Shown one piece after another: positions 1 through 64,000 of a stretch of DNA of 64,000 nt (its first letter is position 1; each line of letters begins with the position of its first letter). The notes beneath the pieces were generated by a model. The model had not been told where the DNA came from. It saw only the letters and a program-made list of their open reading frames with translations, and searched no databases. This DNA comes from a virus: the IMG/VR virus record IMGVR_UViG_3300042731_008413, positions 19,421 through 83,420 of that record, one strand, 5' to 3'. The translations under genes and the position numbers were made by a program.

Positions 1-1
1 C

Positions 2-151
2 AAGGGGCACGTCAATATGTTCAACGTTGAGCAATTGCAAGAGTTGATGGAAAAGGCCGGGTTTGAAACGGTTGAGTGTTACCATGACCAACGGGTGGAT
101 GGCTACGAAACGCAGCATAATTGTGTGACGGGGTTATTCAAGAAGGGGTAG
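2..151 (+). CDS. SAM-dependent methyltransferase, C-terminal end (partial)
   Basis: Open from the window edge to a TAG at 149-151, reading KGHVNMFNVEQLQELMEKAG and onward. The pattern HVN-x-F followed by an amphipathic helix ending in AGF is typical of the C-terminal lobe of class I SAM-dependent methyltransferases of the Methyltransf_11/23 type. The catalytic half lies outside the window, so the substrate is unknown. The next gene is a glycosyltransferase 2 nt downstream, which suggests one operon that modifies sugars or surface structures. Confidence 0.6.
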   Translation, partial: KGHVNMFNVEQLQELMEKAGFETVECYHDQRVDGYETQHNCVTGLFKKG

Positions 152-153
152 GG

Positions 154-1113
154 ATGAACATTCTTTGTGTCAGTACCGCAGCCATTACCACGCCCCCCGC
201 CCAGGATGGCTACGGGGGAATGGAACGGGAAATGGCCTGGCTCATTCGGGGTCTGAAGGAGTTAGGTCATCACGCTGGTCTGGTGGGCAAGCCGGAATCT
301 AAGGCGGAAGTCGATATGCTTTACGCTTCCGATGACGAAAAGAAATATCCCCAATTGGTTAGTGAAGCTATCAAAGACTACGATATCATCATCGACTTTA
401 GCCACGATAAGACTATTGGGCGTGAGTGGCCTGACAAACCCCAGATCAACACCTATCAAGTGATGACTATTTCTCACCGGGTCAATCCGGTTTTTATTAG
501 CTATGGCCAGCGGCGGCACATTGGCATTGATGGCCCGGTTATCTATTATGGCATCGATTTGAATGTTTACCCCTGCTACGATGGCCCTCGGGATGATTAT
601 CTACTTTACGTAGGGTCCCTGATTATCGAGAAGCGACCTCATTGGGTAGCTGAGTTAGCTCAATTGACTGGTCACAAGGCTGTTATTGCTGGCCCGCGCT
701 GGCAACAGGAATATTGGCCGACTATCGACCAGTTCAGCCAGTTAGATCACGTTACGGTGTTGGATGAAGTGGCCGGCCAGGAGAAGCTGGAGCTTATTCA
801 GCGGGCCAAGGCTCTGGTTCATCCGGTAGGGGGCAAGGGTTGGGTTGAAGCCGGGGCTATTATCGTCCTGGAAGCCCTGGCTTGCGGCACCCCGGTTATC
901 TGCACTTCCAACGGCTGTCTGCCGGAATACATTTCTCATAACCTCAATGGTTTTATGGGGGCCAATGTCCCGGAGATGATGATTGGGGTCAATTCGTTGT
1001 GGTCCATTCAACCGGGTCGTTGCCGGCTGAGTGTTAAGCATTTTAATTATCAAAGGATGGTCAGGGATTACGAGTCGCTGGCTACAGAAGTGATTGGAGG
1101 CAAACGATGGTAA
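154..1113 (+). CDS. Glycosyltransferase family 4-like (GT-B fold)
   Basis: A 319-residue protein starting at the ATG at 154. An upstream in-frame ATG at 121 lies inside the preceding gene and was rejected. The N-terminus has the glycine-rich donor-side loop (PAQDGYGGMEREM), and the C-terminal half has the GT4 nucleotide-sugar signature EAGAIIVLEALACGTPVICT (E-x7-E followed by GTPVI). It is about 60 residues shorter than typical GT4 enzymes. It probably transfers a sugar to a phage or host surface glycan; donor and acceptor cannot be read from the sequence. It overlaps the next gene by 7 nt. Confidence 0.85.
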   Translation: MNILCVSTAAITTPPAQDGYGGMEREMAWLIRGLKELGHHAGLVGKPESKAEVDMLYASDDEKKYPQLVSEAIKDYDIIIDFSHDKTIGREWPDKPQINTYQVMTISHRVNPVFISYGQRRHIGIDGPVIYYGIDLNVYPCYDGPRDDYLLYVGSLIIEKRPHWVAELAQLTGHKAVIAGPRWQQEYWPTIDQFSQLDHVTVLDEVAGQEKLELIQRAKALVHPVGGKGWVEAGAIIVLEALACGTPVICTSNGCLPEYISHNLNGFMGANVPEMMIGVNSLWSIQPGRCRLSVKHFNYQRMVRDYESLATEVIGGKRW

Positions 1114-1439
1114 GTGACAAAGATTTGCAAAAGAACGAAGTTGAAGAGATGGTGGAATTGCCGGACATTCCCGATCCCAAGCCAGGGCCAAAGACTACTG
1201 AGTTTTATCTGACCCTGCTTTCCTACGTTCTGGCGGCGCTGGTGTTGTATGGAGTGGTCACAGCGGCGGAGGCTCAGGCCATTCTGGACAACCTCAACAC
1301 CTTTATCGGAGCAACAACAGGGCTGATTGTGGCCCTGGGACCGGTGGCTTCAACGGTGATGTATATCTACTCCCGGACTAAAGTCAAGTCCGGCACTACC
1401 GAGGCCAAGGCCAAGCTGTTTGATTCGATGCTTAAATGA
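1107..1439 (+). CDS. Holin-like small membrane protein
   Basis: 110 residues with a GGAGG ribosome site before the ATG. A charged, proline-rich N-terminus (about 1-30) is followed by a hydrophobic segment LTLLSYVLAALVLYGVV (about 35-52), a short loop, a second segment (about 66-90) and a basic C-terminus. The two-helix layout and size match phage holin-like proteins, which permeabilise the cytoplasmic membrane. No endolysin is adjacent and its neighbours are glycosyltransferases, so a non-lytic membrane-anchor role is also possible. Confidence 0.55.
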   Translation: MVSDKDLQKNEVEEMVELPDIPDPKPGPKTTEFYLTLLSYVLAALVLYGVVTAAEAQAILDNLNTFIGATTGLIVALGPVASTVMYIYSRTKVKSGTTEAKAKLFDSMLK

Positions 1440-2134
1440 TCGTTATCGTCCCATCCTACAATGACCGCCCCTTTATGGAGCGGTTGTTGGAGTCGCTTTA
1501 CACTGAACCTCCAGGAGCTTCGTTTCGAGTCCTGGTGGTCAGCGACTTTTCCAACGATGGCACCGAGGAATGGCTTTCTAGCCTGAAGGGTGTCGATGTT
1601 ATTCGCCCCGACCAGAAAGCCTACTTCACCCGCGCCTGTAACTTGGGGCTAGAGTGGGGGTTGCGCTACACCGACGAGGAGTGGTTATTCCTGCTTAATT
1701 CGGACACCATCGTTACCCCGGATTGGTGTGGGGCGTTACAGGCTACCGGCAAAAAACTAAAAGCGGGCATTGTGGGGGCTACCCTGTTGAATATGGATGG
1801 CACTATTCAACATCTGGGGGCTTATGGGGTGGGGTACCATTTCAACATTAATAAGCATTGGGTGCGCTACCGACAAGACAGGCTGGTACCGTGGGTGACC
1901 GGGGCGGCGATGTGTATAAACCGAAGCGTTCTTAAAAGAACTGGGACTTTACCCCCCTATGCTTACAAGCAATATGACGATTCTGATCGGCGGTTTTGTT
2001 GGGAAGCTAGAATTAAGTATGGAGTGGAAGTTGCAGTTTCGGTGGGGTGTCAGATTTATCACGATACTCATGAGGCCCGATCCATCAGAATGAGTCGAGG
2101 GGATTACACCCGGAGGGATATAGCCGATGGCTAA
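1436..2134 (+). CDS. Glycosyltransferase family 2
   Basis: 232 residues, starting on an ATGA overlap with the previous stop. The GT-A N-terminus IVIVPSYNDRPFMERLLESL, the SDFSNDGT strand, and LLNSDTIVTPDW (the DxD-like metal and donor site) are all family 2 hallmarks. A later GAAMCINRSVLKR and the D-D-S-D-R acidic cluster resemble the acceptor-side region of rhamnosyltransferase-type GT2 enzymes. Part of the surface-glycan operon. Confidence 0.85.
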   Translation: MIVIVPSYNDRPFMERLLESLYTEPPGASFRVLVVSDFSNDGTEEWLSSLKGVDVIRPDQKAYFTRACNLGLEWGLRYTDEEWLFLLNSDTIVTPDWCGALQATGKKLKAGIVGATLLNMDGTIQHLGAYGVGYHFNINKHWVRYRQDRLVPWVTGAAMCINRSVLKRTGTLPPYAYKQYDDSDRRFCWEARIKYGVEVAVSVGCQIYHDTHEARSIRMSRGDYTRRDIADG

Positions 2135-2618
2135 TATAGATTTGGTGCCGGAGTTTTGGAAAGAGGCGTCTGTGTCTACCAGGATAATGGCTTCAAAAAA
2201 AGGGGCTGTAGCAGCCTTTGCTGAGTGGCTTGACAAAACCCCCCCTCAGCAAAATCGTCTGACTCCCAGAACAACCAATTTGTCATACTTGTTTTCTCGC
2301 TATGGACATATTCTTACTTACGAAGGTATTTCCAGGGTGGGTGACAACGGGTTGCACCATTTCAAGATTGTTATTGATGCCCGACCTTGGGACGAAAGCG
2401 ATAAATCCGGCTTGGGATTAGATTCCGTATTTATTGCGAATCAGTTCGGGTTAGCCGGGCTACATATCAACGATATATCTTTTTCAAAAGGGCGACATGA
2501 CTTTGAATTGGATTTGCGATGTTATGGCGAGTTCAAAGGGATCAATTGCCCTAAGCCAGAAATATTACTTGACGAATGTGGTTGGGCGCAAGTTGGGCCA
2601 ACAATAGCGATCTTATGA
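2127..2618 (+). CDS. Hypothetical protein
   Basis: 163 residues with no family I recognise. The sequence is rich in beta-forming segments after residue 60 and has no signal peptide, transmembrane segment or cysteine motif. Both ends overlap neighbouring genes (8 nt upstream, 4 nt downstream), so it is cotranslated with a glycosyltransferase and a sulfotransferase. A carbohydrate-related role is a guess from context only. Confidence 0.6.
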   Translation: MANIDLVPEFWKEASVSTRIMASKKGAVAAFAEWLDKTPPQQNRLTPRTTNLSYLFSRYGHILTYEGISRVGDNGLHHFKIVIDARPWDESDKSGLGLDSVFIANQFGLAGLHINDISFSKGRHDFELDLRCYGEFKGINCPKPEILLDECGWAQVGPTIAIL

Positions 2619-3316
2619 CAGAAACAATCCTGTTTCTCCATATCCCCAAAACCGGCGGCACCAGCCTGATCCAGATTATGGAATGGCAGTACGGGCAAAT
2701 TTCCAAAAGCCCTGATGCTGACTTTTTAGACCTATCGGAGTGGCAACGGTTCAGCGGTAGATTCGATAAACAGGCCGCTGCCGGACATATCCCTTATGGC
2801 ACCCACGAAATCTTCCGGGATTGCCGGTATATCACTATCCTGAGACATCCGGTAGACAGGATCGTTAGCCTCTATCATTATATCAATCAACTGGCGGGTG
2901 GGGCTGTTGATTTCTGGAAGAATCTAGGTGTCACACAAAAGATGACTTTACTGGACTTTGTGAATTTACCGATAGCCAATTTGCGGAATGGGATGTGCCG
3001 CCAGCTAGTTGGTAAGCCATTCTATTTTGAACCAACAGACGGTTGGGGGATGACCCCTCATTATTATCGCAAGGCCAAAAGTAATTTGAAGCCAATGCAA
3101 ATCGGCATTACTGAGCAATTCCATAAAACAATTCGTAAGTTCGAGATGGAATTTGGTTGGAAAGTGGTTGATATTCCCCATCTGAATAAGGTTGATTATC
3201 CTCGTTTTGATATGTCTTCCGAAGCGATGTTTGAGGTCTACGAAGCCATCAAACGACATAATGAGTATGACATCTTATTGTACCATGCGGCTGTAGATTG
3301 GAGTGGCTTGCGATGA
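2615..3316 (+). CDS. Sulfotransferase-like protein
   Basis: 233 residues, start ATG at 2615 overlapping the preceding TGA (ATGA). The N-terminus FLHIPKTGGTSLIQIM is the 5'-phosphosulfate-binding loop of PAPS-dependent sulfotransferases, and ITILRHPVDRIVSLYHYI is the 3'-phosphate-binding motif (R-x-P-x-x-R-x-x-S-x-Y). It likely sulfates a glycan made by neighbouring glycosyltransferases. Membrane segments typical of Golgi homologues are absent, so it would be cytosolic. Confidence 0.8.
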   Translation: MTETILFLHIPKTGGTSLIQIMEWQYGQISKSPDADFLDLSEWQRFSGRFDKQAAAGHIPYGTHEIFRDCRYITILRHPVDRIVSLYHYINQLAGGAVDFWKNLGVTQKMTLLDFVNLPIANLRNGMCRQLVGKPFYFEPTDGWGMTPHYYRKAKSNLKPMQIGITEQFHKTIRKFEMEFGWKVVDIPHLNKVDYPRFDMSSEAMFEVYEAIKRHNEYDILLYHAAVDWSGLR

Positions 3317-4332
3317 CCAGATTAGCAATGGTGCGCGATCAACATCTCAACGTCTGGGACATTGGCAACTATTACGGTGTAATAAACCACGGCATCGAGC
3401 TTCTGGTTTGTGGTATGTCTCAGGCCGATTGGGATAGCATTATGGAATATTATCCCCAGGCCAAGTTCCTGAATTACAGCCATATCTCCGAGGTATTCGA
3501 GCAAGAGCCGGATGTAATCGATGTCCCAGATCCTTTCTATCCCTTCTCTCAATACTTTACCGAACGGTTTAAGCGAACGGTAGTAGTTGGTTGGGAGAAT
3601 CTACCGGGCAAGACGTTGTTTAGCCGGGGAGCGCAACGATGCCTGGAACAAGCCTGGAAATGCACCGCTCGCAGCCCGATGGCTCGCCACGAATTGAAAT
3701 TCAACGGGGTGCCGAATAGCAAGATAAAGGTCATCCCAGGGGCAGTAGATACCGATTTCTTTAAGCCTGACATACCGGTTGAGAAACGCCGGCGAGCAGT
3801 GTTGTTTGTGGGGCGAGTGACCCAGGAAAAGGGCTTTCTGGACATCTTATGGGCATTGCACCAATCTGGTATCCCTCTGTGGGTAGCCGGAGCATCTGAA
3901 CCACCTTTGCAGTACCAAAAATGGTTAGAGCAACTTGATGTTGAAATCGAATGGCTTGGTTTCCTGAATCGCACCGAATTACGAGACCTCTACCAACGAG
4001 CGGGGGTGTTGTGTGTTCCATCGATTCCGTTGGTCAACGACACCGACCCGTTTGCTCAATGGTCCGAACAGTTCGGACAGGTCTTTATCGAGGCAATGGC
4101 TTGTGGTTGTCCCATTGTTTCGACCAATAGCGGGGCTATTCCCTGGGTGGTCAAGGGAAGCAACCATTTGGTCGATCCCAGGGATTGGCCAATGCTTCTG
4201 GGGGAGATCAAGGCGTTGCTGGATAACCCGGATTTACGAATGTCGGCTTCGATTCTGGGGCGGCAATTCGCGGTTGAGTTTTACGATCAGAAAGTGATAG
4301 GCCAACGGATTAAGGAGTGGTACGAACTGTGA
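3313..4332 (+). CDS. Glycosyltransferase family 4-like (GT-B fold)
   Basis: 339 residues, starting at ATG 3313 on an ATGA overlap. The middle has KIKVIPGAVDTDFFKP, the classic GT4 linker, then RRRAVLFVGRVTQEKG, and near the C-terminus QVFIEAMACGCPIVSTNSGA (E-x7-E type donor site). Length and motif order fit a complete GT4 enzyme. Same operon and orientation as the other transferases. Confidence 0.88.
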   Translation: MTRLAMVRDQHLNVWDIGNYYGVINHGIELLVCGMSQADWDSIMEYYPQAKFLNYSHISEVFEQEPDVIDVPDPFYPFSQYFTERFKRTVVVGWENLPGKTLFSRGAQRCLEQAWKCTARSPMARHELKFNGVPNSKIKVIPGAVDTDFFKPDIPVEKRRRAVLFVGRVTQEKGFLDILWALHQSGIPLWVAGASEPPLQYQKWLEQLDVEIEWLGFLNRTELRDLYQRAGVLCVPSIPLVNDTDPFAQWSEQFGQVFIEAMACGCPIVSTNSGAIPWVVKGSNHLVDPRDWPMLLGEIKALLDNPDLRMSASILGRQFAVEFYDQKVIGQRIKEWYEL

Positions 4333-4598
4333 AGGACGCAGATGGAAAAAGCATTGATAATAATTGGATTGTTGATGCCATCTTAACCCATAGGCTTGTC
4401 GTCAGGCCATCGCTTTTGGGTCGCCAATGGATTGTAGGGCAATTCAAAGGTGTTACCGGAGATGGCAAGGTTTATTGTGTCCTGGAAACAGTTTGTGAGG
4501 GCATTTCTTTGTGGGATGCCGTTTATTTATCTGTAACAAAAATCAAAGAATTGCAGGAAAAGAATGAAAATATGTTGCTCGATGATTTGTCTCAATGA
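4329..4598 (+). CDS. Hypothetical protein
   Basis: 89 residues, start GTG at 4329 forming GTGA with the previous stop. No recognisable family. It is a small, probably soluble, mixed alpha/beta protein whose last 35 nt overlap the next glycosyltransferase gene. The overlap and shared direction support a real cotranslated gene. Confidence 0.5.
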   Translation: MKDADGKSIDNNWIVDAILTHRLVVRPSLLGRQWIVGQFKGVTGDGKVYCVLETVCEGISLWDAVYLSVTKIKELQEKNENMLLDDLSQ

Positions 4599-5280
4599 AG
4601 AAGATTACATTCAGGGGGCTATCGCTTCCATTGCCCCCTTTACCGACAAACTGGTAATAGTCGATGGGGGATCGACCGACAACACCCAACGGGCTATTGC
4701 CGAAGTTTGCAAAGACCTCGATCTGGATTATCGATTAGACCAACACAAGTGGACCAACGATTTTGCCAAGCAGCGGCAATATGCGTTGGATTTGGTGCCG
4801 GAGCATTTCGACTGGTGGTTTCGGATCGACGCCGATGAACAATGGGGACAACTCATTCGAGACAATTTCAAAGACATCCTGGCCTGCCTCCCAGAAGAAT
4901 GTCAGGCGATCAAGATCAAGCAGGTCAACCTGGTGGATGTAGACCAGGCAGAGCAACGATTCCTGTATTCCGCTTCCAGGGGTGGGTGGGAATCACACCC
5001 GAGAATTTTTAGAAATATCAGACTCCCGGACGGTAACCCAGCCTGGCGCTGGCAGGGGCAGGTTCACGAATATTGTCAACTGCTTACCCGGCAGGGGTTG
5101 CAGTGGCCTGACCCTATTGCTTGCTGGAACGTCAATTCGGTTCACTTTGGCTGGTTGGTCAACAGCCGGCGAGAAGACCGGGAAGAACTTTACGAGCAAA
5201 TACCGGGGTCAGGGTTCGTCAAGGGTAGTCTGACAGAACGCACTCATGTAGTCAGAGAAATGTGGCAGGGGCTTATCTAA
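4564..5280 (+). CDS. Glycosyltransferase family 2
   Basis: 238 residues. MKICCSMICLNEEDYIQGAI begins the GT-A fold; LVIVDGGSTDNTQRAI is the nucleotide-binding strand and FRIDADEQW is the DxD metal site. These match GT2 enzymes of the lipopolysaccharide glucosyltransferase type. The stop TAA abuts the ATG of the intein-bearing glycosyltransferase. Confidence 0.88.
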   Translation: MKICCSMICLNEEDYIQGAIASIAPFTDKLVIVDGGSTDNTQRAIAEVCKDLDLDYRLDQHKWTNDFAKQRQYALDLVPEHFDWWFRIDADEQWGQLIRDNFKDILACLPEECQAIKIKQVNLVDVDQAEQRFLYSASRGGWESHPRIFRNIRLPDGNPAWRWQGQVHEYCQLLTRQGLQWPDPIACWNVNSVHFGWLVNSRREDREELYEQIPGSGFVKGSLTERTHVVREMWQGLI

Positions 5281-8200
5281 ATGGACATTGCTGTTTTTGC
5301 ACATCACGTTGGGTCTCAGGGTCTTAAGCCATCAGGACAGTATGGCGGTGGGGAACTTTTGACGTTTGGTTGGCTGTCGGCCTTGCAAAAGTATTACAAT
5401 GTAATGACCGTAGTGCCGAATGGGGTCTACCCAGCTTTCGATTCGGCCTACGAATACGGCATTGACCTGTCAGGTATCGACTGGCGACCAGTGGGGGATA
5501 CAGCCGACTGGATTCGGAAATATGATTGCCTGATAAACATCAGCCACAGTAGCTATATGCCCCCTATCTGCCAGCGCAATATTATGGTGACGATGTTCCC
5601 CCAACAGCCGGATTGGGATACGTCCGGCTACGATACTATTTGCGCTATCAGTCAATTTTCGGCGGACTGGATCAAGCGATATTGGGGTCGTGAAGCCAAA
5701 GTGGTTTATCCCCTTCTACCGGTGCAAGATACCATCGACAGAATCGAGCAAGCCGGCTACGAGAAGCAAAACAACATTGTAGCCATTGGCCGATTCTTTA
5801 ACGTGCCGTGGGGTAATAACAAGAGTCACAGTACGTTGATCTCGGCTTTTCAGGGGATGTATAAAGGTGATTGGGCCTTGACGTTTGTAGGGTCGGTCCA
5901 GGATCAGAAATATCTTCAAGAAGTCAAGCAAGCGGCCAATGGTGACCAGCGCATAAAGTTTTTTCGCGATCTCAAGCGGGAGCAATATCTGGAACTGTTG
6001 GGTAAGTCCAGGTTTTTGTGGCACGCGGCAGGATATGAAGCCACCAAACCATCTTCAATGGAGCATTTCGGGATTATTGCGGTAGAAGCTCAAGCCGCGG
6101 GCACCCAGCCATTTGTATTCAATGGAGGTGGTATTGTTGAGATACCTGGGGTTATTCCCTGGGACACTCCGGCCCAACTGAGTGAATACACCGTGGTTGA
6201 AATCGAAAAGCCAACCCCCAACCCGATGCAAGAAAATGCCCTGACTTTTGACATCGAACGTAATACCGAACGGCTTTTGGAAATTATCGAGGACCCTCAA
6301 GTGGTTGTTGTTCCCAAACCTGAGCAAGCCAAGATTTATGTGGGTGACCCCCATCCCAATGACATCAAAGTAGGGGTGATTTCAGATGATCCCAACATCA
6401 CCACTGGCTTTGGGGCGGTTAGTCGAGCAGTTGTTAAGGGACTGATTAAGCGGGGTTTTCGGGTGGCTGCAATGGGTATCCAGAACCCCATCGTCGGCAA
6501 GACCAAATTGGTACCAGAAGACATCAGACGAATCTTCGGAGAAGTAGTCAATAATCCCCAACTCCCCACAGCCAAAATGATGACTCGGGTGTTCGAGGAG
6601 AAGTTATCTGAACTGGAATTGTGTACCACCTGGCGGGGCTGTTCCCACGATCCCTCCGGGTTTGATATGATCGAGCAGTTCCTTAAAATCGAGAAGCCGG
6701 ACGTGCTTTATATCAATTACGACCCCGGCAACATTCGTAACATCCTGAATGGTATCCAGGATGCCCATGTTGACATCCCTATCGTGGCTTATGTCCCCAT
6801 CGAGGGTAGCCCGGTCATCCCCCAATACATCGAGATGTTACGAACCATTAAGGTGATGAATGGGGAGCCGATTGTCTATACCTATGCCGGGCAGAGGGCG
6901 GTAATGGAGGCTGGTGGACCAAAATGCAGGGTAGCTCATCACGGTTGTTTTTCTGGTGATACACTAATTACTTTAAGTGATGGATCGAAAAAACGCATAG
7001 ATCGCATTGTGGCAGATAAAGATCATAGTGTTTTGGGGACACATAATGGCAACCCGGTTATTTCTTGTGTTTATGATTGGATGACTATCCCAATGATGGA
7101 TAGTCATATATTAAAAATAACTTTTGACACCGGCGATACATTAAGAGTTACGCGAGATAACCTAGTTTTTACCCAAGATGGATGGATTAAAGCAAATGAT
7201 TTGGTGGTCGGTAGTAGGTGTGGTATAATCAATACTAGTACACCACACGCAAATGGAGACTATGATGCCAAATCAAAAAATATGGACCAAAGACGAGGAG
7301 AGTTGGTTGAAGGCCAATTATCCTACAATGACTCAAACCGATTTGAAAAAGTCATTGGGGAGAACTTGGCCCTCAATAAAAAGAAAGGCGCAAAGACTGG
7401 GCTTATACAGGGAAATAAAAAATCATCACAGAAGATGGACCAAAAAAGACTTGGATTGGCTCAAGTGGAATTACCCTTATCTGGATCAAGAAAAGATAGA
7501 ATCTCACTTAGGGCGAAAATGGAGAGCAATTCAAATAGCAGCCAGGAAAATGGGGGTAGCCAGAACAAACTCCGCCGTGTATCAAAAGTCAATAGATCAA
7601 AGGCCAAAACTAACATCGGAAGATTGGGCTTATTTGGCTGGAATAATCGATGGAGAAGGTCATTTGACGTTATCAAAAAGCAATCGAAAAAGTGGTTTTG
7701 TTTTGTCTCCAAAGATAGGGGTGGCAAATCAAAGCAAGGCTTTGATGGATTGGATAGTTTTGTCTCTTCCTGTTTATGTTCATTGCGACAATGGTGTAGA
7801 ATCTGGGTGGGGGTGGTGTTACCGAGCGCAGATAATTGGGTTCAAGGTAATTCATGTATTAAATGGTATTCTTCCATATATGAAAATAAAAAAAGAAAGA
7901 TGCAAGATTCTGATTTCTTTTTGCGAAAGAAGAATGGCTTTGGGGAATCAGGAACCGTATTCAGAACAAGATTTAGAGGATTACCAGAAGATGAAAAAAC
8001 TAAACTCAAAAAAGGCTTTTCGGTCTCTTGGGGAGTGATAACAAATATCGAATTGGATCACGAATCGATAGTCTACGATCTGAAAACTAGTACAAGTAAT
8101 TTTGTTGCAAATAATATTGTTGTTCACAATTGCGATCACGCCCCGTTCAGGATGCTTGACCCGGAAACCCGCAAGCAGTTAAAAATCGCTTGTGGGTGGG

Positions 8201-8922
8201 GCAATAAAAAGGTAATGATGTTTGTGGGGCGCAATAAGCGTACCAAGGGTTTTGGAACACTCCTTAAAACGGCCAGAATCCTCAAGGATATGGGCCGGGA
8301 TGACATCGTGTGGTATCTCCATACCTGGGTCTGGGACCAGATGCCCAACTCCTCGATGCCCCTGGATCAATGGGCAAAGCAGTATGGGATAGCTGATCGA
8401 GTAATGTTTCCCGAAATTCAACACCAGGTCTACGGCATCCCCTATGATGAGCCAGCCACCCACCCCCACATCGATGAGAACGAATTGGCCCAGATGAGTG
8501 AGCAAGACGCGGCCAGGAAACTGGCCAGGATTGCCTTTAACTCTCTGTCGCTTATCGAGCGATATGGTATAGCTACCGCGTTTATCAACGCTTCTGAAGT
8601 TGAGGGGCATGGCTTGACATACTTGGAAGCAATGGGTTGCGGGGTGCCGGTAATCAGCGTCGATGACCAGGGAGTTCAGCAGGAGGTCATCGGGGACGCG
8701 GCCCTGTATGTTCCGGTCAAACATTGGGATGATTTTCATACCGGAGCAAGATTGGCTCAGGGTGATCCCCAGGACTTTGCCAGGGCTATCATCGACCTGG
8801 TTGATAACCAGGATTTGTATAACGAAATGCAACAGAAGGCTCTGGAACGGTATCAACAGTTTAAGTGGGATAAGACGATTGATATTATCGCCAAAGCTAT
8901 CATTGAAAGGTACGTGGTATGA
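5281..8922 (+). CDS. Two-domain glycosyltransferase interrupted by an intein
   Basis: The 1213-residue precursor would yield an 818-residue spliced enzyme. Extein domain 1 (about 1-345) is GT4-like (EHFGIIAVEAQAAGTQPFVF). Domain 2 starts near residue 360 (VGVISDDPNITTGFGAVSRA) and ends with EGHGLTYLEAMGCGVPVISV. The intein covers residues 556-950 and interrupts the conserved V-x-x-H-G-x-D loop of domain 2, the kind of active-site position inteins favour. Glycosyltransferases are an unusual intein host, since most inteins sit in DNA-metabolism proteins. Function: probably processive or dual sugar transfer; substrate unknown. Confidence 0.88.
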   Translation: MDIAVFAHHVGSQGLKPSGQYGGGELLTFGWLSALQKYYNVMTVVPNGVYPAFDSAYEYGIDLSGIDWRPVGDTADWIRKYDCLINISHSSYMPPICQRNIMVTMFPQQPDWDTSGYDTICAISQFSADWIKRYWGREAKVVYPLLPVQDTIDRIEQAGYEKQNNIVAIGRFFNVPWGNNKSHSTLISAFQGMYKGDWALTFVGSVQDQKYLQEVKQAANGDQRIKFFRDLKREQYLELLGKSRFLWHAAGYEATKPSSMEHFGIIAVEAQAAGTQPFVFNGGGIVEIPGVIPWDTPAQLSEYTVVEIEKPTPNPMQENALTFDIERNTERLLEIIEDPQVVVVPKPEQAKIYVGDPHPNDIKVGVISDDPNITTGFGAVSRAVVKGLIKRGFRVAAMGIQNPIVGKTKLVPEDIRRIFGEVVNNPQLPTAKMMTRVFEEKLSELELCTTWRGCSHDPSGFDMIEQFLKIEKPDVLYINYDPGNIRNILNGIQDAHVDIPIVAYVPIEGSPVIPQYIEMLRTIKVMNGEPIVYTYAGQRAVMEAGGPKCRVAHHGCFSGDTLITLSDGSKKRIDRIVADKDHSVLGTHNGNPVISCVYDWMTIPMMDSHILKITFDTGDTLRVTRDNLVFTQDGWIKANDLVVGSRCGIINTSTPHANGDYDAKSKNMDQRRGELVEGQLSYNDSNRFEKVIGENLALNKKKGAKTGLIQGNKKSSQKMDQKRLGLAQVELPLSGSRKDRISLRAKMESNSNSSQENGGSQNKLRRVSKVNRSKAKTNIGRLGLFGWNNRWRRSFDVIKKQSKKWFCFVSKDRGGKSKQGFDGLDSFVSSCLCSLRQWCRIWVGVVLPSADNWVQGNSCIKWYSSIYENKKRKMQDSDFFLRKKNGFGESGTVFRTRFRGLPEDEKTKLKKGFSVSWGVITNIELDHESIVYDLKTSTSNFVANNIVVHNCDHAPFRMLDPETRKQLKIACGWGNKKVMMFVGRNKRTKGFGTLLKTARILKDMGRDDIVWYLHTWVWDQMPNSSMPLDQWAKQYGIADRVMFPEIQHQVYGIPYDEPATHPHIDENELAQMSEQDAARKLARIAFNSLSLIERYGIATAFINASEVEGHGLTYLEAMGCGVPVISVDDQGVQQEVIGDAALYVPVKHWDDFHTGARLAQGDPQDFARAIIDLVDNQDLYNEMQQKALERYQQFKWDKTIDIIAKAIIERYVV
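7201..7229 (+). promoter_or_regulatory. Putative internal promoter for the nested endonuclease
   Basis: TTGGTG at 7201-7206, a 17-nt spacer and TATAAT at 7224-7229 preceded by TG one base upstream (extended -10). It lies 36 bp before the endonuclease start, inside the intein coding sequence. The -35 is weak. Confidence 0.45.
7265..8038 (+). CDS. LAGLIDADG homing endonuclease nested out of frame in the intein
   Basis: Reading frame shifted +1 from the host gene. I prefer the ATG at 7265 (MPNQKIWTKDEESW...) because GGAG ends 6 nt upstream; the frame is open from ATG 7253. 257 residues. Two Myb/SANT-like helix-turn-helix repeats come first (W-T-K-D-E-x-x-W-L-K and W-T-K-K-D-L-D-W-L-K, each ending in R-x-W-x-x-I), then a single LAGLIDADG motif, LAGIIDGEGHLTLSKS, with the catalytic acidic residue. 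Single-motif enzymes act as dimers. The Myb repeats would give sequence recognition. It would cleave intein-less alleles of the glycosyltransferase gene and promote intein homing. Confidence 0.8.
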   Translation: MPNQKIWTKDEESWLKANYPTMTQTDLKKSLGRTWPSIKRKAQRLGLYREIKNHHRRWTKKDLDWLKWNYPYLDQEKIESHLGRKWRAIQIAARKMGVARTNSAVYQKSIDQRPKLTSEDWAYLAGIIDGEGHLTLSKSNRKSGFVLSPKIGVANQSKALMDWIVLSLPVYVHCDNGVESGWGWCYRAQIIGFKVIHVLNGILPYMKIKKERCKILISFCERRMALGNQEPYSEQDLEDYQKMKKLNSKKAFRSLGE

Positions 8923-9326
8923 GGCGCAGCGCACCGGTAGAGACCAAACCTTACGTCAAGCCCGAAGTCAAACATCGAGACCCACCCAACGGCACTTTCT
9001 GGAAATGTGCGGGCTGTGGGTCTGACAACTTCGGCAAGTTCATCGATGGTGAGCTTCATATCAAGTATCGGGAGCGGGTAATGGTAGTCGGGGGGATGGT
9101 TGAGGTTCATTGTCGTTTTTGCGGTACTCGTAATCAAATCGATTTGGCTGTGTACCCTTATAAGGTGCAGGTTCACTTCAATGCCCCGGAATTTGATGTA
9201 GAAATCACTGAGGCGGCCTTGCGCCTCGCTCAAGAGAACGGGTTGAATATCAGGCGACTTCAGGGGTCGGGTAAGGACGGGAAGATCGTGGTGGGGGATG
9301 TGAAGGGGGCTTTGGGGTTGAAATAG
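8919..9326 (+). CDS. Zinc-ribbon protein with E3-binding-like C-terminus
   Basis: 135 residues on an ATGA overlap with the preceding gene. Residues about 29-70 hold CAGC...CRFC, a four-cysteine zinc ribbon like that of phage Com-type proteins. The C-terminus ALRLAQENGLNIRRLQGSGK followed by DGKIVVGDVKGAL closely matches the peripheral subunit-binding (E3-binding) fold of 2-oxoacid dehydrogenases (A-x-x-L-A-x-E-x-G-x-x-x-x-x-x-G-S-G-x-x-G-x-I-x-x-x-D-V). The combination suggests an adaptor binding both a nucleic acid or metal and a protein partner. It ends the operon; a promoter starts 4 nt after the stop. Confidence 0.65.
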   Translation: MRRSAPVETKPYVKPEVKHRDPPNGTFWKCAGCGSDNFGKFIDGELHIKYRERVMVVGGMVEVHCRFCGTRNQIDLAVYPYKVQVHFNAPEFDVEITEAALRLAQENGLNIRRLQGSGKDGKIVVGDVKGALGLK

Positions 9327-9329
9327 GGG

Positions 9330-9358
9330 TTGACAAATTTTCTATCTTATGGTATTAT
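9330..9358 (+). promoter_or_regulatory. Sigma70-type promoter
   Basis: TTGACA 9330-9335, 17-nt spacer, TATTAT 9353-9358. The core TTGACAAATTTTCTAT is shared with the promoter at 56912 and nearly with the one at 63646, so this is a phage promoter family. The nearest downstream + strand gene starts 2.2 kb away. Confidence 0.75.
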
Positions 9359-9364
9359 CTTTTC

Positions 9365-9497
9365 AGTGTAGATTATCTCATTTTATCCTCCTTTGTTAGT
9401 TGTCTGCTTCATCTGACCAATGGGGCAGACCTGGACTTATAATAGACGCTAAATAATATAAGTGATTAGAAAGAGGGCGTCCTAGGCGCCCTCTTTC
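9365..9497 (+). ncRNA. Candidate small RNA ending in a strong hairpin
   Basis: Expected transcript of the promoter at 9330. It contains a GTCTGC/GCAGAC helix around 9402-9430 and ends with an 11-bp perfect hairpin, GAAAGAGGGCG (9469-9479), 7-nt loop, CGCCCTCTTTC (9487-9497). No ORF longer than a few codons follows. The hairpin is not followed by a clean U-run, so termination is plausible but not certain. On the minus strand at 9382-9398 there is a vestigial Shine-Dalgarno plus ATG-AGA-TAA, possibly the remnant of a lost gene. Confidence 0.45.
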
Positions 9498-9537
9498 GCT
9501 TTCTCGATGGACATCCCCATACCTATAAAAATGTAAT

Positions 9538-9566
9538 ACGTTCTGACTGTGGAAACGGTCGGGGCG
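9538..9566 (+). repeat. Hairpin element, left copy
   Basis: CGTTCTGACTG (9539-9549), loop TGGAAA, CGGTCGGGGCG (9556-9566): 11 pairs with G-U pairs. It is closely related to the hairpin at 11506-11535; base changes between copies keep pairing. It directly abuts the first CRISPR-like repeat. A weak promoter-like pair (TGGACA 9508, TGTAAT 9532) precedes it. Confidence 0.6.
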
Positions 9567-9719
9567 CGGACCACCCCCACACCTGTGGGGAAATGTTATC
9601 CCGGAGGGTTAGCAGTTCTTCCAGATCACGGACCACCCCCACACCTGTGGGGAAATGGTTTCGCCACTGTCTATTCCCTCACTCAGATCACGGACCACCC
9701 CCACGCCTGTGGGGAAATG
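9567..9719. CRISPR. Mini CRISPR-like array, three 29-nt repeats and two 33-nt spacers
   Basis: Repeats at 9567-9595, 9629-9657 and 9691-9719. Each begins CGGACCACCCCCAC and ends CCTGTGGGGAAATG with one variable base between; copies 1 and 2 are identical and copy 3 has one change (A to G). The reverse complement starts CATTTCCCC and ends GGTGGTCCG, resembling type I-E repeats (inner CCCCAC/GTGGGG hairpin, terminal CCG). Period is exactly 62 nt. Both spacers end in CAGATCA, which is unusual for independent spacers and may mean a longer repeat unit. No cas1, cas2 or Cascade gene is present; the TnpB-like gene lies 196 bp away. Confidence 0.6.
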
Positions 9720-9915
9720 ACTTAAATGGCCTATGAGATAGAGTAAATTCCCCAAATGAATCTTATTAGGTTGTGAGGTTGACAATCCAACAACCTCTCT
9801 GTAGCCCTCACCGATCTGGGTCCAAGCGACGAATCTCCCCACCGATTCAGTTACGACATCTACAGCCTCAGTTGTGTTCATAGTCAATCGCAGACGATTC
9901 AGCCTAACGGCCAAA
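9720..9915 (-). other. Non-coding segment between TnpB-like gene and repeat array
   Basis: No convincing ORF. On the minus strand it is the 3' region of the TnpB-like gene, the place where TnpB guide-RNA scaffolds are normally encoded. It contains an AGGTTGT/ACAACCT inverted repeat (9769-9801) able to form a hairpin. Whether it is a guide scaffold is untested. Confidence 0.35.
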
Positions 9916-11301
9916 TTAGAGACCAAAACTGGTCGGTCCATTTTGGTCTATATCGTCCAATGCCGCCTGCAAGAGCGGTCCCACCCTCGGCCATTGCTCA
10001 TTGGCAACGACTGCATTGAACGTTCCATCTTCGATACAGGTTGCTAAAAATGCGCTATATAAATCTCTTTGAACCACCTCCCCATCATCGAATTTATGCC
10101 ATCTTTGCGACAAAGACTTCTTTTTGAATTCGCCGGTTTTGTGGTCTAGCTGGCTCAGTTTTGTGCTATAGGTAGAGAACTCTTCAACTAGACCGTCATA
10201 ATCATCCATCTTTTGCTTCAGCCGGGCTACAAACATCCCCGGAGCACGCATGCCAACGGATTTTCCGAACATCTTTTGAAATGCAACGTAAGACAACTTT
10301 TCCAAACGGATTACGTTACCCATTTGGAGAATCTGGTTGATTAGTTGTCCGTGTAGCGACTTGCGGTATTCTGCTTGTTTCCTTTTTAATTCGCTTAATT
10401 TTATTTCGGTCTTTAGTTGCCTATTTGATTTTACCCATCGTTTGAGTTGCGAACGTGGTTTAACGGTTCCATCTGTGTTGTAATTGTCAGGGTTGTTAGC
10501 GCGCCGTTGTCGGTCTACCTTACGTTGTAATAGTCGTATATCTCGTTGAATATCCTCTAGTTCCGCGCAGAATTGTTTTAGAAACGCCATATCTTGAGAA
10601 ACAACAGCGACAGTTGAGGGGCCGATGTCCAACCCAACAACACCTTTCCCAAGAGAATGTCTTTTGTATGGTTTGCCTACATTGACGAGTTGAGCAAAGA
10701 ACCTGGTTTTTCCATTGAGTTCACGACGAATCAACCGGACAAATTTTATTTCAGAATTCAGGCCATGAGACATTATCGGGTCATCGTAATCTATAATAGC
10801 CTCAAGTTTGATCTTCTTCCCGTTGCGCCCGGAATTCCACACAACACAGTCATCTCTCCAAATAATGCCTTGTAAATTCGTTACTCCCTCAACCGAATTT
10901 AACTGCCCAAACCTTTTGAATTTTGGCCTCCCCCTTTTTGGGTCAAACAAATATTCGCTCACCCAGGTAAAAGCCCTGGATGCCAGTTTTTTAATGGTCT
11001 GACTGTCTAAATGATAACCTAACCAGGAGTAACCAAATTGTTTAGCGAAGAAATGAATGTCGTATTCCCTAAACCCAAATTCTTTGTTGAGCCTGACAAA
11101 TTCAGCGGTTCTTTCTTTGCCTTTTGGGAGTAGTCGAGCCTTTTGCCAATCCTTTGATTCCCTCATCAACTTCAAGCGGCGAAGGGATTCGCCCAAGCAA
11201 GCATTATAGACCTGCCTGGCCGCCTCAAAACGCTTATTGAGTACAGACTCCTGAGTGGGGGTTGCTTTTAGGGGGATTTCGGTAATAAATCTATCAGACA
11301 T
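9916..11301 (-). CDS. tnpB: TnpB-like RuvC protein (OrfB_IS605 family) lacking its zinc finger
   Basis: 461 residues. RuvC-I is VGLDIGPSTVAVVS (Asp), RuvC-II is VIRLEKLSYVAFQK (Glu), and RuvC-III is QRDLYSAFLATC (Asp), so the catalytic triad appears intact. Close TnpB relatives carry a four-cysteine zinc ribbon before QRDLYSAFLA; here that stretch reads KLSQLDHKTGEFKKKSLSQR with no cysteines. There is no tnpA transposase nearby. TnpB proteins are RNA-guided nucleases; this one may be a domesticated derivative. It overlaps an upstream 42-residue ribbon-helix-helix gene and is opposite in strand to the surrounding late operon, which marks it as inserted. Confidence 0.8.
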   Translation of the reverse strand: MSDRFITEIPLKATPTQESVLNKRFEAARQVYNACLGESLRRLKLMRESKDWQKARLLPKGKERTAEFVRLNKEFGFREYDIHFFAKQFGYSWLGYHLDSQTIKKLASRAFTWVSEYLFDPKRGRPKFKRFGQLNSVEGVTNLQGIIWRDDCVVWNSGRNGKKIKLEAIIDYDDPIMSHGLNSEIKFVRLIRRELNGKTRFFAQLVNVGKPYKRHSLGKGVVGLDIGPSTVAVVSQDMAFLKQFCAELEDIQRDIRLLQRKVDRQRRANNPDNYNTDGTVKPRSQLKRWVKSNRQLKTEIKLSELKRKQAEYRKSLHGQLINQILQMGNVIRLEKLSYVAFQKMFGKSVGMRAPGMFVARLKQKMDDYDGLVEEFSTYSTKLSQLDHKTGEFKKKSLSQRWHKFDDGEVVQRDLYSAFLATCIEDGTFNAVVANEQWPRVGPLLQAALDDIDQNGPTSFGL

Positions 11302-11422
11302 TTTTTAGATAGTTATCGATGGCTCGCCTGACATGCTCGGCCATTGATAAGCCGGTATCACGAACGAGTTGCTTTAATCTATTGTATTGAAGAGTAGTCA
11401 AATAAATGTTTATGCGTTTCAT
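11294..11422 (-). CDS. Small ribbon-helix-helix protein upstream of the TnpB-like gene
   Basis: 42 residues: MKRINIYLTTLQYNRLKQLV, then RDTGLSMAEHVRRAIDNYLK, ending in NV. An N-terminal beta strand with alternating residues, helix, G-L-S turn and second helix match a CopG/Arc-type DNA-binding fold. Its TGA lies just inside the TnpB-like ORF (8-nt overlap), so the two are translationally coupled. Likely an autoregulator of the pair. An alternative start lies two codons upstream at 11428. Confidence 0.7.
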   Translation of the reverse strand: MKRINIYLTTLQYNRLKQLVRDTGLSMAEHVRRAIDNYLKNV

Positions 11423-11467
11423 ATACATCTAATATACATCAAATGGGCGTTATTGTCAAATTGGGGA

Positions 11468-11496
11468 TTGACTTTTTTGGTATTACAGTATAATAT
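11468..11496 (+). promoter_or_regulatory. Late-operon promoter candidate
   Basis: TTGACT at 11468-11473 with TATAAT at 11489-11494 (15-nt spacer) or TAATAT at 11491-11496 (17-nt spacer). It overlaps the 15-bp palindrome at 11481-11495 and precedes the protease gene and head operon. Confidence 0.55.
11481..11495. promoter_or_regulatory. 15-bp palindromic operator copy 1
   Basis: TATTACAGTATAATA, one of eight sites in the window fitting TATTAYANTRTAATA. It covers the -10 region of the promoter before the head genes. Confidence 0.55.
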
Positions 11497-11505
11497 ACTT
11501 ATAAC

Positions 11506-11541
11506 ACGCTCTGACTGTGGAATCAGTCGGGGTGTTTTCTT
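11506..11541 (+). terminator. Hairpin with U-tract in the head-operon leader (attenuator-like)
   Basis: ACGCTCTGACTG, loop TGGAAT, CAGTCGGGGTGT form a 12-pair stem followed by TTTCTTTT. It starts about a dozen nt after the -10, so it may be an early terminator or attenuator. Right-hand copy of the hairpin at 9538. A second hairpin TTGCCCC/GGGGCAA (11542-11560) immediately precedes the start codon and includes the ribosome site. Confidence 0.55.
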
Positions 11542-11563
11542 TTGCCCCGAGAAGGGGCAATCG

Positions 11564-13081
11564 ATGAAGGGCATCAAATACCAACGAATCATTCAAGCGG
11601 CCATCGAAATACCGTGGGCTATCCTGCCCACCAAGTTAGCCCTTATTCAGAACTTGATTACGTTCCGGGCTTCCGGGGGGCATCTGACAGAGGATGAAAT
11701 CAGGGCCAGGATTGGAGACTCGGAATCCCACGAACCCATCATCAAGGTTCACTACTCTGCCCAGAATGGTTCTGCCAGCAACGGCAGTCGCCCCCAGACA
11801 GCCGCAGTTCTCCCCCTCGTAGGCACCATTATTCCCCGAATGGATATGTTCGCCGAATCCAGCGGAGCCATTTCCATCCAACGTTTCCAAAATATGTTTC
11901 GCCAGGCATTGGCCGATGGCGAGATCGACAACATCATCATCGACATCGATTCTCCCGGTGGGCAGGTTTCTGGGGTGCAAGAAATGGCCGATGAGATTTT
12001 TGACTCTCGCGGCCAAAAACCCATTACCGCAGTAGCCAACACCCTGGCCGCCAGTGCCGCCTACTGGATAGCCACGGCTGCTGATGAGGTTGTAGTAACC
12101 CCCAGTAGCGAAGTGGGTAGCATTGGCGTGTTTGCCATTCACGAAGACCTCTCCAAAATGCTGGATCAGGTTGGGGTCAAAATGTCGTTGATCTCAGCCG
12201 GCAAGTACAAGACCGAAGGCAACCCCTTTGAACCTTTGGGGGATGAAGCCCGAGAAGCCATCCAACAGCGGGTGCTGGAATATTTTGATGCTTTTACCGC
12301 AGGAGTGGCCCGTAATCGAGATGTCAGTCAATTTAAAGTGAATGATGGTTTTGGGCAGGGGCGAGTAGTGGGGGCCGAAGAAGCGGTAAAAGAGGGGATG
12401 GCCGATAGAGTAGCCACCCTGGATGAAACGATCAATTACGTTTTATCCCAACCAAACGAAATTAGCGCCAACGGAAACAGCAAGTTGTATTCTTTCCAGG
12501 AGCTTACGCAAGAGTTCTTTGGAAGTAATTCTATAAGCGTTATTCCCGGTGGCGATAATGATAAAGTAATCATTGGCGCAGATACAGGAGGCGATCTTAT
12601 GCCAAACACTAAAGATCAGCCAACGAAGTCCGAAGAAGTCCAGGCATTGGAATTACCGGATGGCACCAAGCTGACTGCGGAGCAGGTTCAGATTTTGCTG
12701 GCCGAGAACAAAGAAGCCCGTCAAGAGGCTAAGGCCATCAAAGTCGAGGCGATGATCGACAAGGCTCGCCAACGCGGGGTGGCCCCGGCTACCTTGCAGG
12801 TGGTCGAGGCGATGTTGACCAAAGCCGAACCGGATGCTCCCCCGGTGCTGTCGTTGGGTGACGAGCAGTACAATATGTTCGGTGGCCTGGGCTATCTTCT
12901 GGAAGTCATTCCGGGCCGGCAAATGGCGGAATTGACCCGAGACGAACCGGGCGAAAAGCCGCCGATGGAGACCATGAAAGCCAACCCTGGCCCTCAGACC
13001 CTGGAAGAAGCTGAGGAGCAGGCCAAGAAGCGGCGGGCGGAACTGGGCATCAAGCCGGTGACGCAGGCTGAGTTGGCGTAG
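11564..13081 (+). CDS. Prohead protease (peptidase S49) with C-terminal scaffold region
   Basis: 505 residues from ATG 11564; the frame is open further upstream, but only this start has a ribosome site (AGAAGGGG). The protease core (about 70-290) has IDIDSPGGQVSGVQEMAD, ANTLAASAAYWIATAADEVV (catalytic Ser), GSIGVF and SAGKYKTEGNPFEP (catalytic Lys), as in phage lambda gpC and SppA. Residues after about 345 are hydrophilic and helical, as in the scaffold part of gpC. It matures the capsid by cleaving scaffold. Confidence 0.88.
   Translation: MKGIKYQRIIQAAIEIPWAILPTKLALIQNLITFRASGGHLTEDEIRARIGDSESHEPIIKVHYSAQNGSASNGSRPQTAAVLPLVGTIIPRMDMFAESSGAISIQRFQNMFRQALADGEIDNIIIDIDSPGGQVSGVQEMADEIFDSRGQKPITAVANTLAASAAYWIATAADEVVVTPSSEVGSIGVFAIHEDLSKMLDQVGVKMSLISAGKYKTEGNPFEPLGDEAREAIQQRVLEYFDAFTAGVARNRDVSQFKVNDGFGQGRVVGAEEAVKEGMADRVATLDETINYVLSQPNEISANGNSKLYSFQELTQEFFGSNSISVIPGGDNDKVIIGADTGGDLMPNTKDQPTKSEEVQALELPDGTKLTAEQVQILLAENKEARQEAKAIKVEAMIDKARQRGVAPATLQVVEAMLTKAEPDAPPVLSLGDEQYNMFGGLGYLLEVIPGRQMAELTRDEPGEKPPMETMKANPGPQTLEEAEEQAKKRRAELGIKPVTQAELA
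12599..13081 (+). CDS. Nested in-frame scaffold protein (Nu3-like)
   Basis: An internal ATG at 12599 is preceded by GGAGG with 7 nt spacing and opens the last 160 codons of the protease gene (MPNTKDQPTKSEEVQALELP...). This is the arrangement of lambda C/Nu3, in which the scaffold is made separately from the 3' part of the protease gene. The product is acidic, helical and Ala/Glu-rich, consistent with a scaffold. Confidence 0.6.
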   Translation: MPNTKDQPTKSEEVQALELPDGTKLTAEQVQILLAENKEARQEAKAIKVEAMIDKARQRGVAPATLQVVEAMLTKAEPDAPPVLSLGDEQYNMFGGLGYLLEVIPGRQMAELTRDEPGEKPPMETMKANPGPQTLEEAEEQAKKRRAELGIKPVTQAELA

Positions 13082-13092
13082 GGAGGTAAACA

Positions 13093-13500
13093 ATGCCAGT
13101 TTCTTCGAGTATTACCAGTTATGAAGGGGTAAAGGGCAATCTAATCGCCGGTGGTGAACCGGTGGTGGCCTCCTACACGGTGGATTACCAGTATGTGACC
13201 GAGATCACTTTGCCGGGGTCCGGGGATAGCCGCAAGGTCGTCCAGGAGGGGCAGGTGATGTCGCTTGACCCGTCTAGCCGAAAGGTGGTGCCAAACTATT
13301 CCGCTTACGGCTTTACCGCTGTCGGGGTCAACATTCAGGACGTTGATGTGACCGATGGTGATGAAGCCCTGGGGGTGGTCTGGGATGGTGTTCTGGCCGA
13401 GCCGGTCTGTATCGACAACGGTACTCTGGGAACGGTTCTGGCGGCCACCAAGACAGCCCTGGCCGACCGGATTCAGTTCACCCGGACCAGCCGGGTTTAG
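13093..13500 (+). CDS. Head decoration protein (gpD/HDPD-like)
   Basis: 135 residues, GGGAGG ribosome site. Gly/Val-rich beta protein containing VQEGQVMSLDPSSRKVVPNY and ALGVVWDGVLAEPVCID, matching the lambda-D-like decoration fold where small proteins stabilise the capsid lattice. Its position between protease/scaffold and major capsid genes supports this. Confidence 0.7.
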   Translation: MPVSSSITSYEGVKGNLIAGGEPVVASYTVDYQYVTEITLPGSGDSRKVVQEGQVMSLDPSSRKVVPNYSAYGFTAVGVNIQDVDVTDGDEALGVVWDGVLAEPVCIDNGTLGTVLAATKTALADRIQFTRTSRV

Positions 13501-13510
13501 GAGGTAAGAG

Positions 13511-14581
13511 ATGCCAACGACAATTCCCAGTTTTTTGAGAAATCCGCAAATCACCGGCTACGTTCGGACCACCGACGTTCCCAAGAATTATTTGTATGAA
13601 CGCTGGTGCCCGACCGAAGGGGTGGAAGCGGACGAGTTCGAGGGCCTGATTGTGCTGGACCAGGTGCAAATGGCTCCCTTTGTGGCGGTTGATGCCGAGT
13701 CGCCCAAGATTCATGGCGATTTGATGTCTAGCTACAAATGGCAGGTGGCTTTTATGCGCCACAAGGCCCGGTTCAAGGAATCGGACCTGCGCGTGTTCTG
13801 GGAACCGGGGGTGGATGATCCCAACACCCTGGCTTTTGCTTCAGCCCGTGCCCGCGAACGGAAGATCATGCGAACGATGGATGCCCTCAGTATCGGGGTA
13901 GATGCCCGAAAGGAGTGGGTGTTCTGGAACGCAATGGCTGGCTCCGTGGCCTATGATGATGAAAACGTGAATTACACCATCACGTTTGATGGGGCTTACA
14001 ACGGCTCGACCAATCGCAAGACTCCGACCACGCTCTGGTCCGCGGACAGCCCAACACCCATCACCGACCTATCCCAATGGATTCAAGAGATTTCCGACGA
14101 ATCCGGGGTGGATGAGTGGGTGATGGTGACCACTCCTAAAGTCCTGGGGCTGATGTCTCGGAGTGAGCAAGTGCGCCAGATGTGGTCAGTGTCCGATTCC
14201 AACCCCGCTCCTAACGCACCGCTTAGTTTGAACCCGGTTACTCCAGTTCAGGTCTCGGCGGCAATGGAACAAATCGGGATCGTTGAAGCCATCAAATATA
14301 CCGCTAAGTACACCGACATCACCTTTGCGGTAGACAAGACGGCAACCCGGACCAAGACCCGCTTCATCAACGACAATGATCTGTTCCTTCTACCGGCTAA
14401 TATGGAATTGGGGCGTTACGCCTCGGCCCCAGCAATGGCCAACAACTGGCGAACCGGCAAGTTCGGTTGGTCCGAGGAAAAACAGGACCCGTGGGTACTT
14501 GAAGTCGGTGCTGGTGAGTATGCTTGGATCGACTTCCCGGCTCCGATGCACAATAGTGTGTTGCAGGCCAGAGTAGCTTAG
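13511..14581 (+). CDS. Major capsid protein (gpE-like)
   Basis: 356 residues, AGGAGG site 6 nt before ATG. An N-terminal arm is followed by a capsid-like core (IHGDLMSSYKWQVAFMRHKA...). Size, order after protease and decoration genes, and the C-terminal NSVLQARVA agree with the lambda gpE (Phage_cap_E) class. The stop is followed at once by the ATAGTCATCTAACAG repeat. Confidence 0.8.
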   Translation: MPTTIPSFLRNPQITGYVRTTDVPKNYLYERWCPTEGVEADEFEGLIVLDQVQMAPFVAVDAESPKIHGDLMSSYKWQVAFMRHKARFKESDLRVFWEPGVDDPNTLAFASARARERKIMRTMDALSIGVDARKEWVFWNAMAGSVAYDDENVNYTITFDGAYNGSTNRKTPTTLWSADSPTPITDLSQWIQEISDESGVDEWVMVTTPKVLGLMSRSEQVRQMWSVSDSNPAPNAPLSLNPVTPVQVSAAMEQIGIVEAIKYTAKYTDITFAVDKTATRTKTRFINDNDLFLLPANMELGRYASAPAMANNWRTGKFGWSEEKQDPWVLEVGAGEYAWIDFPAPMHNSVLQARVA

Positions 14582-14596
14582 ATAGTCATCTAACAG
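14582..14596 (+). repeat. Intergenic leader repeat ATAGTCATCTAACAG, copy 1
   Basis: Starts directly after the capsid stop codon and precedes the connector gene. Identical 15-mer also follows stop codons on the minus strand at 32502-32516 and 49542-49556, always in the same orientation relative to the next gene. Confidence 0.6.
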
Positions 14597-14602
14597 GTAG
14601 AC

Positions 14603-15142
14603 ATGGCTAATAACGGCAATATTACCGTCACAGAGATAGAAAGTTTTATCGAGTTTGGGGCATCGTTTCCTGAATCGAGCGACTCGACGCTAACCCAGAG
14701 CGATGTCAACGACATCTGTGACGGTATTAATGCCGAAGTCAATCTAATTCTCAGCCGGCTGGGGTTCCAGATGCCGGTAACGGCAACTAACTCGGTAGAG
14801 TGGCTGGAGCTAACCAAGAAGTTTGGGGCGGGGTCCCTGGTCATCGATGGCCTGGGGGCGCAATCGTCCGAAGAAGAGAACACCAGGGCAGATCGCTACT
14901 GGAATCGCTATATGGAGCGAATCCAGGAGCTACTTAACTCCGGTGGGGCAATCCTGGATGACGCTGAGTTACAAACCGACCCTCTGCCCAGTCGGGTGCC
15001 GGTGGCCTACAGCGACCGGCTGTCTCGAAGTCGCAAGCGACGACTCCGGTTCCCGCAGCGGGCGGCGGCTGACCAGTACGAGGACGAGTCGGCTATTGCC
15101 GCCACCCGCGCTCCCTGGACCAGGGCTATTGGGGGCTGGTAG
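14603..15142 (+). CDS. Head-tail connector protein, putative
   Basis: 179 residues. Acidic, helical N-terminal half (LTQSDVNDICDGINAEVNLI) and a basic C-terminal arm (RLSRSRKRRLRFPQ). Location immediately after the major capsid gene and before tail-terminator-like genes matches gp6-type head-completion proteins. No specific family motif was recognised. Confidence 0.5.
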   Translation: MANNGNITVTEIESFIEFGASFPESSDSTLTQSDVNDICDGINAEVNLILSRLGFQMPVTATNSVEWLELTKKFGAGSLVIDGLGAQSSEEENTRADRYWNRYMERIQELLNSGGAILDDAELQTDPLPSRVPVAYSDRLSRSRKRRLRFPQRAAADQYEDESAIAATRAPWTRAIGGW

Positions 15143-15654
15143 TGACCCTGCGAACCCCTGAATCGATTCTACGCCAGATCATCTCTGTCTACGAGGACAA
15201 CTATGCTACTTGTCTGGCTACTGTGGAATCGAATTGGGAATTGATTGATCCAATCAACCTGGACGACTTTATAACCAGAGAGATCACGACCGACCCCACG
15301 GCCCTGGACAAGCAATGGCTATTGCCGGCAATGTCGGTAGCCATCGGTCCTATCAGGGAGACCGTGACTGAAGGGTGGCAACAAGATAAGACTAGTTACG
15401 ATATGCAAACGATGGTGACATACTACTTACAGCATAATGACGTGACCATTCTAGCCAAGATCATCGCCCGGCATATCGAAGCTACCCTGGACCTGTTTCG
15501 GCAATACCCGGCTTTTGGCTGGCGAGGGGCGACCAACAAGATTGTACCAGGGTCGGTCCAGTTCATCCCAAGCCAGACATCGACCAGAGGCAATGCTTAC
15601 GTCAAGGGGTTGATGGTTCAGTTCGATTACAGGTTTTTGAACTATGCAGCTTGA
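15142..15654 (+). CDS. Putative tail terminator or neck protein
   Basis: 170 residues, GTG start at 15142 overlapping the previous TAG by one base. Mixed alpha/beta sequence with the size of tail terminator proteins and located one gene before an HK97-gp10-like protein, in the standard siphov order. Assignment rests on synteny. Confidence 0.5.
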   Translation: MTLRTPESILRQIISVYEDNYATCLATVESNWELIDPINLDDFITREITTDPTALDKQWLLPAMSVAIGPIRETVTEGWQQDKTSYDMQTMVTYYLQHNDVTILAKIIARHIEATLDLFRQYPAFGWRGATNKIVPGSVQFIPSQTSTRGNAYVKGLMVQFDYRFLNYAA

Positions 15655-16138
15655 TGTTAGTTTTCAAGTAACCGGAACCACCGATGTCATTGCCCAATTG
15701 GGTCTTTTGCCGGAATTGTGGAAAATTCGCACCCGGCAGGTGATGCTGGAATGGGGAGCGGACATCGGCGCCAGGGCCAGGGTTCTTAGTCCCGAGGACA
15801 AGATCAGGTTCTATGACTCTCGAAGGCGACCCAAGACTCAGGCGTTCAAGGCCGGTTGGAGGATGCAGGTTCGAGAGACCGGCGCCGACATTGCCCTGGA
15901 AATCGGCAACGTCGATCCCAAGATGCCGGTCATTGTCGGTCCATCCCCGGCCAAGTCTAACGTAACGGCCAAGAATAAGGATTACCTGGTCTTTTACTGG
16001 GAGCGATTGGGGCGTTGGGTTATTGCCAAGTCGATTGATAAACCGGCTACACCGGGCCAGCCCGTACACGAATGGGCTATCAAAGATTTCGATGTAGATC
16101 GCCACCTGCCTGATATGGCAAGCAGATTGGTGGCTTAA
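15644..16138 (+). CDS. HK97 gp10-like head-tail joining protein
   Basis: 164 residues overlapping the preceding gene by 11 nt. The early helix ELWKIRTRQVMLEWGADIGA followed by a loop and the strand IALEIGNVDPKMPVIV resemble the gp10/minor tail component family. Likely forms part of the neck that joins tail to capsid. Confidence 0.55.
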   Translation: MQLDVSFQVTGTTDVIAQLGLLPELWKIRTRQVMLEWGADIGARARVLSPEDKIRFYDSRRRPKTQAFKAGWRMQVRETGADIALEIGNVDPKMPVIVGPSPAKSNVTAKNKDYLVFYWERLGRWVIAKSIDKPATPGQPVHEWAIKDFDVDRHLPDMASRLVA

Positions 16139-16148
16139 GGAGGCACTT

Positions 16149-16763
16149 ATGGCAACTACTGCCGATTTTTGGAGCCAGGGCGTAAATAAGGACAACATTG
16201 TTGGTGGCCCGGCACGTATTTTGGTGGCCGATAAAGCAACGGTCGCTTACCCTAATCTGATCCGGGATGTCGTCAACCTGGAAACCTATGAAGCCCAAAC
16301 CGGCTGGTTTGACGTGGGTCATACCTCGGAGTCGTTTGTTAATACCGAGGGCTTTGACACCACCGAATGGAAATCACAGCAAGCTGGCATCATCAACCTT
16401 CAGGTAGGCGATTGGAACCGGTCGATCTCTTTCACCTTGATGGAGAGTCGCAGGGACAAGGTGGCCGATCTGGTTCATGAAGCCACCGGTCGAACGACCA
16501 ACGCCGATGGCGACGAGTTGGAATACTTCTATGACAAATCGAACGTCTCTGAATGGCGAGTAGTCGCCATTAACTTGATGGAAGACGAAGCTGCTGGCCA
16601 GAACTTGACGATGGATGTATTTCCCAGATGCAAGCGCTCCGGGGCGGATAGCGAAATGAGTTGGTCCCGATCTGAACCTCAGACCCACACGCTGGAAATG
16701 CGACCCTTCCCGGATACCGATGTCCCCAACGACGCCAGTTGGTATCGAATTAGCGAGACTTAA
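16149..16763 (+). CDS. Major tail (tube) protein
   Basis: 204 residues with AGGAGG upstream. Beta-rich sequence with VGHTSESFVNTEGFDTTEWK, typical of phage tail tube proteins, and positioned directly before the tail assembly chaperones. The tube subunit polymerises around the tape measure. Confidence 0.72.
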   Translation: MATTADFWSQGVNKDNIVGGPARILVADKATVAYPNLIRDVVNLETYEAQTGWFDVGHTSESFVNTEGFDTTEWKSQQAGIINLQVGDWNRSISFTLMESRRDKVADLVHEATGRTTNADGDELEYFYDKSNVSEWRVVAINLMEDEAAGQNLTMDVFPRCKRSGADSEMSWSRSEPQTHTLEMRPFPDTDVPNDASWYRISET

Positions 16764-16783
16764 AATCCGCAGACGGAGTAACA

Positions 16784-17335
16784 ATGGCTAAAAAAATACG
16801 GCGCGTTTTTGACCCTGACGTTTTTGTGGTGACTTTTGGGGGAATCGAGTACGACATCTCCGCCCAACCCATCGAGCGTATTATCGAGTTCGAGCGAGTC
16901 ATCGAGGATTTGTCTGGTAGCCTGGACGACCTTGACTCCAAATATTATGTGTCAAAAAATGGTTCCGGCAAAGAAGTCCCCTACGACTCTCTGGAACAGG
17001 CCCAGGCTAACCAGGACGAGGGTGACGAGATTATCACCGAGCGACCCGGTATCAAGGTGTTTTTGGACAAGATTGTTAGCTCCCCTTACCACGCCTTTCG
17101 GGTGATGGTGCCGGAGTTGCACGAAGAGGATGCTCGCAAAGCCACCTTCCCGGAACTCAAGAACGCGCTGGATGTGGTGGTCGAGGCCAACGGTATCGGC
17201 TGGATGGAAGATTTTCTAAAAAAAACAATCAGTCCGATTCTGCCGGAACTAGTAAGAGTGGTAGTAGACTCAACCAAAGAGGCTTTGACCGATACTACCA
17301 GGACCGAAGCGGAGCCATCTGGGGAGACGCCATAG
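16784..17335 (+). CDS. Tail assembly chaperone (gpG-like)
   Basis: 183 residues, acidic. A canonical slippery heptamer A-AAA-AAA at 17218-17224, in phase with this frame, is followed by AC. A -1 slip enters the frame of the next ORF, which is open from the slip to 17637, so a gpG-gpGT pair is predicted. Chaperones of this kind coat the tape measure during tail assembly. Confidence 0.75.
   Translation: MAKKIRRVFDPDVFVVTFGGIEYDISAQPIERIIEFERVIEDLSGSLDDLDSKYYVSKNGSGKEVPYDSLEQAQANQDEGDEIITERPGIKVFLDKIVSSPYHAFRVMVPELHEEDARKATFPELKNALDVVVEANGIGWMEDFLKKTISPILPELVRVVVDSTKEALTDTTRTEAEPSGETP
17218..17224 (+). promoter_or_regulatory. Programmed -1 frameshift site
   Basis: A-AAA-AAA in frame with the chaperone gene (CTA AAA AAA ACA). 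After slippage translation continues AAC AAT CAG without stops to 17637. Location, gene order and open second frame all match tail chaperone frameshifting. Confidence 0.7.
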
Positions 17336-17352
17336 ATGAGATAATCATCTCG

Positions 17353-17637
17353 TTGGCCGGAAAGCCATACCATATCCCGCCCGCGGTGCTAATGCGAGAA
17401 TGGACGATCCCCCAGGCGTTATTCGCCTATTTTCACCAGATGGAAGAACAAGCAGCCGATGCGCGCCAACAGTTCCTTTTGACAATGGCCGCCATCGGCT
17501 CTGTTTTTTCTAAGGATGGCGAGAAGGTAGCCAAGCGGGTGTTGGATAGTTTTGATGGTCCACCCCTGAAACTTGAAGACGTAAAAGAAACGTTGTCTGA
17601 ATCCCAGAAAGCCGTGTTGTTTGGCAGGAAGCCGTAA
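17353..17637 (+). CDS. Tail assembly chaperone, T extension of the frameshift product
   Basis: Open in the -1 frame from the slip site; its first ATG at 17353 need not be used. The 94-residue tail (MAGKPYHIPPAVLMREWTIP...) would be fused to about 147 residues of the preceding chaperone, giving a product of roughly 284 residues. Its stop TAA overlaps the tape-measure ATG. Confidence 0.65.
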   Translation: MAGKPYHIPPAVLMREWTIPQALFAYFHQMEEQAADARQQFLLTMAAIGSVFSKDGEKVAKRVLDSFDGPPLKLEDVKETLSESQKAVLFGRKP

Positions 17638-20600
17638 TGGAACCGAAACAAATTTTAATCAGGGTTCTAACTAAATTCGAGGATGCCGGGGTTCAAGCTG
17701 CTAAAAAAGTGGTGGCCGATACCGCTAATCAGATCAACCGGGCCGGCAAAGCGGCGGCCAAATCTTCGGTTGATTTCAAGCGGTTGGGAGCATCTATCAG
17801 GGGGGTTGTTTCTGGCTTTAAAGGTTTGGGTGGGGGTATCCTCGGTGCATTAAACCCACTCCGCTTGTTCGATAATATCTTTGGCCGGGTCACCATTGGT
17901 TTGGCTACCTGGGAAGCATGGCGGAGAGTTAAGGCCGGATTCGAGGCTATAGCCGATGCCACGGTCAACGCCAATGCCAAGATGCAGGTGGCTTTTGGGG
18001 CTTTTACCGCTTTCTCTGGGGGGAGTGAGGAATCGGCCAACCAATTCATTGGTATCCTCAAACAATTATCCATCGAAACCGGGGTGGCTTTTGATACCCT
18101 TCTGGATAACGCCAAAGCCCTGCCTACCAAAGTCGGTCAGAACTTTCAGGCATTTGAAGAGATAGCCAAGACCGCTATTGCCCTGGGTTTTCTGGACCCT
18201 GCTCAGGGGGTTGAGGGGGCGTTCTTTGCTTTGCGTAATGCCCTGGAAGGTGGGGCGCAAGGTCTCCGGTCCTTAATTCAACGATTCGAGATTGGAACAG
18301 TCAGGGAATTCAACGCGGCCCTGGATGAAACCGGGGATGTGTTATCGGCCTTACAATTAATGCTGAAACGTACCGGCCTGGACGTTGACACCTTCATCGA
18401 AAGCCAGCGCAATACCTACCCGGTCGTTATTCAGAGCATCCAGAGCATCCTCAAAGAACTTCTCAGGATTTCTACCTCGCAAGTGTTCCAATTGATTACC
18501 GATGATTTGGTTCGGATGAGAAATTGGCTTCAGGACAACCAGGCTGCCCTGGAAGCGGTTGCTAGGGTGGTCAGCGAAAAGATGGTGGTGGCCTTTGGGA
18601 TGCTCAAGCAATTCATTCGAGACATTATCCTGGGTGGCCGACAACTGACCGCGGGTAATGTTTTTCAGGCCATTATCGATGGCATCAATGGTATTATTGA
18701 GGTCATCGAGAAAGCGGTTAAGGGCCTCATTCAATTCTTTACCTTGTTGGCCAATCTGGTATCCGGGTTGTTGGGTGGCGGACAGATCGAAACCGCGGTT
18801 TCTGAGAGCGTCACCCAGACTGGAACCGCTACAGCTAAAGCTATTGAATCCTCTACCAAAAAAGTCAAAGCTGCCGGCAAGGAATTAAAAGACACCGTTG
18901 AGGATGTGGTTGAGACCATCATCGAGGTGCCGGCAATGTCTACAGCCAAGATTACCTCTGCCTTGACCGCGGTGACCGAAGGTGGCAAGGAGACTATCAA
19001 ACGATATGTCAGTGGATTGGTGGAGGGGTTGGACGCCGCGGGGGTCGAGAAGGTCAGAGACGCTATTCTTAACAACATCATTGATCTCGAACGGCAACAA
19101 CTTGACCAGGAAAAATCAGTCAAGCGGATTGAGGATTGGGTCGATGCCGCGGCCAAAGAGGTTGAAAAGGCTAGAGACCGGCTGAAGTTGTTTGATCTCA
19201 ATACGGCTGACATCCCAGAGAGATTCACTAGAGCCAGACGGCGGCAACTTGAACTGGAAATCATGCGAGCCGAACAAGAGGAGAAACGGCGCAAGGCGGC
19301 TCTGGATGCAGCCAAAGAACAATTGGCCGTTACCAAAGATATTCTTAAGGCCCAACGCCAGGTTCTTAGTGAACTCGAAAGTTCTCTAAAAGATACTGAG
19401 GGGGCTGGTGGGGGTATCTTTACCGGGTTTGTTCCGCCTACCACTGACTTAGAGGGCTATCAGGCTCAAGTCGAGTCCCTGATTGGGTCGTTTAGGGATC
19501 GGTTACAGCCTACGTTCACTCGACTTAGGGAAGATTTCGAGAAGCTGGGGCAACTGTTGCGGGGGTTGTTTGGGGCGGAATCTACAGGGCGTCTGACTGA
19601 ATTCTTCGAGGCCGGGCAAAAGATACGGCAGGCTGTAGCCGATATCTCGTCGTTTTTAGGGGGGCTAATCGAGAAGACTGATGCCTTGTTTAGCAGTTTG
19701 TTCTCTGGGTGGGATAGCCTCGATCCGGGATTAAGGAAATTCCTGTTGGTTATTTTGGGAATTACGGCCATAAAGAATATTGGTTCGATTGCCGCGGCTA
19801 TTAAGTTGGTTTGGTCATTCGGCGGGGTGTTAGCTCAGTTGGGTGGGGCAACGGCAACAGGGTTGATCGCAGCCCTATTTGGAACCGGTGGGGCGTCGGT
19901 AGCTGCCCTGGTGTTGCCAGTTACCATTCTTCTAGCCGAAATCTACCTGGGGCGACACGAACTAAGTAAATGGTTTACTGGTGAGCGACCCCAACAGTTG
20001 ATTGTTAGTCTAAAAGTTATTGGGGCTGAAATACTTAATGAAATCCTGGCTCTGTTTGGGCAGGAACCGATATCAATTGAGGTTGATGGACAAGAGGTAA
20101 CTCCCCAACGCGGCCTCGGTAATGTGCTATCAGGTATCAGCGAGGCCGTAGGGGGGACTTTAGCTGATTTGGCCGAAAGTTTGGGTGTTGATAGCGTTAT
20201 CGAGAAATTGACGGGGGCAGAACCGGAAATTCGTCAAGCGGCTAAAGATGGCATGGCTACCCCTATCATCCAAACCGCCGAAGATGTCAATCGGGAACTG
20301 GTAGGCAACTCTATCTTCCCAGATATGATCTCCAGAATCATCTATCTGTTTACTACCTTGCCAGGCAGACTCCAACCTCAACTACAATCATTGCGACTGT
20401 TGGTAATCGGTGAAATGGCCTTACTTCGCAACCAGTGGATAATGGATTGGCAGGCAATGGCCCAGGCTACGGTCGATGCCGTCAACCAGATCAATGCCGC
20501 CCAGATGCAAATTCAGACTACGGCAGCTAACTCTACCGCGTCCAGTGCGTCTGCCCCGGCAACCCCATTAACCCCCATCGAGCGAATCAGGCTAGAACTC

Positions 20601-20699
20601 AATGCTCAGGAGACTCGTAGGCTGATGGAAGAGGGGGTGGCTGATGGGATGGCAGAGGTTGCCAGGTATGTCAAGAAGTCCAGCCCGAAACGGAAATAG
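17637..20699 (+). CDS. Tape measure protein
   Basis: 1020 residues, the longest tail gene, starting on a TAATG overlap. Coiled-coil heptads dominate residues about 420-600 (EKARDRLKLFD..., RRQLELEIMRAEQEEKRRKA). Hydrophobic segments near residues 705-770 (LLVILGITAIKNIGSIAAAI and a second Ala/Leu-rich stretch) are typical of tape measures that insert in the cell membrane. It sets tail length and helps genome delivery. No peptidase or lysozyme domain was seen. Confidence 0.88.
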   Translation: MEPKQILIRVLTKFEDAGVQAAKKVVADTANQINRAGKAAAKSSVDFKRLGASIRGVVSGFKGLGGGILGALNPLRLFDNIFGRVTIGLATWEAWRRVKAGFEAIADATVNANAKMQVAFGAFTAFSGGSEESANQFIGILKQLSIETGVAFDTLLDNAKALPTKVGQNFQAFEEIAKTAIALGFLDPAQGVEGAFFALRNALEGGAQGLRSLIQRFEIGTVREFNAALDETGDVLSALQLMLKRTGLDVDTFIESQRNTYPVVIQSIQSILKELLRISTSQVFQLITDDLVRMRNWLQDNQAALEAVARVVSEKMVVAFGMLKQFIRDIILGGRQLTAGNVFQAIIDGINGIIEVIEKAVKGLIQFFTLLANLVSGLLGGGQIETAVSESVTQTGTATAKAIESSTKKVKAAGKELKDTVEDVVETIIEVPAMSTAKITSALTAVTEGGKETIKRYVSGLVEGLDAAGVEKVRDAILNNIIDLERQQLDQEKSVKRIEDWVDAAAKEVEKARDRLKLFDLNTADIPERFTRARRRQLELEIMRAEQEEKRRKAALDAAKEQLAVTKDILKAQRQVLSELESSLKDTEGAGGGIFTGFVPPTTDLEGYQAQVESLIGSFRDRLQPTFTRLREDFEKLGQLLRGLFGAESTGRLTEFFEAGQKIRQAVADISSFLGGLIEKTDALFSSLFSGWDSLDPGLRKFLLVILGITAIKNIGSIAAAIKLVWSFGGVLAQLGGATATGLIAALFGTGGASVAALVLPVTILLAEIYLGRHELSKWFTGERPQQLIVSLKVIGAEILNEILALFGQEPISIEVDGQEVTPQRGLGNVLSGISEAVGGTLADLAESLGVDSVIEKLTGAEPEIRQAAKDGMATPIIQTAEDVNRELVGNSIFPDMISRIIYLFTTLPGRLQPQLQSLRLLVIGEMALLRNQWIMDWQAMAQATVDAVNQINAAQMQIQTTAANSTASSASAPATPLTPIERIRLELNAQETRRLMEEGVADGMAEVARYVKKSSPKRK

Positions 20700-20701
20700 C
20701 C

Positions 20702-21118
20702 ATGCCAACTAATCTAGGGCGACCAACCAGCACTCAGATAGGCTTGACTTATGATGCACTAGCCGATGTCAAGGTGGAGCCGTTTGTGGAGTTCATGACC
20801 GGCTCTAATCCCGAGCGAACTGTATGTGGGGGTAGCCGGTGGCAGGGGTCTCCGAAGTGCAGGTGGACGTTTCCGAATATGCGTTTGACCGGCGAGGAGT
20901 TCTACCAGTTTGCCGGGCTGGTTGGGGATAATCCATCGGTCAGTGTTTATATCACTACTTCTACTCAGAAGATGAATTTGGAAACGTATACTCCGCTTTA
21001 CGTCACCTATCAAGGGATTCTGATCTGGCCCGAATCTGATGTGGTGATGACAAAGTATAATGAATGGGAGTTCCCTGATGAGGGGCTGCTGTTTACGAAT
21101 TTGACAGGCGTCGATTGA
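20702..21118 (+). CDS. Minor tail protein, putative
   Basis: 138 residues between the tape measure and the large tail-tip gene. Beta-rich, ending with WEFPDEGLLFTNLTGVD. Position suggests a distal tail or tail-tip component; no motif assigns it more precisely. Confidence 0.55.
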   Translation: MPTNLGRPTSTQIGLTYDALADVKVEPFVEFMTGSNPERTVCGGSRWQGSPKCRWTFPNMRLTGEEFYQFAGLVGDNPSVSVYITTSTQKMNLETYTPLYVTYQGILIWPESDVVMTKYNEWEFPDEGLLFTNLTGVD

Positions 21119-21129
21119 AAGAATGATTT

Positions 21130-23859
21130 ATGCCCGAAGTGTCAACCACAAATTGGAATCGATTACGCTCCAAAGCCCAATGGTCCCGATGTGGGATGCT
21201 GGTATTTCAGGCTCCTATCATTGCCACGGCTACGGTTTCAGGTTCCCCGGCAACCGGAGCTACCACCATCAGCCTCTCAGGTTATTCCGAAGATGAAACC
21301 CCGGACGCTTATTACACTGTAATAGTCGGTTCGTCTGCCGGTAACGATGATGGGGGCAAGGTTAGACTCCGCTCCGTCAATGACGGTGGCTCATCTATCA
21401 AAGTGGCCGTCAATAATATCGAGTGGCCAGATTACCCCTACGTTTCTATCCTTAAGGAAATTTTGCCCTGGTCGATTTTGCCTGACCTGGGCAACGACAG
21501 GATGGACGCTGACATTGCCTACGATGACGAAAACGAGAATTGGCGACCCCTGGCCCGGATAGGTCCACCCTCCTGGGGCTATGTCGATGTAGCCACCAGG
21601 TTCCATTCCAAAAGTCTGGCCTGGGATGGTTCGGCCAAGGTATTCAATAGCAATAACGTCGCCAGCCATAGTTGGGCCTTCCCGAGTGGTAGCCCCTCGT
21701 CCAGTTCATCGGAAGGCACCGTAGCCAGCCCTATTGAAGTCACCTGGAACACCAAGACAGGCCACAATCCCAAGTATATCAAATACACCGTGACCGACGC
21801 TAGTGGCTTTACCCACACCCGCTACAATCCTCATTGGGTTATCGAGGATTTTACCACGGACTGTTATTGCGATATCGAGATTGAGAGTTGTAGCGGCGAC
21901 TACAGCGCTGGCACCTGGGATGCCAGGATCAAAGTGCGCTCCAATGCTACCAGTTCAGACTTTCCCTCGGACGCAATGATCGTTATCATCGCTGAGGATT
22001 ATTACAACGGCGAAAAGGTCAGTATTGGCGGCAATTGGGAATTTAGGGAAGATGTGGTGTTTATGGGCTGGATTGTGCGCGGTACCACCTTTCAGGATGC
22101 CGAGACCGGGTACGTTACCTTCGATGTGTCCGGCACTATCGGCAAGGCGGCTCAGCTAACCGACTGGCCGGCCAACCTGGAATATAAATCAAATCCTTCG
22201 GCCTGGAACCAACTCAAGAATATGACCTGCGACTTGGCTGCCATCCACATTCTAACCCAACGCACTACCCTGGATCACATCGTAGATATTACCCCAATGC
22301 AAGATAGTAAAATCCTGCGATATGTCGATATCCCCGAGACAGACGTAGCCACACAGTTAGATGACTATTGTCTGTCTCCCCGAGGGGGCAAGGCGTTGTC
22401 TGATCGGCAGGGACAAATTTACTTCAGCCGAAATCCTAACCTCAGACCATTGTCTGAACGAACTTCGATCACGGAGATCGGTGAATTCGATTTGGATGAT
22501 CTGCGCTCTGACCCCGGCCTGGAACTGGCCATCGAAGAGCAGGAACCCCAGGTGGCTCAGGTGGATTTCATTGGTTTTACTTATGACGGTAATGACGTGA
22601 CTCCTCTGTACTCCCTGGCCCCTGAATGGCAATTCCATACAGGTCGAGTAGAGAAAGTGGATGGAGTTCGGGCGGACAGCCAATCGGAGGCCAATACTCT
22701 GGCCGGGATGTATCTGGCCAATTTCAACAACATCTGGACCCAGGTCAGATGCCCCTTCTTCAATTATCGCATATTCGATATTGCCCCAGAGCATTATGCT
22801 ACGTTGTCTCTGGCGGCGACTGATACCGAACGAGGTATCGTTTGGAGTTCACAAAAGCTGCTGGCCCGGTCAGTAGACATCACGTATAGTTCCGAGGATG
22901 AATCCATCGAAGTCGAGGTCATTTTTGAAAAAGACAGCTTTGGTCCTCCGGGAGTGGGGGGCGGCTATTCCAAGGAGCCACCACGCCGGTCGTCATCCCC
23001 TGCCCCTGCCCCGGAAATCGAGGCTCCGGCTTTGGCCACCTGGTCCAGCTTTTACATTCGTAAGGGTGGGGATGCACAATGGAATGAGCGGGGTGATAGG
23101 GGGGTGTTTAACGGCGGTTGTGTGGACCCCTGGTGGTTCACCGACAGCAAGGCTAATTCGACCGATCCTGACAAAGCTATCGTTTATGGGTGTGGGGATG
23201 ATGGAGTATTGCAACGTAGCACTAATGCCGGCCAGACCTGGAGTGACGTTACCTTAATCGCCCCCCCTGATACCTGGACCGATACTCCGGCTCCTACTAT
23301 TGATGACATCGATTTGGTGTGGGTCGAAGGTGATTATTTCCAGAACGGTCGATTCTACGTATTGGCCTCCTGGCAAAACGACAGCGATCAGTGGCGAGGG
23401 TGGATTTGCATCACCGATGATGACTTTCAGAGCTATACATGGTATGCTTTATATGATGACGGGGGGGCTTTACCGGATGAGGTCCGCCCGTTAGGGGTTG
23501 AGGCCAACAAAGAGAACGTGTTGGTTACAGTCTGGACCGATGATATTTTGCAGTTGCAATTGTGGGACCCCCTGCCATTCGCTTATGGGGGCGAGCATGA
23601 CCTGGGGAGTGCTTTGACAGCCGAAGTACCCGGTACTTACACGGCCTATCCCAAGATTGTATTGGATGATCCCCAGGTATGGTTTGTGTTTGGTCGGATG
23701 CAGGGACCACAGGGACTAAGTGATCCCAGTCATATTATCAAGTATAATGGCAGTTGGTCCGAGGTGGAGTCGAGTTGGACTACATCTATTTGCGGATCGT
23801 TTGATACGGTTAAGCTCGATGACGGGCGAAGGGAGTATTATGCAGTCAGAAACATTTAA
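21130..23859 (+). CDS. Large tail-tip/host-recognition protein with BNR-like end
   Basis: 909 residues. The N-terminal half is beta-rich tail structure. Around residues 600-640 comes a Pro/Ser/Ala linker, then a beta-propeller-like part with an Asp-box type repeat (GVLQRSTNAGQTWSDVTL) as in sialidase-fold domains. This layout suits a baseplate/tail-tip protein with a glycan-binding C-terminus. The YYTVIVG segment is encoded across a perfect copy of the 15-bp palindrome (21310-21324). Confidence 0.65.
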   Translation: MPEVSTTNWNRLRSKAQWSRCGMLVFQAPIIATATVSGSPATGATTISLSGYSEDETPDAYYTVIVGSSAGNDDGGKVRLRSVNDGGSSIKVAVNNIEWPDYPYVSILKEILPWSILPDLGNDRMDADIAYDDENENWRPLARIGPPSWGYVDVATRFHSKSLAWDGSAKVFNSNNVASHSWAFPSGSPSSSSSEGTVASPIEVTWNTKTGHNPKYIKYTVTDASGFTHTRYNPHWVIEDFTTDCYCDIEIESCSGDYSAGTWDARIKVRSNATSSDFPSDAMIVIIAEDYYNGEKVSIGGNWEFREDVVFMGWIVRGTTFQDAETGYVTFDVSGTIGKAAQLTDWPANLEYKSNPSAWNQLKNMTCDLAAIHILTQRTTLDHIVDITPMQDSKILRYVDIPETDVATQLDDYCLSPRGGKALSDRQGQIYFSRNPNLRPLSERTSITEIGEFDLDDLRSDPGLELAIEEQEPQVAQVDFIGFTYDGNDVTPLYSLAPEWQFHTGRVEKVDGVRADSQSEANTLAGMYLANFNNIWTQVRCPFFNYRIFDIAPEHYATLSLAATDTERGIVWSSQKLLARSVDITYSSEDESIEVEVIFEKDSFGPPGVGGGYSKEPPRRSSSPAPAPEIEAPALATWSSFYIRKGGDAQWNERGDRGVFNGGCVDPWWFTDSKANSTDPDKAIVYGCGDDGVLQRSTNAGQTWSDVTLIAPPDTWTDTPAPTIDDIDLVWVEGDYFQNGRFYVLASWQNDSDQWRGWICITDDDFQSYTWYALYDDGGALPDEVRPLGVEANKENVLVTVWTDDILQLQLWDPLPFAYGGEHDLGSALTAEVPGTYTAYPKIVLDDPQVWFVFGRMQGPQGLSDPSHIIKYNGSWSEVESSWTTSICGSFDTVKLDDGRREYYAVRNI
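21310..21324. promoter_or_regulatory. 15-bp palindromic operator copy 2 (inside a gene)
   Basis: TATTACACTGTAATA, a perfect TATTACA/TGTAATA dyad around one base, inside the tail-tip coding sequence. It may be coincidental codon use or a within-gene repressor site. Confidence 0.35.
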
Positions 23860-24550
23860 GGGCCAGTCGTTGGTGGAGATGGCTATCGTTACCCCTCTTT
23901 TAATTTTTTTGTTCTTGGGGGTGTTTGAGGTTGGATATGTGATCCGATCTTATATGATACTGGATAACGCGGTCAGGGAGGCAGCCAGGTTTGCCAGCAA
24001 ACCATCCAATACCAATATTGATGGATTGACCGTGGAGGAAATTGGATATCATAGTGTAATAAGCCATACGCTGGCCACAATGTCGGATCAGATTCCGGTG
24101 GATTTTGAGGAAAATGGTGTTATTGTCATCTCGTTTTATGATGTGCCGGCTCAATTTCCTTGTGATCCAGAATTACGAGGTGAACCAATTGGAAATGACA
24201 TGTGGCCTAACTGTGATTGTAATTTAGCTGTGCTCAATCCCTATAAACCAATTATGGTCGATCACCCAGGGTATTCTTCCAGACTGACATTCTCGAAGCC
24301 GTTATCTGTAGCTGGCCGAATCGATACATTTGATATGGCTGAACGATTGGGGCGCGAACAGTTAAAACAAATGTGTGCTTTGGGGAAAAGCGACGAACAA
24401 GCTGCGCTAACGATTCATCAGATAGTAATAGTTGAGGTCTGGTATGACCATTATCAATTATTTGGTTTTCCATTGCTTTCCAATCCGTTTACCGATCCAA
24501 TTGAGTTGTATAGCCGGGCGGTAATGCGATATATTAAGGATAGAGAATAA
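23840..24550 (+). CDS. TadE-like pseudopilin protein
   Basis: 236 residues from ATG 23840; the open frame extends upstream into the tail-tip gene and was cut back. The N-terminus KGQSLVEMAIVTPLLIFLFL followed by GVFEVGYVIRS is the TadE signature (G-Q-x-x-V-E-x-A followed by a hydrophobic helix and A-R-x-A-S). TadE proteins are minor pseudopilins of Flp/Tad pili processed by TadV-type peptidases. Finding one in a tail operon, translationally coupled to a tail-tip gene, is unusual. The remaining 190 residues are specific to this protein. Confidence 0.75.
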   Translation: MQSETFKGQSLVEMAIVTPLLIFLFLGVFEVGYVIRSYMILDNAVREAARFASKPSNTNIDGLTVEEIGYHSVISHTLATMSDQIPVDFEENGVIVISFYDVPAQFPCDPELRGEPIGNDMWPNCDCNLAVLNPYKPIMVDHPGYSSRLTFSKPLSVAGRIDTFDMAERLGREQLKQMCALGKSDEQAALTIHQIVIVEVWYDHYQLFGFPLLSNPFTDPIELYSRAVMRYIKDRE

Positions 24551-26016
24551 TGACTTTATCCGTGTTAGACACAGATTCGGACGGTTTTGGCCCGGCAGCC
24601 AGATGTGCCGGCCCTGAATACGGGTCTGATTATTTTATCTGTTATACCAGTGGCAATGCTCGTATCGCTCAAGTTGACACCGAGGCCGAGACGATCACGA
24701 TGTTGGGGGCCGGAAATACCGATGTGGTTAGCGAAACCATCTCTGAGGACGGCGGGGTATCGCTAATACCTGGCACAGATTATGGTTTGATTGCATACGA
24801 GGTTGATGGCCTTCCTTGTTGCGATACCGATTGTACTATTTATGCCAAGATTATAGAGCCTGCCACTAGCGGCACGACAGTTCAGGCTCACACGGCTGAT
24901 TCTGAAGATTTCTCATATTACGATGGGGGTGGACAAACAGCTTTTGCCAATGCTCCTTCTTCTTCAATTGTTGAAATATTTGTGCAAGCCCTGAGCGACA
25001 CTCTGGGCTTGATCGTATGGAGTATTACAAGCACGCCACCATCAGAAAAATATGGAATGTATGCCGTGGTGGACATATCCGGCACCACAGTTACGGTCAA
25101 CACGCCCGGTTACATTGTTGAATTGAGTGAATTTGAAGATACTCATACTTGGGGCTACGTACCATTGGCCATGAAAAGGATTTCTGACACAGAAGCATTA
25201 TTAATATATCGGATGAGTCCAGATGATAATGATGATGAGGTATGGATTGCCAAGATAACCGTGTCAGGTAGTACTGTGTCATTAAGCAATCAGACCTTGA
25301 TTCATCAAGAGCCGGATGTATCAACGGCTGGACTTGATGCGTTTACCTGTCAGGATAGCTGTATTGGGGTTAATCCCAACGCCGGTGAGTATCTGGCCGC
25401 TATTTATAACACGGCTGGTTATGGCGAATCTTGGTGGTTTAGGACTGATGATGATGCCTCAGTAGGGGCTTTAACCCATAAAGATGAATATCCTTATCCT
25501 TGCCCAAGCGCGCCAATGGCTGACAATCAGTTTCTTACTGCTACTAAAGATGAAAACGGTACAAATGATCTTGAAGTTCAAGTAGCCACAATCGAAAGTG
25601 ACGATTCTATCACCTTGGAATCTAGTCCCAGCCCTATCACTTTAACTGGTGTATCAACCATTCCAAGGGATGTTTATGTTGTCGGGGCTGGCTATTCTGT
25701 GGTTTTTGGCAATACTGAGGCGTTCTTAATAGGGGGGGTGGAGATCACAGAGGCACCAGATATAGAGCCATCCGTAGATTATGATGAGTTTTATTACGGC
25801 ATTGAATCTCTTGATAAAATGTGTGATTTGTCCTTCGGGGTCAAGCCCAAAGGAATGGCCATCAACCCAGACACCAAGGATGTGGTAGTAGTTTCCGACA
25901 CAGCCCAGGCCACGATGTCAGAACGTATGCTCAAGGATGAGAGTTACGCCACGGCCAATGATTTTAGTGATGGATTGGGAATCGATGAGGATATAGACGC
26001 GGTGGAGTATATCTGA
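24550..26016 (+). CDS. Virion-associated beta-repeat protein
   Basis: 488 residues, ATG overlapping the previous TAA. Composed of short repeating beta units rich in Asp, Gly, Thr and Ser (ARIAQVDTEAETITMLGAGN, LEVQVATIESDDSITLESSP), suggesting a beta-propeller. Probably an exposed tail or fibre protein; no enzymatic motif was recognised. Confidence 0.55.
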   Translation: MTLSVLDTDSDGFGPAARCAGPEYGSDYFICYTSGNARIAQVDTEAETITMLGAGNTDVVSETISEDGGVSLIPGTDYGLIAYEVDGLPCCDTDCTIYAKIIEPATSGTTVQAHTADSEDFSYYDGGGQTAFANAPSSSIVEIFVQALSDTLGLIVWSITSTPPSEKYGMYAVVDISGTTVTVNTPGYIVELSEFEDTHTWGYVPLAMKRISDTEALLIYRMSPDDNDDEVWIAKITVSGSTVSLSNQTLIHQEPDVSTAGLDAFTCQDSCIGVNPNAGEYLAAIYNTAGYGESWWFRTDDDASVGALTHKDEYPYPCPSAPMADNQFLTATKDENGTNDLEVQVATIESDDSITLESSPSPITLTGVSTIPRDVYVVGAGYSVVFGNTEAFLIGGVEITEAPDIEPSVDYDEFYYGIESLDKMCDLSFGVKPKGMAINPDTKDVVVVSDTAQATMSERMLKDESYATANDFSDGLGIDEDIDAVEYI

Positions 26017-26017
26017 T

Positions 26018-28276
26018 ATGGCTCGTCAATCACCCAAGATGAAGCAAGCCATCCGGTTATGGCAATCGCTTCAGGATGAGAAGCAAAACAGAATTCAGCG
26101 CCAAAGAGGTATTCTGGGCAATGGGACCGGTATTGTTCGAGTGCCTGATCGTCCCGATCTGGTCTATATGCGTCTCAATGCGGATTCTACCCGCGTCTGG
26201 AAGGTGGTCAACGATCAGGTGGCTGACACTGATGGCCTCCCGGTCATTGCCGAAAAACATCCTGACACCGACTTCTGGGAAGTCATCGATGTAGACAAAG
26301 AGGCATTAATTTCTTCCGGCACCGGCTTTACCGGCATTCCCTACCGAAAAACCCACGGCGAAACCCACGAATGGCCGGATGGATCACCTGGCATCGACGC
26401 GGTGAATGTCTATCGCCGGTCGCTGGTCGATCTTCGCACCGAGCCGGTCTACGAAAATTATTCCCTGAACGTCTACGTCAGGCCATTGGTTTACTCATAT
26501 CAGGGTACAATCAAGCGCTACAAAGGTACTCAGCCCTATCTTAGCCTGTCTTCTTACGTCCCCCAGACAGGCATCCGATCCATTCTGACCTATCTGGATA
26601 TTCGGACCAATTATTTTTGGGCTTCTCCCGGACCACCGACCTCATATTACGTTGGCAACACCCCTACTGAGCCGAATGTGCCCTGGTATGCCAAACCATC
26701 GGCTCTGGTGACATTGCGGGAATCCCAGAATATCATCACCGAGGCGGACATTGAGGATATTCGAGATGTCATTGATGATGAGGGTATCCATCATAATCTG
26801 ACAGCCAGCCGTGCCCCGACAATAAATGATGATGCCTTGAGCGGGTATTCAGAAGGGTCGTTTTGGTTGTTTGGGACTACGCTGTACGCGTGTTCTAATC
26901 CGGCGATTGGGGCGGCGGTGTGGGGGCAGGTAAATGGGGGTGGTAATGCCTGGCCTCTTGACGATCAACTACTTGATGAAGATGCTACAGAGTATGCAAA
27001 TATCTTAGCATTGATAACTGCCTTGAATACGGGCGGGAAGAGTAACGGCTACCTGGGGCCAGGCTTTTTTACGTATTCTTCAGCAGACATTTCCTGGTTT
27101 AACGGAAATACGGCTCTTGTTGGGGTAACGAGACGCCGAAGCCGGATTGAGTTCGATGCCGGCCATAGTCTGCTACTTGGCGCGGGCGTAGAAATAAAGG
27201 CGTTGGGGATATCCTCAACTGGAGGGAGTGGGGATACCGGATGTATAGAGATTGGCAACAATGTAAGCTCTGTTTTTCTCAAATTATTGTATTTAACTAC
27301 CACGGCTCCATCGGGAAACGATGCCTATGCTCTCAAGGTGGGCACAAATAACATCGGGCATCATTTTATCGATCTCGAATGTCTTGCCAGTGCGTCCGGC
27401 GGTGGTACTGCATATGCCTTATATATAGACACAGGATGTTCCGCTATTATTGTGGAGGGTGGATATTATCAGGGAGATGTTACTATCGCCGGGGCCAGTG
27501 GCGTCAGTCTTTTGGGTCCGATAATTACTGGGACGGTTTCTTTTTCATCTGCTACAAATGGATGGTATATCGATTCGAGTGATGACCTTCATTTTGTAAA
27601 AGGTGGGTCAGACATCGCTGTTATTGATAGCGATGGGATAACACTGCCTGAGAGCGGCGATGACATTTATATCGCCGGTGATGAGGCAGGAGTAAAAGAG
27701 CGCAATACTGATTTTGGCGTAACTAGCATTACAGACCACTTTGATAATGACTCTTTCTCCGGGTGGTCGTGGTCAAATTATGGTGGTATGATTACGCCCG
27801 ACAACATTTCAATGACGGCCTATCCTTCTATGGTCCGCATATACAATAGCTCCGGGGGGAAATGGTTTGCCTATCAGTCATATTCATCGGCAGTTCCAAA
27901 GGTAAGGCTCACAGCAGGTGAGCAAACTTATATTGGGTTGCGGATAGATGATGGTACGGACAGTAACTACGTGGAAATTTCAATTCTGCTTAGCGGTGGA
28001 GTATATAACATCTACACAACCAAGTCAGTTAGCGGCGTTGTGACCGGCCCAACATTGAGAGCCACTGGTGTACCGGCAGGATTTTATATATTAGGCTTTT
28101 CCAGAAGCGGTGACAACGTGCAGTCGCTCTATACTCTTAATAGTCTTGCGTTGACCAGATTAGCTGGGGAGACCGTAACATCATTTTCACCAGCGAACAC
28201 TGGGTTTTTTGGCAGCCATAATTCCGGTTCACCAAACGTGGCACACGCTGGTGTGTTTGATTGGATTTTTAAGTGA
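26018..28276 (+). CDS. Tail fibre/appendage protein
   Basis: 752 residues. The N-terminal 270 residues resemble a virion-attachment domain. The centre (about 330-540) has repeating short beta rungs (AYALYIDTGCSAIIVEGGYY, VTIAGASGVSLLGPIITGTV) like a right-handed beta-helix. The last 180 residues resemble a jelly-roll/LamG-type lectin fold (YIGLRIDDGTDSNYVEISIL). Likely the receptor-binding fibre. Confidence 0.6.
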   Translation: MARQSPKMKQAIRLWQSLQDEKQNRIQRQRGILGNGTGIVRVPDRPDLVYMRLNADSTRVWKVVNDQVADTDGLPVIAEKHPDTDFWEVIDVDKEALISSGTGFTGIPYRKTHGETHEWPDGSPGIDAVNVYRRSLVDLRTEPVYENYSLNVYVRPLVYSYQGTIKRYKGTQPYLSLSSYVPQTGIRSILTYLDIRTNYFWASPGPPTSYYVGNTPTEPNVPWYAKPSALVTLRESQNIITEADIEDIRDVIDDEGIHHNLTASRAPTINDDALSGYSEGSFWLFGTTLYACSNPAIGAAVWGQVNGGGNAWPLDDQLLDEDATEYANILALITALNTGGKSNGYLGPGFFTYSSADISWFNGNTALVGVTRRRSRIEFDAGHSLLLGAGVEIKALGISSTGGSGDTGCIEIGNNVSSVFLKLLYLTTTAPSGNDAYALKVGTNNIGHHFIDLECLASASGGGTAYALYIDTGCSAIIVEGGYYQGDVTIAGASGVSLLGPIITGTVSFSSATNGWYIDSSDDLHFVKGGSDIAVIDSDGITLPESGDDIYIAGDEAGVKERNTDFGVTSITDHFDNDSFSGWSWSNYGGMITPDNISMTAYPSMVRIYNSSGGKWFAYQSYSSAVPKVRLTAGEQTYIGLRIDDGTDSNYVEISILLSGGVYNIYTTKSVSGVVTGPTLRATGVPAGFYILGFSRSGDNVQSLYTLNSLALTRLAGETVTSFSPANTGFFGSHNSGSPNVAHAGVFDWIFK

Positions 28277-28476
28277 GGGAAAATAAAAATGATAAGGATT
28301 TGGCGCCTCGATATGAGGATGCCAATATCGCCAACACGATTAATTCTGTGGCCGCGAGCTATTATATGGCGCAAAATTGTTACGTTGGGGCTTCGATATT
28401 TACGAGAATTGATTCGATAAGCGACATTAATATCGGTTGTGTGGTCATGAATTATAAATATTTGTTTAACAAGTGA
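28273..28476 (+). CDS. Small hypothetical protein after the fibre gene
   Basis: 67 residues, GTG start overlapping the fibre stop as GTGA. Sequence begins MRENKNDKDLAPRYEDANIA; no family recognised. Possibly a fibre chaperone or accessory by position. Confidence 0.45.
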   Translation: MRENKNDKDLAPRYEDANIANTINSVAASYYMAQNCYVGASIFTRIDSISDINIGCVVMNYKYLFNK

Positions 28477-28523
28477 ATGAACAAAGAGAAGAAGTCAGAA
28501 AAATTTATCAATCACTACATTGA
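28473..28523 (+). pseudogene. Truncated first copy of the coiled-coil gene start
   Basis: GTG AAT GAA CAA... encodes a 16-residue peptide (MNEQREEVRKIYQSLH) then TGA. It matches the first 15 codons of the intact gene at 28739 (MNNQREEIRQIYQSL), with similar upstream DNA (TTTAACAAGTGAAT). The two copies are 266 bp apart, separated by a structured non-coding segment. Confidence 0.6.
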
Positions 28524-28730
28524 TACTTTCTACCCGGCAATCGCCGGGTGCATGAGTATCCAACGAAGCCAGGCTACGCCATATATGGACTCTAAGCGGA
28601 CGCTGGTCAAAGGCCAGCAGTCTACCGATACGGACCGGACCGCTGCTGCTGCTTAAGGCGCTGGTGTTTACGGCAAGATATCTTAATGAGTTAATCCAGT
28701 AGAGTGTGGCTACTCAGGGGGGTTAGATTT
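28520..28730 (+). ncRNA. Structured non-coding segment between duplicated gene starts
   Basis: Visible helices: GATACT...AGTATC around ACCCGGC/GCCGGGT (28522-28559), GACT/AGTC around GCTGGTC/GGCCAGC (28588-28622), and AGCGG (28595-28599) pairing with CCGCT (28640-28644), which crosses the previous helix and so forms a pseudoknot. AGTAG/CTACT lies near 28699-28713. Size and crossing helices recall a small ribozyme or minimal group I-like core, but I could not identify the diagnostic P7 sequences. Confidence 0.4.
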
Positions 28731-28738
28731 TTTAACAA

Positions 28739-29221
28739 GTGAATAATCAACGAGAAGAAATCCGTCAAATCTACCAGTCCTTACGAGACCTGCAAGCCAG
28801 AGTTGATGTCCTGGCCTGGATTGCCAGTCGATTCGATAAGGCAGTAGATTTAATTGAGGACTTCGCCAGGGTTGATGACGTTATTCGGGAACTTAATGAG
28901 TATCTGATCGAAGAGTTCGAGCAAGTCAACCAGGCTTTACTGGCCTTGCTGGATTATCTGGAGTGCCAACCGGGTAGTACAAAGATACAGACGGGGGAAT
29001 TAAAGACAAATATTGTGGAATCCAGGTTGGCTTCATTGCGGAGACAATTGACCAGGCACGTATCCAATATCAATTATCTGGAAGAAGAATCTGCCCATTA
29101 TGGACCTTCGGTGCCACTCAGTATTACCAATGACCTTATTCGGGAGAGGGATATAGTCAGGGATATCGAGGCAAAAATTAAGGAATTCGAGGCTATCAAA
29201 TTGAGTTACGAGGAGGAATAA
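28739..29221 (+). CDS. Coiled-coil protein
   Basis: 160 residues, GTG start. Predicted almost entirely helical with heptads (RDLQARVDVLAWIASRFDKA, then LASLRRQLTRHV). No family recognised. Its first 15 codons are duplicated upstream at 28473. Follows the tail-fibre genes and is probably a virion or assembly factor. Confidence 0.55.
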   Translation: MNNQREEIRQIYQSLRDLQARVDVLAWIASRFDKAVDLIEDFARVDDVIRELNEYLIEEFEQVNQALLALLDYLECQPGSTKIQTGELKTNIVESRLASLRRQLTRHVSNINYLEEESAHYGPSVPLSITNDLIRERDIVRDIEAKIKEFEAIKLSYEEE

Positions 29222-29224
29222 GCT

Positions 29225-29266
29225 ATGCTATTAAAAGTTATCGAGCAGGGGGCGTTGGGCACCTGA
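29225..29266 (+). CDS. 13-residue leader-like peptide
   Basis: ATG at 29225 preceded by GAGGAGG; encodes MLLKVIEQGALGT and ends in TGA that overlaps the ATG of the next ORF (TGATGG). Could couple translation of the downstream gene. Too short to assign. Confidence 0.3.
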   Translation: MLLKVIEQGALGT

Positions 29267-29493
29267 TGGAAGAACAAGCCACGATGGACGAGGCCGTTCA
29301 AGACCTCGCCCAATTGACTACGGTGGCCCAACTGCCGGCCATTGCCTTGAAAGCCGATTCCTAGACCATTGCCGAGGTCCTGGAAAATGTAGAGATGCCG
29401 GCTTTCGAGGAGGCGGTTCAGGAGGTTAGCCACGACCGTCTTATATTTATGTTGGGGGCGATTGAGAGGGTGGTGGGGAGGAAGCGGGCCTAA
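29266..29493 (+). pseudogene. Small gene interrupted by an in-frame amber codon
   Basis: ATG 29266 opens 32 codons (MEEQATMDEAVQDLAQLTTV...), a TAG at 29362-29364, then 42 more in-frame codons (TIAEVLENVEMPAFEEAVQE...) to TAA at 29491. Both halves have the same acidic, helical composition, so this was one gene. TAG is a normal terminator elsewhere here, so a nonsense mutation or specific readthrough is more likely than global recoding. The 3' end overlaps a convergent gene by 47 nt. Confidence 0.5.
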
Positions 29494-30448
29494 TCTTCCA
29501 GCCCATTCGCCCGGCCAGCCAGATAATAGCTTTGTCAACGTCGGGGTCTTTGTCCATCAAGGGCAAATCCCCGATTTTTTCTTTGTTAAAATACAAGTCA
29601 TTCCCATGCAAGATAACGTTATTGAGATACAGGTACCCAAAGGTAGCTCCAACTCGATTAAAAAATATGTAACGTATTGAATATGGAACGTGAAATTCAA
29701 ACTGAATGACAATTTTTTCTTCCTCCCCCACCTTAATTTTTAGCTGATGAGGTAATGGAAGATACCATTTGTACCCTCGCTCCTCCTGTTTTTCTCTCTT
29801 GATGTCTTCCCGAATCAAGGTCGATAAGGCCAGACCGCTATCAACCAATTCTTCCAGTTGAAGTTGGGCCAACCGCTCGGGGGTATAGGGGTTATGCTCT
29901 GTGTTTCTGGCCCTGATTGCGGCCAGATTACGATTATCGAAATGGGTGGTCCAGGACACGTCCTCGATTCGCTTGGAGGTCGGATAGGTATGGCTGGTGA
30001 TATAATACGACCATAGAGTTTTGCCATTCAGTCGGGCCGATAGCATTTTCGATAGATGTCCCAGGTAATCGTCGAAGCGCTTGTCTGTTTGGAACCCCCC
30101 ACCGGTTTTTTGCCAGATCATCACCCGGTTATCATCGTATAACACTATAATATCCTCGAAAGTAAGGCGTTGCCAGTGTAAAATCTCGTCCTTGACCCCT
30201 TGCTCGATTCGGAAGTGGCGTTGGTCCAGAAAGCCTAACAACTCCGCCGGCCAGATTTCACCCTCGGGGATGCCGAACTCGGCCAGGGGCGCGTGTTCAG
30301 CCCGGAAGCGTAGGAATACTAAGATGTCACCGATCATCCATTGTTTTTGGTTGATGTCGTCCAGGATAGTCTGGATGACTTCGGAGACGGTTTGGATGGA
30401 TTGGTCTTCGTTGATAACAGCCAGGGCGCTATTGCCAATAATCTCCAT
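29447..30448 (-). CDS. Hypothetical protein downstream of primase-polymerase
   Basis: 333 residues from the ATG at 30448 (MEIIGNSALAVINEDQS...). The frame is open further upstream, but that part is the shadow of the primase gene. A GGAAGAGG site precedes this start, which overlaps the primase stop by 20 nt. No family recognised. It is the last gene of the leftward replication operon, and its tight coupling to the primase-polymerase suggests a replication accessory factor. Confidence 0.6.
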   Translation of the reverse strand: MEIIGNSALAVINEDQSIQTVSEVIQTILDDINQKQWMIGDILVFLRFRAEHAPLAEFGIPEGEIWPAELLGFLDQRHFRIEQGVKDEILHWQRLTFEDIIVLYDDNRVMIWQKTGGGFQTDKRFDDYLGHLSKMLSARLNGKTLWSYYITSHTYPTSKRIEDVSWTTHFDNRNLAAIRARNTEHNPYTPERLAQLQLEELVDSGLALSTLIREDIKREKQEERGYKWYLPLPHQLKIKVGEEEKIVIQFEFHVPYSIRYIFFNRVGATFGYLYLNNVILHGNDLYFNKEKIGDLPLMDKDPDVDKAIIWLAGRMGWKIRPASSPPPSQSPPT

Positions 30449-31487
30449 AAGCCTCTTCCCAATGAAATTTCGCGGTTGTAATTTGCGGCACCAATTTCTC
30501 ATCTCCGGTGCGATAGAATTGAGCGATGTCGATCCCGGCCTCGATTGCCATTTCCAAAAGTATCTGCCGGAAGTATAGTTTCTTGGCCACCACCCGCCCA
30601 AAGCGACAGTAAGCCCAGGCTTCGATAGGTCCTCCCCCCTCCTCGTCTTCAAAACAGTACCAGGAATCTTTTTCCAGGTTAATGAGCAAGCCCCCGTTAC
30701 CCAACACCCGTAGCTCTTCACCTTTGTCCTGCTTCAAATTGGCCTGACTTGCTACCCCCAAGTGTTGGAAGACACTCAGGCTGCCCCAGAAGGCCAGGAC
30801 GCTGGACAGGAGCGTTTCTTTTCCGTTTTTGGTGCCACGGGCCGTATTCTGGCTACGTTGCCTGGAGGCGATTGTGGTGCGTTCTGGGGCTAACTGGTCC
30901 AACCAGCCAATCAGGTCGTCCAGGTTGTCGATTCGGGTGATTTTGCCTCGTTGCAGAAAGGTGTAAGGGTTGCCTGACGGATGAATCGAGGGAGGGGCTA
31001 CCGTCTGGCAAAACCTGGCCCGGATATTGACGTTACCGAGTCTGGTTTTCCAGGTCTGGTTGCCCTTGGGTTGGGATTTGGTGTCATCGTGGCCGAAATC
31101 GGGCAATCGATTCAGAAAGAGTGGGATGTGATACCCTTCCTGGCTACCTGACTGTTCGATCATCCCCCCGGTCAGTTGGGGGTGAATGGCTTTGATGGCC
31201 TCGAAGATGCCCTGATCGTGGTCGATGTCGATAGAGGCGAAATTGTTGGAGACTTCGCCGTGAACCAGGCCGATGTTAAAGACCCGGTTAAAGCCGTTGT
31301 TCCACCAGTGGTCGAGTTCTTGGGGGGTTACCCGGCGCTGCTGCAAGTGTTTCCACCTGTGAGTTTTTGGGTCTATCACATCCTCAGCGGGCTTTTTGTC
31401 GTTGGGTTCGACTGGGATGGTGTTGATGCCCTGATTGTACCACCATTGGGCGGCTCGGTATGCGGTTGCCTTGTCCAGTTGCGTCAT
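30429..31487 (-). CDS. Bifunctional primase-polymerase (Prim-Pol, AEP superfamily)
   Basis: 352 residues. N-terminus AAQWWYNQGINTIPVEPNDK followed by KP, then FASIDIDHDQGIFEAI (catalytic Asp-x-Asp) and APPSIHPSGNPYTF, are motifs of the archaeo-eukaryotic primase N-terminal domain (PF09250 type). It synthesises primers for phage replication and works with the DnaB-like helicase upstream. The start lies just downstream of operator copy 3. Confidence 0.82.
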   Translation of the reverse strand: MTQLDKATAYRAAQWWYNQGINTIPVEPNDKKPAEDVIDPKTHRWKHLQQRRVTPQELDHWWNNGFNRVFNIGLVHGEVSNNFASIDIDHDQGIFEAIKAIHPQLTGGMIEQSGSQEGYHIPLFLNRLPDFGHDDTKSQPKGNQTWKTRLGNVNIRARFCQTVAPPSIHPSGNPYTFLQRGKITRIDNLDDLIGWLDQLAPERTTIASRQRSQNTARGTKNGKETLLSSVLAFWGSLSVFQHLGVASQANLKQDKGEELRVLGNGGLLINLEKDSWYCFEDEEGGGPIEAWAYCRFGRVVAKKLYFRQILLEMAIEAGIDIAQFYRTGDEKLVPQITTAKFHWEEAYGDYWQ

Positions 31488-31504
31488 TACGGTATCCTCC
31501 TGAG

Positions 31505-31519
31505 TATTACACTATAATA
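31505..31519. promoter_or_regulatory. 15-bp palindromic operator copy 3
   Basis: TATTACACTATAATA, 17 bp upstream of the primase-polymerase start on the minus strand; its minus-strand TATTAT could also act as a -10. Confidence 0.55.
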
Positions 31520-32486
31520 GTCTTAGTTGTTCTTTTGGTACTTTTTTGTAATGTTGCCGACCATTGTTGGAATATTCTTCCCAAGGTATTATTTTATAAT
31601 ATCTACCCACCACCCAACGCTGGAACCGCTTTAGGTCTTTATCTTTGTTGTTGTAGACCATCGGATATGGCAAGATGCCCCGCTCATTCATCTTATGAAA
31701 ACGGTACAAAATACGTTCCCAAGTTTCAGTTGGGTCAAAACCAATCAACATATAGACCATTAAATGATATGGTGGTATGCCGGCCTGCTCCAATCGGTCT
31801 ACTCCCCTGAAAAATATATCCTCATCTTTCAGATTGTCCCAGGCAGTATACAAACGTCGGTTCTTGAATTGGTCATCATAATATTTGATGCTGGCCAGGG
31901 CTTGGGCAGCCTTGTCATCTACCAGCCGGATATTGATACCCTGATTAAATGACACCTTGAAATCACCAGACCTTATTTCCTCTATTCTGTCCTGCCATTG
32001 CTCACGCGGCTGCCCAAAGAAATCGTTATCTAGTAATACGATCTTTCGCTCAGTATCAGGTCGCCAAATATCATAGATGGTATTGACTGAGCGAGGTCGG
32101 CCCTCTTTTTGAGGCACGACGCAAAACTTACAATTAAGGCGACAGCCTCGTTGGGTGAAGCCTAATGACCATCTGTAATCTGGACAAACGGAATAGTCAT
32201 AATGCTCATAGTCGCCTATTATTTGTTCAATCGTTGCTCCTGGACTGTTTGTTCCAGTTCCACCAACAATCGCGTTGGGAAAATTAGCCAGCAACCTCTT
32301 GATCTTTTTCTGGCTTTTGGTAAAAATGGCAGAACCGTAAACGAGATCATAGTCAGGCTCAAATAGGCCGTACTCCACGCTGCGGGTTAGATAGATAGTA
32401 TCGCCGTTTGACTTGTGCCAGTGTGACAGTTTCATTAAAGCTAAATTTGGTAGCTTGCCATCTATATGTGTTAGTCTTATATTCAA
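31512..32486 (-). CDS. Radical SAM protein
   Basis: 324 residues, TTG start with AGGAGG upstream. The radical SAM cluster motif is RGCRLNCKFCVVP (C-x3-C-x2-C). The N-terminal 100 residues resemble the B12-binding-like domain of MiaB/BchE-type enzymes (DYDLVYGSAIF, AIVGGTGTN). It sits between helicase and primase genes. Substrate unknown; a nucleotide or tRNA modification is possible. The C-terminus ends EQLRLL, close to the sliding-clamp-binding consensus. Confidence 0.8.
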   Translation of the reverse strand: MNIRLTHIDGKLPNLALMKLSHWHKSNGDTIYLTRSVEYGLFEPDYDLVYGSAIFTKSQKKIKRLLANFPNAIVGGTGTNSPGATIEQIIGDYEHYDYSVCPDYRWSLGFTQRGCRLNCKFCVVPQKEGRPRSVNTIYDIWRPDTERKIVLLDNDFFGQPREQWQDRIEEIRSGDFKVSFNQGINIRLVDDKAAQALASIKYYDDQFKNRRLYTAWDNLKDEDIFFRGVDRLEQAGIPPYHLMVYMLIGFDPTETWERILYRFHKMNERGILPYPMVYNNKDKDLKRFQRWVVGRYYKIIPWEEYSNNGRQHYKKVPKEQLRLL

Positions 32487-32501
32487 TTTATCCTCCTCTG
32501 T

Positions 32502-32516
32502 CTGTTAGATGACTAT
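32502..32516 (-). repeat. Intergenic leader repeat, copy 2
   Basis: Reads ATAGTCATCTAACAG on the minus strand, directly after the helicase TAA and before the ribosome site of the radical SAM gene. Identity with copy 3 extends to 24 nt (32497-32520). Confidence 0.6.
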
Positions 32517-33824
32517 TTACTCCAAATAGTTATCAACAATCAACCCCGAAGCCGCCACGTAATGGGTATGCTCCTTACTCCCGGCAAACCGTCTCCCAAG
32601 TTTAGCTTTGAGGTACATCACCCCCGGCATTTCCGGGTCAACCCGAGAGACAAAAATACCATCTGCCGCGGCGGGGGCATCCCCACCCCCCTTGATGCCG
32701 GGCGAGTGGCTTTTGTTATAGCCTTTGACCGTCTCTTCGTTTTGCTGGCCGATAAGCCCCAGGGCCACTTCGTTTTTGGCCTCGATCTCCATAATGGCCC
32801 TGGATAGTTCAGCCCCCCGTTCGACCACGTTATCGGAATCGCCAAACAACTGGCTGTAGTCCAGCCAGACCAGTTGCGCTCCATGCTCAAGTTTGGCTTT
32901 ACGGACGGTGTGTTTGAGGGTGGCTATTCCGGTGATGTTGTCCCCGGAATCGTAGACATAAATCGGTAGCCCTTTGAACGTTTCCCGACCATACTCGATG
33001 GCATCCCATTCGACGTTGGTTAGTCCCTGCCGGCCTGACATTGCCCGCAGGACTTTGAGGCTATCCAGGTCAACGTTTTGGTAATGTTGTCCATTCAGAA
33101 TCAGGTACTCGGTAGCCAGCATTACCTGGCAATCCAGAACGAACATCGTCCGTTCCCCCTCGGCGGCCAAGAAGACAACCGGGTAGTCACTTTTGCTAGC
33201 GTGAAGGCTAATGTTTCGGGCAATCGACGTTTTGTAGGATTTGTATGGGGCCACGAACCAGAAGTTCATCGTGGGCCACAGGCCACCAATGGAATCATCG
33301 ATCCACTTGATGCCGGTCGGGACCGGTTGCCAGGGATTCTCTTTGAGACGTTTCCATAGTTCGGCGTCGATGCCCGCCGCGTCGTGACGGACGGTTGAGC
33401 GTTGGGCAGTCAGGTTGCCGATCTCATTGATGGTTGTCTGGGTAAGTTCTTCCAGGTTCGAGGGAGTGACTTGGGTAAGTTCCTGCCCGTATTGCCGAAC
33501 CAACATCGTCCGCCCAATCAAGGCCAGGTTCTTTAGATTCTCTTCCAGACGAACGTTGTCGATGTCGTTGAACTGACCAGCGATGACCCTGGCATAGCCT
33601 GAGTTGCCGTTGAGACGAACCGATACCGCGTCTACCAGGGGTGGTTGGTTCTCGGAAAAACATTGCTTGACCGCGGCCCAGATAGGCCGGTCCTTGGGGG
33701 GAAACATATAGCCCTGGTCGCCAATGTTCTCAAAGACCTTGACCGCGGCCCCCTTGTCGGACATTACCGAGGCCAAGATTTTGTGACTGAGGAGTTGCCA
33801 GTCGGCTTGGAGAGTGTCAGGCAT
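32517..33824 (-). CDS. DnaB/RepA-like replicative helicase
   Basis: 435 residues. The N-terminal helical domain has ENIGDQGYMFPPKDRPIWAA. The RecA-like core has WFVAPYKSYKTSIARN (atypical Walker A with Tyr instead of Gly before Lys-Thr) and LVWLDYSQLFGDSDN (Walker B), followed by IGQQNEETVKGYNKSHSPGI. Forms hexameric helicases at phage forks. The unusual Walker A is seen in some phage DnaB relatives. Confidence 0.8.
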   Translation of the reverse strand: MPDTLQADWQLLSHKILASVMSDKGAAVKVFENIGDQGYMFPPKDRPIWAAVKQCFSENQPPLVDAVSVRLNGNSGYARVIAGQFNDIDNVRLEENLKNLALIGRTMLVRQYGQELTQVTPSNLEELTQTTINEIGNLTAQRSTVRHDAAGIDAELWKRLKENPWQPVPTGIKWIDDSIGGLWPTMNFWFVAPYKSYKTSIARNISLHASKSDYPVVFLAAEGERTMFVLDCQVMLATEYLILNGQHYQNVDLDSLKVLRAMSGRQGLTNVEWDAIEYGRETFKGLPIYVYDSGDNITGIATLKHTVRKAKLEHGAQLVWLDYSQLFGDSDNVVERGAELSRAIMEIEAKNEVALGLIGQQNEETVKGYNKSHSPGIKGGGDAPAAADGIFVSRVDPEMPGVMYLKAKLGRRFAGSKEHTHYVAASGLIVDNYLE

Positions 33825-34095
33825 TGGATGGCTCCTGACAATACTGTTCCAACATCCTCGAAACCCGAGATTTCGGAACCGTGTCTCTGATTACCAGCAA
33901 GTCAATTGGGGTAAGCTCGCTATTGGCTTTGGTTCTGAGTTCCTGGGGATGATATTTGCTCCAATAACGACAAAAGGCGTTGCGTCCCCGAACGGAAGTC
34001 ACGAATCCGGGTTCGCAGTCCTGGTGCCGTATATCGCCGTTGGCGTGGGTTGGAACGTAAATTATTTGGGTGCCTCGTTGTATAGGTTCTGTCAT
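33817..34095 (-). CDS. Conserved phage hypothetical protein
   Basis: 92 residues, AGGAGG site. Contains IIYVPTHANGDIRHQDCEPG and AFCRYW, a pattern I recognise as a widespread uncharacterised phage protein. It overlaps the helicase gene by 8 nt, so a replication-linked role is likely. Confidence 0.6.
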   Translation of the reverse strand: MTEPIQRGTQIIYVPTHANGDIRHQDCEPGFVTSVRGRNAFCRYWSKYHPQELRTKANSELTPIDLLVIRDTVPKSRVSRMLEQYCQEPSNA

Positions 34096-34120
34096 TCTAT
34101 CCTCCTGTAATTACCAGCTA

Positions 34121-35044
34121 TTATCGCCAACGATTATCACCAACAGGTAATGGCTGTTCTTCTTGAAATTCTGATTGATTTTGATTGTGGATACCCCACA
34201 TCGTTTTTGTTAGTGTCCAAGGCCCCGAAATGGCAATTCCATCCTTTTGTAATTTTATGGCCGATAATCCGTATAGATTGAATAGTTCTGATGTCTTCCA
34301 ATTAGCTTTGTGGTCCTTGAATGTTTTTAACCATGCTCCCCTGGTTGATGTATCGGATGGTATGGCTATGTTGGTGGCCGCGACAAAAGCAGCAGCCGTA
34401 TGCCTAAATGTTGGCTGATTTATAACCCACCCAGATTGTTGTATTTCATCCTCCGCCATAGCAATGGCAGTTTCGCCTTGATATCGTCCCCACTTAAGGA
34501 AGTCATTAGCCGTGGTTGGCGGGCGGGTTCTTTTAGAAGAGTCATTATGACTTTCAAAAACTGTAGCTAGAGATGGCTGTGTTTTTACAGCACTAACTTC
34601 TTCTGGCGTAGCCCCAGATGATTCAGTATTTACTGATTCAGTATTTACTGATTCAGTTTTTTCTATATCTCGCGGTGAACCATCTGTGGGTGAACCATCT
34701 GTGGGTGAACCATCTGTGGATAATCGCGGTATGGTTTGTGGCTCTTCGTGAATCGTTGTCACCCAATAAAACTGACCAGATTTGTTTTGGTGCCTTTCCC
34801 TGGTCATATAGCCGCACTCTTGAAGTTCGCTTAAAATCCGGCGAATTTTGAATTCGCCAGCATCACCTTGTTTTTCCAGGTCGTGGTTGCGACAAATCCA
34901 ACCATCTGGCTTGCTAAGTAGGTAGCCCATGATGCCTCTTGCTTCCCAAGACAGCCTATTGTCATTAAATGGGGCATTGTTGGCTACAAAATACTTTTCA
35001 GTTTTTTTAGTCCTGATTATACCACCTGCGGAATTATCATTCAT
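34121..35044 (-). CDS. Winged-helix replication initiator-like protein
   Basis: 307 residues. N-terminal winged helix (about 20-95: LSWEARGIMGYLLSKPDGWI, then IRRILSELQECGYM) like phage replication/DnaD-type initiators. The centre has two tandem amino acid repeats, TDGSP x3 and TESVN x2, encoded by perfect 15-bp DNA repeats. The C-terminal part resembles the helicase-loader region. It probably recruits the DnaB-like helicase. Confidence 0.65.
   Translation of the reverse strand: MNDNSAGGIIRTKKTEKYFVANNAPFNDNRLSWEARGIMGYLLSKPDGWICRNHDLEKQGDAGEFKIRRILSELQECGYMTRERHQNKSGQFYWVTTIHEEPQTIPRLSTDGSPTDGSPTDGSPRDIEKTESVNTESVNTESSGATPEEVSAVKTQPSLATVFESHNDSSKRTRPPTTANDFLKWGRYQGETAIAMAEDEIQQSGWVINQPTFRHTAAAFVAATNIAIPSDTSTRGAWLKTFKDHKANWKTSELFNLYGLSAIKLQKDGIAISGPWTLTKTMWGIHNQNQSEFQEEQPLPVGDNRWR
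34620..34718. repeat. Two in-frame 15-bp tandem repeats
   Basis: GATTCAGTATTTACT x2 plus 6 bp (34620-34655) and GGTGAACCATCTGTG x3 (34674-34718). Copies are identical, so recent slippage is likely; each unit adds five residues without changing frame. Confidence 0.8.
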
Positions 35045-35394
35045 ATCCTTGCGCCTTTTCTGCTATTACACACTCGACAAAGAACCTGAAGATTATTTAG
35101 AGTCGCCTTACCCCCGACTTTTTCTGGAACAATGTGGTCTATGGTTAGATCATTGACGGCACCACAAGATTGACACGAATGGCTATCGCGTTCCAGAACT
35201 TTTAATCGCAATTTTTTGGGTATTGGTTTTTTCTTGTACGTTTGATTATCCGCCTCCCGATAACCCAAAATCACACTTTTTTCTGGCATAGGCCCATATA
35301 ACGCTATCATCTCTTGACAATGCAGACACTCATTCCTGCTTTGCGGGTGATAAGCGTCCGTGTGCCTATCTCTCCATTGAGCTATTGTTGCCAT
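35041..35394 (-). CDS. HNH endonuclease
   Basis: 117 residues. C-terminal HNH fold: LRLKVLERDSHSCQSCG, LTIDHIVPEKVGGKATLNNL, QVLCRVCNSRKG, with two CxxC zinc pairs and the His-Asn-His residues. The N-terminal 45 residues hold CLHC and are not a known HNH part. Preceded by a long pseudoknotted hairpin whose U5 tract ends 3 nt before the start codon. Could be a free-standing homing nuclease, a packaging HNH, or part of an RNA-associated system. Confidence 0.8.
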   Translation of the reverse strand: MATIAQWRDRHTDAYHPQSRNECLHCQEMIALYGPMPEKSVILGYREADNQTYKKKPIPKKLRLKVLERDSHSCQSCGAVNDLTIDHIVPEKVGGKATLNNLQVLCRVCNSRKGARI

Positions 35395-35402
35395 AACAAA
35401 AA

Positions 35403-35509
35403 CTCCCGTCCTTTCGGCACCGCTGGCCTGGCCTGTTACTCAACCCCAGGTTTGCCCGATTGAGCAACCAACCAGCGGTCCCGAAAATACGGGAGCTTTC
35501 AAACCTGGG
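35403..35509 (-). ncRNA. Pseudoknotted rod-like RNA element before the HNH gene
   Basis: Interrupted helix pairing CTCCCGT 35403-35409 with ACGGGAG 35489-35495, TTTCGG 35412-35417 with CCGAAA 35481-35486, and ACCGCTGG 35419-35426 with CCAGCGGT 35472-35479; inside it CTCAA/TTGAG extends the rod. The apical segment CCCAGGTTTG (35445-35454) is perfectly complementary over 10 nt to CAAACCTGGG (35500-35509) outside the rod, giving a pseudoknot. On the minus strand a T5 tract follows, so it might also terminate transcription. Confidence 0.65.
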
Positions 35510-35576
35510 AGACGGCACCACCCCGGCCAAAGGGTGCGACTTATTTTTATTCGTCCCGATCTCTCCATCCATCTTA

Positions 35577-36002
35577 TCACGATTCGTCACTGGAGTCAAC
35601 CCTTTGTTTGTTCAGCACATAATCACCTATTATAGTGTAATAGTTGGCGTCTGTGCAGATAAATGGTTTCCATATTTGGGCCAATTTCTCTCCTACGTAT
35701 TCTCCACAATAACTACATTCATAATTGCTATGAACAATTTGCCCCCAAATTCCACAGGCTTCACAACTAGCCGGGCTATCAACTAGGTGTGGAGTACCAT
35801 CCGTCAGTTTTTTTTGATTGGACAACAAATGTATATGGGGTCGTTTAAGCCACTTAACCGCCACATCCAGCCAATCCTCGTAGTCGATTGGCCCCTTGTC
35901 CCAGGCCATCTTCCTGGCTTCCTTGGCGGTATGGTGGAAGACCAGGACAGCGCCCTCCCAGGAGCCGGCGTTACGGGAGTAGGCCATGTATGCTCGTAAC
36001 AT
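35577..36002 (-). CDS. Hypothetical zinc-binding protein
   Basis: 141 residues with CEACG...CSYC (two Cys pairs about 17 residues apart) in the C-terminal half, a likely zinc ribbon. N-terminal half is helical and tryptophan-rich. No family assigned. It contains operator copy 4 in its 3' part. Confidence 0.55.
   Translation of the reverse strand: MLRAYMAYSRNAGSWEGAVLVFHHTAKEARKMAWDKGPIDYEDWLDVAVKWLKRPHIHLLSNQKKLTDGTPHLVDSPASCEACGIWGQIVHSNYECSYCGEYVGEKLAQIWKPFICTDANYYTIIGDYVLNKQRVDSSDES
35628..35642. promoter_or_regulatory. 15-bp palindromic operator copy 4 (inside a gene)
   Basis: TATTATAGTGTAATA within the preceding gene, encoding NYYTIIG on the minus strand; 234 bp upstream of the HNH start. 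Confidence 0.35.
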
Positions 36003-36200
36003 TCAAACCTCCGGTGTGTTAGCGTTCATAACCTCATCCAGATATTCATTTTCCTCCCTGAGCCTTTTATTTTCTTCAAGGAGTTCCTTGTAGGCATCTA
36101 GTAGAATCCAAAACTCATTAGGTGTGTATTCACCTAAAGCAGATGTGTACCCAGACCCCTTCCATCGTTTCCATTCACAAATTTGTTCTTCAGTTATCAT
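36003..36200 (-). CDS. Small hypothetical protein
   Basis: 65 residues (MITEEQICEWKRWKGSGYTS...), C-terminal half a short coiled coil (LLEENKRLREENEYLDEVMN). Overlaps its upstream neighbour by 4 nt. No family recognised. Confidence 0.5.
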   Translation of the reverse strand: MITEEQICEWKRWKGSGYTSALGEYTPNEFWILLDAYKELLEENKRLREENEYLDEVMNANTPEV

Positions 36201-36412
36201 ATCTCCAACCCCGGCAATTCCATCTGCCCCATCATCCTCATGCGCTCATCCTCGGCCAGTTCATCAAACACAAAGTCACCATACAGCCCCCATTTCAGCC
36301 AATCATCGTAGGTAAAGATGGTGGCTTTGCTTTTTTCCGGGGTCATCTCTTCCCCCATTTTATCAGCTACCCACTCTTTGAGTTCCGAGTCCCAAAATCT
36401 ACCTTTTCTCAT
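36197..36412 (-). CDS. Small hypothetical protein
   Basis: 71 residues, acidic C-terminus (ELAEDERMRMMGQMELPGLE). ATGA overlaps on both sides support translation in the operon. No family recognised. Confidence 0.5.
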   Translation of the reverse strand: MRKGRFWDSELKEWVADKMGEEMTPEKSKATIFTYDDWLKWGLYGDFVFDELAEDERMRMMGQMELPGLEI

Positions 36413-36648
36413 TTTGCTCTCCTGAATGGCTTTCTGTATCGATTGCAGATGGTATAGAAATAATTCAAGTCACCATTATCGAATGTCAACGCTGTATCGG
36501 TGCCGTCATCGTTTGGTCTGGTGCAGCAAGACCAACCATTGTCAAAATGAAAATAATGACAGGTCGCACAGCATCGTGGTTGTATCGCCCTGATTTTGCT
36601 TGCTGGACTGAGTTTTGGGTTGAAAGGACCATTGCCAACGTCTTTCAT
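36409..36648 (-). CDS. Small cysteine-rich protein
   Basis: 79 residues with CCATC...CC...C spacing (PRCCATCHYFHFDNGWSCCT), consistent with a metal-binding site. Overlaps neighbours by 4 nt each. Function unknown. Confidence 0.5.
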   Translation of the reverse strand: MKDVGNGPFNPKLSPASKIRAIQPRCCATCHYFHFDNGWSCCTRPNDDGTDTALTFDNGDLNYFYTICNRYRKPFRRAK

Positions 36649-37517
36649 TTCACCCTCACCTGATAATCCTTCTCTACGGCTCCATCCTGCTTGCTACCCA
36701 CCACAGTCGGACCGAAGTAATAGATGCCCTTGTGTCGCCCAAACAGCCCATTTTCACGATAATCCCGGAAAGCCCCTCGCCTGACGTGCATTGCCTTATG
36801 ACCACCGGTGCCGGCCCCGTTGCCACCCCGAGACCGCATTGGCTTGACGACCAGGGTGTGATACCTGGTTTCGACGGTTCTGGTTTGTACCTTGCGATTC
36901 TTACGGCGTTTCAATGTGCGCTTTTGGGTGTTTTCCTGGGTAGAGACGTTGCGGCAGTTCAATAACATCAGGCTGTAAAGGTATGGCAGAAACAAATCCA
37001 TCGGGAAGGGGCTGATGGGGTGTTCGTTCTTGACAAAGATGCCTCTGGCTCCCTTGGAGAAACCGGTGGGCCGTTCCAGCCAGCCGATGTCTCCCCGTTC
37101 ATCCAGGGTCAATCTCAAGACGAACTCGCCCTCGACAAAAATCTTGTTACCGGCTGCGGCATACAGCCCCATCTGAATGTCCCATCGCAGGTCCGGCACA
37201 TCCTCGACATCCTGCAAGACACACAAGGCCCCAAAACGCATATCCTGGGGTGATAGGTCCTTATGAAGCAAAGTTCGGTACAAAGCCACATCCTCATCGT
37301 TCCAGATAGATTCGGGGTAGCTATATTCCAGCCAGGTGACCGGGAATGGCGGGGTCAACGCCTGAAAGTCATCGGCCTTACTAAACGAATCATCCTTTCT
37401 GAAGAAGTCATTGACTACCGAGGTAATGTCGAATAGTCTGGCTTCTTTCCAGGCCCACATTGCGTCGGGTGGGGCTTTCTTTTTGCATTGGTGGAACAGT
37501 TTAATTGGAGATTCCAT
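36645..37517 (-). CDS. Conserved phage hypothetical protein
   Basis: 290 residues. The C-terminal HKAMHVRRGAFRDYRENGLF, GRHKGIYYFGP is a pattern I associate with a widespread uncharacterised phage protein family. The central KRTLKRRKNRK stretch is strongly basic, suggesting nucleic acid contact. Overlaps the next upstream gene by 17 nt. Confidence 0.55.
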   Translation of the reverse strand: MESPIKLFHQCKKKAPPDAMWAWKEARLFDITSVVNDFFRKDDSFSKADDFQALTPPFPVTWLEYSYPESIWNDEDVALYRTLLHKDLSPQDMRFGALCVLQDVEDVPDLRWDIQMGLYAAAGNKIFVEGEFVLRLTLDERGDIGWLERPTGFSKGARGIFVKNEHPISPFPMDLFLPYLYSLMLLNCRNVSTQENTQKRTLKRRKNRKVQTRTVETRYHTLVVKPMRSRGGNGAGTGGHKAMHVRRGAFRDYRENGLFGRHKGIYYFGPTVVGSKQDGAVEKDYQVRVK

Positions 37518-37731
37518 TGTCCCATCCAGGGGCTATAGCATCCAATACCTTGCCCAACTTCTCCATTTCATCACCATGCCACTCGAATTCCTCTAACTTA
37601 CTCCGGGACAGTCCTTCATTTAGATGGCCATCACCAAGCAAATCGTAGTATTGAATAGCGTGAAAATTATATTCCTGGATCATTCGCTTAACCGGGGGGA
37701 TAATCGATGATCCTGTCACTCGGTCTATCAT
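37501..37731 (-). CDS. Small hypothetical protein controlled by a structured leader
   Basis: 76 residues from ATG 37731 (MIDRVTGSSIIPPVKRMIQE); GGAGGG lies 6 nt upstream. Open sequence further upstream is inside the RNA structure at 37750-37945. Acidic, helical; no family recognised. Its leader ends in a large terminator-like helix, so expression may need antitermination. Confidence 0.5.
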   Translation of the reverse strand: MIDRVTGSSIIPPVKRMIQEYNFHAIQYYDLLGDGHLNEGLSRSKLEEFEWHGDEMEKLGKVLDAIAPGWDNGISN

Positions 37732-37749
37732 TTTACCCTCCAGAGAAAT

Positions 37750-37945
37750 AAAAAAATACCCAATCACCACGGCACCCCCTTGACACAAAAGGACGAGAAA
37801 ATGTCTTAGGGCCGGCAACCCCACGAAGTTATGAGGGGATGCCGCTGTGATTGGGTATTTTGGATATACCTATTTGGTTAGTAAGGCCAACCATTTCCTC
37901 GTCCATTCTTTTGATTGTGTCAATTGAGTTGCCGGCTCAACTAAG
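37750..37945 (-). ncRNA. Pseudoknotted leader or small RNA with alternative helices
   Basis: Four long-range helices: d, 37753-37767 with 37847-37861 (15 bp perfect, extended by GGCA-CCCC pairing, then U-tract on the minus strand); a, GCCGGCAAC 37811-37819 with GTTGCCGGC 37928-37936; b, TTGACAC 37780-37786 with GTGTCAA 37917-37923; c, 37791-37803 with 37892-37904 (12 of 13 pair). Helices a-c cross d, so they are either a pseudoknot or an antiterminator alternative to terminator d. A consensus promoter starts it. Confidence 0.7.
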
Positions 37946-37948
37946 AAA

Positions 37949-37977
37949 ATTATACCATAGAACAAAAATCCTGTCAA
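37949..37977 (-). promoter_or_regulatory. Consensus sigma70 promoter
   Basis: Minus strand TTGACA (37972-37977), 17 nt, TATAAT (37949-37954). Both boxes are perfect. Predicted transcript starts near 37942 at the edge of the structured RNA. Confidence 0.85.
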
Positions 37978-38189
37978 CCCTTATTTTCTAACTGTTCTAT
38001 AATTTTTTGCCACGTCTTAGGGCTAACCTTACTCCAATACCGTCGATGCCCAATGTGGTAGATATTATGTCCACATTTTTTGCATTGGTATACCCACAAC
38101 GACCCAGGCGCGGCTTTACCCGAGCGATACAGACTTCTCCGGGCGGCGCAAGCCTGTTGTTCGGTCATTGGTTTTTTCTTACAGGCCAT
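37974..38189 (-). CDS. Small zinc-finger-like protein
   Basis: 71 residues from ATG 38189 overlapping the methyltransferase stop (TGATGG type). CKKCGHNIYHIGH gives a C-x2-C...H-x3-H site. Basic overall. Likely binds nucleic acid. Confidence 0.55.
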   Translation of the reverse strand: MACKKKPMTEQQACAARRSLYRSGKAAPGSLWVYQCKKCGHNIYHIGHRRYWSKVSPKTWQKIIEQLENKG

Positions 38190-38815
38190 CAAAACATCTC
38201 CAACTGTTCAGCTTTGGCCTTGGGTTTCGGCTTGTTTTCTTCTTTGATCTCAAAATCTCTAGCTCTAACGGCCTCGTAAATCAACTTGTTCTTATTTTCA
38301 AAGATACCCCAGGTAAACCAGGCCACTGGAAACTGCGCTCCGCCCCCGTCCCATCCCTTGTTGGGCATCTTGAAGTTTATTCGTTTGTTTAACAGGATGA
38401 CTTCGATGCTATATTCTCGGAACATTTTTTGGGCTGTAGCTGCCCCCAATGTTTCGACTGGCAACAGGAGGGCAAATGGTTTGCCTAATTCATAGGACCG
38501 TTTCAGCCACTTGTACTTAATACTGTATGGGGGATTAGTTACCTGGCAATCCCAGGATTTAGGTTCGTAACTAAAGAAGTTCTGACCATTCAGGATTTCA
38601 GATTCGATGATATTTGTGAGGCCGTGGTATTTTAGTCCATCTATCAAGTAGCCATCTCCTCTGGCCGGCTCCCAAATTTTCCAGGATGATCTCAAGTAAG
38701 GAGCCAGTGGGTCAATGGCATACGGAGGACTCTGGCAAGCATCATACCCTTTGGGGGTGTAGACATCACCTTTTTTATTAGATTTTTGATCTCGTTTGTA
38801 GTTGTATCCTATCAC
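38189..38815 (-). CDS. N6-adenine DNA methyltransferase-like protein
   Basis: 208 residues, GTG start with GGAGGA upstream. Motif I WEPARGDGYL (SAM binding) and motif IV VTNPPYSIKY (NPPY catalytic) identify an adenine methyltransferase core without a large recognition domain. The C-terminus KPKPKAKAEQLEMF resembles a sliding-clamp-binding tail. May protect phage DNA from restriction. Confidence 0.78.
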   Translation of the reverse strand: MIGYNYKRDQKSNKKGDVYTPKGYDACQSPPYAIDPLAPYLRSSWKIWEPARGDGYLIDGLKYHGLTNIIESEILNGQNFFSYEPKSWDCQVTNPPYSIKYKWLKRSYELGKPFALLLPVETLGAATAQKMFREYSIEVILLNKRINFKMPNKGWDGGGAQFPVAWFTWGIFENKNKLIYEAVRARDFEIKEENKPKPKAKAEQLEMF

Positions 38816-38858
38816 AGAATCCTCCGATCCAAATTTTGAAAATTTTTCCGTGGGGGCT

Positions 38859-39143
38859 TTACTTGTCCCTGTATTCCTTCAAAGCCTCTTCAAATTGCTC
38901 TTTTGACCAGTCCCCTGATTGCCACCATTCAGCCGCTTTCCAAACTGGCGGCAATCTATCCAGATAGGCATTGAGTCTCTCTTCTGTTTTTTCTATGAGC
39001 GACAACATTGCCAGGGTTTCTACCTGAGCATCAATTGCTCTCACAGAGCGCAAAAACTCCGCCATATCCCGAATGTCTTGCTGATGAACTAACAACTCAT
39101 CTGGTTCTCTATGACACAAATAATTAAATGCCCCGCCTGACAT
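38859..39143 (-). CDS. Conserved phage hypothetical protein
   Basis: 94 residues beginning MSGGAFNYLCHREPDELLVH, an N-terminus common to an uncharacterised phage/plasmid family. Helical, Trp-rich C-terminus (KAAEWWQSGDWSKEQFEEAL). Function unknown. Confidence 0.6.
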   Translation of the reverse strand: MSGGAFNYLCHREPDELLVHQQDIRDMAEFLRSVRAIDAQVETLAMLSLIEKTEERLNAYLDRLPPVWKAAEWWQSGDWSKEQFEEALKEYRDK

Positions 39144-39152
39144 ATCTACCTC

Positions 39153-39506
39153 CTACACCATCACCTTCGGTGGCAACGGCAATTTAATCCCAATCGGCTT
39201 CCACAGATGCAACACGTTGGGGTGCCGGTTGACGTAATTCGACCTGGCCGGGTGGTACTGAATGACTACTTCTTCGTCATCCCAGAAATCGCCTTTGACT
39301 TCACACATCTCTTCCCAGGTCGGGGTGCCGGCCCCCTTAAAAGGGCTTACCGAAACGTGTTCCCAACCCAACTTGTCTGAAACGATGACGTTCATAATTC
39401 GCCCCGAAGTGCAATGCACCCGAAAAGCTCCGTTCATCCCATCGGCTTCGATTGAGGCCATTTTGCCTTTTGTCACCCGAACTGCACTCAACGGCTTGTC
39501 TCTCAT
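39153..39506 (-). CDS. Conserved hypothetical protein
   Basis: 117 residues from ATG 39506 (ATGA overlap with the SLOG gene). DDEEVVIQYHPARSNYVNRH, VLHLWKP is a pattern I recognise from uncharacterised phage proteins. No enzymatic assignment. Confidence 0.6.
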   Translation of the reverse strand: MRDKPLSAVRVTKGKMASIEADGMNGAFRVHCTSGRIMNVIVSDKLGWEHVSVSPFKGAGTPTWEEMCEVKGDFWDDEEVVIQYHPARSNYVNRHPNVLHLWKPIGIKLPLPPKVMV

Positions 39507-40063
39507 AAGTTCATCCTCAACTGCACCGAATTCCTTTTGGCCATCGGCTGTATCGTCTTCATTTGCCTTGTCCGGGGGTTGATTCGCAAGTAAGGCCGCC
39601 CCCGAGAGATGGCATACTTGATACAATTGTCGGTGCCGCCCCCGGAGCCGTCGTGAACGGCAACCAAGAGGTCGCTGTAGTCTACCAGGTATTTATTCCG
39701 GGCGTCCAGCTTCCAGACCTCATGAAACCCCTGATTGACGTAATGGACCAGATCGGCCTGTTCCAGCAACCATTCCAGGTGCTTCCAGGCTTGCCAGGGC
39801 CAGTTATCTCCAAAGGAAGGGTAGGGCATCACCATCGTCAACCTGATATTCATTCCCTCCCGACGCAACAGCCACGCCTCAAACGCGGCAATCTGGTCCG
39901 TTCCCTGAGCGCAGCCCGACATTACCTCCAGCCCCTCTTTTTCGAGGCATAGGCCGCGCAATTGGTCTGAAATGACGTTTTGGAGCCAGGTTTTGGTGGG
40001 GGTGTGGCCATAACCACCCAGTTTTGGGGGGCGGTGACCGGTAAAAGCTACTTTGTAGGTCAT
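39503..40063 (-). CDS. SLOG-superfamily protein (YspA/DUF1273-like)
   Basis: 186 residues. FTGHRPPKLGGY and MSGCAQGTDQIAAFEAWLLR are the Rossmann-like SLOG motifs, which bind nucleotides or nucleotide-derived signals. Phage members may counter or sense nucleotide-signalling defence; that role is inference. Operator copy 5 lies 43 bp upstream. Confidence 0.75.
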   Translation of the reverse strand: MTYKVAFTGHRPPKLGGYGHTPTKTWLQNVISDQLRGLCLEKEGLEVMSGCAQGTDQIAAFEAWLLRREGMNIRLTMVMPYPSFGDNWPWQAWKHLEWLLEQADLVHYVNQGFHEVWKLDARNKYLVDYSDLLVAVHDGSGGGTDNCIKYAISRGRPYLRINPRTRQMKTIQPMAKRNSVQLRMNL

Positions 40064-40071
40064 AAAGTTCT

Positions 40072-40090
40072 CCTTCGATAAAATCAGGAC
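40072..40090. repeat. Degenerate dispersed short repeat (SDR)
   Basis: CTTCGATAAAATCAGGACG, a variant of the CCTTCGACAAGCTCAGG element also found at 42780 and 61805. Here it lies in the leader of the SLOG gene. Confidence 0.4.
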
Positions 40091-40105
40091 GTATCCTTGT
40101 GGGGC

Positions 40106-40120
40106 TATTACACTGTAATA
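40106..40120. promoter_or_regulatory. 15-bp palindromic operator copy 5
   Basis: TATTACACTGTAATA, a perfect dyad, in the intergenic region upstream of the SLOG gene. Confidence 0.6.
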
Positions 40121-40141
40121 GAATAATAGCCCCAGGCTATC

Positions 40142-41242
40142 TCAAAACGGAATCTCGTCTTCATCATATCCGGGATGGTCATCAACCCCATCATCCGGCA
40201 TTTCAGGTTCCGTGGGGTCCGGATTCTCCGCCAACCACCTGGCCGCCTCCTGCCTGGCCATCGGGTCAACGTCGGTCTTGAACCATTCCTTGGGTCCCCC
40301 AACCTTGTCCAGAGGCTTGCCCAATAGCCACCCCGCAAAAGCCAGCCCCTCGTATTGCTTGAGGGCGTTGGCTGAAATGGTGACTTCACCCGATTCTTCA
40401 TCGGTCTGCCGGGCCACAAAGACCCAATCCAGGAGGCGATGATACCGCTCGCGGGCCAATTCGTGTGTTTCACCGGCCTCTTCTGCTTTATCAGTATCGG
40501 GCACAAAGAACAACAGTGGTCCCTGGGACCCGATCAGACTGGCCACCTTTTCGTGAATGGGGGCGTCGGTTTTGTCGTTCTTCTTGAAGCCCGCCGATTT
40601 TTGGAGAGCGTCTTGCAAGGTCGCCGGGTCCCATGGTCGCTTATTGCCTACCTTGGCTTTGGTGGCTTGTTGAGGCTGCCCCTTGGCTACTCGCACTCCA
40701 ATTTTGCTGATTTGCTGCCTTTTATGCTGCTTCTGGTAAACAAACAGTTCAACCTGTTTGCCAACCCAATCGGCATATTTTGGACCAAACAAAGCAATCA
40801 ACTGTTGTTCATCCTCTTTGCCCCGCAGGAGGACTCTTTGTTCCGGCAAGGTATTGAATAACGGATTCGGCGCTTTGAAGACAAGAGCTAACGTCTTTGT
40901 TTTTTCTTGTTGGAATGGATTCCAGCGCATTTGCCCCAGGACATCCTTGATTTCCACTTGCCATGCCTGGCCCTGTAAATCTTCTGCATCCAGGTAATCC
41001 CGGCCCCAAAATTCATCGGCGCTTTTGCCAACTAAACTTTCGCTCATTTCAATCTCCCATATATCCTTAATAGATTTTTTACCAACAATTTGCTCATCCA
41101 CCTGCCCGATGACGTAAGCCCACATCTCTTCCGGGCTTTTGCCTTTCATTTCGGGCTGTTCCAGGCTGATCTGGACCGAGGCATATTCCTCGTTGCCCGG
41201 AAATTTCATTCCGTAGAAATAAACCGCCTTGTCTGTTGTCAT
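40142..41242 (-). CDS. Recombination/replication protein with SSB-like acidic tail
   Basis: 366 residues. No family recognised for the body, but the end GYDEDEIPF is an SSB-type C-terminal tail (acidic residues then I-P-F), which recruits replication and repair proteins. Residues 180-215 are basic and lysine-rich. Its neighbourhood (regulator, ParB-like protein) is early-type. It may be an ssDNA-binding protein or an annealing factor. Confidence 0.55.
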   Translation of the reverse strand: MTTDKAVYFYGMKFPGNEEYASVQISLEQPEMKGKSPEEMWAYVIGQVDEQIVGKKSIKDIWEIEMSESLVGKSADEFWGRDYLDAEDLQGQAWQVEIKDVLGQMRWNPFQQEKTKTLALVFKAPNPLFNTLPEQRVLLRGKEDEQQLIALFGPKYADWVGKQVELFVYQKQHKRQQISKIGVRVAKGQPQQATKAKVGNKRPWDPATLQDALQKSAGFKKNDKTDAPIHEKVASLIGSQGPLLFFVPDTDKAEEAGETHELARERYHRLLDWVFVARQTDEESGEVTISANALKQYEGLAFAGWLLGKPLDKVGGPKEWFKTDVDPMARQEAARWLAENPDPTEPEMPDDGVDDHPGYDEDEIPF

Positions 41243-41466
41243 TCACTCCTCTCCAAAAACCTGGTAATGGTGTCTTGGGGGAAGGCCAGGCGGTACTCTT
41301 CCGGTCCAAATTCTTGCAAAAAGGCCAACCTAAACCCGGCGCTGACCCGACGCTTCCCATTTCGATACAGACTGATAGTGCTTTGGTCGAAGTTCAGCTT
41401 TCCAGCCAACTCGTAGCCTGACATCTCTTTGGCTTTCATCCATCGACTCAGTTCGTTTTCGCTCAT
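41239..41466 (-). CDS. Cro/CI-like helix-turn-helix regulator
   Basis: 75 residues with an XRE HTH: MSGYELAGKLNFDQSTISLY, RNGKRRVSAGFRL. Small enough to be a Cro-type repressor and a candidate for binding one of the two palindrome families found here. Overlaps the small membrane gene upstream (ATGA). Confidence 0.75.
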   Translation of the reverse strand: MSENELSRWMKAKEMSGYELAGKLNFDQSTISLYRNGKRRVSAGFRLAFLQEFGPEEYRLAFPQDTITRFLERSE

Positions 41467-41567
41467 TGCATCACCACCCAGACCATCGTGGCGGCCAGGA
41501 CTATCAGATAAACCACGGCCACCACGATAATAATCTTGTCGATGTTATCAGTATACCACTTTTTCAT
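41463..41567 (-). CDS. 34-residue membrane protein
   Basis: MKKWYTDNIDKIIIVVAVVY followed by LIVLAATMVWVVMQ: one transmembrane helix after a short hydrophilic N-terminus. ATGA overlaps with both neighbours show it is translated in the operon. Function unknown; phage small membrane proteins often modulate exclusion or lysis. Confidence 0.65.
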   Translation of the reverse strand: MKKWYTDNIDKIIIVVAVVYLIVLAATMVWVVMQ

Positions 41568-42280
41568 AAGGCTTTGACCTCCACCACCAGCCCACCCCAC
41601 TCCACCTGAATCGTCTCCCCACCGTTCAACCGCGGCCAGGTGTCCCCGTTCAGGACCAAAGGTGGCTGGTACTCTTCTTCCAGGCCGATTGGTAACGCTG
41701 GCAAGTCATCTAAAGAAAACGACTGGCTGTCGAACTGGTTTCGTAGCTCTCGGGCCAGCTTGATGGTTGGCTTTTCGTCCGTAGCCAAAACCATCTGCAT
41801 CTCTTCCGGGAGGGGTGGTTGGTCTCGGGTGCCGGCGGCTATCAGCCCGGCGTTTTTGGGGCAATCGCCGGTCAAAAGTCGCTCTTGAAGTTCCGGTATC
41901 AGGCTATTTAATTTGTGTAGCTGGCTGATCTCTGGCTGGCTGACCCCAACCATTTTGGCGATCTCTATCTGGGGTAGTCCTTCGATCTCGATCAGATACC
42001 GAATGTCCAGGGCCTTTTTCATCGGGTTATCTCTGACACCCATATTAGCGGCCAGGCTTTGCAGGTGAAAATCGAGGTCGTCCATCTCTTCCACCTGGCA
42101 CCAAATTTCGTCCTCACCTTTTGTCCTGGCCACATCGATTCTGCCGTGGCCATCCACGACCTCAAACGTTCCATCCGGGAGCGGCCTGACCTTGGCCGGG
42201 TGAATCTGGTCCAGGTCCATCTTCTTGGGGGGAGACGGAACGTATTTTATCTGGCCGATGGGTATGGGTTGAAATTTCAT
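41564..42280 (-). CDS. ParB/Srx-like protein
   Basis: 238 residues. VVDGHGRIDVARTKG is the ParB N-terminal (Srx-like, CTP-type) GxGR-like loop and the centre has an HTH (LPQIEIAKMVGVSQPEISQL). Phage ParB-like proteins act in partition, as nucleases, or as transcription regulators. No parA is present; partition here is probably ParM/ParR. Confidence 0.75.
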   Translation of the reverse strand: MKFQPIPIGQIKYVPSPPKKMDLDQIHPAKVRPLPDGTFEVVDGHGRIDVARTKGEDEIWCQVEEMDDLDFHLQSLAANMGVRDNPMKKALDIRYLIEIEGLPQIEIAKMVGVSQPEISQLHKLNSLIPELQERLLTGDCPKNAGLIAAGTRDQPPLPEEMQMVLATDEKPTIKLARELRNQFDSQSFSLDDLPALPIGLEEEYQPPLVLNGDTWPRLNGGETIQVEWGGLVVEVKAL

Positions 42281-42600
42281 TATTCCCCCCTCAATCGGAG
42301 TGCCATTTCCATATCGGCAATGGCTCTGGCTAGATTCGAGATAGCCGCTTCAAAATAGCCATCCCGGTCTTTGTGTGGGTATGGCAACGGCTTGAAATAA
42401 AGCGGCTGGTATTTGGTCCGATCTAACAAAATGCACTGAATCGGCCTATCGCCATCCGGGTCCGGCTCCCACTTCAGCCGAGCTATATTGATGATGATGT
42501 CTGATAGCTCCCGGATATCCCCCGGCTTTACAGGTGCCCATCCCCCATCTGACACTCGCTTTTCCATCAAAAACACTTTGATTTGTTCATTGATGCTCAT
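42280..42600 (-). CDS. Hypothetical protein
   Basis: 106 residues from ATG 42600 (AGGAGG 6 nt upstream). Helical ends and a central YFKPLPYPHKDRDGYFEAAI. No family recognised. Overlaps the ParB-like gene by one base. Confidence 0.5.
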   Translation of the reverse strand: MSINEQIKVFLMEKRVSDGGWAPVKPGDIRELSDIIINIARLKWEPDPDGDRPIQCILLDRTKYQPLYFKPLPYPHKDRDGYFEAAISNLARAIADMEMALRLRGE

Positions 42601-42908
42601 TTTATCCTCCTGTCTCATTACCCCTCGATTTTACTCGGGGTGTACCCCTGACCACCACCTGCCGGGGTTGCGTCGGCCTTGTGCCGATCTCTCCTGTTGT
42701 GAATACTGTTGCGTTTAGCAAAATTAGCAGCGTTGGCTTTTCCCCGCTATTTCACCCCCACCTGCGGCAATGTTGGCACCCTTCGATAAACTCAGGATGT
42801 AACCATCCAGCAAGGCTCTTTTGGGGGGATTCGAGGCCGGTCGTTTCCGGCAATCCGCTTTCTCATCGGATGAGGGACCCGTACTTTTAGTCGCCTGGGT
42901 GGGCGATC
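42601..42908. other. Gap without a convincing gene, with hairpins and a dispersed repeat
   Basis: Minus-strand hairpins CTCATC-c-GATGAG and GCCGG/CCGGC (42840-42875), CCCC...GGGG near 42625-42645, and an SDR copy at 42780-42801. A 63-codon minus ORF here translates the SDR as LSLSKG and looks spurious. Confidence 0.4.
42780..42801. repeat. Dispersed short repeat (SDR) copy
   Basis: CCCTTCGATAAACTCAGGAT, matching the inverted-repeat element also at 61805 inside a methyltransferase gene. Such elements are scattered widely in some bacterial genomes and mark exchange with host DNA. Confidence 0.55.
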
Positions 42909-43766
42909 TTACCACTCCGTCACCACCGGTTCATAGCCTGCCTGGGCCACTTTGCCGGCAATATTGTGAACATCGGCCTTGGGTATCTCGAAGTGCAACG
43001 GCAACGACAAGAAAGCGGCTGATGCCCATTGGATGCCATAGCCTTCTACGACGGGTTCGATATCATATCCTGGCACATTTCCGGTCCAGAGGGATGATCC
43101 TGATTTTACTTGAAAGCGCACCCAATCATACTGAATTGGTTCGAGTAACTCCACGTCTTCATTCAAAGTGTGATTTAGCATCGATAGGTCCCGAAGAGCC
43201 AGGGTGCAGGGTTCCGGGTACAAATCGTAGTTACCGATCAACTCCATTGTTTTGGGGTGATGGCCTGATATGCCCTCTTCTCCCAAATTGGTATGCCACC
43301 AATCCTGGTTTTCAGCAAAGTGATTAAATAGTTTGCATCCTACCAACGGTCTATTTTGCCTTGCCAGCCCAAACCCAAACAACGGCAAAGCCCTGGGATG
43401 AACCAGGACTTGCCTACTAACACCAGACGTTAATTTGTAAAAGTTGGGATCGCTTAAGATTACGCGGGACAATTTTCTGGATGTTCCCCAATTTCGGCCT
43501 TCTTCCACAAAACTCCAGGCCGAGGGGTAACCCGGTCCACCTTTGCCCCCATCGATGCCAATATAGATAACCAGGTGGTAGACACCGTTACTGTCAACCA
43601 TAATCTGATACCCCCGCTGCCGGGGCTTGGGTCTTACGGGGTCCAACAAAAAGTGTTCGATGGACATCCCGGAGGCCCCGACGCCACAACAGGCGTACAA
43701 GCCCCCTTTGTCCCTCTTGTCTCCGCACCCCCGCCCGTTGGGGGGATTGATTGTTAGTTCCATCAT
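42909..43766 (-). CDS. Hypothetical protein after the pentapeptide gene
   Basis: 285 residues from ATG 43766 overlapping the pentapeptide stop. The open frame extends upstream as PQRG repeats, which are only the shadow of the pentapeptide DNA. Begins [20 protein letters not shown]; contains [20 protein letters not shown]. No family recognised; mixed alpha/beta. Confidence 0.5.
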
Positions 43767-44254
43767 AATCCCCTTGTTAATTCGTTTTTTACTACATCTC
43801 TGAGGTCCGCCCATCTGAGGTTTGCCCCGCTGAGGTTCGCCTCTCTGAGGTCTGCCTCGCTGAGGTTCGCCCCCCTGAGGTCCGCCCATCTGAGGTTCGC
43901 CTCTCTGAGGTCTGCCCCGCTGAGGTTCGCCTCTCTGAGGTCTGCCTCGCTGAGGTTCGCCCCGCTGAGGTCCGCCCATCTGAGGTCCGCCCCGCTGAGG
44001 TCCGCCCCGCTGAGGTCCGCCCCGCTGAGGTTCGCCTGGATTTTGGACGGAATTAACCCATAATAAATAGCCCACCCGATCATTTTCTTGAGATCGGTTT
44101 TTACCACATTCTGCCAGAAAGACTCTGACTCTTCTTTTGTTCCCCATAGGGGGCTAATGTCCAGTCCTTTGGGGTACATCACCAAGAATCTACTGGTTAG
44201 AGGGCAAGTCATATCAATACCCTTGTTTTTCAATACTTCTTCTGTTATCTTCAT
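43763..44254 (-). CDS. Pentapeptide-repeat protein
   Basis: 163 residues from ATG 44254 with GGAGAG upstream. Residues 74-152 are A(D/N)L(S/R)x repeats ([20 protein letters not shown]...), which form a right-handed quadrilateral beta-helix. Encoded by about sixteen 15-bp DNA repeats. Family members can mimic DNA and inhibit gyrase, but most have unknown roles. Confidence 0.85.
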
Positions 44255-44255
44255 T

Positions 44256-44450
44256 TCATCTCTCCTTTTGGTGCTGGTGCGACTTGACAAAGGCGGTCAC
44301 TTTTTGATTCCACTCTTGCCCGGTTTCATTGTTGTAGAAAATGGTCTTGTTGCAAAGATGGCATTCTACGTTGTAGACAGAATTTGCGGGACCTATTGTC
44401 AAAACCGTGATGTGGGTGGGCCACCCCTCGACTGTGCGCTGATTCGTCAT
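44256..44450 (-). CDS. Small hypothetical protein with CxxC
   Basis: 64 residues ([20 protein letters not shown]..., [12 protein letters not shown]). One CxxC and two His near the C-terminus could bind zinc. GGAGAG ribosome site. Function unknown. Confidence 0.5.
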
Positions 44451-44451
44451 T

Positions 44452-44724
44452 TCATCTCTCCTTTGTTGTTTTTACGCCCCCAGGTCGCCAGCCTTGAGTT
44501 GATTTGCATATTGACTTTAGAATATTCATCCCCAACACCCAAGTTGGTTGATAGAAATTTTTGCTATCTATTGGCGAAACCCTCCTCTCGTTTAAGGCTA
44601 TTATTAGCACCTCAACATCATTATAACCGATTTCTTGACAAATGTCAAGTATCAAATTTGTTAATGTACGCCCAAACCTATTGACATCTCTCCCAAAATG
44701 TGTTAAGGTACTCTTGCAGATCAA
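44452..44724 (-). CDS. Doubtful ORF overlapping divergent promoters
   Basis: 90 codons including LILDICQEIGYNDVEVLIIA, which looks protein-like. However, its start overlaps the parM leader and a strong minus promoter (-10 at 44620) lies inside it, so the 5' half would not be transcribed from that promoter. Confidence 0.25.
   Translation of the reverse strand: MICKSTLTHFGRDVNRFGRTLTNLILDICQEIGYNDVEVLIIALNERRVSPIDSKNFYQPTWVLGMNILKSICKSTQGWRPGGVKTTKER
44620..44648 (-). promoter_or_regulatory. Consensus sigma70 promoter, leftward
   Basis: Minus strand TTGACA (44643-44648), 17 nt, TATAAT (44620-44625). The -35 lies in the dyad CTTGACA-AA-TGTCAAG (44634-44649), which may be an operator. Drives 44450 leftward. 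Confidence 0.75.
44681..44709 (+). promoter_or_regulatory. Putative par operon promoter
   Basis: TTGACA 44681-44686, 17 nt, TAAGGT 44704-44709 (weak -10). Divergent from the promoter at 44620. Confidence 0.5.
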
Positions 44725-44800
44725 CTAGGTTTCTCGGGTAGAGGCCAGAGGTCCTACGCGGTCATCCCGGTTGATCTGCTAAATAGTCAAGGTACTGTTA
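44704..44800 (+). promoter_or_regulatory. parM leader hairpin and candidate centromere
   Basis: GCAGATCAAC (44716-44725) pairs perfectly with GTTGATCTGC (44770-44779), enclosing CGGG/CCCG and GTAG/CTAC helices. The direct repeat AAGGTACT flanks it (44705-44712 and 44789-44796). In ParMR systems the centromere repeats lie just upstream of parM, so this may be parC, an RNA regulator, or both. Confidence 0.5.
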
Positions 44801-44819
44801 GATTACAAAAGGAGGATGT

Positions 44820-45827
44820 ATGGCTAAAGCAAAAGTGCAGTACAATGTAGTCTCCATCGATGTGGGATATGGTTTTGTTAAAGCCCTCAAGTCATTGGAA
44901 GAGAAGCCGGTTGTGTTCCACAGCCTGATTGCGCCGGTTCGAGAGGGGTTCGATTCCGGGTTCGGCAAAAAGCGAACGGCTATCGAGATTGACGGCCAAC
45001 CCTATTACGTGGGGTGGGATGCCAGCTTCAGCAAGCTGGCCCGCCAGACCATCGACCGGGACCGGATCAAAACCGATGAGTTCAAGGTCTTGTTCCTGTC
45101 TGCCCTCAACCGGTTGTACCCTTCCGGGGCCTCCGGTCTTTTGGTGGCCACCGGTTTACCAGGTGGCTGGATGGGCGACTCGGAAGCCCTCTCCAAAGCC
45201 TTGGCCGGCAAGTTCAACGTCAAGGTTGGCAGTCGCACCGTAGGCTACGAAATCGCTCAGGTTGTACCTTGCCCCCAGGTTTTCGGTAGCTGGATGCGAG
45301 AGGCTTTTACTATCAACGGCAACGGCAAGCCGACCGTAACCGACGCCCAGATAGCCAACGAACCGACCTTCCTGGTCGATTTCGGCAACGGTACTACCGG
45401 TTACGCTTTTATGAACGGGGCCTACATTGCCGACTACAGTGGTTCCGTTGACGTGGGAATGTCCAACGTCATCAGCGGTCTTTCCCAGGCTTGTAGCCGG
45501 GAGTTCGCTTACGAACCCCCCTACACCGAGTTGGTCAAGGCTCTCATCACCGGCAAGCTCAACGTCTACAACAAGGCCGAGAACGTGTCCGCTCTCTTTG
45601 CCCCCTACAAGGCCGAGGTCATTGACAAGGTGTTGGCCGACGTCCGCTCGGCCTGGAAGGACGTTATCAAGCAGGGGCGGACGCTGTTATTGACCGGAGG
45701 CGGGGCCTCGGTCTTGGGTGACGATTTCCGCCGCCAGTTCGGTCACCCCAACACCGTGATCTTGCCAGACTCTCAGATAGCCAACGCTCAGGGACTCTTG
45801 ATCTATGGCCGATACCGAGCAAACTAA
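44820..45827 (+). CDS. parM: ParM-like actin-family partition ATPase
   Basis: 335 residues, GGAGG site. Actin-fold motifs: VVSIDVGYGFVKALKS (phosphate 1), FLVDFGNGTTGYAFM (phosphate 2), LLLTGGGASVLGDDF (adenosine). Polymerises to push plasmid copies apart. Followed by a ribbon-helix-helix gene, the standard type II partition order, supporting maintenance as a circular plasmid-like prophage. Confidence 0.82.
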   Translation: MAKAKVQYNVVSIDVGYGFVKALKSLEEKPVVFHSLIAPVREGFDSGFGKKRTAIEIDGQPYYVGWDASFSKLARQTIDRDRIKTDEFKVLFLSALNRLYPSGASGLLVATGLPGGWMGDSEALSKALAGKFNVKVGSRTVGYEIAQVVPCPQVFGSWMREAFTINGNGKPTVTDAQIANEPTFLVDFGNGTTGYAFMNGAYIADYSGSVDVGMSNVISGLSQACSREFAYEPPYTELVKALITGKLNVYNKAENVSALFAPYKAEVIDKVLADVRSAWKDVIKQGRTLLLTGGGASVLGDDFRRQFGHPNTVILPDSQIANAQGLLIYGRYRAN

Positions 45828-46101
45828 GACCAGTCTCTATATCAGCCGGCGGCACAGGCAGACCTGGATTCGCTTCTGTCAGGAAGTTGACCGCCATGAC
45901 CGCTCAGACTGGGTAATGCGGGCCATTGGGGAAAAATTGGATCGTGACTCTGGCCGGCAAATCACCCAGACCGATCTTCGCCAGGCTCTCCGGGAGGAGT
46001 TACAAGCGGCCTTGCGAAACGTTCAGGCCATCGAACAACCATCGTCGGACCAGGAGTATGACAACCTGGCCGACAAAATCTTAGGAGGCATAGACTTTTG
46101 A
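45805..46101 (+). CDS. parR: ParR-like centromere-binding protein
   Basis: 98 residues overlapping parM by 23 nt. N-terminal ribbon-helix-helix (TKTSLYISRRHRQTWIRFCQ, SDWVMRAIGEKL) and an acidic helical tail that would bind ParM filaments. Identification rests on fold and on linkage to parM. Confidence 0.7.
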   Translation: MADTEQTKTSLYISRRHRQTWIRFCQEVDRHDRSDWVMRAIGEKLDRDSGRQITQTDLRQALREELQAALRNVQAIEQPSSDQEYDNLADKILGGIDF

Positions 46102-46907
46102 ACCAAAAATTTAACTCTTTCGATATCGAGCAAGCCGATTCTTTCCCGGATTCCGGGGTCATCGAGGATTACGCGGCCCTGGGCATCACCTGCGCCGCCT
46201 GTGTGCGCTCCGATGATCTCCTGGATTCAATCAATAACCCCGGTAGGCCGAATTTAACCCCGCCTTTGACCTACTACGCCGGGATGTACCAAAACCAGGT
46301 TCAGCCCCGAATGGATTCTCTGGAACTCGGGGAGCTTATCGAATATCTTCTGGAAGAAGCCCGGCAGGGGTATGCCCCGTTGACCTGGAACGGAGCCAGC
46401 TACGATTTTCGGATGCTGGCCGAAGCCTTGCCTGAGTACCGCGACCAGATTCGGGACAATCTTGTTTTTCCCGGTTACGATATGATGTTCCATTTCTTTA
46501 GTTGTAGCGGCCATTTCCTGGGCCTGGACACAGCCTGCAAGGGGCAGGGTATTTCCGGTAAGAATCTCGATCCGATTCTTAAAGACGGCTCTTCGATGAA
46601 CGGCCAGAAGGCGGTAGGCTATTGGCCCGAGCATTACGAAGCGGTCCTGGAATATGTCTCCAATGACGTGGTAGTGCCGGTCTTGTTAGCCCAAAAGGTC
46701 ACTGAGCAAAAAGGTCTCCTGTCCTGGACCGCTCGCTCCGGGCGTTTGACCTCGCTCTCCTTGAACCAGGTCAAAGGCCATTTCTCTCCGTTTCAACAGG
46801 AGTTCCGCTGGCTAACCGTAGCCGAGTGTTTGGCCTTGCCCTCCCCGGACCAATCCTGGATGTCCGATCCGGTCACCAAGGAAGATTTCCTGGCTTACTG
46901 GCTTTGA
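46098..46907 (+). CDS. DEDD-family exonuclease-like protein
   Basis: 269 residues with a TTG start (TTGA overlap, AGGAGG upstream). FNSFDIEQ resembles ExoI (acidic pair), LTWNGASYDFRMLAEAL matches ExoII (N-G-x-x-F-D type), and YVSNDVVVPVLLA fits ExoIII. RNase H-like 3'-5' exonuclease, partner unknown. The first motif is less typical (Glu then Gln). Confidence 0.6.
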   Translation: MNQKFNSFDIEQADSFPDSGVIEDYAALGITCAACVRSDDLLDSINNPGRPNLTPPLTYYAGMYQNQVQPRMDSLELGELIEYLLEEARQGYAPLTWNGASYDFRMLAEALPEYRDQIRDNLVFPGYDMMFHFFSCSGHFLGLDTACKGQGISGKNLDPILKDGSSMNGQKAVGYWPEHYEAVLEYVSNDVVVPVLLAQKVTEQKGLLSWTARSGRLTSLSLNQVKGHFSPFQQEFRWLTVAECLALPSPDQSWMSDPVTKEDFLAYWL

Positions 46908-47449
46908 AGAGACCACCTGCCCGGATCATAACCCGAAAGCAAGCCTCGCTCTTTCTCCAGAGCGAGGCTTTTAATCGTTACGAACTTGAGGTCTTGGCCG
47001 GCTACTCTCTTTTCTGGTCCAGTCTCACTCGCCGCCAGGCTCGCCAGTTACAACTCGACCAGATAGACTTCGACCTTGGCCTGGTTTGGGTCTCCAAGGG
47101 ACCGATTCCTCTCCAGCCCGAGACGATAGCTTTTCTCCAAGACCGTTGGCTACCCCAGCGCCGCCAATATGGTCACCACAACCTACTCTTGACCAGGCCA
47201 AGCGGCAAGCCCCAGGGCATCCAGCAGCGCAATTGGACGAATGTCACCCGGCGATTCTTTGGGTGTCGTATCAGGGACCGGGATATGAGGGCCAGTCTCT
47301 TCTGCAATTTGATGAAAGAAAACCCCGGCCTTCAGGTCAGGGAGTTGGCCAGGGCTTACTATTACAAGCCGGATTCTTACTGGATGTATCGAGTCAGGCG
47401 GGAGTACCTGCCCCTCTTGGGGATACCACCCTGCTCTCAGGACAGGTAA
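46904..47449 (+). CDS. Degenerate tyrosine recombinase-like protein
   Basis: 181 residues from TTG 46904 (TTGA overlap). LTRRQARQLQLDQIDFDLGL resembles the integrase Arg-I region, DRDMRASLFCNLMKEN the Arg-II region, and SYWMYRV the catalytic Tyr. The conserved His of H-x-x-R is not evident. Catalytic domain only, so it may be a resolvase-like or inactive relative. A perfect terminator hairpin lies inside its first 25 codons. Confidence 0.5.
   Translation: MKRPPARIITRKQASLFLQSEAFNRYELEVLAGYSLFWSSLTRRQARQLQLDQIDFDLGLVWVSKGPIPLQPETIAFLQDRWLPQRRQYGHHNLLLTRPSGKPQGIQQRNWTNVTRRFFGCRIRDRDMRASLFCNLMKENPGLQVRELARAYYYKPDSYWMYRVRREYLPLLGIPPCSQDR
46941..46972 (+). terminator. Intrinsic terminator inside the recombinase-like ORF
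   Basis: AAGCCTCGCTCT, loop TTCTCC, AGAGCGAGGCTT then TT: a 12-bp perfect stem with a short U-run, 34 nt after the exonuclease stop. It would limit transcription of the downstream ORF. Confidence 0.65.
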
Positions 47450-47495
47450 TATCAGAGATGTCAGAATAGACATTGTGGCTTATCGGGTAGACTTC

Positions 47496-47569
47496 ATCAT
47501 TGTATGGGCCACCCGTTTTCTAACACCTGAGTTGTGGCGATTGCGGGTTGGCGCAATGCCTACAATGAT
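47496..47569. repeat. Imperfect palindrome 74 nt
   Basis: ATCATTGTA (47496-47504) with TACAATGAT (47561-47569), inner GCCACCCG/CGGGTTGGC. Located between convergent genes, next to the attC-like element; may be a terminator or a diverged recombination site. Confidence 0.4.
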
Positions 47570-47645
47570 TAGATACGTTGCGGCCCCAACCGGCCACAAT
47601 TAAAGCAAGGTTAGCAATTCGCTACGAACGATTTGTTATATGCCA
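47570..47645 (-). repeat. Degenerate attC-like site at the 3' end of a cassette
   Basis: Minus strand starts ATATAACAA and contains CGTT...TAACC and GGTTG...AACG arms. It overlaps the end of the 47636 gene, the position expected of a cassette attC. The match is weaker than at 47974. Confidence 0.35.
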
Positions 47646-47938
47646 CCCGAAAAACGAGCGCCCCTATTCTCTTCTGCCATTGCCGCACGGTTTGTGATTT
47701 TCGTGTGGAAGTTTGAGTATACCGTTTTTCCGCCCTCTATTGGGCCAAAAATACCGTTTTCGGCAGGTATAGCAGTTGCAATCATTGGAGGAGGCCACCC
47801 ATCTCCCCAAGACACGTCAACATTGAACATTTCCCCAACGTGATTAAACAACGGGCTATCTGCTGGGACTGTAACATATTTCCGATACGCGATACTACCT
47901 ACGCCGCTTGCGTTTTCCGTGAATTTTACTGAATACAT
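47636..47938 (-). CDS. Hypothetical cassette-like protein
   Basis: 100 residues (MYSVKFTENASGVGSIAYRK...), AAGGAAA upstream. Mostly beta; no family recognised. Bounded on both sides by attC-like palindromes, as a mobile integron cassette would be. Confidence 0.55.
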   Translation of the reverse strand: MYSVKFTENASGVGSIAYRKYVTVPADSPLFNHVGEMFNVDVSWGDGWPPPMIATAIPAENGIFGPIEGGKTVYSNFHTKITNRAAMAEENRGARFSGGI

Positions 47939-47973
47939 TTCAATTTCCTTTCTTGCCTCGATTGCAACGAGGC

Positions 47974-48068
47974 ATATAACGTGTCGCCAATCAGCGGAAG
48001 CCGTAACAGAAAGTTCAATGGCTAAAACAAACGCTGCTTAGGCTTTCCGCTGCGTTGGCTTGTTATAT
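47974..48068 (-). repeat. attC-like recombination site
   Basis: 95-nt imperfect palindrome with ATATAAC / GTTATAT ends, then GCCAA-CAGCGGA-AGCC versus GGCTTTCCGCTGCGTTGGC, arms that differ by unpaired extrahelical bases as in integron 59-base elements. The stop codon of the upstream minus-strand ORF lies inside it, which is typical for cassettes. Confidence 0.55.
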
Positions 48069-48229
48069 TGCGTAAAGTCAACCTTTATGTGAGATTCTAT
48101 CCAGTCGGCCATAGATATGTCTCGAACCTTACAAATTTGTCTCAACATATCGTGGTAATTTGGTTTGATACGGACGTGCAAATCCGACGACCTACCGCCC
48201 TTGTGCGGATTGATTTTACGCTTAGACAT
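48038..48229 (-). CDS. Ribbon-helix-helix-like protein in a cassette-like setting
   Basis: 63 residues from ATG 48229 (MSKRKINPHKGGRSSDLHVR, IKPNYHDMLRQICKVRDISM, ADWIESHIK). Basic N-terminus plus a CopG/Arc-like strand-helix-turn-helix. Ends inside the attC-like palindrome. Could be a DNA-binding regulator. Confidence 0.55.
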   Translation of the reverse strand: MSKRKINPHKGGRSSDLHVRIKPNYHDMLRQICKVRDISMADWIESHIKVDFTQYNKPTQRKA

Positions 48230-48322
48230 AAAAAAGCCCTCACTCTGCTTGCAAGTGAGAGCTTCTCGCCTACTTGTTATCCTCCTTTTTTGGCCTCTCG
48301 CCAAAAAAGTACTTTGAACCAA

Positions 48323-48826
48323 TTAAAAGTTTGCTTCGGCCTGAACTTCCTCAAGAGCCTTCCGTTGGGCCGCTACAATCAATGTGACCCAATTAAATTC
48401 TCTTGAAGGCTTGAAGATTGTAACTCTAAAGTTCGGCTGACTGTAATGGCTTTCAATGTTGTAACCGTACTCGTGGCTGACGATGTACTTCAAAGTATCG
48501 GTAACGCTATGCCGGTCAATGGCCTCAAGGACAGTTTCACCATCTTTATACTCATTGTCCCGGTGAGCCTCATTATGAGTTACGGAGAGTTCGCTCTGCA
48601 CTGCGTCCTCAATAATCGTACCGTCGTTCAGGATAAAACTAACATCCTCATCATCATTGATACCCACTAATGAACCAGTGGCTCCTCTGTAATAGGGCTT
48701 ATGACCCATCAGCTCTTTAGTTGCCCTTTTGATTTTTATACTATCACAGTCAATTGGGCTATCTGGAATCAATTCTGATAAAAACGGAAATTCTTCTACA
48801 AAAGCGTTAAACTTAAAGCGGTTCAT
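48323..48826 (-). CDS. Hypothetical protein
   Basis: 167 residues from ATG 48826 with AAGGAGA 8 nt upstream (MNRFKFNAFVEEFPFLSELI). Acidic; predicted alpha/beta. No family recognised. Has its own promoter with a palindrome in the spacer. Confidence 0.55.
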   Translation of the reverse strand: MNRFKFNAFVEEFPFLSELIPDSPIDCDSIKIKRATKELMGHKPYYRGATGSLVGINDDEDVSFILNDGTIIEDAVQSELSVTHNEAHRDNEYKDGETVLEAIDRHSVTDTLKYIVSHEYGYNIESHYSQPNFRVTIFKPSREFNWVTLIVAAQRKALEEVQAEANF

Positions 48827-48887
48827 AATTGGTCTCCTTTCTGAACCTAATGGGCTGCATCTCACAGCAAATTAATTAGATGTCACT

Positions 48888-48916
48888 ATCTTAGCAAATT
48901 GTGTACACAAAGTCAA
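48888..48916 (-). promoter_or_regulatory. Promoter with operator-like dyad in its spacer
   Basis: Minus strand TTGACT (48911-48916), 17 nt, TAAGAT (48888-48893). The spacer contains TTGTGTACACAA (48899-48910), a perfect 12-bp palindrome positioned to block polymerase. Confidence 0.65.
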
Positions 48917-48971
48917 GGGTTTTTACACGACTTTCAGTTAAGTTTTTTGAAATTGGTAACTTTTTTAAGGT

Positions 48972-49118
48972 TCACTCAGTAAACCTAAAGTGGCCCTTGT
49001 TGCCAATTACGTTGAATTCATATAACTCAGGTGAATCCGGGAAGTTGTACCCCACCACCGGAACAAAGGTTTTTTTGGTTGGATGAAAAACTGTTCCTAC
49101 CACGAATTTTTCACTCAT
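48972..49118 (-). CDS. Small hypothetical protein
   Basis: 48 residues: MSEKFVVGTVFHPTKKTFVP then VVGYNFPDSPELYEFNVIGN, ending KGHFRFTE. AGAGAGGA ribosome site 5 nt upstream. Divergent from the 49168 gene across operator copy 6. Function unknown. Confidence 0.55.
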   Translation of the reverse strand: MSEKFVVGTVFHPTKKTFVPVVGYNFPDSPELYEFNVIGNKGHFRFTE

Positions 49119-49132
49119 TTGAATCCTCTCTT

Positions 49133-49147
49133 TATTACACTATAATA
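49133..49147. promoter_or_regulatory. 15-bp palindromic operator copy 6
   Basis: TATTACACTATAATA between divergent genes starting at 49118 (-) and 49168 (+). Confidence 0.6.
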
Positions 49148-49167
49148 ACCTCTCAGGAGGTCTTGTT

Positions 49168-49314
49168 ATGCCAATTCAACGTTGTACTCGCAAAGGCAAA
49201 TCAGGTTACCGCTGGGGCAAGTCCGGCAAGTGTTACCTTGGCCGGGGTGCCAGACGGAAAGCCTTGCGCCAGGCCAGGGCCATTAGAGCCAGCCAACGAA
49301 GGCGCAAGAACTAA
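49168..49314 (+). CDS. Small basic phage protein
   Basis: 48 residues: MPIQRCTRKGKSGYRWGKSG, KCYLGRGARRKALRQARAIR, ASQRRRKN. AGGAGG 8 nt upstream. Strongly basic with two Cys; I recognise the pattern from many phage genomes without a known function. The only rightward gene in this stretch. Confidence 0.65.
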   Translation: MPIQRCTRKGKSGYRWGKSGKCYLGRGARRKALRQARAIRASQRRRKN

Positions 49315-49520
49315 AGCCTTACCGTATTCTCAGGCGGATAACTCCGATTTGCCCATTTCCAAACCACCTGACAATCAACGATTCGCCCGATCTGCCAGCG
49401 CCCTTCTTTCTTGCGCCACAACTCGACCTCTTCATCGACTACCCGGAAGCTATAAGCGCCGGTGGCGTGGGCGATCTGGCGAAAGCTCTCCTCGAATTTA
49501 GCCCACAGGTCCTGGTTCAT
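49311..49520 (-). CDS. Small hypothetical protein
   Basis: 69 residues (MNQDLWAKFEESFRQIAHAT...). AAGGAGAG site. Ends within 4 nt of the convergent small basic gene. No family recognised. Confidence 0.5.
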   Translation of the reverse strand: MNQDLWAKFEESFRQIAHATGAYSFRVVDEEVELWRKKEGRWQIGRIVDCQVVWKWANRSYPPENTVRL

Positions 49521-49541
49521 TTTTTATCTCTCCTTATCTGT

Positions 49542-49556
49542 CTGTTAGATGACTAT
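49542..49556 (-). repeat. Intergenic leader repeat, copy 3
   Basis: ATAGTCATCTAACAG on the minus strand, directly after the TAA of the 31-residue gene and before the 49520 gene. 24 nt (49537-49560) are identical to copy 2. Confidence 0.6.
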
Positions 49557-49652
49557 TTACGCAAACAATCCCATAATCCAGCCTACCAGGGCCTCGATCA
49601 AGCCCTCTTGGTACCGCCAAAATTCGATCTTGTCTTGATAAGATTCTGTCAT
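49557..49652 (-). CDS. 31-residue small protein
   Basis: MTESYQDKIEFWRYQEGLIE then ALVGWIMGLFA; ATGA overlap with the upstream stop. Amphipathic with a hydrophobic C-terminus, possibly membrane-associated. Confidence 0.5.
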   Translation of the reverse strand: MTESYQDKIEFWRYQEGLIEALVGWIMGLFA

Positions 49653-50164
49653 TTTGTCTCCTCCACCCATTTCAAATAATCCACCTGGCTAATCAAAACC
49701 CATTTCCCATTTCGCCCGGAGACCGATTCTACATCCAGCCCCCACCAGGCGAATCTAACGCTCTTGATTCCCGCATTGACGATCACTAGCCGAATCTCCT
49801 CTTTGGCCTTATCTCTCTTGAGAAAGGCTTTCTTGCTCCCCTTCTCCCACAAGACGACCTCCTGGCCGGGTATCAGGCCATTGCCAACGGCCTTAATTGC
49901 CCGGTTGTAGAGGTTATCTTGTTCCGAGACTTGCCAGCCGGGGTCTTGAGGATTGATCCAGGTCAGGCCCGGTTCTTTTGTGACCTTGGCTTGAGTCATC
50001 CCTCTCCAATGCTTGCCCGGCTCTCTCCAGACCAGAGTCGTCATTGTATATTTCGGCTTATCGATCTGGGCTAAATGGTCTTGCCAGGACACAATGGGCG
50101 CGGAGAAGGATTCGCCCAGGACGTTGGTAAACTTGGCGGTCAGGAATAGTCTTTTATCCATCAT
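49649..50164 (-). CDS. Hypothetical protein
   Basis: 171 residues, ATGA overlap at both ends. Trp-rich and basic in the middle (LVWREPGKHWRGMTQAKVTK). No family recognised. Confidence 0.5.
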   Translation of the reverse strand: MMDKRLFLTAKFTNVLGESFSAPIVSWQDHLAQIDKPKYTMTTLVWREPGKHWRGMTQAKVTKEPGLTWINPQDPGWQVSEQDNLYNRAIKAVGNGLIPGQEVVLWEKGSKKAFLKRDKAKEEIRLVIVNAGIKSVRFAWWGLDVESVSGRNGKWVLISQVDYLKWVEETK

Positions 50165-50442
50165 ATTTTTCTCCCGCGCAGCCCGTCATAAAGCTCTTGG
50201 GTGGTATACATTCCCAGGTTGCCCCAAGCGTGAAAAGCGATATGGGGGTCTACGGTCCAGCCATAGACCTGAAAGGTGGTATGGATGACAAAATACTTTT
50301 GGCCGCTCTTGCTGATATGAACGGTCAATTTCATCCGAACGTCATCGGCGGTATAGCTTTCAAATCGGTCGATCTCTAGATACTCCAGGACCGTCTTAAA
50401 GCCATTGATCTTCATCTTGGGTAGACCTAATGCGCTTGTCAT
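50161..50442 (-). CDS. Hypothetical protein
   Basis: 93 residues with AGGAGAG upstream. Contains GQKYFVIHTTFQVYGWTVDP and AFHAWGNLGMYTTQEL. Operator copy 7 lies 14 bp upstream. No family recognised. Confidence 0.5.
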   Translation of the reverse strand: MTSALGLPKMKINGFKTVLEYLEIDRFESYTADDVRMKLTVHISKSGQKYFVIHTTFQVYGWTVDPHIAFHAWGNLGMYTTQELYDGLRGRKI

Positions 50443-50456
50443 TTTATCTCTCCTGT

Positions 50457-50471
50457 TATTACATTATAATA
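50457..50471. promoter_or_regulatory. 15-bp palindromic operator copy 7
   Basis: TATTACATTATAATA in the leader of the 50442 gene; the minus-strand TATAAT inside it could serve as a -10. Confidence 0.55.
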
Positions 50472-50488
50472 TTTTAACCGCTCAACAA

Positions 50489-50516
50489 ATCGCCCAAGGC
50501 CCTGGTCTTGGGCGAT
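50489..50516 (-). repeat. Intergenic stem-loop, family member 1
   Basis: ATCGCCCAAG/CTTGGGCGAT, followed on the minus strand by the conserved box TTGTTGAGCGGTTAA and the next gene's ribosome site. Confidence 0.6.
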
Positions 50517-50531
50517 CTATGAATGGTCAAA

Positions 50532-50903
50532 TCACCACAGTTTCAGCCCGTTGTATCCCCACTTGGATGAAACGAACGTGGCCAAAGCTTCGGCTCTTTT
50601 CGCCAGATAATGGTCTTCATCTATCTCAACAGATTCCCCCAGGTCGATAACCAAGTCTTTCAGTTCTTCCACATAGGTTATGGCCTCATTCTTACTATCC
50701 AGCCCGGTTAGCCACAGCCTTCGAATCGCCCCTTCTCTTTCGTGGTAGACTGCAACCAGCCACTTGCCCGACCAGCCCGACAAAGCAATTTCAGCGGCCA
50801 GGTCACCCTTAACCGGGTCTCTATGGATGATCCGATAGCTCTTGTGGCTATCCTTGGGGTTAATCTCTTGGTTGTCTCTTACAATCCCTCTTGCTGTCTT
50901 CAT
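50532..50903 (-). CDS. Hypothetical protein
   Basis: 123 residues, AAGGAGAG upstream. Charged alpha/beta protein (YRIIHRDPVKGDLAAEIALS). No family recognised. Has its own promoter overlapped by an AGTAAA-N3-TTTACT dyad. Confidence 0.55.
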   Translation of the reverse strand: MKTARGIVRDNQEINPKDSHKSYRIIHRDPVKGDLAAEIALSGWSGKWLVAVYHEREGAIRRLWLTGLDSKNEAITYVEELKDLVIDLGESVEIDEDHYLAKRAEALATFVSSKWGYNGLKLW

Positions 50904-50916
50904 TTTATCTCTCCTT

Positions 50917-50931
50917 AGTAAATATTTTACT
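50917..50931. promoter_or_regulatory. Operator-like dyad AGTAAA-TAT-TTTACT
   Basis: Perfect dyad overlapping the -10 of the promoter at 50924-50952. Related dyads occur at 63593 and 63680, also at promoters. Confidence 0.6.
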
Positions 50932-50952
50932 TGATTACTTGAATTTTGTCAA
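50924..50952 (-). promoter_or_regulatory. Sigma70-type promoter
   Basis: Minus strand TTGACA (50947-50952), 17 nt, TAAAAT (50924-50929), for the 50903 gene. Confidence 0.75.
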
Positions 50953-50989
50953 GCCTTAAGTCAAAAAATATAAACTTAACCGCTTGATA

Positions 50990-51018
50990 GAGTAGCCAAG
51001 CTATGATCTTTGCTACTC
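50990..51018 (-). repeat. Intergenic stem-loop, family member 2
   Basis: GAGTAGC/GCTACTC; followed on the minus strand by ATCAAGCGGTTAAG, the conserved box. Confidence 0.5.
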
Positions 51019-51027
51019 GACAAGGGA

Positions 51028-51255
51028 TCAAATCGTATTCTTGATAGCTTGGCCGGCCTTGCAACCGCACAGAATGACCGCGTGCTTATCTTTGGGGTCT
51101 TTTCCGACGATTCCCCTATCTTGGCACCGCTCACAATCGACCGACTCTTTGGTCTCATACAAATCAGCGCAATTCTCACACCCCGGACACTGACTATAGG
51201 CTTGCCAGCCGGCCCGGATGAGTCCATACTCTTTGATGCAATTATGGCATAACAT
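51028..51255 (-). CDS. Cysteine-rich zinc-binding protein
   Basis: 75 residues with ten Cys in CxxC-type pairs (LCHNC, CPGCENC, CERC, LCGC). Resembles small DnaJ-type or zinc-knuckle proteins. Function unknown. Confidence 0.6.
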   Translation of the reverse strand: MLCHNCIKEYGLIRAGWQAYSQCPGCENCADLYETKESVDCERCQDRGIVGKDPKDKHAVILCGCKAGQAIKNTI

Positions 51256-51256
51256 C

Positions 51257-51604
51257 TTATTTCTCCTCTTCCATACTCATAACCGCCAGTACCAATTTCT
51301 CTTCCGGGCCATAATCATTGTATTGATCCAGCCCCAATTTAACCACAACCCGCCCGATCTTAGACCTACTGACACCGGTCTTATCGGCCATATCATCGAG
51401 AGTGCTTACCTGCTCTTCATCCAAAACAACCGTAAGCGCGCCACCGGCCTTACCTTGAACGTCTTGCAGCAGCAGTAAGGTCTCTATAGCGGTCATTGAC
51501 TTAAGGCTGCCCAGTCCGAGTCTAAAGACTTCACTGGCCTTGCCCCAGGGCAAGCCATTTACTTGCTCTGTCATTTTCTCATTTAATGGGAATCTCAATC
51601 GCAT
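51257..51604 (-). CDS. Ribbon-helix-helix-like regulator
   Basis: 115 residues from ATG 51604 (AAGGAGAAT 7 nt upstream); upstream in-frame sequence is a hairpin leader. C-terminal LTVVLDEEQVSTLDDMADKT, GVSRSKIGRVVVKLGL matches an RHH fold. Possible transcription regulator of the early region. Confidence 0.6.
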   Translation of the reverse strand: MRLRFPLNEKMTEQVNGLPWGKASEVFRLGLGSLKSMTAIETLLLLQDVQGKAGGALTVVLDEEQVSTLDDMADKTGVSRSKIGRVVVKLGLDQYNDYGPEEKLVLAVMSMEEEK

Positions 51605-51638
51605 AGGTCTATTCTCCTTAGATAATATTATTCTCTTG

Positions 51639-51674
51639 TCAAGAGACACAAGGCTTGAGTCTTGTGTCTCTTGA
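51639..51674 (-). repeat. 14-bp perfect hairpin in leader
   Basis: TCAAGAGACACAAG (51639-51652) with CTTGTGTCTCTTGA (51661-51674), 8-nt loop; second of two hairpins between 51712 and 51604 genes. Confidence 0.6.
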
Positions 51675-51680
51675 GAAGAG

Positions 51681-51705
51681 GCCAAGCCTACATTGTAGGC
51701 TTGGC
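51681..51705. repeat. 11-bp perfect hairpin
   Basis: GCCAAGCCTAC-ATT-GTAGGCTTGGC directly after the 51712 gene; possible terminator in either direction. Confidence 0.55.
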
Positions 51706-51711
51706 TAGTTA

Positions 51712-52020
51712 TTACATAGTTGTTTCAAAGGCCGGCCAAAAGACCCAATCGATTCCATTTCTGTCTTTATTGATAAGGTCTTTAGACTGAAAGATTTTAG
51801 CCTTGGGATGACCGGATTCTTGGAGCATATCTTGCAAGGTAGCCTTAGCAAACTGGCGTAAGGTAACCTTATCGACTCTTTGTTCTGCTTCGTAGACTTG
51901 CGAGTCATATAAAGCATTGCCGGCAGTATAGAATTCAACCGGATTGTCGATGTCAGAGTCGTCAAAGATACCGACCGCGTAACCCCAACTAGGCATGACC
52001 TGATATAGACCGATAATCAT
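51712..52020 (-). CDS. Hypothetical protein
   Basis: 102 residues (MIIGLYQVMPSWGYAVGIFD...), acidic alpha/beta. AAGGAGG in the small TTATCC/GGATAA hairpin. No family recognised. Confidence 0.5.
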   Translation of the reverse strand: MIIGLYQVMPSWGYAVGIFDDSDIDNPVEFYTAGNALYDSQVYEAEQRVDKVTLRQFAKATLQDMLQESGHPKAKIFQSKDLINKDRNGIDWVFWPAFETTM

Positions 52021-52066
52021 TTTATCCTCCTTATGGATAACTAATAATCTTAACCGCTCAACAAGA

Positions 52067-52089
52067 TAGCCAAGACAGACTCTTGGCTA
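52067..52089 (-). repeat. Intergenic stem-loop, family member 3
   Basis: TAGCCAAG/CTTGGCTA, followed on the minus strand by CTTGTTGAGCGGTTAAGATT. Confidence 0.55.
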
Positions 52090-52101
52090 CCCTATGAAAA
52101 G

Positions 52102-52215
52102 TCAAGACAGGCACCACAACACAAACAAAACAATCAATAAGATTCTCCCTTCTTTGCTAGTCAGTAGGCCGACAATGAGAAGTGCCAAGAGTAGTGTTAC
52201 CAAATTATTACCCAC
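52102..52215 (-). CDS. 37-residue two-helix membrane protein
   Basis: GTG start 9 nt after GAAGGA: MGNNLVTLLLALLIVGLLTS, then KEGRILLIVLFVLWCLS. Two hydrophobic helices around a charged K-E-G-R turn. Very likely an inner-membrane hairpin; could affect lysis or superinfection. Confidence 0.6.
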   Translation of the reverse strand: MGNNLVTLLLALLIVGLLTSKEGRILLIVLFVLWCLS

Positions 52216-52217
52216 GA

Positions 52218-52520
52218 TTACAAATCCTTCTTACGAGCAACGTCGCTCACGCTCACCACAAACTTGCCCCGATTCTCTCTCGTATCCATCAAGAATTCGT
52301 TGTAATCCTTGTCAGCCCCACTAGCCAAACTCTCTCCCGTCTTGGGATATAAGCCGGCTTCTTGCAGTAGGCTATGGGCCGTCTGAAGATATGCATCACC
52401 ATACCCATAAGTGAAGTCTACTCGGCCAATCTCTTGACCATCGACCAAAACAACGCAACTGTGGTAAGTGTTACCATAGCTCTTCTGGAACCAACGTCTT
52501 GCAATGATAGTGATCTGCAT
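52218..52520 (-). CDS. Hypothetical protein
   Basis: 100 residues (MQITIIARRWFQKSYGNTYH...). AAGGAGAA upstream. Contains VLVDGQEIGRVDFTYGYGDA. No family recognised. Confidence 0.5.
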   Translation of the reverse strand: MQITIIARRWFQKSYGNTYHSCVVLVDGQEIGRVDFTYGYGDAYLQTAHSLLQEAGLYPKTGESLASGADKDYNEFLMDTRENRGKFVVSVSDVARKKDL

Positions 52521-52559
52521 TTCATTCTCCTTTGCTCTTGCTAATATTTAACCGCTTAA

Positions 52560-52595
52560 TAGATCACCCAAAAGCCTTGTCTCTTGGGTGATCTA
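52560..52595 (-). repeat. Intergenic stem-loop, family member 4
   Basis: TAGATCACCCAA/TTGGGTGATCTA (12 bp), followed on the minus strand by TTAAGCGGTTAAATATT. Confidence 0.6.
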
Positions 52596-52628
52596 TGCGC
52601 AGCACTACCAACTTGTAAAATGTCAAAT

Positions 52629-53030
52629 TTATTCAACCCAACCCTTGCGCGCCATAAGGGATTCTGCAAAGTAATTAGCTTTCTTGATTTTCTGGCAATG
52701 AACAAGGTCTGTATTGTCACCTATGCGCACCCCATGCCAGCGCTGGCCAGTGTGATCCACAAAATAGACATCATAGCGCGGCAATCCCCAGTTATGCTTG
52801 CCCTCAAAAGAGAAAGCCGGAAAACGAAGGGTACCGGGCCAATTGATAACTTCTTCCTTCTCTCGGCAAGAATGATACAACGTGATCTTGTCATGAGATT
52901 CCATATAGGCCATATCTTGTTTGGCGCAGCACTCATAACAAACCTTGTCACCATTGGGGGTAATCCCATAACCAGTACCGAGTCTATTAGGCGAAACAGT
53001 TTCTTTCCCACAAACTGAACAGATATTCAT
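52629..53030 (-). CDS. Zinc-binding hypothetical protein
   Basis: 133 residues. N-terminal MNICSVCGKETV and VCYECCAKQD give a four-cysteine zinc site; the rest is alpha/beta with WHGVRIGDNTDLVHCQKIKK. I recognise the general layout from phage early proteins, function unknown. Confidence 0.55.
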   Translation of the reverse strand: MNICSVCGKETVSPNRLGTGYGITPNGDKVCYECCAKQDMAYMESHDKITLYHSCREKEEVINWPGTLRFPAFSFEGKHNWGLPRYDVYFVDHTGQRWHGVRIGDNTDLVHCQKIKKANYFAESLMARKGWVE

Positions 53031-53073
53031 TCTATCCTCCTAAAGATAGCTAAAATACTTAATTACTTAACAA

Positions 53074-53101
53074 GCCGGCCAAACAGTTATGCTTGGCCGG
53101 C
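53074..53101 (-). repeat. Intergenic stem-loop, family member 5
   Basis: GCCGGCCAA/TTGGCCGGC, followed on the minus strand by CTTGTTAAGTAATTAAG and the next ribosome site. Confidence 0.55.
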
Positions 53102-53111
53102 CTATAAGGAA

Positions 53112-53387
53112 TTAAACCCGGTCAATAATCATACCGTCAAAAAACTTAACCGTCTCTCCATTGGGCAATCCCACAAACCAAATATAATCCTTCTGAAAGA
53201 CTTGATAACCTAGCCCAAATTGATCCGCGGCCTGATTCATCTTCTTTTTGGTAGTGACGGTCTCATAACCGCCACTATTCAAGACGACTCGCTCATTGTC
53301 AAAAGAGACAATAACGGTTGAATGATAGGTAACATTTATCATACCATTGGAGTCTGCTGCTATGGTTGTTGCATATTTCGATAACAT
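53112..53387 (-). CDS. Hypothetical protein
   Basis: 91 residues (MLSKYATTIAADSNGMINVT...). Beta-rich N-terminus, then KKKMNQAADQFGLGYQVFQK. AGGAGG within a CTATC/GATAG mini-hairpin. No family recognised. Confidence 0.5.
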   Translation of the reverse strand: MLSKYATTIAADSNGMINVTYHSTVIVSFDNERVVLNSGGYETVTTKKKMNQAADQFGLGYQVFQKDYIWFVGLPNGETVKFFDGMIIDRV

Positions 53388-53432
53388 TTGTCTATCCTCC
53401 TAAAGATAGCTACATAAAATTTTGTTTTTACC

Positions 53433-53474
53433 CAAGCATAGCCCATAAAGCCTAAACCTTATGGACTATGCTTG
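53433..53474 (-). repeat. Intergenic stem-loop, family member 6
   Basis: CAAGCATAG-c-CCATAA / TTATGG-a-CTATGCTTG, 15 pairs with one internal mismatch. Confidence 0.6.
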
Positions 53475-53510
53475 AGTGTCAATCAAACGATTGACAACCC
53501 AAGCCTGAAC

Positions 53511-53897
53511 CTAAAAATCATCTTCAGCCAACCAAAAGCCAAAGTCCGACCCATTACCCGGATGACTGCCAAAATAACACCCTTCTGGCGCTATATCGTT
53601 GAGTAAATCATACAACGTTTCATAGGCTAACCAATCGAGCTTGTCAGACTGTTCAAAGTACCAGAAACCGCGCAAGTCATCAAAACCCGCCTGCCCGTAT
53701 TCGATAATATTGCCATCTTCAGTCTCAATTTTCAGGCTGTTCAATTCCTCAACAATTGCCTCAACTTCTGTTTCAATCTTGCAATCTTTCGCAACAGATT
53801 GCAAGAACTCAACGTAAGTCGGTACAATGTCTTCATTCTTCATTGTCGCCCAACTAACAGAAACCCCAACATAGTCACTATTCAATTGCTTGCTCAT
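53511..53897 (-). CDS. Acidic hypothetical protein
   Basis: 128 residues, very acidic (EAIVEELNSLKIETEDGNII, ending FWLAEDDF). Could be a DNA-mimic-type early protein, but that is only a composition argument. AAGGAGG upstream. Confidence 0.5.
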   Translation of the reverse strand: MSKQLNSDYVGVSVSWATMKNEDIVPTYVEFLQSVAKDCKIETEVEAIVEELNSLKIETEDGNIIEYGQAGFDDLRGFWYFEQSDKLDWLAYETLYDLLNDIAPEGCYFGSHPGNGSDFGFWLAEDDF

Positions 53898-53942
53898 TTT
53901 ATATCCTCCTTAAGGATAAACTAATAATCAATACCTTAATAA

Positions 53943-53970
53943 GACAGACAAACAATACCGCTTGTCTGTC
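53943..53970 (-). repeat. Intergenic stem-loop, family member 7
   Basis: GACAGACAA/TTGTCTGTC followed on the minus strand by TTATTAAGGTATTGATTATT. Confidence 0.55.
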
Positions 53971-53984
53971 CTATAAATTATCGA

Positions 53985-54458
53985 TTATTGAAAGCTTTCA
54001 ACATAAGCGCGCAGATCATGGTCAAATTCTTTTGCCAACCTAACGGACTCTGACCGGTCAACGTTCCAACTTTCCCAGCCTCTTTTGTCACCATTGTAAG
54101 AGTCAATGTTGACAACGGCCCAATTGGTTGGCCCATACATATCAAAAGCCGGATCATAATGGCCATAAGCCAAAAAACCTCCAATCAGAGCCATTAAGAT
54201 TGCCTCTTTGCCCATGCCGCGCAAATCTTTGGTGGTCATACCTATAGTAGACAACGCGCTCTTGATTTTTTCTTTGTCCAGTATATCAAAAACGGTTAGC
54301 CGCTCAATGATTGATAAACCCTCTGCGCCAGCGTCATTACCATCGATGACTCTGATAACTTCGACATAACCATACTGAATATCGTTGTCATCAAGGTTGG
54401 CAAAAAAACCACCATAACTGATATTAACATCGCCCATATATTGCCAATTGCTACTCAT
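53985..54458 (-). CDS. Acidic hypothetical protein
   Basis: 157 residues (MSSNWQYMGDVNISYGGFFA...), acidic, alpha/beta. No family recognised. Leader carries the first copy of an 84-bp duplicated intergenic sequence. Confidence 0.5.
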   Translation of the reverse strand: MSSNWQYMGDVNISYGGFFANLDDNDIQYGYVEVIRVIDGNDAGAEGLSIIERLTVFDILDKEKIKSALSTIGMTTKDLRGMGKEAILMALIGGFLAYGHYDPAFDMYGPTNWAVVNIDSYNGDKRGWESWNVDRSESVRLAKEFDHDLRAYVESFQ

Positions 54459-54542
54459 TTTGTTATCCTCCTATGGATTGCTATCATTTAATACCTTGCC
54501 ACTACTCACAACAAATGTTGTAAGCAGTAATAAAGCATTAAA
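54459..54542 (-). repeat. 84-bp intergenic duplication, copy 1
   Basis: Nearly identical (a few substitutions) to 54790-54873. Includes the ribosome site, the tract AATGATAGCAATCC on the minus strand and an ACAACA/TGTTGT hairpin. Confidence 0.75.
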
Positions 54543-54789
54543 TCGACCGGTTGTAATAAATCGCTTGCAAAATGATATCTTCGATATCGTAACTGTTGAC
54601 ACCGTTATCGGTGTTAAGCTCAATCTTCATAAGCTTGTCTAATGATGTGGCCAGCGCGCCCAGTTCTGGCTTGTCACTTTCAGCCAATTTCCAAAGCGTA
54701 TTGCGGATGAAATACCAGTTAATACTGGGCTGATCTTTTAACTCGGGTGAGTTGTCTACTTTTTCTGATAATCTCATAATGCTATTCAT
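54538..54789 (-). CDS. Hypothetical protein
   Basis: 83 residues, helical (MNSIMRLSEKVDNSPELKDQ...). No family recognised; flanked by the two 84-bp repeats. Confidence 0.5.
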   Translation of the reverse strand: MNSIMRLSEKVDNSPELKDQPSINWYFIRNTLWKLAESDKPELGALATSLDKLMKIELNTDNGVNSYDIEDIILQAIYYNRSI

Positions 54790-54873
54790 TTTGTTATCCT
54801 CCTATGGATTGCTATCATTTAATGCCTTGTCACTACTCACAACAAACGTTGTAAGCAGTAATAAAGCATTAAA
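54790..54873 (-). repeat. 84-bp intergenic duplication, copy 2
   Basis: Second copy, in the leader of the 54789 gene. Recombination between copies would delete that gene. Confidence 0.75.
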
Positions 54874-55152
54874 CTAACACTTACTCCAATGGTCAATCCA
54901 AAAAACTGGTAAGTCTCTAAAAACTGGGCGATGTAGCCATTCTGCACAAACCTTGCGACTCGCCCATTTTGTTTCATAGACTCGACCATCGCGCAGGTAA
55001 GCCTTCATTAGGACATCCCAGTTCATACCGGTTTGCTTGCCAACTATGGGAGTAATATGGAACGAGTCAACCGATTGCCAATTGCGTAATAGCCAACCTA
55101 GATTCTTAACCTGTTTCCACGTCTGCTTTTTAGGGTTATAGTATTTTGCCAT
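54874..55152 (-). CDS. Hypothetical protein
   Basis: 92 residues, basic and Trp-rich (MAKYYNPKKQTWKQVKNLGW, LLRNWQSVDSFHI). Possible nucleic acid-binding protein by composition only. AGGAGG upstream. Confidence 0.5.
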   Translation of the reverse strand: MAKYYNPKKQTWKQVKNLGWLLRNWQSVDSFHITPIVGKQTGMNWDVLMKAYLRDGRVYETKWASRKVCAEWLHRPVFRDLPVFWIDHWSKC

Positions 55153-55338
55153 TTTGTTATCCTCCTATTATCGAAAAAACTCTATTTTATGTGCTATAAA
55201 ATGGTAGGACAATCCTACAATCCTACGTCTTAACCTGCCTCTTGTAGGCGATTCTAGGCCAAAATTGCCACTATATACTCAACAAAATGTTAGCCATTAG
55301 GTCGGCTCACAGTCTAAGACTCTGACCATTTTATCTTC

Positions 55339-55539
55339 CTACTGAACTATAACGAGTCGTCGCTTCAAGCTTGTTGGCAAGTCAGCCGATTGCCAATCTA
55401 CAGACAACAAGCCGTCAACCGTGTATCTCAACGATTGCTCTATTACCTTGCAAATCGTTTCAGAACCTTTTCTAAGACCTTTTATATCAACCACTACTGG
55501 CCCAAAAAGTTCGTTATCCTCAATATAGACTTTGACCAT
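55339..55539 (-). CDS. Small hypothetical protein, first gene of the leftward early operon
   Basis: 66 residues (MVKVYIEDNELFGPVVVDIK...), AGGAGG upstream. About 465 nt downstream of the early promoter at 56011. A 10-codon ORF (MVRVLDCEPT) with its own ribosome site lies between it and the next gene. No family recognised. Confidence 0.5.
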   Translation of the reverse strand: MVKVYIEDNELFGPVVVDIKGLRKGSETICKVIEQSLRYTVDGLLSVDWQSADLPTSLKRRLVIVQ

Positions 55540-55694
55540 TTTATCCTCCTAATTATGTTCTAATGCCAGCATACAAAGCATAGTCGATAGCTTCTAATTT
55601 TACGACGTTAAGGTAAGCCGATAGTCACTTACCGTATGCTGGCAACAGAACACAATTATCTGTTGTCACTCAACCATTCACCCTTGCTCAACCC

Positions 55695-55844
55695 CTACCA
55701 TCCTACATCGACCGACCAGACTTCAGCGCTTCTATGGGACGACAACCCCAGCCATTTGGCCAGACAGGTAATCAAGCGGATTATCGTACACTCACAAACT
55801 AAGTGGCCATCCTCAAAGCGCTTGCCCCAGTCAATCTCAGACAA
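55695..55844 (-). pseudogene. Possible decayed gene
   Basis: Open minus-strand frame without ATG; a TTG at 55844 would give 49 residues (MSEIDWGKRFEDGHLVCECT, then IIRLITCLAKWLGLSSHRS). The sequence looks protein-like but has no ribosome site, so it may be a remnant. Confidence 0.3.
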
Positions 55845-55904
55845 TAGGCAAGTAGCATACTCGGGAGAGTGATTTTGTTTGGGCCGTTAACGCCGGCTTG
55901 TGAA

Positions 55905-55986
55905 AGTTGAACTTCCTCACCTAGGGACAAGTCAACCTAGGGGTGCTAGTTCAGATTAGGGGACAAGTCAACCGCTGCCTGAACCG
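55905..55986 (-). promoter_or_regulatory. Structured early leader with a repeated 14-mer
   Basis: Minus strand carries GGTTGACTTGTCCC twice (55924-55937 and 55960-55973), each displayed in a hairpin: GTTCAG/CTGAAC and GAACT/AGTTC. The two hairpins share bases, so they may be alternatives. Confidence 0.5.
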
Positions 55987-56010
55987 TATTTGTTTGTCAA
56001 ACTTGCCCTT

Positions 56011-56040
56011 ATAATATCACACAATTGGGTAAAATGTCAA
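56011..56040 (-). promoter_or_regulatory. Leftward early promoter
   Basis: Minus strand TTGACA (56035-56040), 18 nt, TATTAT (56011-56016). Located at the start of the leftward run of small genes. Confidence 0.7.
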
Positions 56041-56911
56041 CCCCCAAAATAGTCAAATATGGCAATTAGTACCATAATACTAATAATTGGCTAGTAAATG
56101 GGTATAATCTGGCTTAATTACTAGTATATTGTGGGGTTTTTACTTCGCTTAATGAGTTTTTAGCGACTTGTAGAAGTGAAAAGCACAGTAGATTAGGAAA
56201 GATAGATGTGAATTAAAGTGTGGCTCACCCCACAGCACCGATAATTGGCGATATAAGGCGATTATAGGCAATCGAGGATAGATTGTACCGATTGTTTCAT
56301 TATAGAGGATATAGGCCAGTATAGAGCTATAGAGTAGTATACATAATACAACGTCCTAAAATCGCCTGTAATCAATTGACCGGCAGAAACGATAGATTAT
56401 ACCTATATTGATTGTAATCGTATGCTGACCAGCACAGCACACAGCACATAGCAAACTAGCAGCATAGTCAGAGTCCTATGGTATGCTGGCGTATAATCCT
56501 ACTGTGTAGGCCAGTAGATTAAGATAGCAGCGAGTGAGTGTATAGTGTGTAGAGTGAGTGAAATTAGATTGTAGGATGTAGGTCAGTAGGATTATGATCT
56601 GTGTTGTTTGGTGGCCAGTTAGACTAGATGATTATAGGGCAGTGGGGGCGCTCGACCGGCCCAGTTTACGGGGGGGGGGTTGATTTTTTTGGGGGTTTAA
56701 TATTGTTTATGCTGTACCCCCACCCTCGTCTCCCAAAAAATTCCCGGTGCGGCCCTCGCCCCCACCGCGGTCCATCCATCCCCCAAACCCCTCAAGATAT
56801 TCCCATCTCCCCCTCCTCCCCCACCCCAGTTTCCTGGACCATCATCACCTCCCGTCCCCCGAAGATGATGGAAGAAGATGATAGGTTACAGCCTACCTAA
56901 GCCCAAAAGGG
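56041..56911. other. Long non-coding control region, candidate origin
   Basis: About 870 bp without a convincing gene. The left 600 bp are AT-rich with many short repeats (GGCGATATAAGGCGATTATA, CAGCACA units, TATAG/AGTAG words). The right 250 bp are strongly pyrimidine-rich on the + strand (C-runs), after a G10 run at 56667-56676. An AT-rich block beside a skewed tract between divergent promoters is compatible with a replication origin, but no DnaA-box cluster was recognised. Confidence 0.45.
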
Positions 56912-56940
56912 TTGACAAATTTTCTATTGTCGGTTATTAT
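56912..56940 (+). promoter_or_regulatory. Sigma70-type promoter
   Basis: TTGACA 56912-56917, 17 nt, TATTAT 56935-56940. Same TTGACAAATTTTCTAT core as at 9330. Transcription would begin at the 5' arm of the structured RNA. Confidence 0.8.
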
Positions 56941-56949
56941 AGAGGTGAT

Positions 56950-57142
56950 TTATTATCAAGGGTCGTGGGCTACCAATGGGTCTCTGTGCAGGTAGCATCT
57001 ATCCCGGAAGGGTGGGGATGTAAGCCCCACCAAAGCGACTGATGAGGAGAGTAACGACTCCGAAACATAGGAATATGTATCGCGGAGTGGGCAAAGCCGG
57101 GGAATAACCGCCCACCAGGAGGCCCACGACCCTTGATAATAA
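56950..57142 (+). ncRNA. Structured RNA closed by a 21-bp helix and containing a hammerhead ribozyme
   Basis: Arms 56950-56970 and 57122-57142 are perfect 21-bp complements. Inside are GGTGGGG/CCCCACC (57011-57031), the hammerhead core (57035-57083) and GTGGGC/GCCCAC (57087-57115), plus TACC/GGTA. The promoter places the transcript start at the left arm; the first ORF starts 19 nt after the right arm. Confidence 0.8.
57035..57083 (+). ncRNA. Hammerhead ribozyme (type I topology)
   Basis: Stem I GCGA (57035-57038) with TCGC (57080-57083). Core CTGATGA (57039-57045), stem II GGAG/CTCC (57046-57049, 57058-57061) with loop AGTAACGA, GAAA (57062-57065), stem III ACATA/TATGT with a GGAA tetraloop, and cleavage triplet GTA (57077-57079). 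Predicted cut between 57079 and 57080. All invariant hammerhead positions are present. Confidence 0.85.
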
Positions 57143-57161
57143 GCAAGAAAAAGGACACACA

Positions 57162-57560
57162 ATGACCAACCTTGACAGACTTCACAAGACCATCCAACAG
57201 GCCCGTCACGATCCCAGAGATGGCCGCACTTTTGCCACCTGTCATAACGTAGCCGGGTTGCTGGAGACCACCCCATTTGGGGCCACGATTGTGTGGGTAT
57301 TGCCCCGGATGGGTTGGGCAGACCATATCAAGCCGATGTTGGCCGGGGTATTGGAAGAGCATGGCATTGTTCCCCGGCGTTGGTTGCGGTATGCGGTTGA
57401 GTTCGAGAGGGAAAGGTCGTTGCATTTCGTACCGATAGAGGATATACGGGAGTGGAGTCGGGGTAGAAAAGACCTGTTTCGGGTCGATGATTTGGGAGAG
57501 GTGGTGGATCGTATGACTGACAGGCAGTATCGGATGTTTTTGGAGTGGGTGAGCCAATGA
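57162..57560 (+). CDS. Hypothetical protein downstream of the ribozyme
   Basis: 132 residues (MTNLDRLHKTIQQARHDPRD...), basic. No family recognised. First gene of the rightward operon, so its mRNA carries the hammerhead in its 5' leader. Overlaps the next gene by ATGA. Confidence 0.55.
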   Translation: MTNLDRLHKTIQQARHDPRDGRTFATCHNVAGLLETTPFGATIVWVLPRMGWADHIKPMLAGVLEEHGIVPRRWLRYAVEFERERSLHFVPIEDIREWSRGRKDLFRVDDLGEVVDRMTDRQYRMFLEWVSQ

Positions 57561-57802
57561 AATTCTACTGGGACAACAACCCTCAAGAGTGCGCTTCGCT
57601 AAATGAGTTAAAATCCTACGCAGATAACAATCGAAATAAGATACACAACGTCCCACAGAGGTTGGCTATCCTTCGGGAGTGGTGGGGGGCTTTTGCTTAT
57701 TACCCTGATGGTAGGGCTGTGGCTTATTGGTTAGATGCTCGGGCGGAGCGGCGGTCCATTTCTCGGAAGAATCTGGCTGAAGTATTGTCAAAGGATAGAT
57801 AA
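57557..57802 (+). CDS. Hypothetical protein
   Basis: 81 residues from ATG 57557 (MKFYWDNNPQECASLNELKS); a start at 57545 is possible. No family recognised. Confidence 0.5.
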   Translation: MKFYWDNNPQECASLNELKSYADNNRNKIHNVPQRLAILREWWGAFAYYPDGRAVAYWLDARAERRSISRKNLAEVLSKDR

Positions 57803-57804
57803 AG

Positions 57805-58185
57805 ATGAAATCTTATCAAATTGGTCTTGATTTTTGTGTTGATTGTAGGCACGAAACGAGTGAAAGTGGTTATAGAGAATTTAGAAAAAGACATCCAGAA
57901 ACAATCGGGGAAGATTTAATTATCAATGGGGTCAGGATACCTACTCTAAAGTCTGAGAAGGAGTGGTCTCAGGAAGCCAGGGATAGTTGGAAGGAGATTA
58001 TTGTTATTCCGTTAAATAATTTACAAAAAGTTTATTGTTGTTTATTTAGCGTTGATTACGAACAAGTCCCGGTATGCGCCAAACATGTAATGGCGGCTGC
58101 AATTGATTTAGAGAAAGAACCATTGAGGGAGGAGATTGACAGGCTATCAAAGCAGATTTATGATGATACTGGGGTTATGGTATAG
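57805..58185 (+). CDS. Hypothetical protein
   Basis: 126 residues (MKSYQIGLDFCVDCRHETSE...). AT-richer than its neighbours. Helical C-terminus. No family recognised. Confidence 0.5.
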   Translation: MKSYQIGLDFCVDCRHETSESGYREFRKRHPETIGEDLIINGVRIPTLKSEKEWSQEARDSWKEIIVIPLNNLQKVYCCLFSVDYEQVPVCAKHVMAAAIDLEKEPLREEIDRLSKQIYDDTGVMV

Positions 58186-58314
58186 ATGTGCAATCATTGT
58201 CTAGCCCATCGCGAATTTCTCGATGCTCTGGATGATCTGATGGGTGTTGATTTTCAGGTGACGCCCCATCAAAATCATCAAGCAAAACCCCGTGTTTGGC
58301 GAGGCAAAAAATAG
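58186..58314 (+). CDS. 42-residue hypothetical protein
   Basis: ATG directly after the previous TAG: MCNHCLAHREFLDALDDLMG, VDFQVTPHQNHQAKPRVWRG, KK. One CxxC and several His could bind metal. Spacing supports translation by reinitiation. Confidence 0.5.
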   Translation: MCNHCLAHREFLDALDDLMGVDFQVTPHQNHQAKPRVWRGKK

Positions 58315-58338
58315 CGTTGTAAAGGATATTTGGAAAAA

Positions 58339-58593
58339 ATGAGACAAATCTACAATGAATTACTGAGAGCGCAACAAGCCATTGGCAACAATTGCTCGAT
58401 TCGGGTTGAGTTAGGGGCCGCAATATGTCATCATCCGAACATCGTGGTAACTTGCTACTGGCCTGATGTTCCTGGCGGGCTGGCTTACCGCTTGAGTTTT
58501 ACTTACGAAGTCATCGACGAGTCCTACGGCAACTCGTTGCAGCTTTTTGTAGAGAGGGCGAAGGCTGCTTACAAGGATCACAAAAATGGCTGA
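58339..58593 (+). CDS. Hypothetical protein
   Basis: 84 residues from ATG 58339; a TTG at 58330 is the alternative. MRQIYNELLRAQQAIGNNCS... No family recognised. Confidence 0.45.
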   Translation: MRQIYNELLRAQQAIGNNCSIRVELGAAICHHPNIVVTCYWPDVPGGLAYRLSFTYEVIDESYGNSLQLFVERAKAAYKDHKNG

Positions 58594-58777
58594 CATCCCC
58601 GAATCCACCAATAAAAAGTTTCAGGTCATCATCCTGACGTTGAGTGATGGCCGCAAGGTCAGGGCCACGGTGCCGGCGTTTTGTGAGGAGGGTGACAGGC
58701 TGAGTATCGTTGATTTTCAGGTAACGCCCCCGGAGGAGTTGCCGGCTGATGCCAGGTGGGGGAAGTTGTTCGACTGA
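58586..58777 (+). CDS. Small hypothetical protein
   Basis: 63 residues (MADIPESTNKKFQVIILTLS, DGRKVRATVPAF). Beta-rich, 8-nt overlap with the previous gene. Its VDFQVTP segment also occurs in the 58186 protein, which may reflect shared ancestry. Confidence 0.45.
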   Translation: MADIPESTNKKFQVIILTLSDGRKVRATVPAFCEEGDRLSIVDFQVTPPEELPADARWGKLFD

Positions 58778-58917
58778 TGGACTACCTGATATTGATGGCT
58801 ACCAGCTTTGTCGCGGGTGTTTTGTTGGGCTATTATCGGGGCAGGGCCAATGGGATGTTGGCCGGGCGGAAGGCGAGTGGGAGATCGTTGGTCAAGAACT
58901 TGTTGGAGGACAAATGA
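58777..58917 (+). CDS. 46-residue membrane protein
   Basis: MDYLILMATSFVAGVLLGYY then RGRANGMLAGRKASG...: one N-terminal transmembrane helix and a basic cytoplasmic tail. TGATG coupling upstream and ATGA downstream. Function unknown. Confidence 0.55.
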   Translation: MDYLILMATSFVAGVLLGYYRGRANGMLAGRKASGRSLVKNLLEDK

Positions 58918-59273
58918 GCTTCGAGGTCGTTAAGCAGGTTTTTAAGGGAGAATCTGGTAGTATTTCGTTTGAGTACCGGGGCCCCGGTACTGCGATCTTT
59001 ATGCTTTTTAATGACTCTGGAGGGTCCTGCTACTATCCATTGAACAAGGACAGGACTGAACGTTTGGTTGAGGGATTGATGGTTGGATTCTTCCAGGCTA
59101 ATCTTGCTCACAGGGCGATGATCCAGATTACGACCCGGTTGCCTTATATCGAGATCGAGGGGTGGGATGTCTATTACCCCGAGCAAAAGAAGAGGGCCGT
59201 GTTTTTGGTTTCGGATGTTAGGCTAGTGATCGAGACGTTACAGAATTATTTGGTTTGGCAGAGAGATGAATGA
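58914..59273 (+). CDS. Hypothetical protein
   Basis: 119 residues from ATG 58914 (MSFEVVKQVFKGESGSISFE...). The frame is open earlier but only this start has an ATGA overlap. No family recognised. Confidence 0.5.
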   Translation: MSFEVVKQVFKGESGSISFEYRGPGTAIFMLFNDSGGSCYYPLNKDRTERLVEGLMVGFFQANLAHRAMIQITTRLPYIEIEGWDVYYPEQKKRAVFLVSDVRLVIETLQNYLVWQRDE

Positions 59274-59602
59274 TGCAACGAATAGGTAATCATATTATTT
59301 TTGATATAGATGATATGCCCATAAAAGTTATGGTGTGTCATCGTTGTTTGTACGAGGATGATATTAAAGTGGATATTGAGGGTTGCGGTATTTGCTTTCG
59401 TTGTGGGTGTGGTGGCTGGAACACGGACCTGCAGGCGGTAGAGCCAACAAAGATAGATTTTCGTAATCTTCTATTAGAAGCCTGGCGTTTGCAGGCCGAG
59501 AACAACAGGCTTCGTGAGGAGATCGATCCGTTTTTTATGGATGTTGAGATACCAACCTTCGAGCAAGCCAAAAGCCGGGTAGAAGGAGGAGAGATATGGT
59601 AG
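59270..59602 (+). CDS. Zinc-ribbon hypothetical protein
   Basis: 110 residues. VCHRCLYEDD and CFRCGCGGWN form a four-cysteine ribbon; the second half is a short coiled coil (WRLQAENNRLREEIDPFF). Overlaps both neighbours. Confidence 0.55.
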   Translation: MMQRIGNHIIFDIDDMPIKVMVCHRCLYEDDIKVDIEGCGICFRCGCGGWNTDLQAVEPTKIDFRNLLLEAWRLQAENNRLREEIDPFFMDVEIPTFEQAKSRVEGGEIW

Positions 59603-59808
59603 CAAAACAGCAAAACAAGGAAGTGTCCGTACTGGACGAAAAGCCAATCCCGCTTGAGGCGTTTGGGGGGCAGCCTGGGAAGGTGACTATCTACCCTGAT
59701 GGAGACTTGAGTCGGGCGATTGTCGAGGATTTGGGGGGGATGGTGGTGGGCGTCGATCCGGGTAACCCGCGGGGGGATTGGGGGGTGATCGTTTGGATAA
59801 GATTATAA
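59596..59808 (+). CDS. Small hypothetical protein
   Basis: 70 residues (MVAKQQNKEVSVLDEKPIPL...), GGAGGAGAG upstream. Ends GVDPGNPRGDWGVIVWIRL. No family recognised. Confidence 0.45.
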   Translation: MVAKQQNKEVSVLDEKPIPLEAFGGQPGKVTIYPDGDLSRAIVEDLGGMVVGVDPGNPRGDWGVIVWIRL

Positions 59809-59924
59809 AATCTGCCTTGTTGGGCGTGGCTGCTTTGGTGACTTTGATTGCTTTCTGGTCGAATTGGCGTTACCCTGGCGTTAGAAGAATCGTCTTTGAG
59901 GCAAATGGGGCATCTCAATGCTGA
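59793..59924 (+). CDS. 43-residue membrane protein
   Basis: TTG start inside the previous gene; MDKIIKSALLGVAALVTLIA followed by FWSNWRYPGVRR. One transmembrane helix. The start is weakly supported. Confidence 0.4.
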   Translation: MDKIIKSALLGVAALVTLIAFWSNWRYPGVRRIVFEANGASQC

Positions 59925-59989
59925 TATTATTGACTTTTGGTATCAAAGATGATATGATGGTGAGGACAGTGGTTTTCTCCTTTCCCTCA

Positions 59990-60025
59990 AGCCCCCATCG
60001 GCATTGCGGCCAACCGGTGGGGGCT
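59990..60025. terminator. Bidirectional terminator between convergent operons
   Basis: AGCCCCCATCGG paired with CCGGTGGGGGCT (11 of 12 positions), 12-nt loop, between the rightward small genes and the leftward methyltransferase genes. Confidence 0.7.
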
Positions 60026-60030
60026 TCTGC

Positions 60031-61026
60031 TTAGAAGAGGCTGAGTTGTTCTTTGGCGACCTTTTTGGGTCGCTTTTTCTTTTTGATGTGGATGGGCTTG
60101 GGCAGGCAGAATCGGCTGGTCAGAAGCAGGTAGGCCAGGGAAGCGCAGGCTGGGACCTGGCCGTTACCTATGGCTTTTAGGCGACCAACTCGGTTGGGGA
60201 TGTCTGAGGCAACGCGGGGGATGGGGGGTTCGATGTACCACCAGGAAGCTCCCGAGAGAAGCCATTCGGCCACTCGTTCGGGAGGTAAGGGATCGAGGGA
60301 TGTCCAGCCTAAAGGCCAGTTCATTAACCATTCTACCCAGTCGGGGTTGAGTTGGCCGGAGACCTCATCTCTTTCACCATCATCGTCTATTATCCTTGTC
60401 GTCAATGATTGTTGTGTTCCTTTTTTGCCTGTGTCACGACGTTGGTAGCCAAGTCTGGGTTCATGGGAGTTGGGAGTAGGGTACGATTCGTTTTTGACAA
60501 CTTGTTCAGAGAGGGGGCGACTGTTGCGTTGGTGAGTCTCCTCGGAGGCTTTGCCAGACCGCCAGTCGCGGGAAGATGGGGTGGCCCAATCAACGGCTGT
60601 TCTGAGATTTAAGCCACCTTCTCGACCTGAGTTACCGGGGCCTCCCATCCCATCGGCTTTTGAGGGTGTAGGCCACAACCTTACCCCCAATACCTCTTCG
60701 GCTTCATCCTCTGATAATTCCCCGCCCGTGACCATCCGTTGGACCATTTCTCTGGAACCGGAGCCGCCCAGGAGGCCACGGGTTCGGGGGGAGGGCCAAT
60801 ATCTAATAAAGTCATGTAGGGTGGTGGTAACTTGGTTGCCGCTTCGTTTATCGTGGGGTTTTTTACCTGGTTGCCAGGGGTTACCATGACTATCAACTAG
60901 ATCGTCAGGGTCGGGAACATTTGATGTGAGCTTATTAGCCGTTGGCGTGGGCCACAACCCAGAGACGGTCCCTCTGGTGATTGCCGCCAATGGCCGACGC
61001 CGGTAGGCAGTCCCAGCGACAATCAT
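60031..61026 (-). pseudogene. C-terminal half of a DNA cytosine-5 methyltransferase in a shifted frame
   Basis: From about 60985 leftward this frame reads LWPTPTANKL, RLWPTPSKADGMGG, ATPSSRDWRSGK, QLNPDWVEWLMNWPLGWTSL and AIGNGQVPACASLAYLLL, all features of phage m5C methyltransferase recognition and C-terminal motifs (IX/X). An ATG at 61026 could start it independently. The N-terminal half is in another frame (60935-61537). It ends KEQLSLF, a clamp-binding motif. Confidence 0.6.
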
Positions 61027-61537
61027 ACCCGCTCTGGGCCAGGTCCGCGAGTATGGTGCCATAGTACCCGACAGGGTTTTCTGCCCCGTTGTCCATTGAG
61101 CTGAGTAGGCCAGGGACGTTCTCAAGAAAGACCCAACGAGGTCTGATCTCGTTAATGAGGCGAATGGTGTGCGGCCAGCCGTTGCTGGGATCGTCCATTC
61201 CGCGGCGCTGGCCAGCGTTGGAGAAGGGCTGGCAAGGAAAACCTGCCGTAACCACCAGGCGGTTTCGATTTTTGCGGAGTTCCCGGATGAAGCGGCGGCA
61301 TTGATTATTTCGTTTCGTGAAGGATCGGATGTCGGTCCAGATCGGGGCGTCATCGAGCCAGCCGTCTTTGATCCGGGCTTTGAGGATCTGGATGGGGTAG
61401 GACTCGAACTCGACGTAACAGACCGTTCGCCAGTCGAGATGGTATTTGGTGCCGAGGACTCCGCCTCCGACCCCGGCGAACAGGGCGACTTCGTACAGAT
61501 TGGGTGGTAAATCCAACTCATGGTAGACTCCTGTCAT
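60935..61537 (-). CDS. DNA cytosine-5 methyltransferase, N-terminal catalytic half
   Basis: 200 residues. Motif I VALFAGVGGGVLG, motif IV VTAGFPCQPFSNAGQRRG (Pro-Cys catalytic), motif VI VFLENVPGLLS (ENV), motif VIII DRLWVVAHA. It stops (TAA) immediately after motif VIII, where the partner half continues in a different frame using the same DNA. Either a frameshift mutation, programmed frameshifting, or a two-subunit enzyme. Confidence 0.75.
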   Translation of the reverse strand: MTGVYHELDLPPNLYEVALFAGVGGGVLGTKYHLDWRTVCYVEFESYPIQILKARIKDGWLDDAPIWTDIRSFTKRNNQCRRFIRELRKNRNRLVVTAGFPCQPFSNAGQRRGMDDPSNGWPHTIRLINEIRPRWVFLENVPGLLSSMDNGAENPVGYYGTILADLAQSGYDCRWDCLPASAIGGNHQRDRLWVVAHANG

Positions 61538-61547
61538 TTTTACCCTC

Positions 61548-61562
61548 TATTATACTGTAATA
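61548..61562. promoter_or_regulatory. 15-bp palindromic operator copy 8
   Basis: TATTATACTGTAATA, 10 bp upstream of the cytosine methyltransferase start. Confidence 0.55.
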
Positions 61563-63119
61563 CTAGAACAGCGATAACTGCTGCTTGGCTACTTTGGTTT
61601 TCTTTTTCTTTTTGGACCTGGCCTGTTCCAAACTGGCTTCAGTCACGATGTTTTCAGCCAGGGGTGCAGCGTACCTGGAGAGGTATTCGGCTGACATATC
61701 CAGGCCGATGGCCCTGAGACCCAGGGACTTGGCGACCCGGACCGTGGTGCCGGAACCAATGAAGGGGTCAAGGACGATGCCGGGGGTCGAGGGGGCGTTG
61801 GTGCATCCTGAGCTTGTCGAAGGGCAGGCGCATTGGGGGAGACAACCGGTGGTTTCTGTTGTGCCGTCAATTCTGCCGGAGCCTGACATTCCTATTGTCC
61901 CTGATTTCTTTTCCCCTGCACCACCCTGTGCTTGATAAATGGCATCTGTTTTGGGGCAAGGCTTTGATGTGGCGGGTGTAGATTCCACTTGCCTCACCCA
62001 CGGGTCCCCACACTCACTACAAACCTTCTGAGGACACCCGGCAGCAATCAACGGGCGAATCAGGCGGTCGGGGTAGGTGGCAAAGTGACTGCCCTCGAAT
62101 TGGTTGGTCGAAGAGATGGAACCGAGGACTTTGCCGGCCTCATCGATGAGCAAGCCTTCGGAGCGACAGGCTTTCAGATGGTTTAGGTAGACTTCGTAAG
62201 TAGCGATCATATCATCCAGGGAATCGAAGAATGGGTCGGTGGTCCGATAGCGGCGGAGGGGTGGGGGTTTGCGGTTGGGGTTGGCTTCTCGTTCGGCCAG
62301 GAAGGAATGAGGGGCTTGCATTGGGGCTCCGTTAATCATCTTGTGGTCAGCAGAAAGACCCCTGGTTTCTCGGGCTATAGATTTGGGACTGGTAGGTAAC
62401 ATCGAGGCCACGTAATCCCAATAATATCGCTCCGATTTGGAACACATAATCATATATTCGTGAGAGAAGGTGGGGCGGTCTGTTGCCGAATTTGGAAGCC
62501 CGTTACTTTTGACCCACTCCCAATCCTGCCTCACCCACCAGCCATCCTCCTGGAGAGCAATGGCCAGGCGTTGAGGAATGAGGGCTTTGTCTTTGGGTTT
62601 GAGGTTTGGATGTTTCTTAACGGTCCCTCGCCCCTTGTCAGCGCGATAGCCGCCCCTGGAAGCGGATTGGGAGATGCCGGGGTTGGCGTGGTCGTGGGTG
62701 TGCGCCCCCCCAGACCCCATCCAGGTATCCCCCATATTGATGATGAGGGTTCCTTTGGGGTGCAAAACCCGCTTGACTTCTCGAAAGACTTCGACTAGAT
62801 GATCGACAAAAAGAAATGGGTCGGGTTCGTTGCCGAGTAAACCGCGCCAGGCCCCGCAATATTGGCAGAAAGCGCCGCTTTTTGCCCGGTTACCATCGGT
62901 TACAGCCGTGTTGCCAGACCACTTGGACTGGTTGACCTGACCACCTTTTTTGGGGGGTAGTTGGCTTCCCCAAACGTGCCGGCACCCCGGATCACCACCC
63001 CAAATTTCGGGGTCAAGACTGGAATAAAGCCTTAAACTCCAATAGGGAGGGCTGGTAATTGCAAAGTGAATCGAATTGTCTTTTAGGGGAATTCGTCGGG
63101 CTGAACTATGGGATAGCAT
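61563..63119 (-). CDS. SPPY/TSPPYW-type DNA methyltransferase
   Basis: 518 residues. Motif IV ITSPPYWSLRLY near the N-terminus and motif I VLDPFIGSGTTVRVAKSLGL near the C-terminus: the beta-class order of N4-cytosine/N6-adenine enzymes. A zinc-like CSECGDPW lies between. Residues CPSTSSGCT are translated from an inserted dispersed repeat. Ends VAKQQLSLF, a sliding-clamp motif after a Lys-rich linker. It overlaps the coiled-coil gene by 14 nt. Confidence 0.85.
   Translation of the reverse strand: MLSHSSARRIPLKDNSIHFAITSPPYWSLRLYSSLDPEIWGGDPGCRHVWGSQLPPKKGGQVNQSKWSGNTAVTDGNRAKSGAFCQYCGAWRGLLGNEPDPFLFVDHLVEVFREVKRVLHPKGTLIINMGDTWMGSGGAHTHDHANPGISQSASRGGYRADKGRGTVKKHPNLKPKDKALIPQRLAIALQEDGWWVRQDWEWVKSNGLPNSATDRPTFSHEYMIMCSKSERYYWDYVASMLPTSPKSIARETRGLSADHKMINGAPMQAPHSFLAEREANPNRKPPPLRRYRTTDPFFDSLDDMIATYEVYLNHLKACRSEGLLIDEAGKVLGSISSTNQFEGSHFATYPDRLIRPLIAAGCPQKVCSECGDPWVRQVESTPATSKPCPKTDAIYQAQGGAGEKKSGTIGMSGSGRIDGTTETTGCLPQCACPSTSSGCTNAPSTPGIVLDPFIGSGTTVRVAKSLGLRAIGLDMSAEYLSRYAAPLAENIVTEASLEQARSKKKKKTKVAKQQLSLF
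61803..61826. repeat. Dispersed short repeat (SDR) inside a gene
   Basis: ATCCTGAGCTTGTCGAAGGG on the + strand, in frame with the methyltransferase and adding PSTSSG-like residues. Related to the element at 42780. Confidence 0.65.
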
Positions 63120-63579
63120 TTTGAACTCCTATAACGGGAAAAGACGGTTTCTCTCCGGGTGAAGCCCGGACCATTACCGGTACCAGCTTTGTAATCAATT
63201 TTCCATTGCTCCTCAACCGGGCTATGGCCAGTTTGCCGTTGACCAGGTGAACACCCTCATTTTCACCTATGTATTCGTTGGCAATGGCAATCATCGTTTT
63301 ATGAAAACGACCTTTCAACTGGTCGGCTTCGCACAACAGGCTTTCCAGTCTCTTACTGATGCCACGAATATGTTTCTCAGCAACCGCTTTTTCGTGTCGA
63401 AGTGACCGATGCCGTGAAATTAATGCCTTGACCTCATCTTCGGTGCGAGATAGCTTGCCCTCTATAGCTTCTAACTTGGTTTTTTCATTACTTAGGTTAT
63501 TGTGGGTGGCATCGATGCTTTTGCTGAGTTTCTCCATTTGACTGATGAGTTGTTGAATTTCTAAAAATAGGTTAGACAT
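63106..63579 (-). CDS. Coiled-coil protein with basic C-terminus
   Basis: 157 residues. Residues 1-110 are continuous heptads (LSNEKTKLEAIEGKLSRTED, EVKALISRHRSLRHEKA); the last 45 residues form beta strands (GVHLVNGKLAIARLRSNGKL). No family recognised. GGAGGG upstream; controlled by the divergent promoter region. Confidence 0.55.
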   Translation of the reverse strand: MSNLFLEIQQLISQMEKLSKSIDATHNNLSNEKTKLEAIEGKLSRTEDEVKALISRHRSLRHEKAVAEKHIRGISKRLESLLCEADQLKGRFHKTMIAIANEYIGENEGVHLVNGKLAIARLRSNGKLITKLVPVMVRASPGEKPSFPVIGVQNAIP

Positions 63580-63592
63580 TTTACCCTCCGCA

Positions 63593-63607
63593 AGTAAAAT
63601 ATTTACC
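63593..63607. promoter_or_regulatory. Operator-like dyad AGTAAA-ATA-TTTACC
   Basis: Abuts the leftward -10 of the divergent region; one base short of the perfect AGTAAA-N3-TTTACT dyad. Confidence 0.55.
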
Positions 63608-63609
63608 TC

Positions 63610-63638
63610 AGTATAACCGATTAACTATAGTTTGTCAA
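63610..63638 (-). promoter_or_regulatory. Leftward promoter
   Basis: Minus strand TTGACA (63633-63638), 17 nt, TATACT (63610-63615), for the coiled-coil gene. Confidence 0.7.
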
Positions 63639-63645
63639 GAGGGGG

Positions 63646-63674
63646 TTGACAAAATTTCTATTGTCGCTTATAAT
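63646..63674 (+). promoter_or_regulatory. Rightward promoter
   Basis: TTGACA 63646-63651, 17 nt, TATAAT 63669-63674: full consensus. Back-to-back with the leftward promoter, 7 bp between the -35 boxes. Confidence 0.85.
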
Positions 63675-63679
63675 GATTG

Positions 63680-63694
63680 AGTAAATTATTTACT
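63680..63694. promoter_or_regulatory. Operator-like dyad AGTAAAT-T-ATTTACT
   Basis: Perfect 15-bp palindrome just downstream of the rightward -10, placed to repress initiation. Confidence 0.65.
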
Positions 63695-63704
63695 GAGGGG
63701 TGCT

Positions 63705-63980
63705 ATGAAACAAGTTAATCCGTCCTTTGGGCGAAAAGCGATTTTGCAGGAATATCAAATCAAATATGAGTGGCAGCGGCGGGAAGGATTGGGATTGCCG
63801 GTGCATTTGCTTGTTTATGAGGCTGTTATGTCTGGCAATTATCATAGTCAGGCTGAGGTAGCCGAAGCCTGCTTTTTGGACCAGAAGTATGCCGGCAAGA
63901 TTTTGAGCCAGCTTCGGGCTGCCGGGGTCATTGATAAAGTGTGGGTGGTTAAGGAGGATGAAGAGAATGTTGATCTTTGA
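63705..63980 (+). CDS. Winged-helix-like DNA-binding protein
   Basis: 91 residues. HSQAEVAEACFLDQKYAGKI, LSQLRAAGVIDKV is a helix-turn-helix with a wing-like tail. GAGG lies 7 nt before the ATG. It may regulate the divergent promoters above it. Overlaps the next gene by 14 nt. Confidence 0.6.
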   Translation: MKQVNPSFGRKAILQEYQIKYEWQRREGLGLPVHLLVYEAVMSGNYHSQAEVAEACFLDQKYAGKILSQLRAAGVIDKVWVVKEDEENVDL

Positions 63981-64000
63981 TATCGAAACCGTTCCGAATA
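63967..64000 (+). CDS. DEDD exonuclease or DNA polymerase, N-terminal start (partial)
   Basis: ATG 63967 encodes MLIFDIETVPN before the window ends. FDIET is the ExoI motif of 3'-5' exonucleases and proofreading polymerases. Confidence 0.55.
   Translation, partial: MLIFDIETVPN

Follow-up and report, generated by a model that had tools for sequence, protein, structure and literature searches.

Type I hammerhead ribozymes (Rfam RF00163, Hammerhead_1; also RF00008, Hammerhead_3) are among the described RNAs closest to the element reported here, which likewise possesses the full catalytic core, three stems and an NUH triplet and is open at stem I. It differs from the Rfam hammerheads in that its stem I is only 4 bp long and runs into a conserved pseudoknotted RNA. 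The phage and prophage hammerheads of Perreault et al. 2011 (PMC3088659) are intergenic, as is ours, and share with the present class the core changes U3/A8 and A6a, which that study describes as natural hammerhead variants. GOLLD and ROOL, large conserved noncoding RNAs of phages and prophages whose function is unknown, often occur near tRNA islands (PMC12286853), and we find the same combination of phage carriage and frequent proximity to tRNA genes here. They are, however, several hundred nt in length, whereas the present core spans about 90 nt, bears a hammerhead and is circularly permuted; the RNA has no match to the GOLLD and ROOL models of Rfam and is unrelated to them in sequence.

Circular permutation is itself known from the hammerhead and twister types, in which the same fold is built from different strand orders (PMC10085705). 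Here it is the larger host RNA that is permuted, whereas the hammerhead within it retains the type I order and stays at the junction between two halves, A and B. A further parallel is provided by rRNA processing stems, in which a long perfect helix cut by RNase III encloses a stable RNA that is released from a polycistronic precursor; a long closing helix is seen here also, although cutting by RNase III is presumed and the helix is missing from copies in tRNA arrays. None of the 4,227 Rfam families matched the core, a scan of the window and related loci giving only tRNA and int-alpA elsewhere in the loci, and the RNA was not recognised as a tRNA or tmRNA by ARAGORN or Rfam. Since searches of the open-access literature likewise gave no description of it, the RNA class is, on these comparisons, new, while its hammerhead part is a new member of a known family.

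The hammerhead and its enclosing helix

The window, that is, the whole stretch of DNA analysed, comprises 64,000 nucleotides of an 83,420-base IMG/VR virus record in which the RNA is single-copy. A first-pass annotation had described a hammerhead within an RNA closed by a perfect 21-bp terminal helix and preceded by a consensus promoter. We found both the helix, as the inverted repeat 56950-56970/57122-57142, and the promoter again, and the conserved hammerhead positions, stems, GTA triplet and predicted cut site at 57079/57080 are all present in the sequence as claimed. The elements outside the core are:

56912-56940, + strand: predicted sigma-70-type promoter, TTGACA-17-TATTAT, a consensus match re-found by script
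56950-56966, + strand: 5' strand of the outer helix P1, pairing with 57126-57142
57035-57038 and 57080-57083, + strand: stem I, GCGA/UCGC, 4 bp
57039-57045, + strand: CUGAUGA (CTGATGA in the DNA), catalytic core of the hammerhead
57046-57049 and 57058-57061, + strand: stem II, GGAG/CUCC
57062-57064, + strand: GAA of the hammerhead core, followed by the A15.1-U16.1 pair
57065-57069 and 57074-57078, + strand: stem III, CAUA-GGAA-UAUG plus A15.1-U16.1
57079, + strand: A17, the end of the triplet GUA (GTA)
57079/57080, + strand: predicted self-cleavage site, GUA/UCGC, placed by hammerhead rules
57126-57142, + strand: 3' strand of P1, from the inverted repeat
57162-57560, + strand: 132-aa ORF, the downstream neighbour, outside the RNA; no PHROG match

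The complete type I hammerhead, read from the sequence at 57035-57083 (+), possesses C3U4G5A6N7G8A9, G12A13A14, the A15.1-U16.1 pair and an H17 other than G, with three helices meeting at the core and the end of stem I open. A strict descriptor (4-bp stems, exact core) found this one site in the window, none on the other strand and none in 150 Markov-simulated windows. Cleavage at 57079/57080 is strongly predicted and, following H17, would yield a 2',3'-cyclic phosphate and a 5'-OH. The Infernal search with Rfam hammerhead models that had been suggested as a check was run and left this hammerhead unscored even at E<=10, although the motif is complete; at loose thresholds, the Rfam search of the window returned only noise. 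The same holds beyond the window: among 14 loci scanned with Rfam, at least 11 of them with an intact hammerhead, none reached the gathering score, and in L006 the hammerhead models scored only 22 bits. Given that the intact hammerheads of L043, L046, L053, L057, L069, L083, L084 and others were missed by Rfam 15 at the gathering threshold, current surveys undercount phage hammerheads.

The innermost 4 bp or so of the 21-bp repeat (56967-56970) compete with the core helices P2 and P3, leaving an outer helix of about 17 bp. Folding of the 221-nt RNA gave a z-score of -6.1. As the promoter ends at 56940, transcription would start roughly 2-3 nt ahead of the helix. The RNA lies in the 5' UTR of the 132-aa gene with no terminator between them, and a cis role is therefore possible in this window; a search of the viral collection gave no relative of the 132-aa product.

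Several features of the surrounding DNA may be recorded in their own right. The interval 56500-56900, where leftward and rightward genes diverge, is noncoding and has a strong strand skew, with a GTGTAG-like G-rich tract, a G10 run and then a C-rich tract in that order. A ParA-like partition protein (phrog_691) is encoded at 44820-45827 and suggests a plasmid-like prophage state. A transposase gene (phrog_506; 9916-11301, -), possibly an inserted IS element, lies just upstream of a head protease gene, and two adjacent DNA methyltransferase genes occupy 60031-61521 and 61563-63119 (-).

A conserved core in two gene orders

Outside the hammerhead and within the enclosed RNA lies a core of about 90 nt that the first-pass annotation did not see. 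In the window it consists of the following segments, among which a subtype-specific hairpin is also listed:

56965-56969, + strand: GUGGG motif, start of half A; invariant in the core alignment and present also in half-B-scan matches, where it was unconstrained
56970-56974, + strand: 5' strand of P2, CTACC, pairing with 56991-56995
56978-56984, + strand: 5' strand of P3, GGGTCTC, in the P2 loop; pseudoknot with 57119-57125
56991-57000, + strand: 3' strand of P2, GGTAG, then conserved CATCT (alignment and pair counts)
57003-57007, + strand: 5' strand of PK, CCCGG; pseudoknot with 57097-57101 in the P4 loop
57011-57031, + strand: extra hairpin GGTGGGG-ATGTAAG-CCCCACC, subtype-specific, also in L092, L099 and L114
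57082-57086, + strand: GCGGA motif, start of half B; GYGGA across the family
57087-57092, + strand: 5' strand of P4, GTGGGC, pairing with 57110-57115
57096-57101, + strand: 3' strand of PK, GCCGGG, in the P4 loop (pair counts)
57102-57108, + strand: GAATAAC, a conserved segment of the P4 loop (alignment)
57110-57118, + strand: 3' strand of P4, GCCCAC, then conserved CAG (alignment and pair counts)
57119-57125, + strand: 3' strand of P3, GAGGCCC (pair counts)

We rotated 27 cores to a common order, with the hammerhead and P1 removed, and obtained a gapless alignment of 90 columns. It contains four helices: P2 and P4 are the hairpins of halves A and B respectively, while P3 and PK are pseudoknot pairings, P3 linking the 3' tail of half B with the P2 loop, and PK linking the P4 loop with the tail of half A. 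Overall, 98.9% of the helix cells are paired and both sides change in 18 of the 24 pairs, with 167 double-change cells against 42 in shuffles; sliding the helices by 1-3 columns lowers pairing to 33-45%. Each helix has its own record of paired cells and of pairs with double changes: 100% and 4/5 for P2, 99.5% and 6/7 for P3, 98.8% and 4/6 for PK, and 97.5% and 4/6 for P4. For the conserved bases prescribed by the search patterns, invariance is partly ascertainment; the helices lie in unconstrained positions. Half B was checked in half-A matches and half A in half-B matches, separately. GYGGA in place of GCGGA was seen only in the third scan, in which half A alone was constrained. A family with a four-helix fold is thereby shown by comparison.

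The two halves are similar in plan, A reading CGUGGG-hairpin-CAUCU-tail and B reading CGYGGA-hairpin-CAG-tail, and the loop of each pairs with the tail of the other. They occur in either order, as A-B, the hammerhead then lying between them, or as B-A, in which case it stands at the 5' terminus; in Enterobacter phage SDFMU_EhYP, for example, the halves are reversed relative to the window, which is a circular permutation. The hammerhead sits at the same A/B junction in either order, and the RNA class is, by the arrangement of its aligned halves, circularly permuted.

A canonical hammerhead occupies the A-B junction in 53 of 64 non-redundant members. Stems I-III show compensatory changes among these 53, stems II and III varying freely and stem I being 4 bp long, with covariation at its first pair (C-G in 28, G-C in 20, A-U in 4). 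A15.1-U16.1 is present in all 53 and H17 is C, A or U, never G; the CUGANGA core is found in 52, with Mycobacterium phage Gaia carrying a compensated U3/A8, and L096, outside the 53, has an A6a insertion in its hammerhead core. About ten members without a hammerhead keep the core, and some of them have no more than 3-5 nt where the ribozyme would stand; L047, L049, L051, L065, L088, L094, L095, L101 and L105 possess a short linker or hairpin there, and L056 retains a decayed remnant. The cut is therefore not essential everywhere, and CGCGGA, being kept in hammerhead-less members, is part of the core and not of the ribozyme. The ribozyme varies more than the core does, and across the aligned members the hammerhead is both conserved and lost as a module. 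By eye, loop II types recur (UAACG, GAAA, UGAGA-like), which suggests a tertiary contact between loop II and stem I. One member, L149 (5373-5570, +), has an insertion of roughly 50 nt inside the ribozyme domain, ahead of the half-B motif.

Distribution among phages

Three scans with different constraints found the core in about 100 different IMG/VR viral contigs, with 39 contigs matching a half-A pattern, 71 a half-B pattern and 18 an actinophage-like half-A pattern; those inspected were homologous. The first homologue, L006, was found with a core pattern in viral contigs, and its hammerhead surroundings are also conserved, with compensatory changes. Sensitive blastn added an Aquitalea plasmid carrying phage genes and phage SDFMU_EhYP. 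Members in isolated phages include the Dickeya/Pectobacterium phages Setonix, Pappous and Taid, the Arthrobacter phages Karkharias and Constance, and Mycobacterium phage Gaia. The class thus spans phages of Gamma- and Betaproteobacteria and of Actinobacteria, and was missed by Rfam and by the PGAP annotation of E. coli prophages. Most of the query is present in 15 of 5,426 E. coli genomes, while others share no more than 38 nt at the 3' flank. In E. coli CFSAN061763 (L138, locus 9001-9211) an unannotated copy lies between antiterminator Q and holin of a lambdoid prophage, and in a second strain a copy lies between portal and terminase. The half-B pattern had no match in 1,149 bacterial genomes of three classes, so that chance matches to it are negligible. 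Judged by these occurrences, the RNA family is associated with phages.

Other candidates were set aside as chance: L004, L005 and L007-L014 from the first core patterns (coding matches, L006 alone being genuine), the 26 matches of a hammerhead-pattern scan of genome contigs, and the Novosphingobium and Persicobacter blast matches. A search for relatives via the portal protein of L006 returned only itself. In phage Pappous (L084, 8016-8132 of PQ008973) the RNA is annotated as hypothetical protein CDS0014, probably a false ORF.

RNA ends, genomic neighbours and proposed function

The ends of the RNA differ between members. A long P1 helix is present in 22 of the 53 A-B members, its sequence differing in every one with pairing kept, and in 11 of 11 B-A members, in which it is a capped hairpin. 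Within tRNA arrays, a tRNA ends 2-3 nt before GUGGG in L049, L094, L117 and L124, and a tRNA starts directly after the RNA in L049, L094, L117, L113 and L084; an intrinsic terminator follows some copies. The terminase large subunit is the commonest neighbour, but no gene family is a consistent one, the largest families amounting to at most 4 of 93 neighbour proteins, and the constant position upstream of one gene family that would mark a riboswitch or cis-leader was not found.

The explanation that we favour, and hold to be rather likely, is that of an uncatalogued structured noncoding RNA of phages that acts in trans, is excised from longer transcripts and is nicked by its own hammerhead. A stable RNA was one of the roles that the first-pass annotation had entertained, and it is the one that the evidence favours. 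We infer that the functional part is the approximately 90-nt core of two similar halves, which would be made from longer phage transcripts (late or tRNA transcripts). Its outer ends would be set by P1, where the length of the helix points to trimming by RNase III, by tRNA-processing enzymes in tRNA arrays, or by a terminator. The hammerhead, grafted on the A-to-B junction, would cut immediately ahead of half B. When the gene order is A-B, the RNA would then consist of two pieces joined through the roughly 13 bp of P3 and PK and, in members that have it, through P1; the earlier proposal that the enclosing helix holds the two cleavage products together is supported for members such as that of the window. 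In the B-A order the same cut would free the 5' end of the RNA from the upstream transcript, giving a single RNA with a 5'-OH at GCGCGGAGU. Either order would thus leave the RNA interrupted where the tail of A meets the start of B, with a 5'-OH beside the conserved CGYGGA; because the 3' strand of stem I overlaps CGYGGA, cleavage may release this strand for the core. As the core is phage-specific, compact and highly conserved, it likely hits a common bacterial target; the action of the RNA is probably in trans, on a partner that many bacteria share. Such an RNA would place phage hammerheads in a definite context and assign them a role that experiments can address, since a conserved noncoding RNA can carry them as its own processing domain. 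The existence of both permutations, and of copies that have or lack the ribozyme, amounts to a ready natural experiment on the purpose of self-cleavage.

More tentatively, the cut may itself be the activating step of a split, two-piece RNA. By freeing CGYGGA it would allow the pseudo-symmetric core to finish folding and then to target, in trans, a conserved component of the host that might belong to translation or to tRNA metabolism. Two permuted genes would arrive at the same broken topology.

Two readings in which the RNA serves its own transcript seem to us unlikely, and equally so. According to one, this is a natural allosteric ribozyme whose core senses a ligand, tRNA or protein, switches the hammerhead and regulates the adjacent transcript. 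With a stem I of only 4 bp whose 3' strand lies within conserved CGYGGA, folding of the core and of the hammerhead must be coupled; artificial fusions of hammerheads to structured RNAs report ligand binding (PMC12747935), and the window copy lies just after a promoter and ahead of an ORF. Against this, hammerhead-less members keep the core, many copies stand in tRNA arrays or before terminators, B-A copies have the hammerhead at the 5' end, and the mixed neighbours weaken a riboswitch, there being no consistent downstream gene. The suggestion of the first-pass annotation that the RNA is a leader or switch of the 57162 operon fares poorly for similar reasons, its 132-aa gene being without viral relatives, the homologues of the RNA having no consistent neighbour family and many of them being free-standing, in tRNA arrays or ahead of an intrinsic terminator. 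According to the other reading, cleavage together with the outer helix serves to mature or stabilise a neighbouring phage mRNA, the core being a mere scaffold for the cut. The late-operon sites of several phages agree with this (terminase/portal in L006, capsid/tail genes in SDFMU_EhYP, Q/holin in E. coli prophages), but it leaves unexplained the greater constancy of the core relative to the ribozyme, its persistence where the ribozyme has been lost and the placement of copies in tRNA arrays.

That we are dealing with a known hammerhead in a phage and nothing else of note is very improbable: hammerheads in phages and prophages are indeed established (PMC3088659), but the half-A/half-B core was absent when looked for around those of PaP3 and Bcep176, and the strong covariation of the core itself contradicts such a view. 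Slightly less credible still, and rejected, is a short MITE-like mobile element, bounded by terminal inverted repeats and containing a ribozyme by chance, for which the perfect 21-bp repeat and the scatter among unrelated phages could be cited, since the repeat is absent from 31 of the 53 A-B members and differs in sequence in every member with pairing kept, this genome holds a single copy, and circular permutation fits RNA structure and not transposition.
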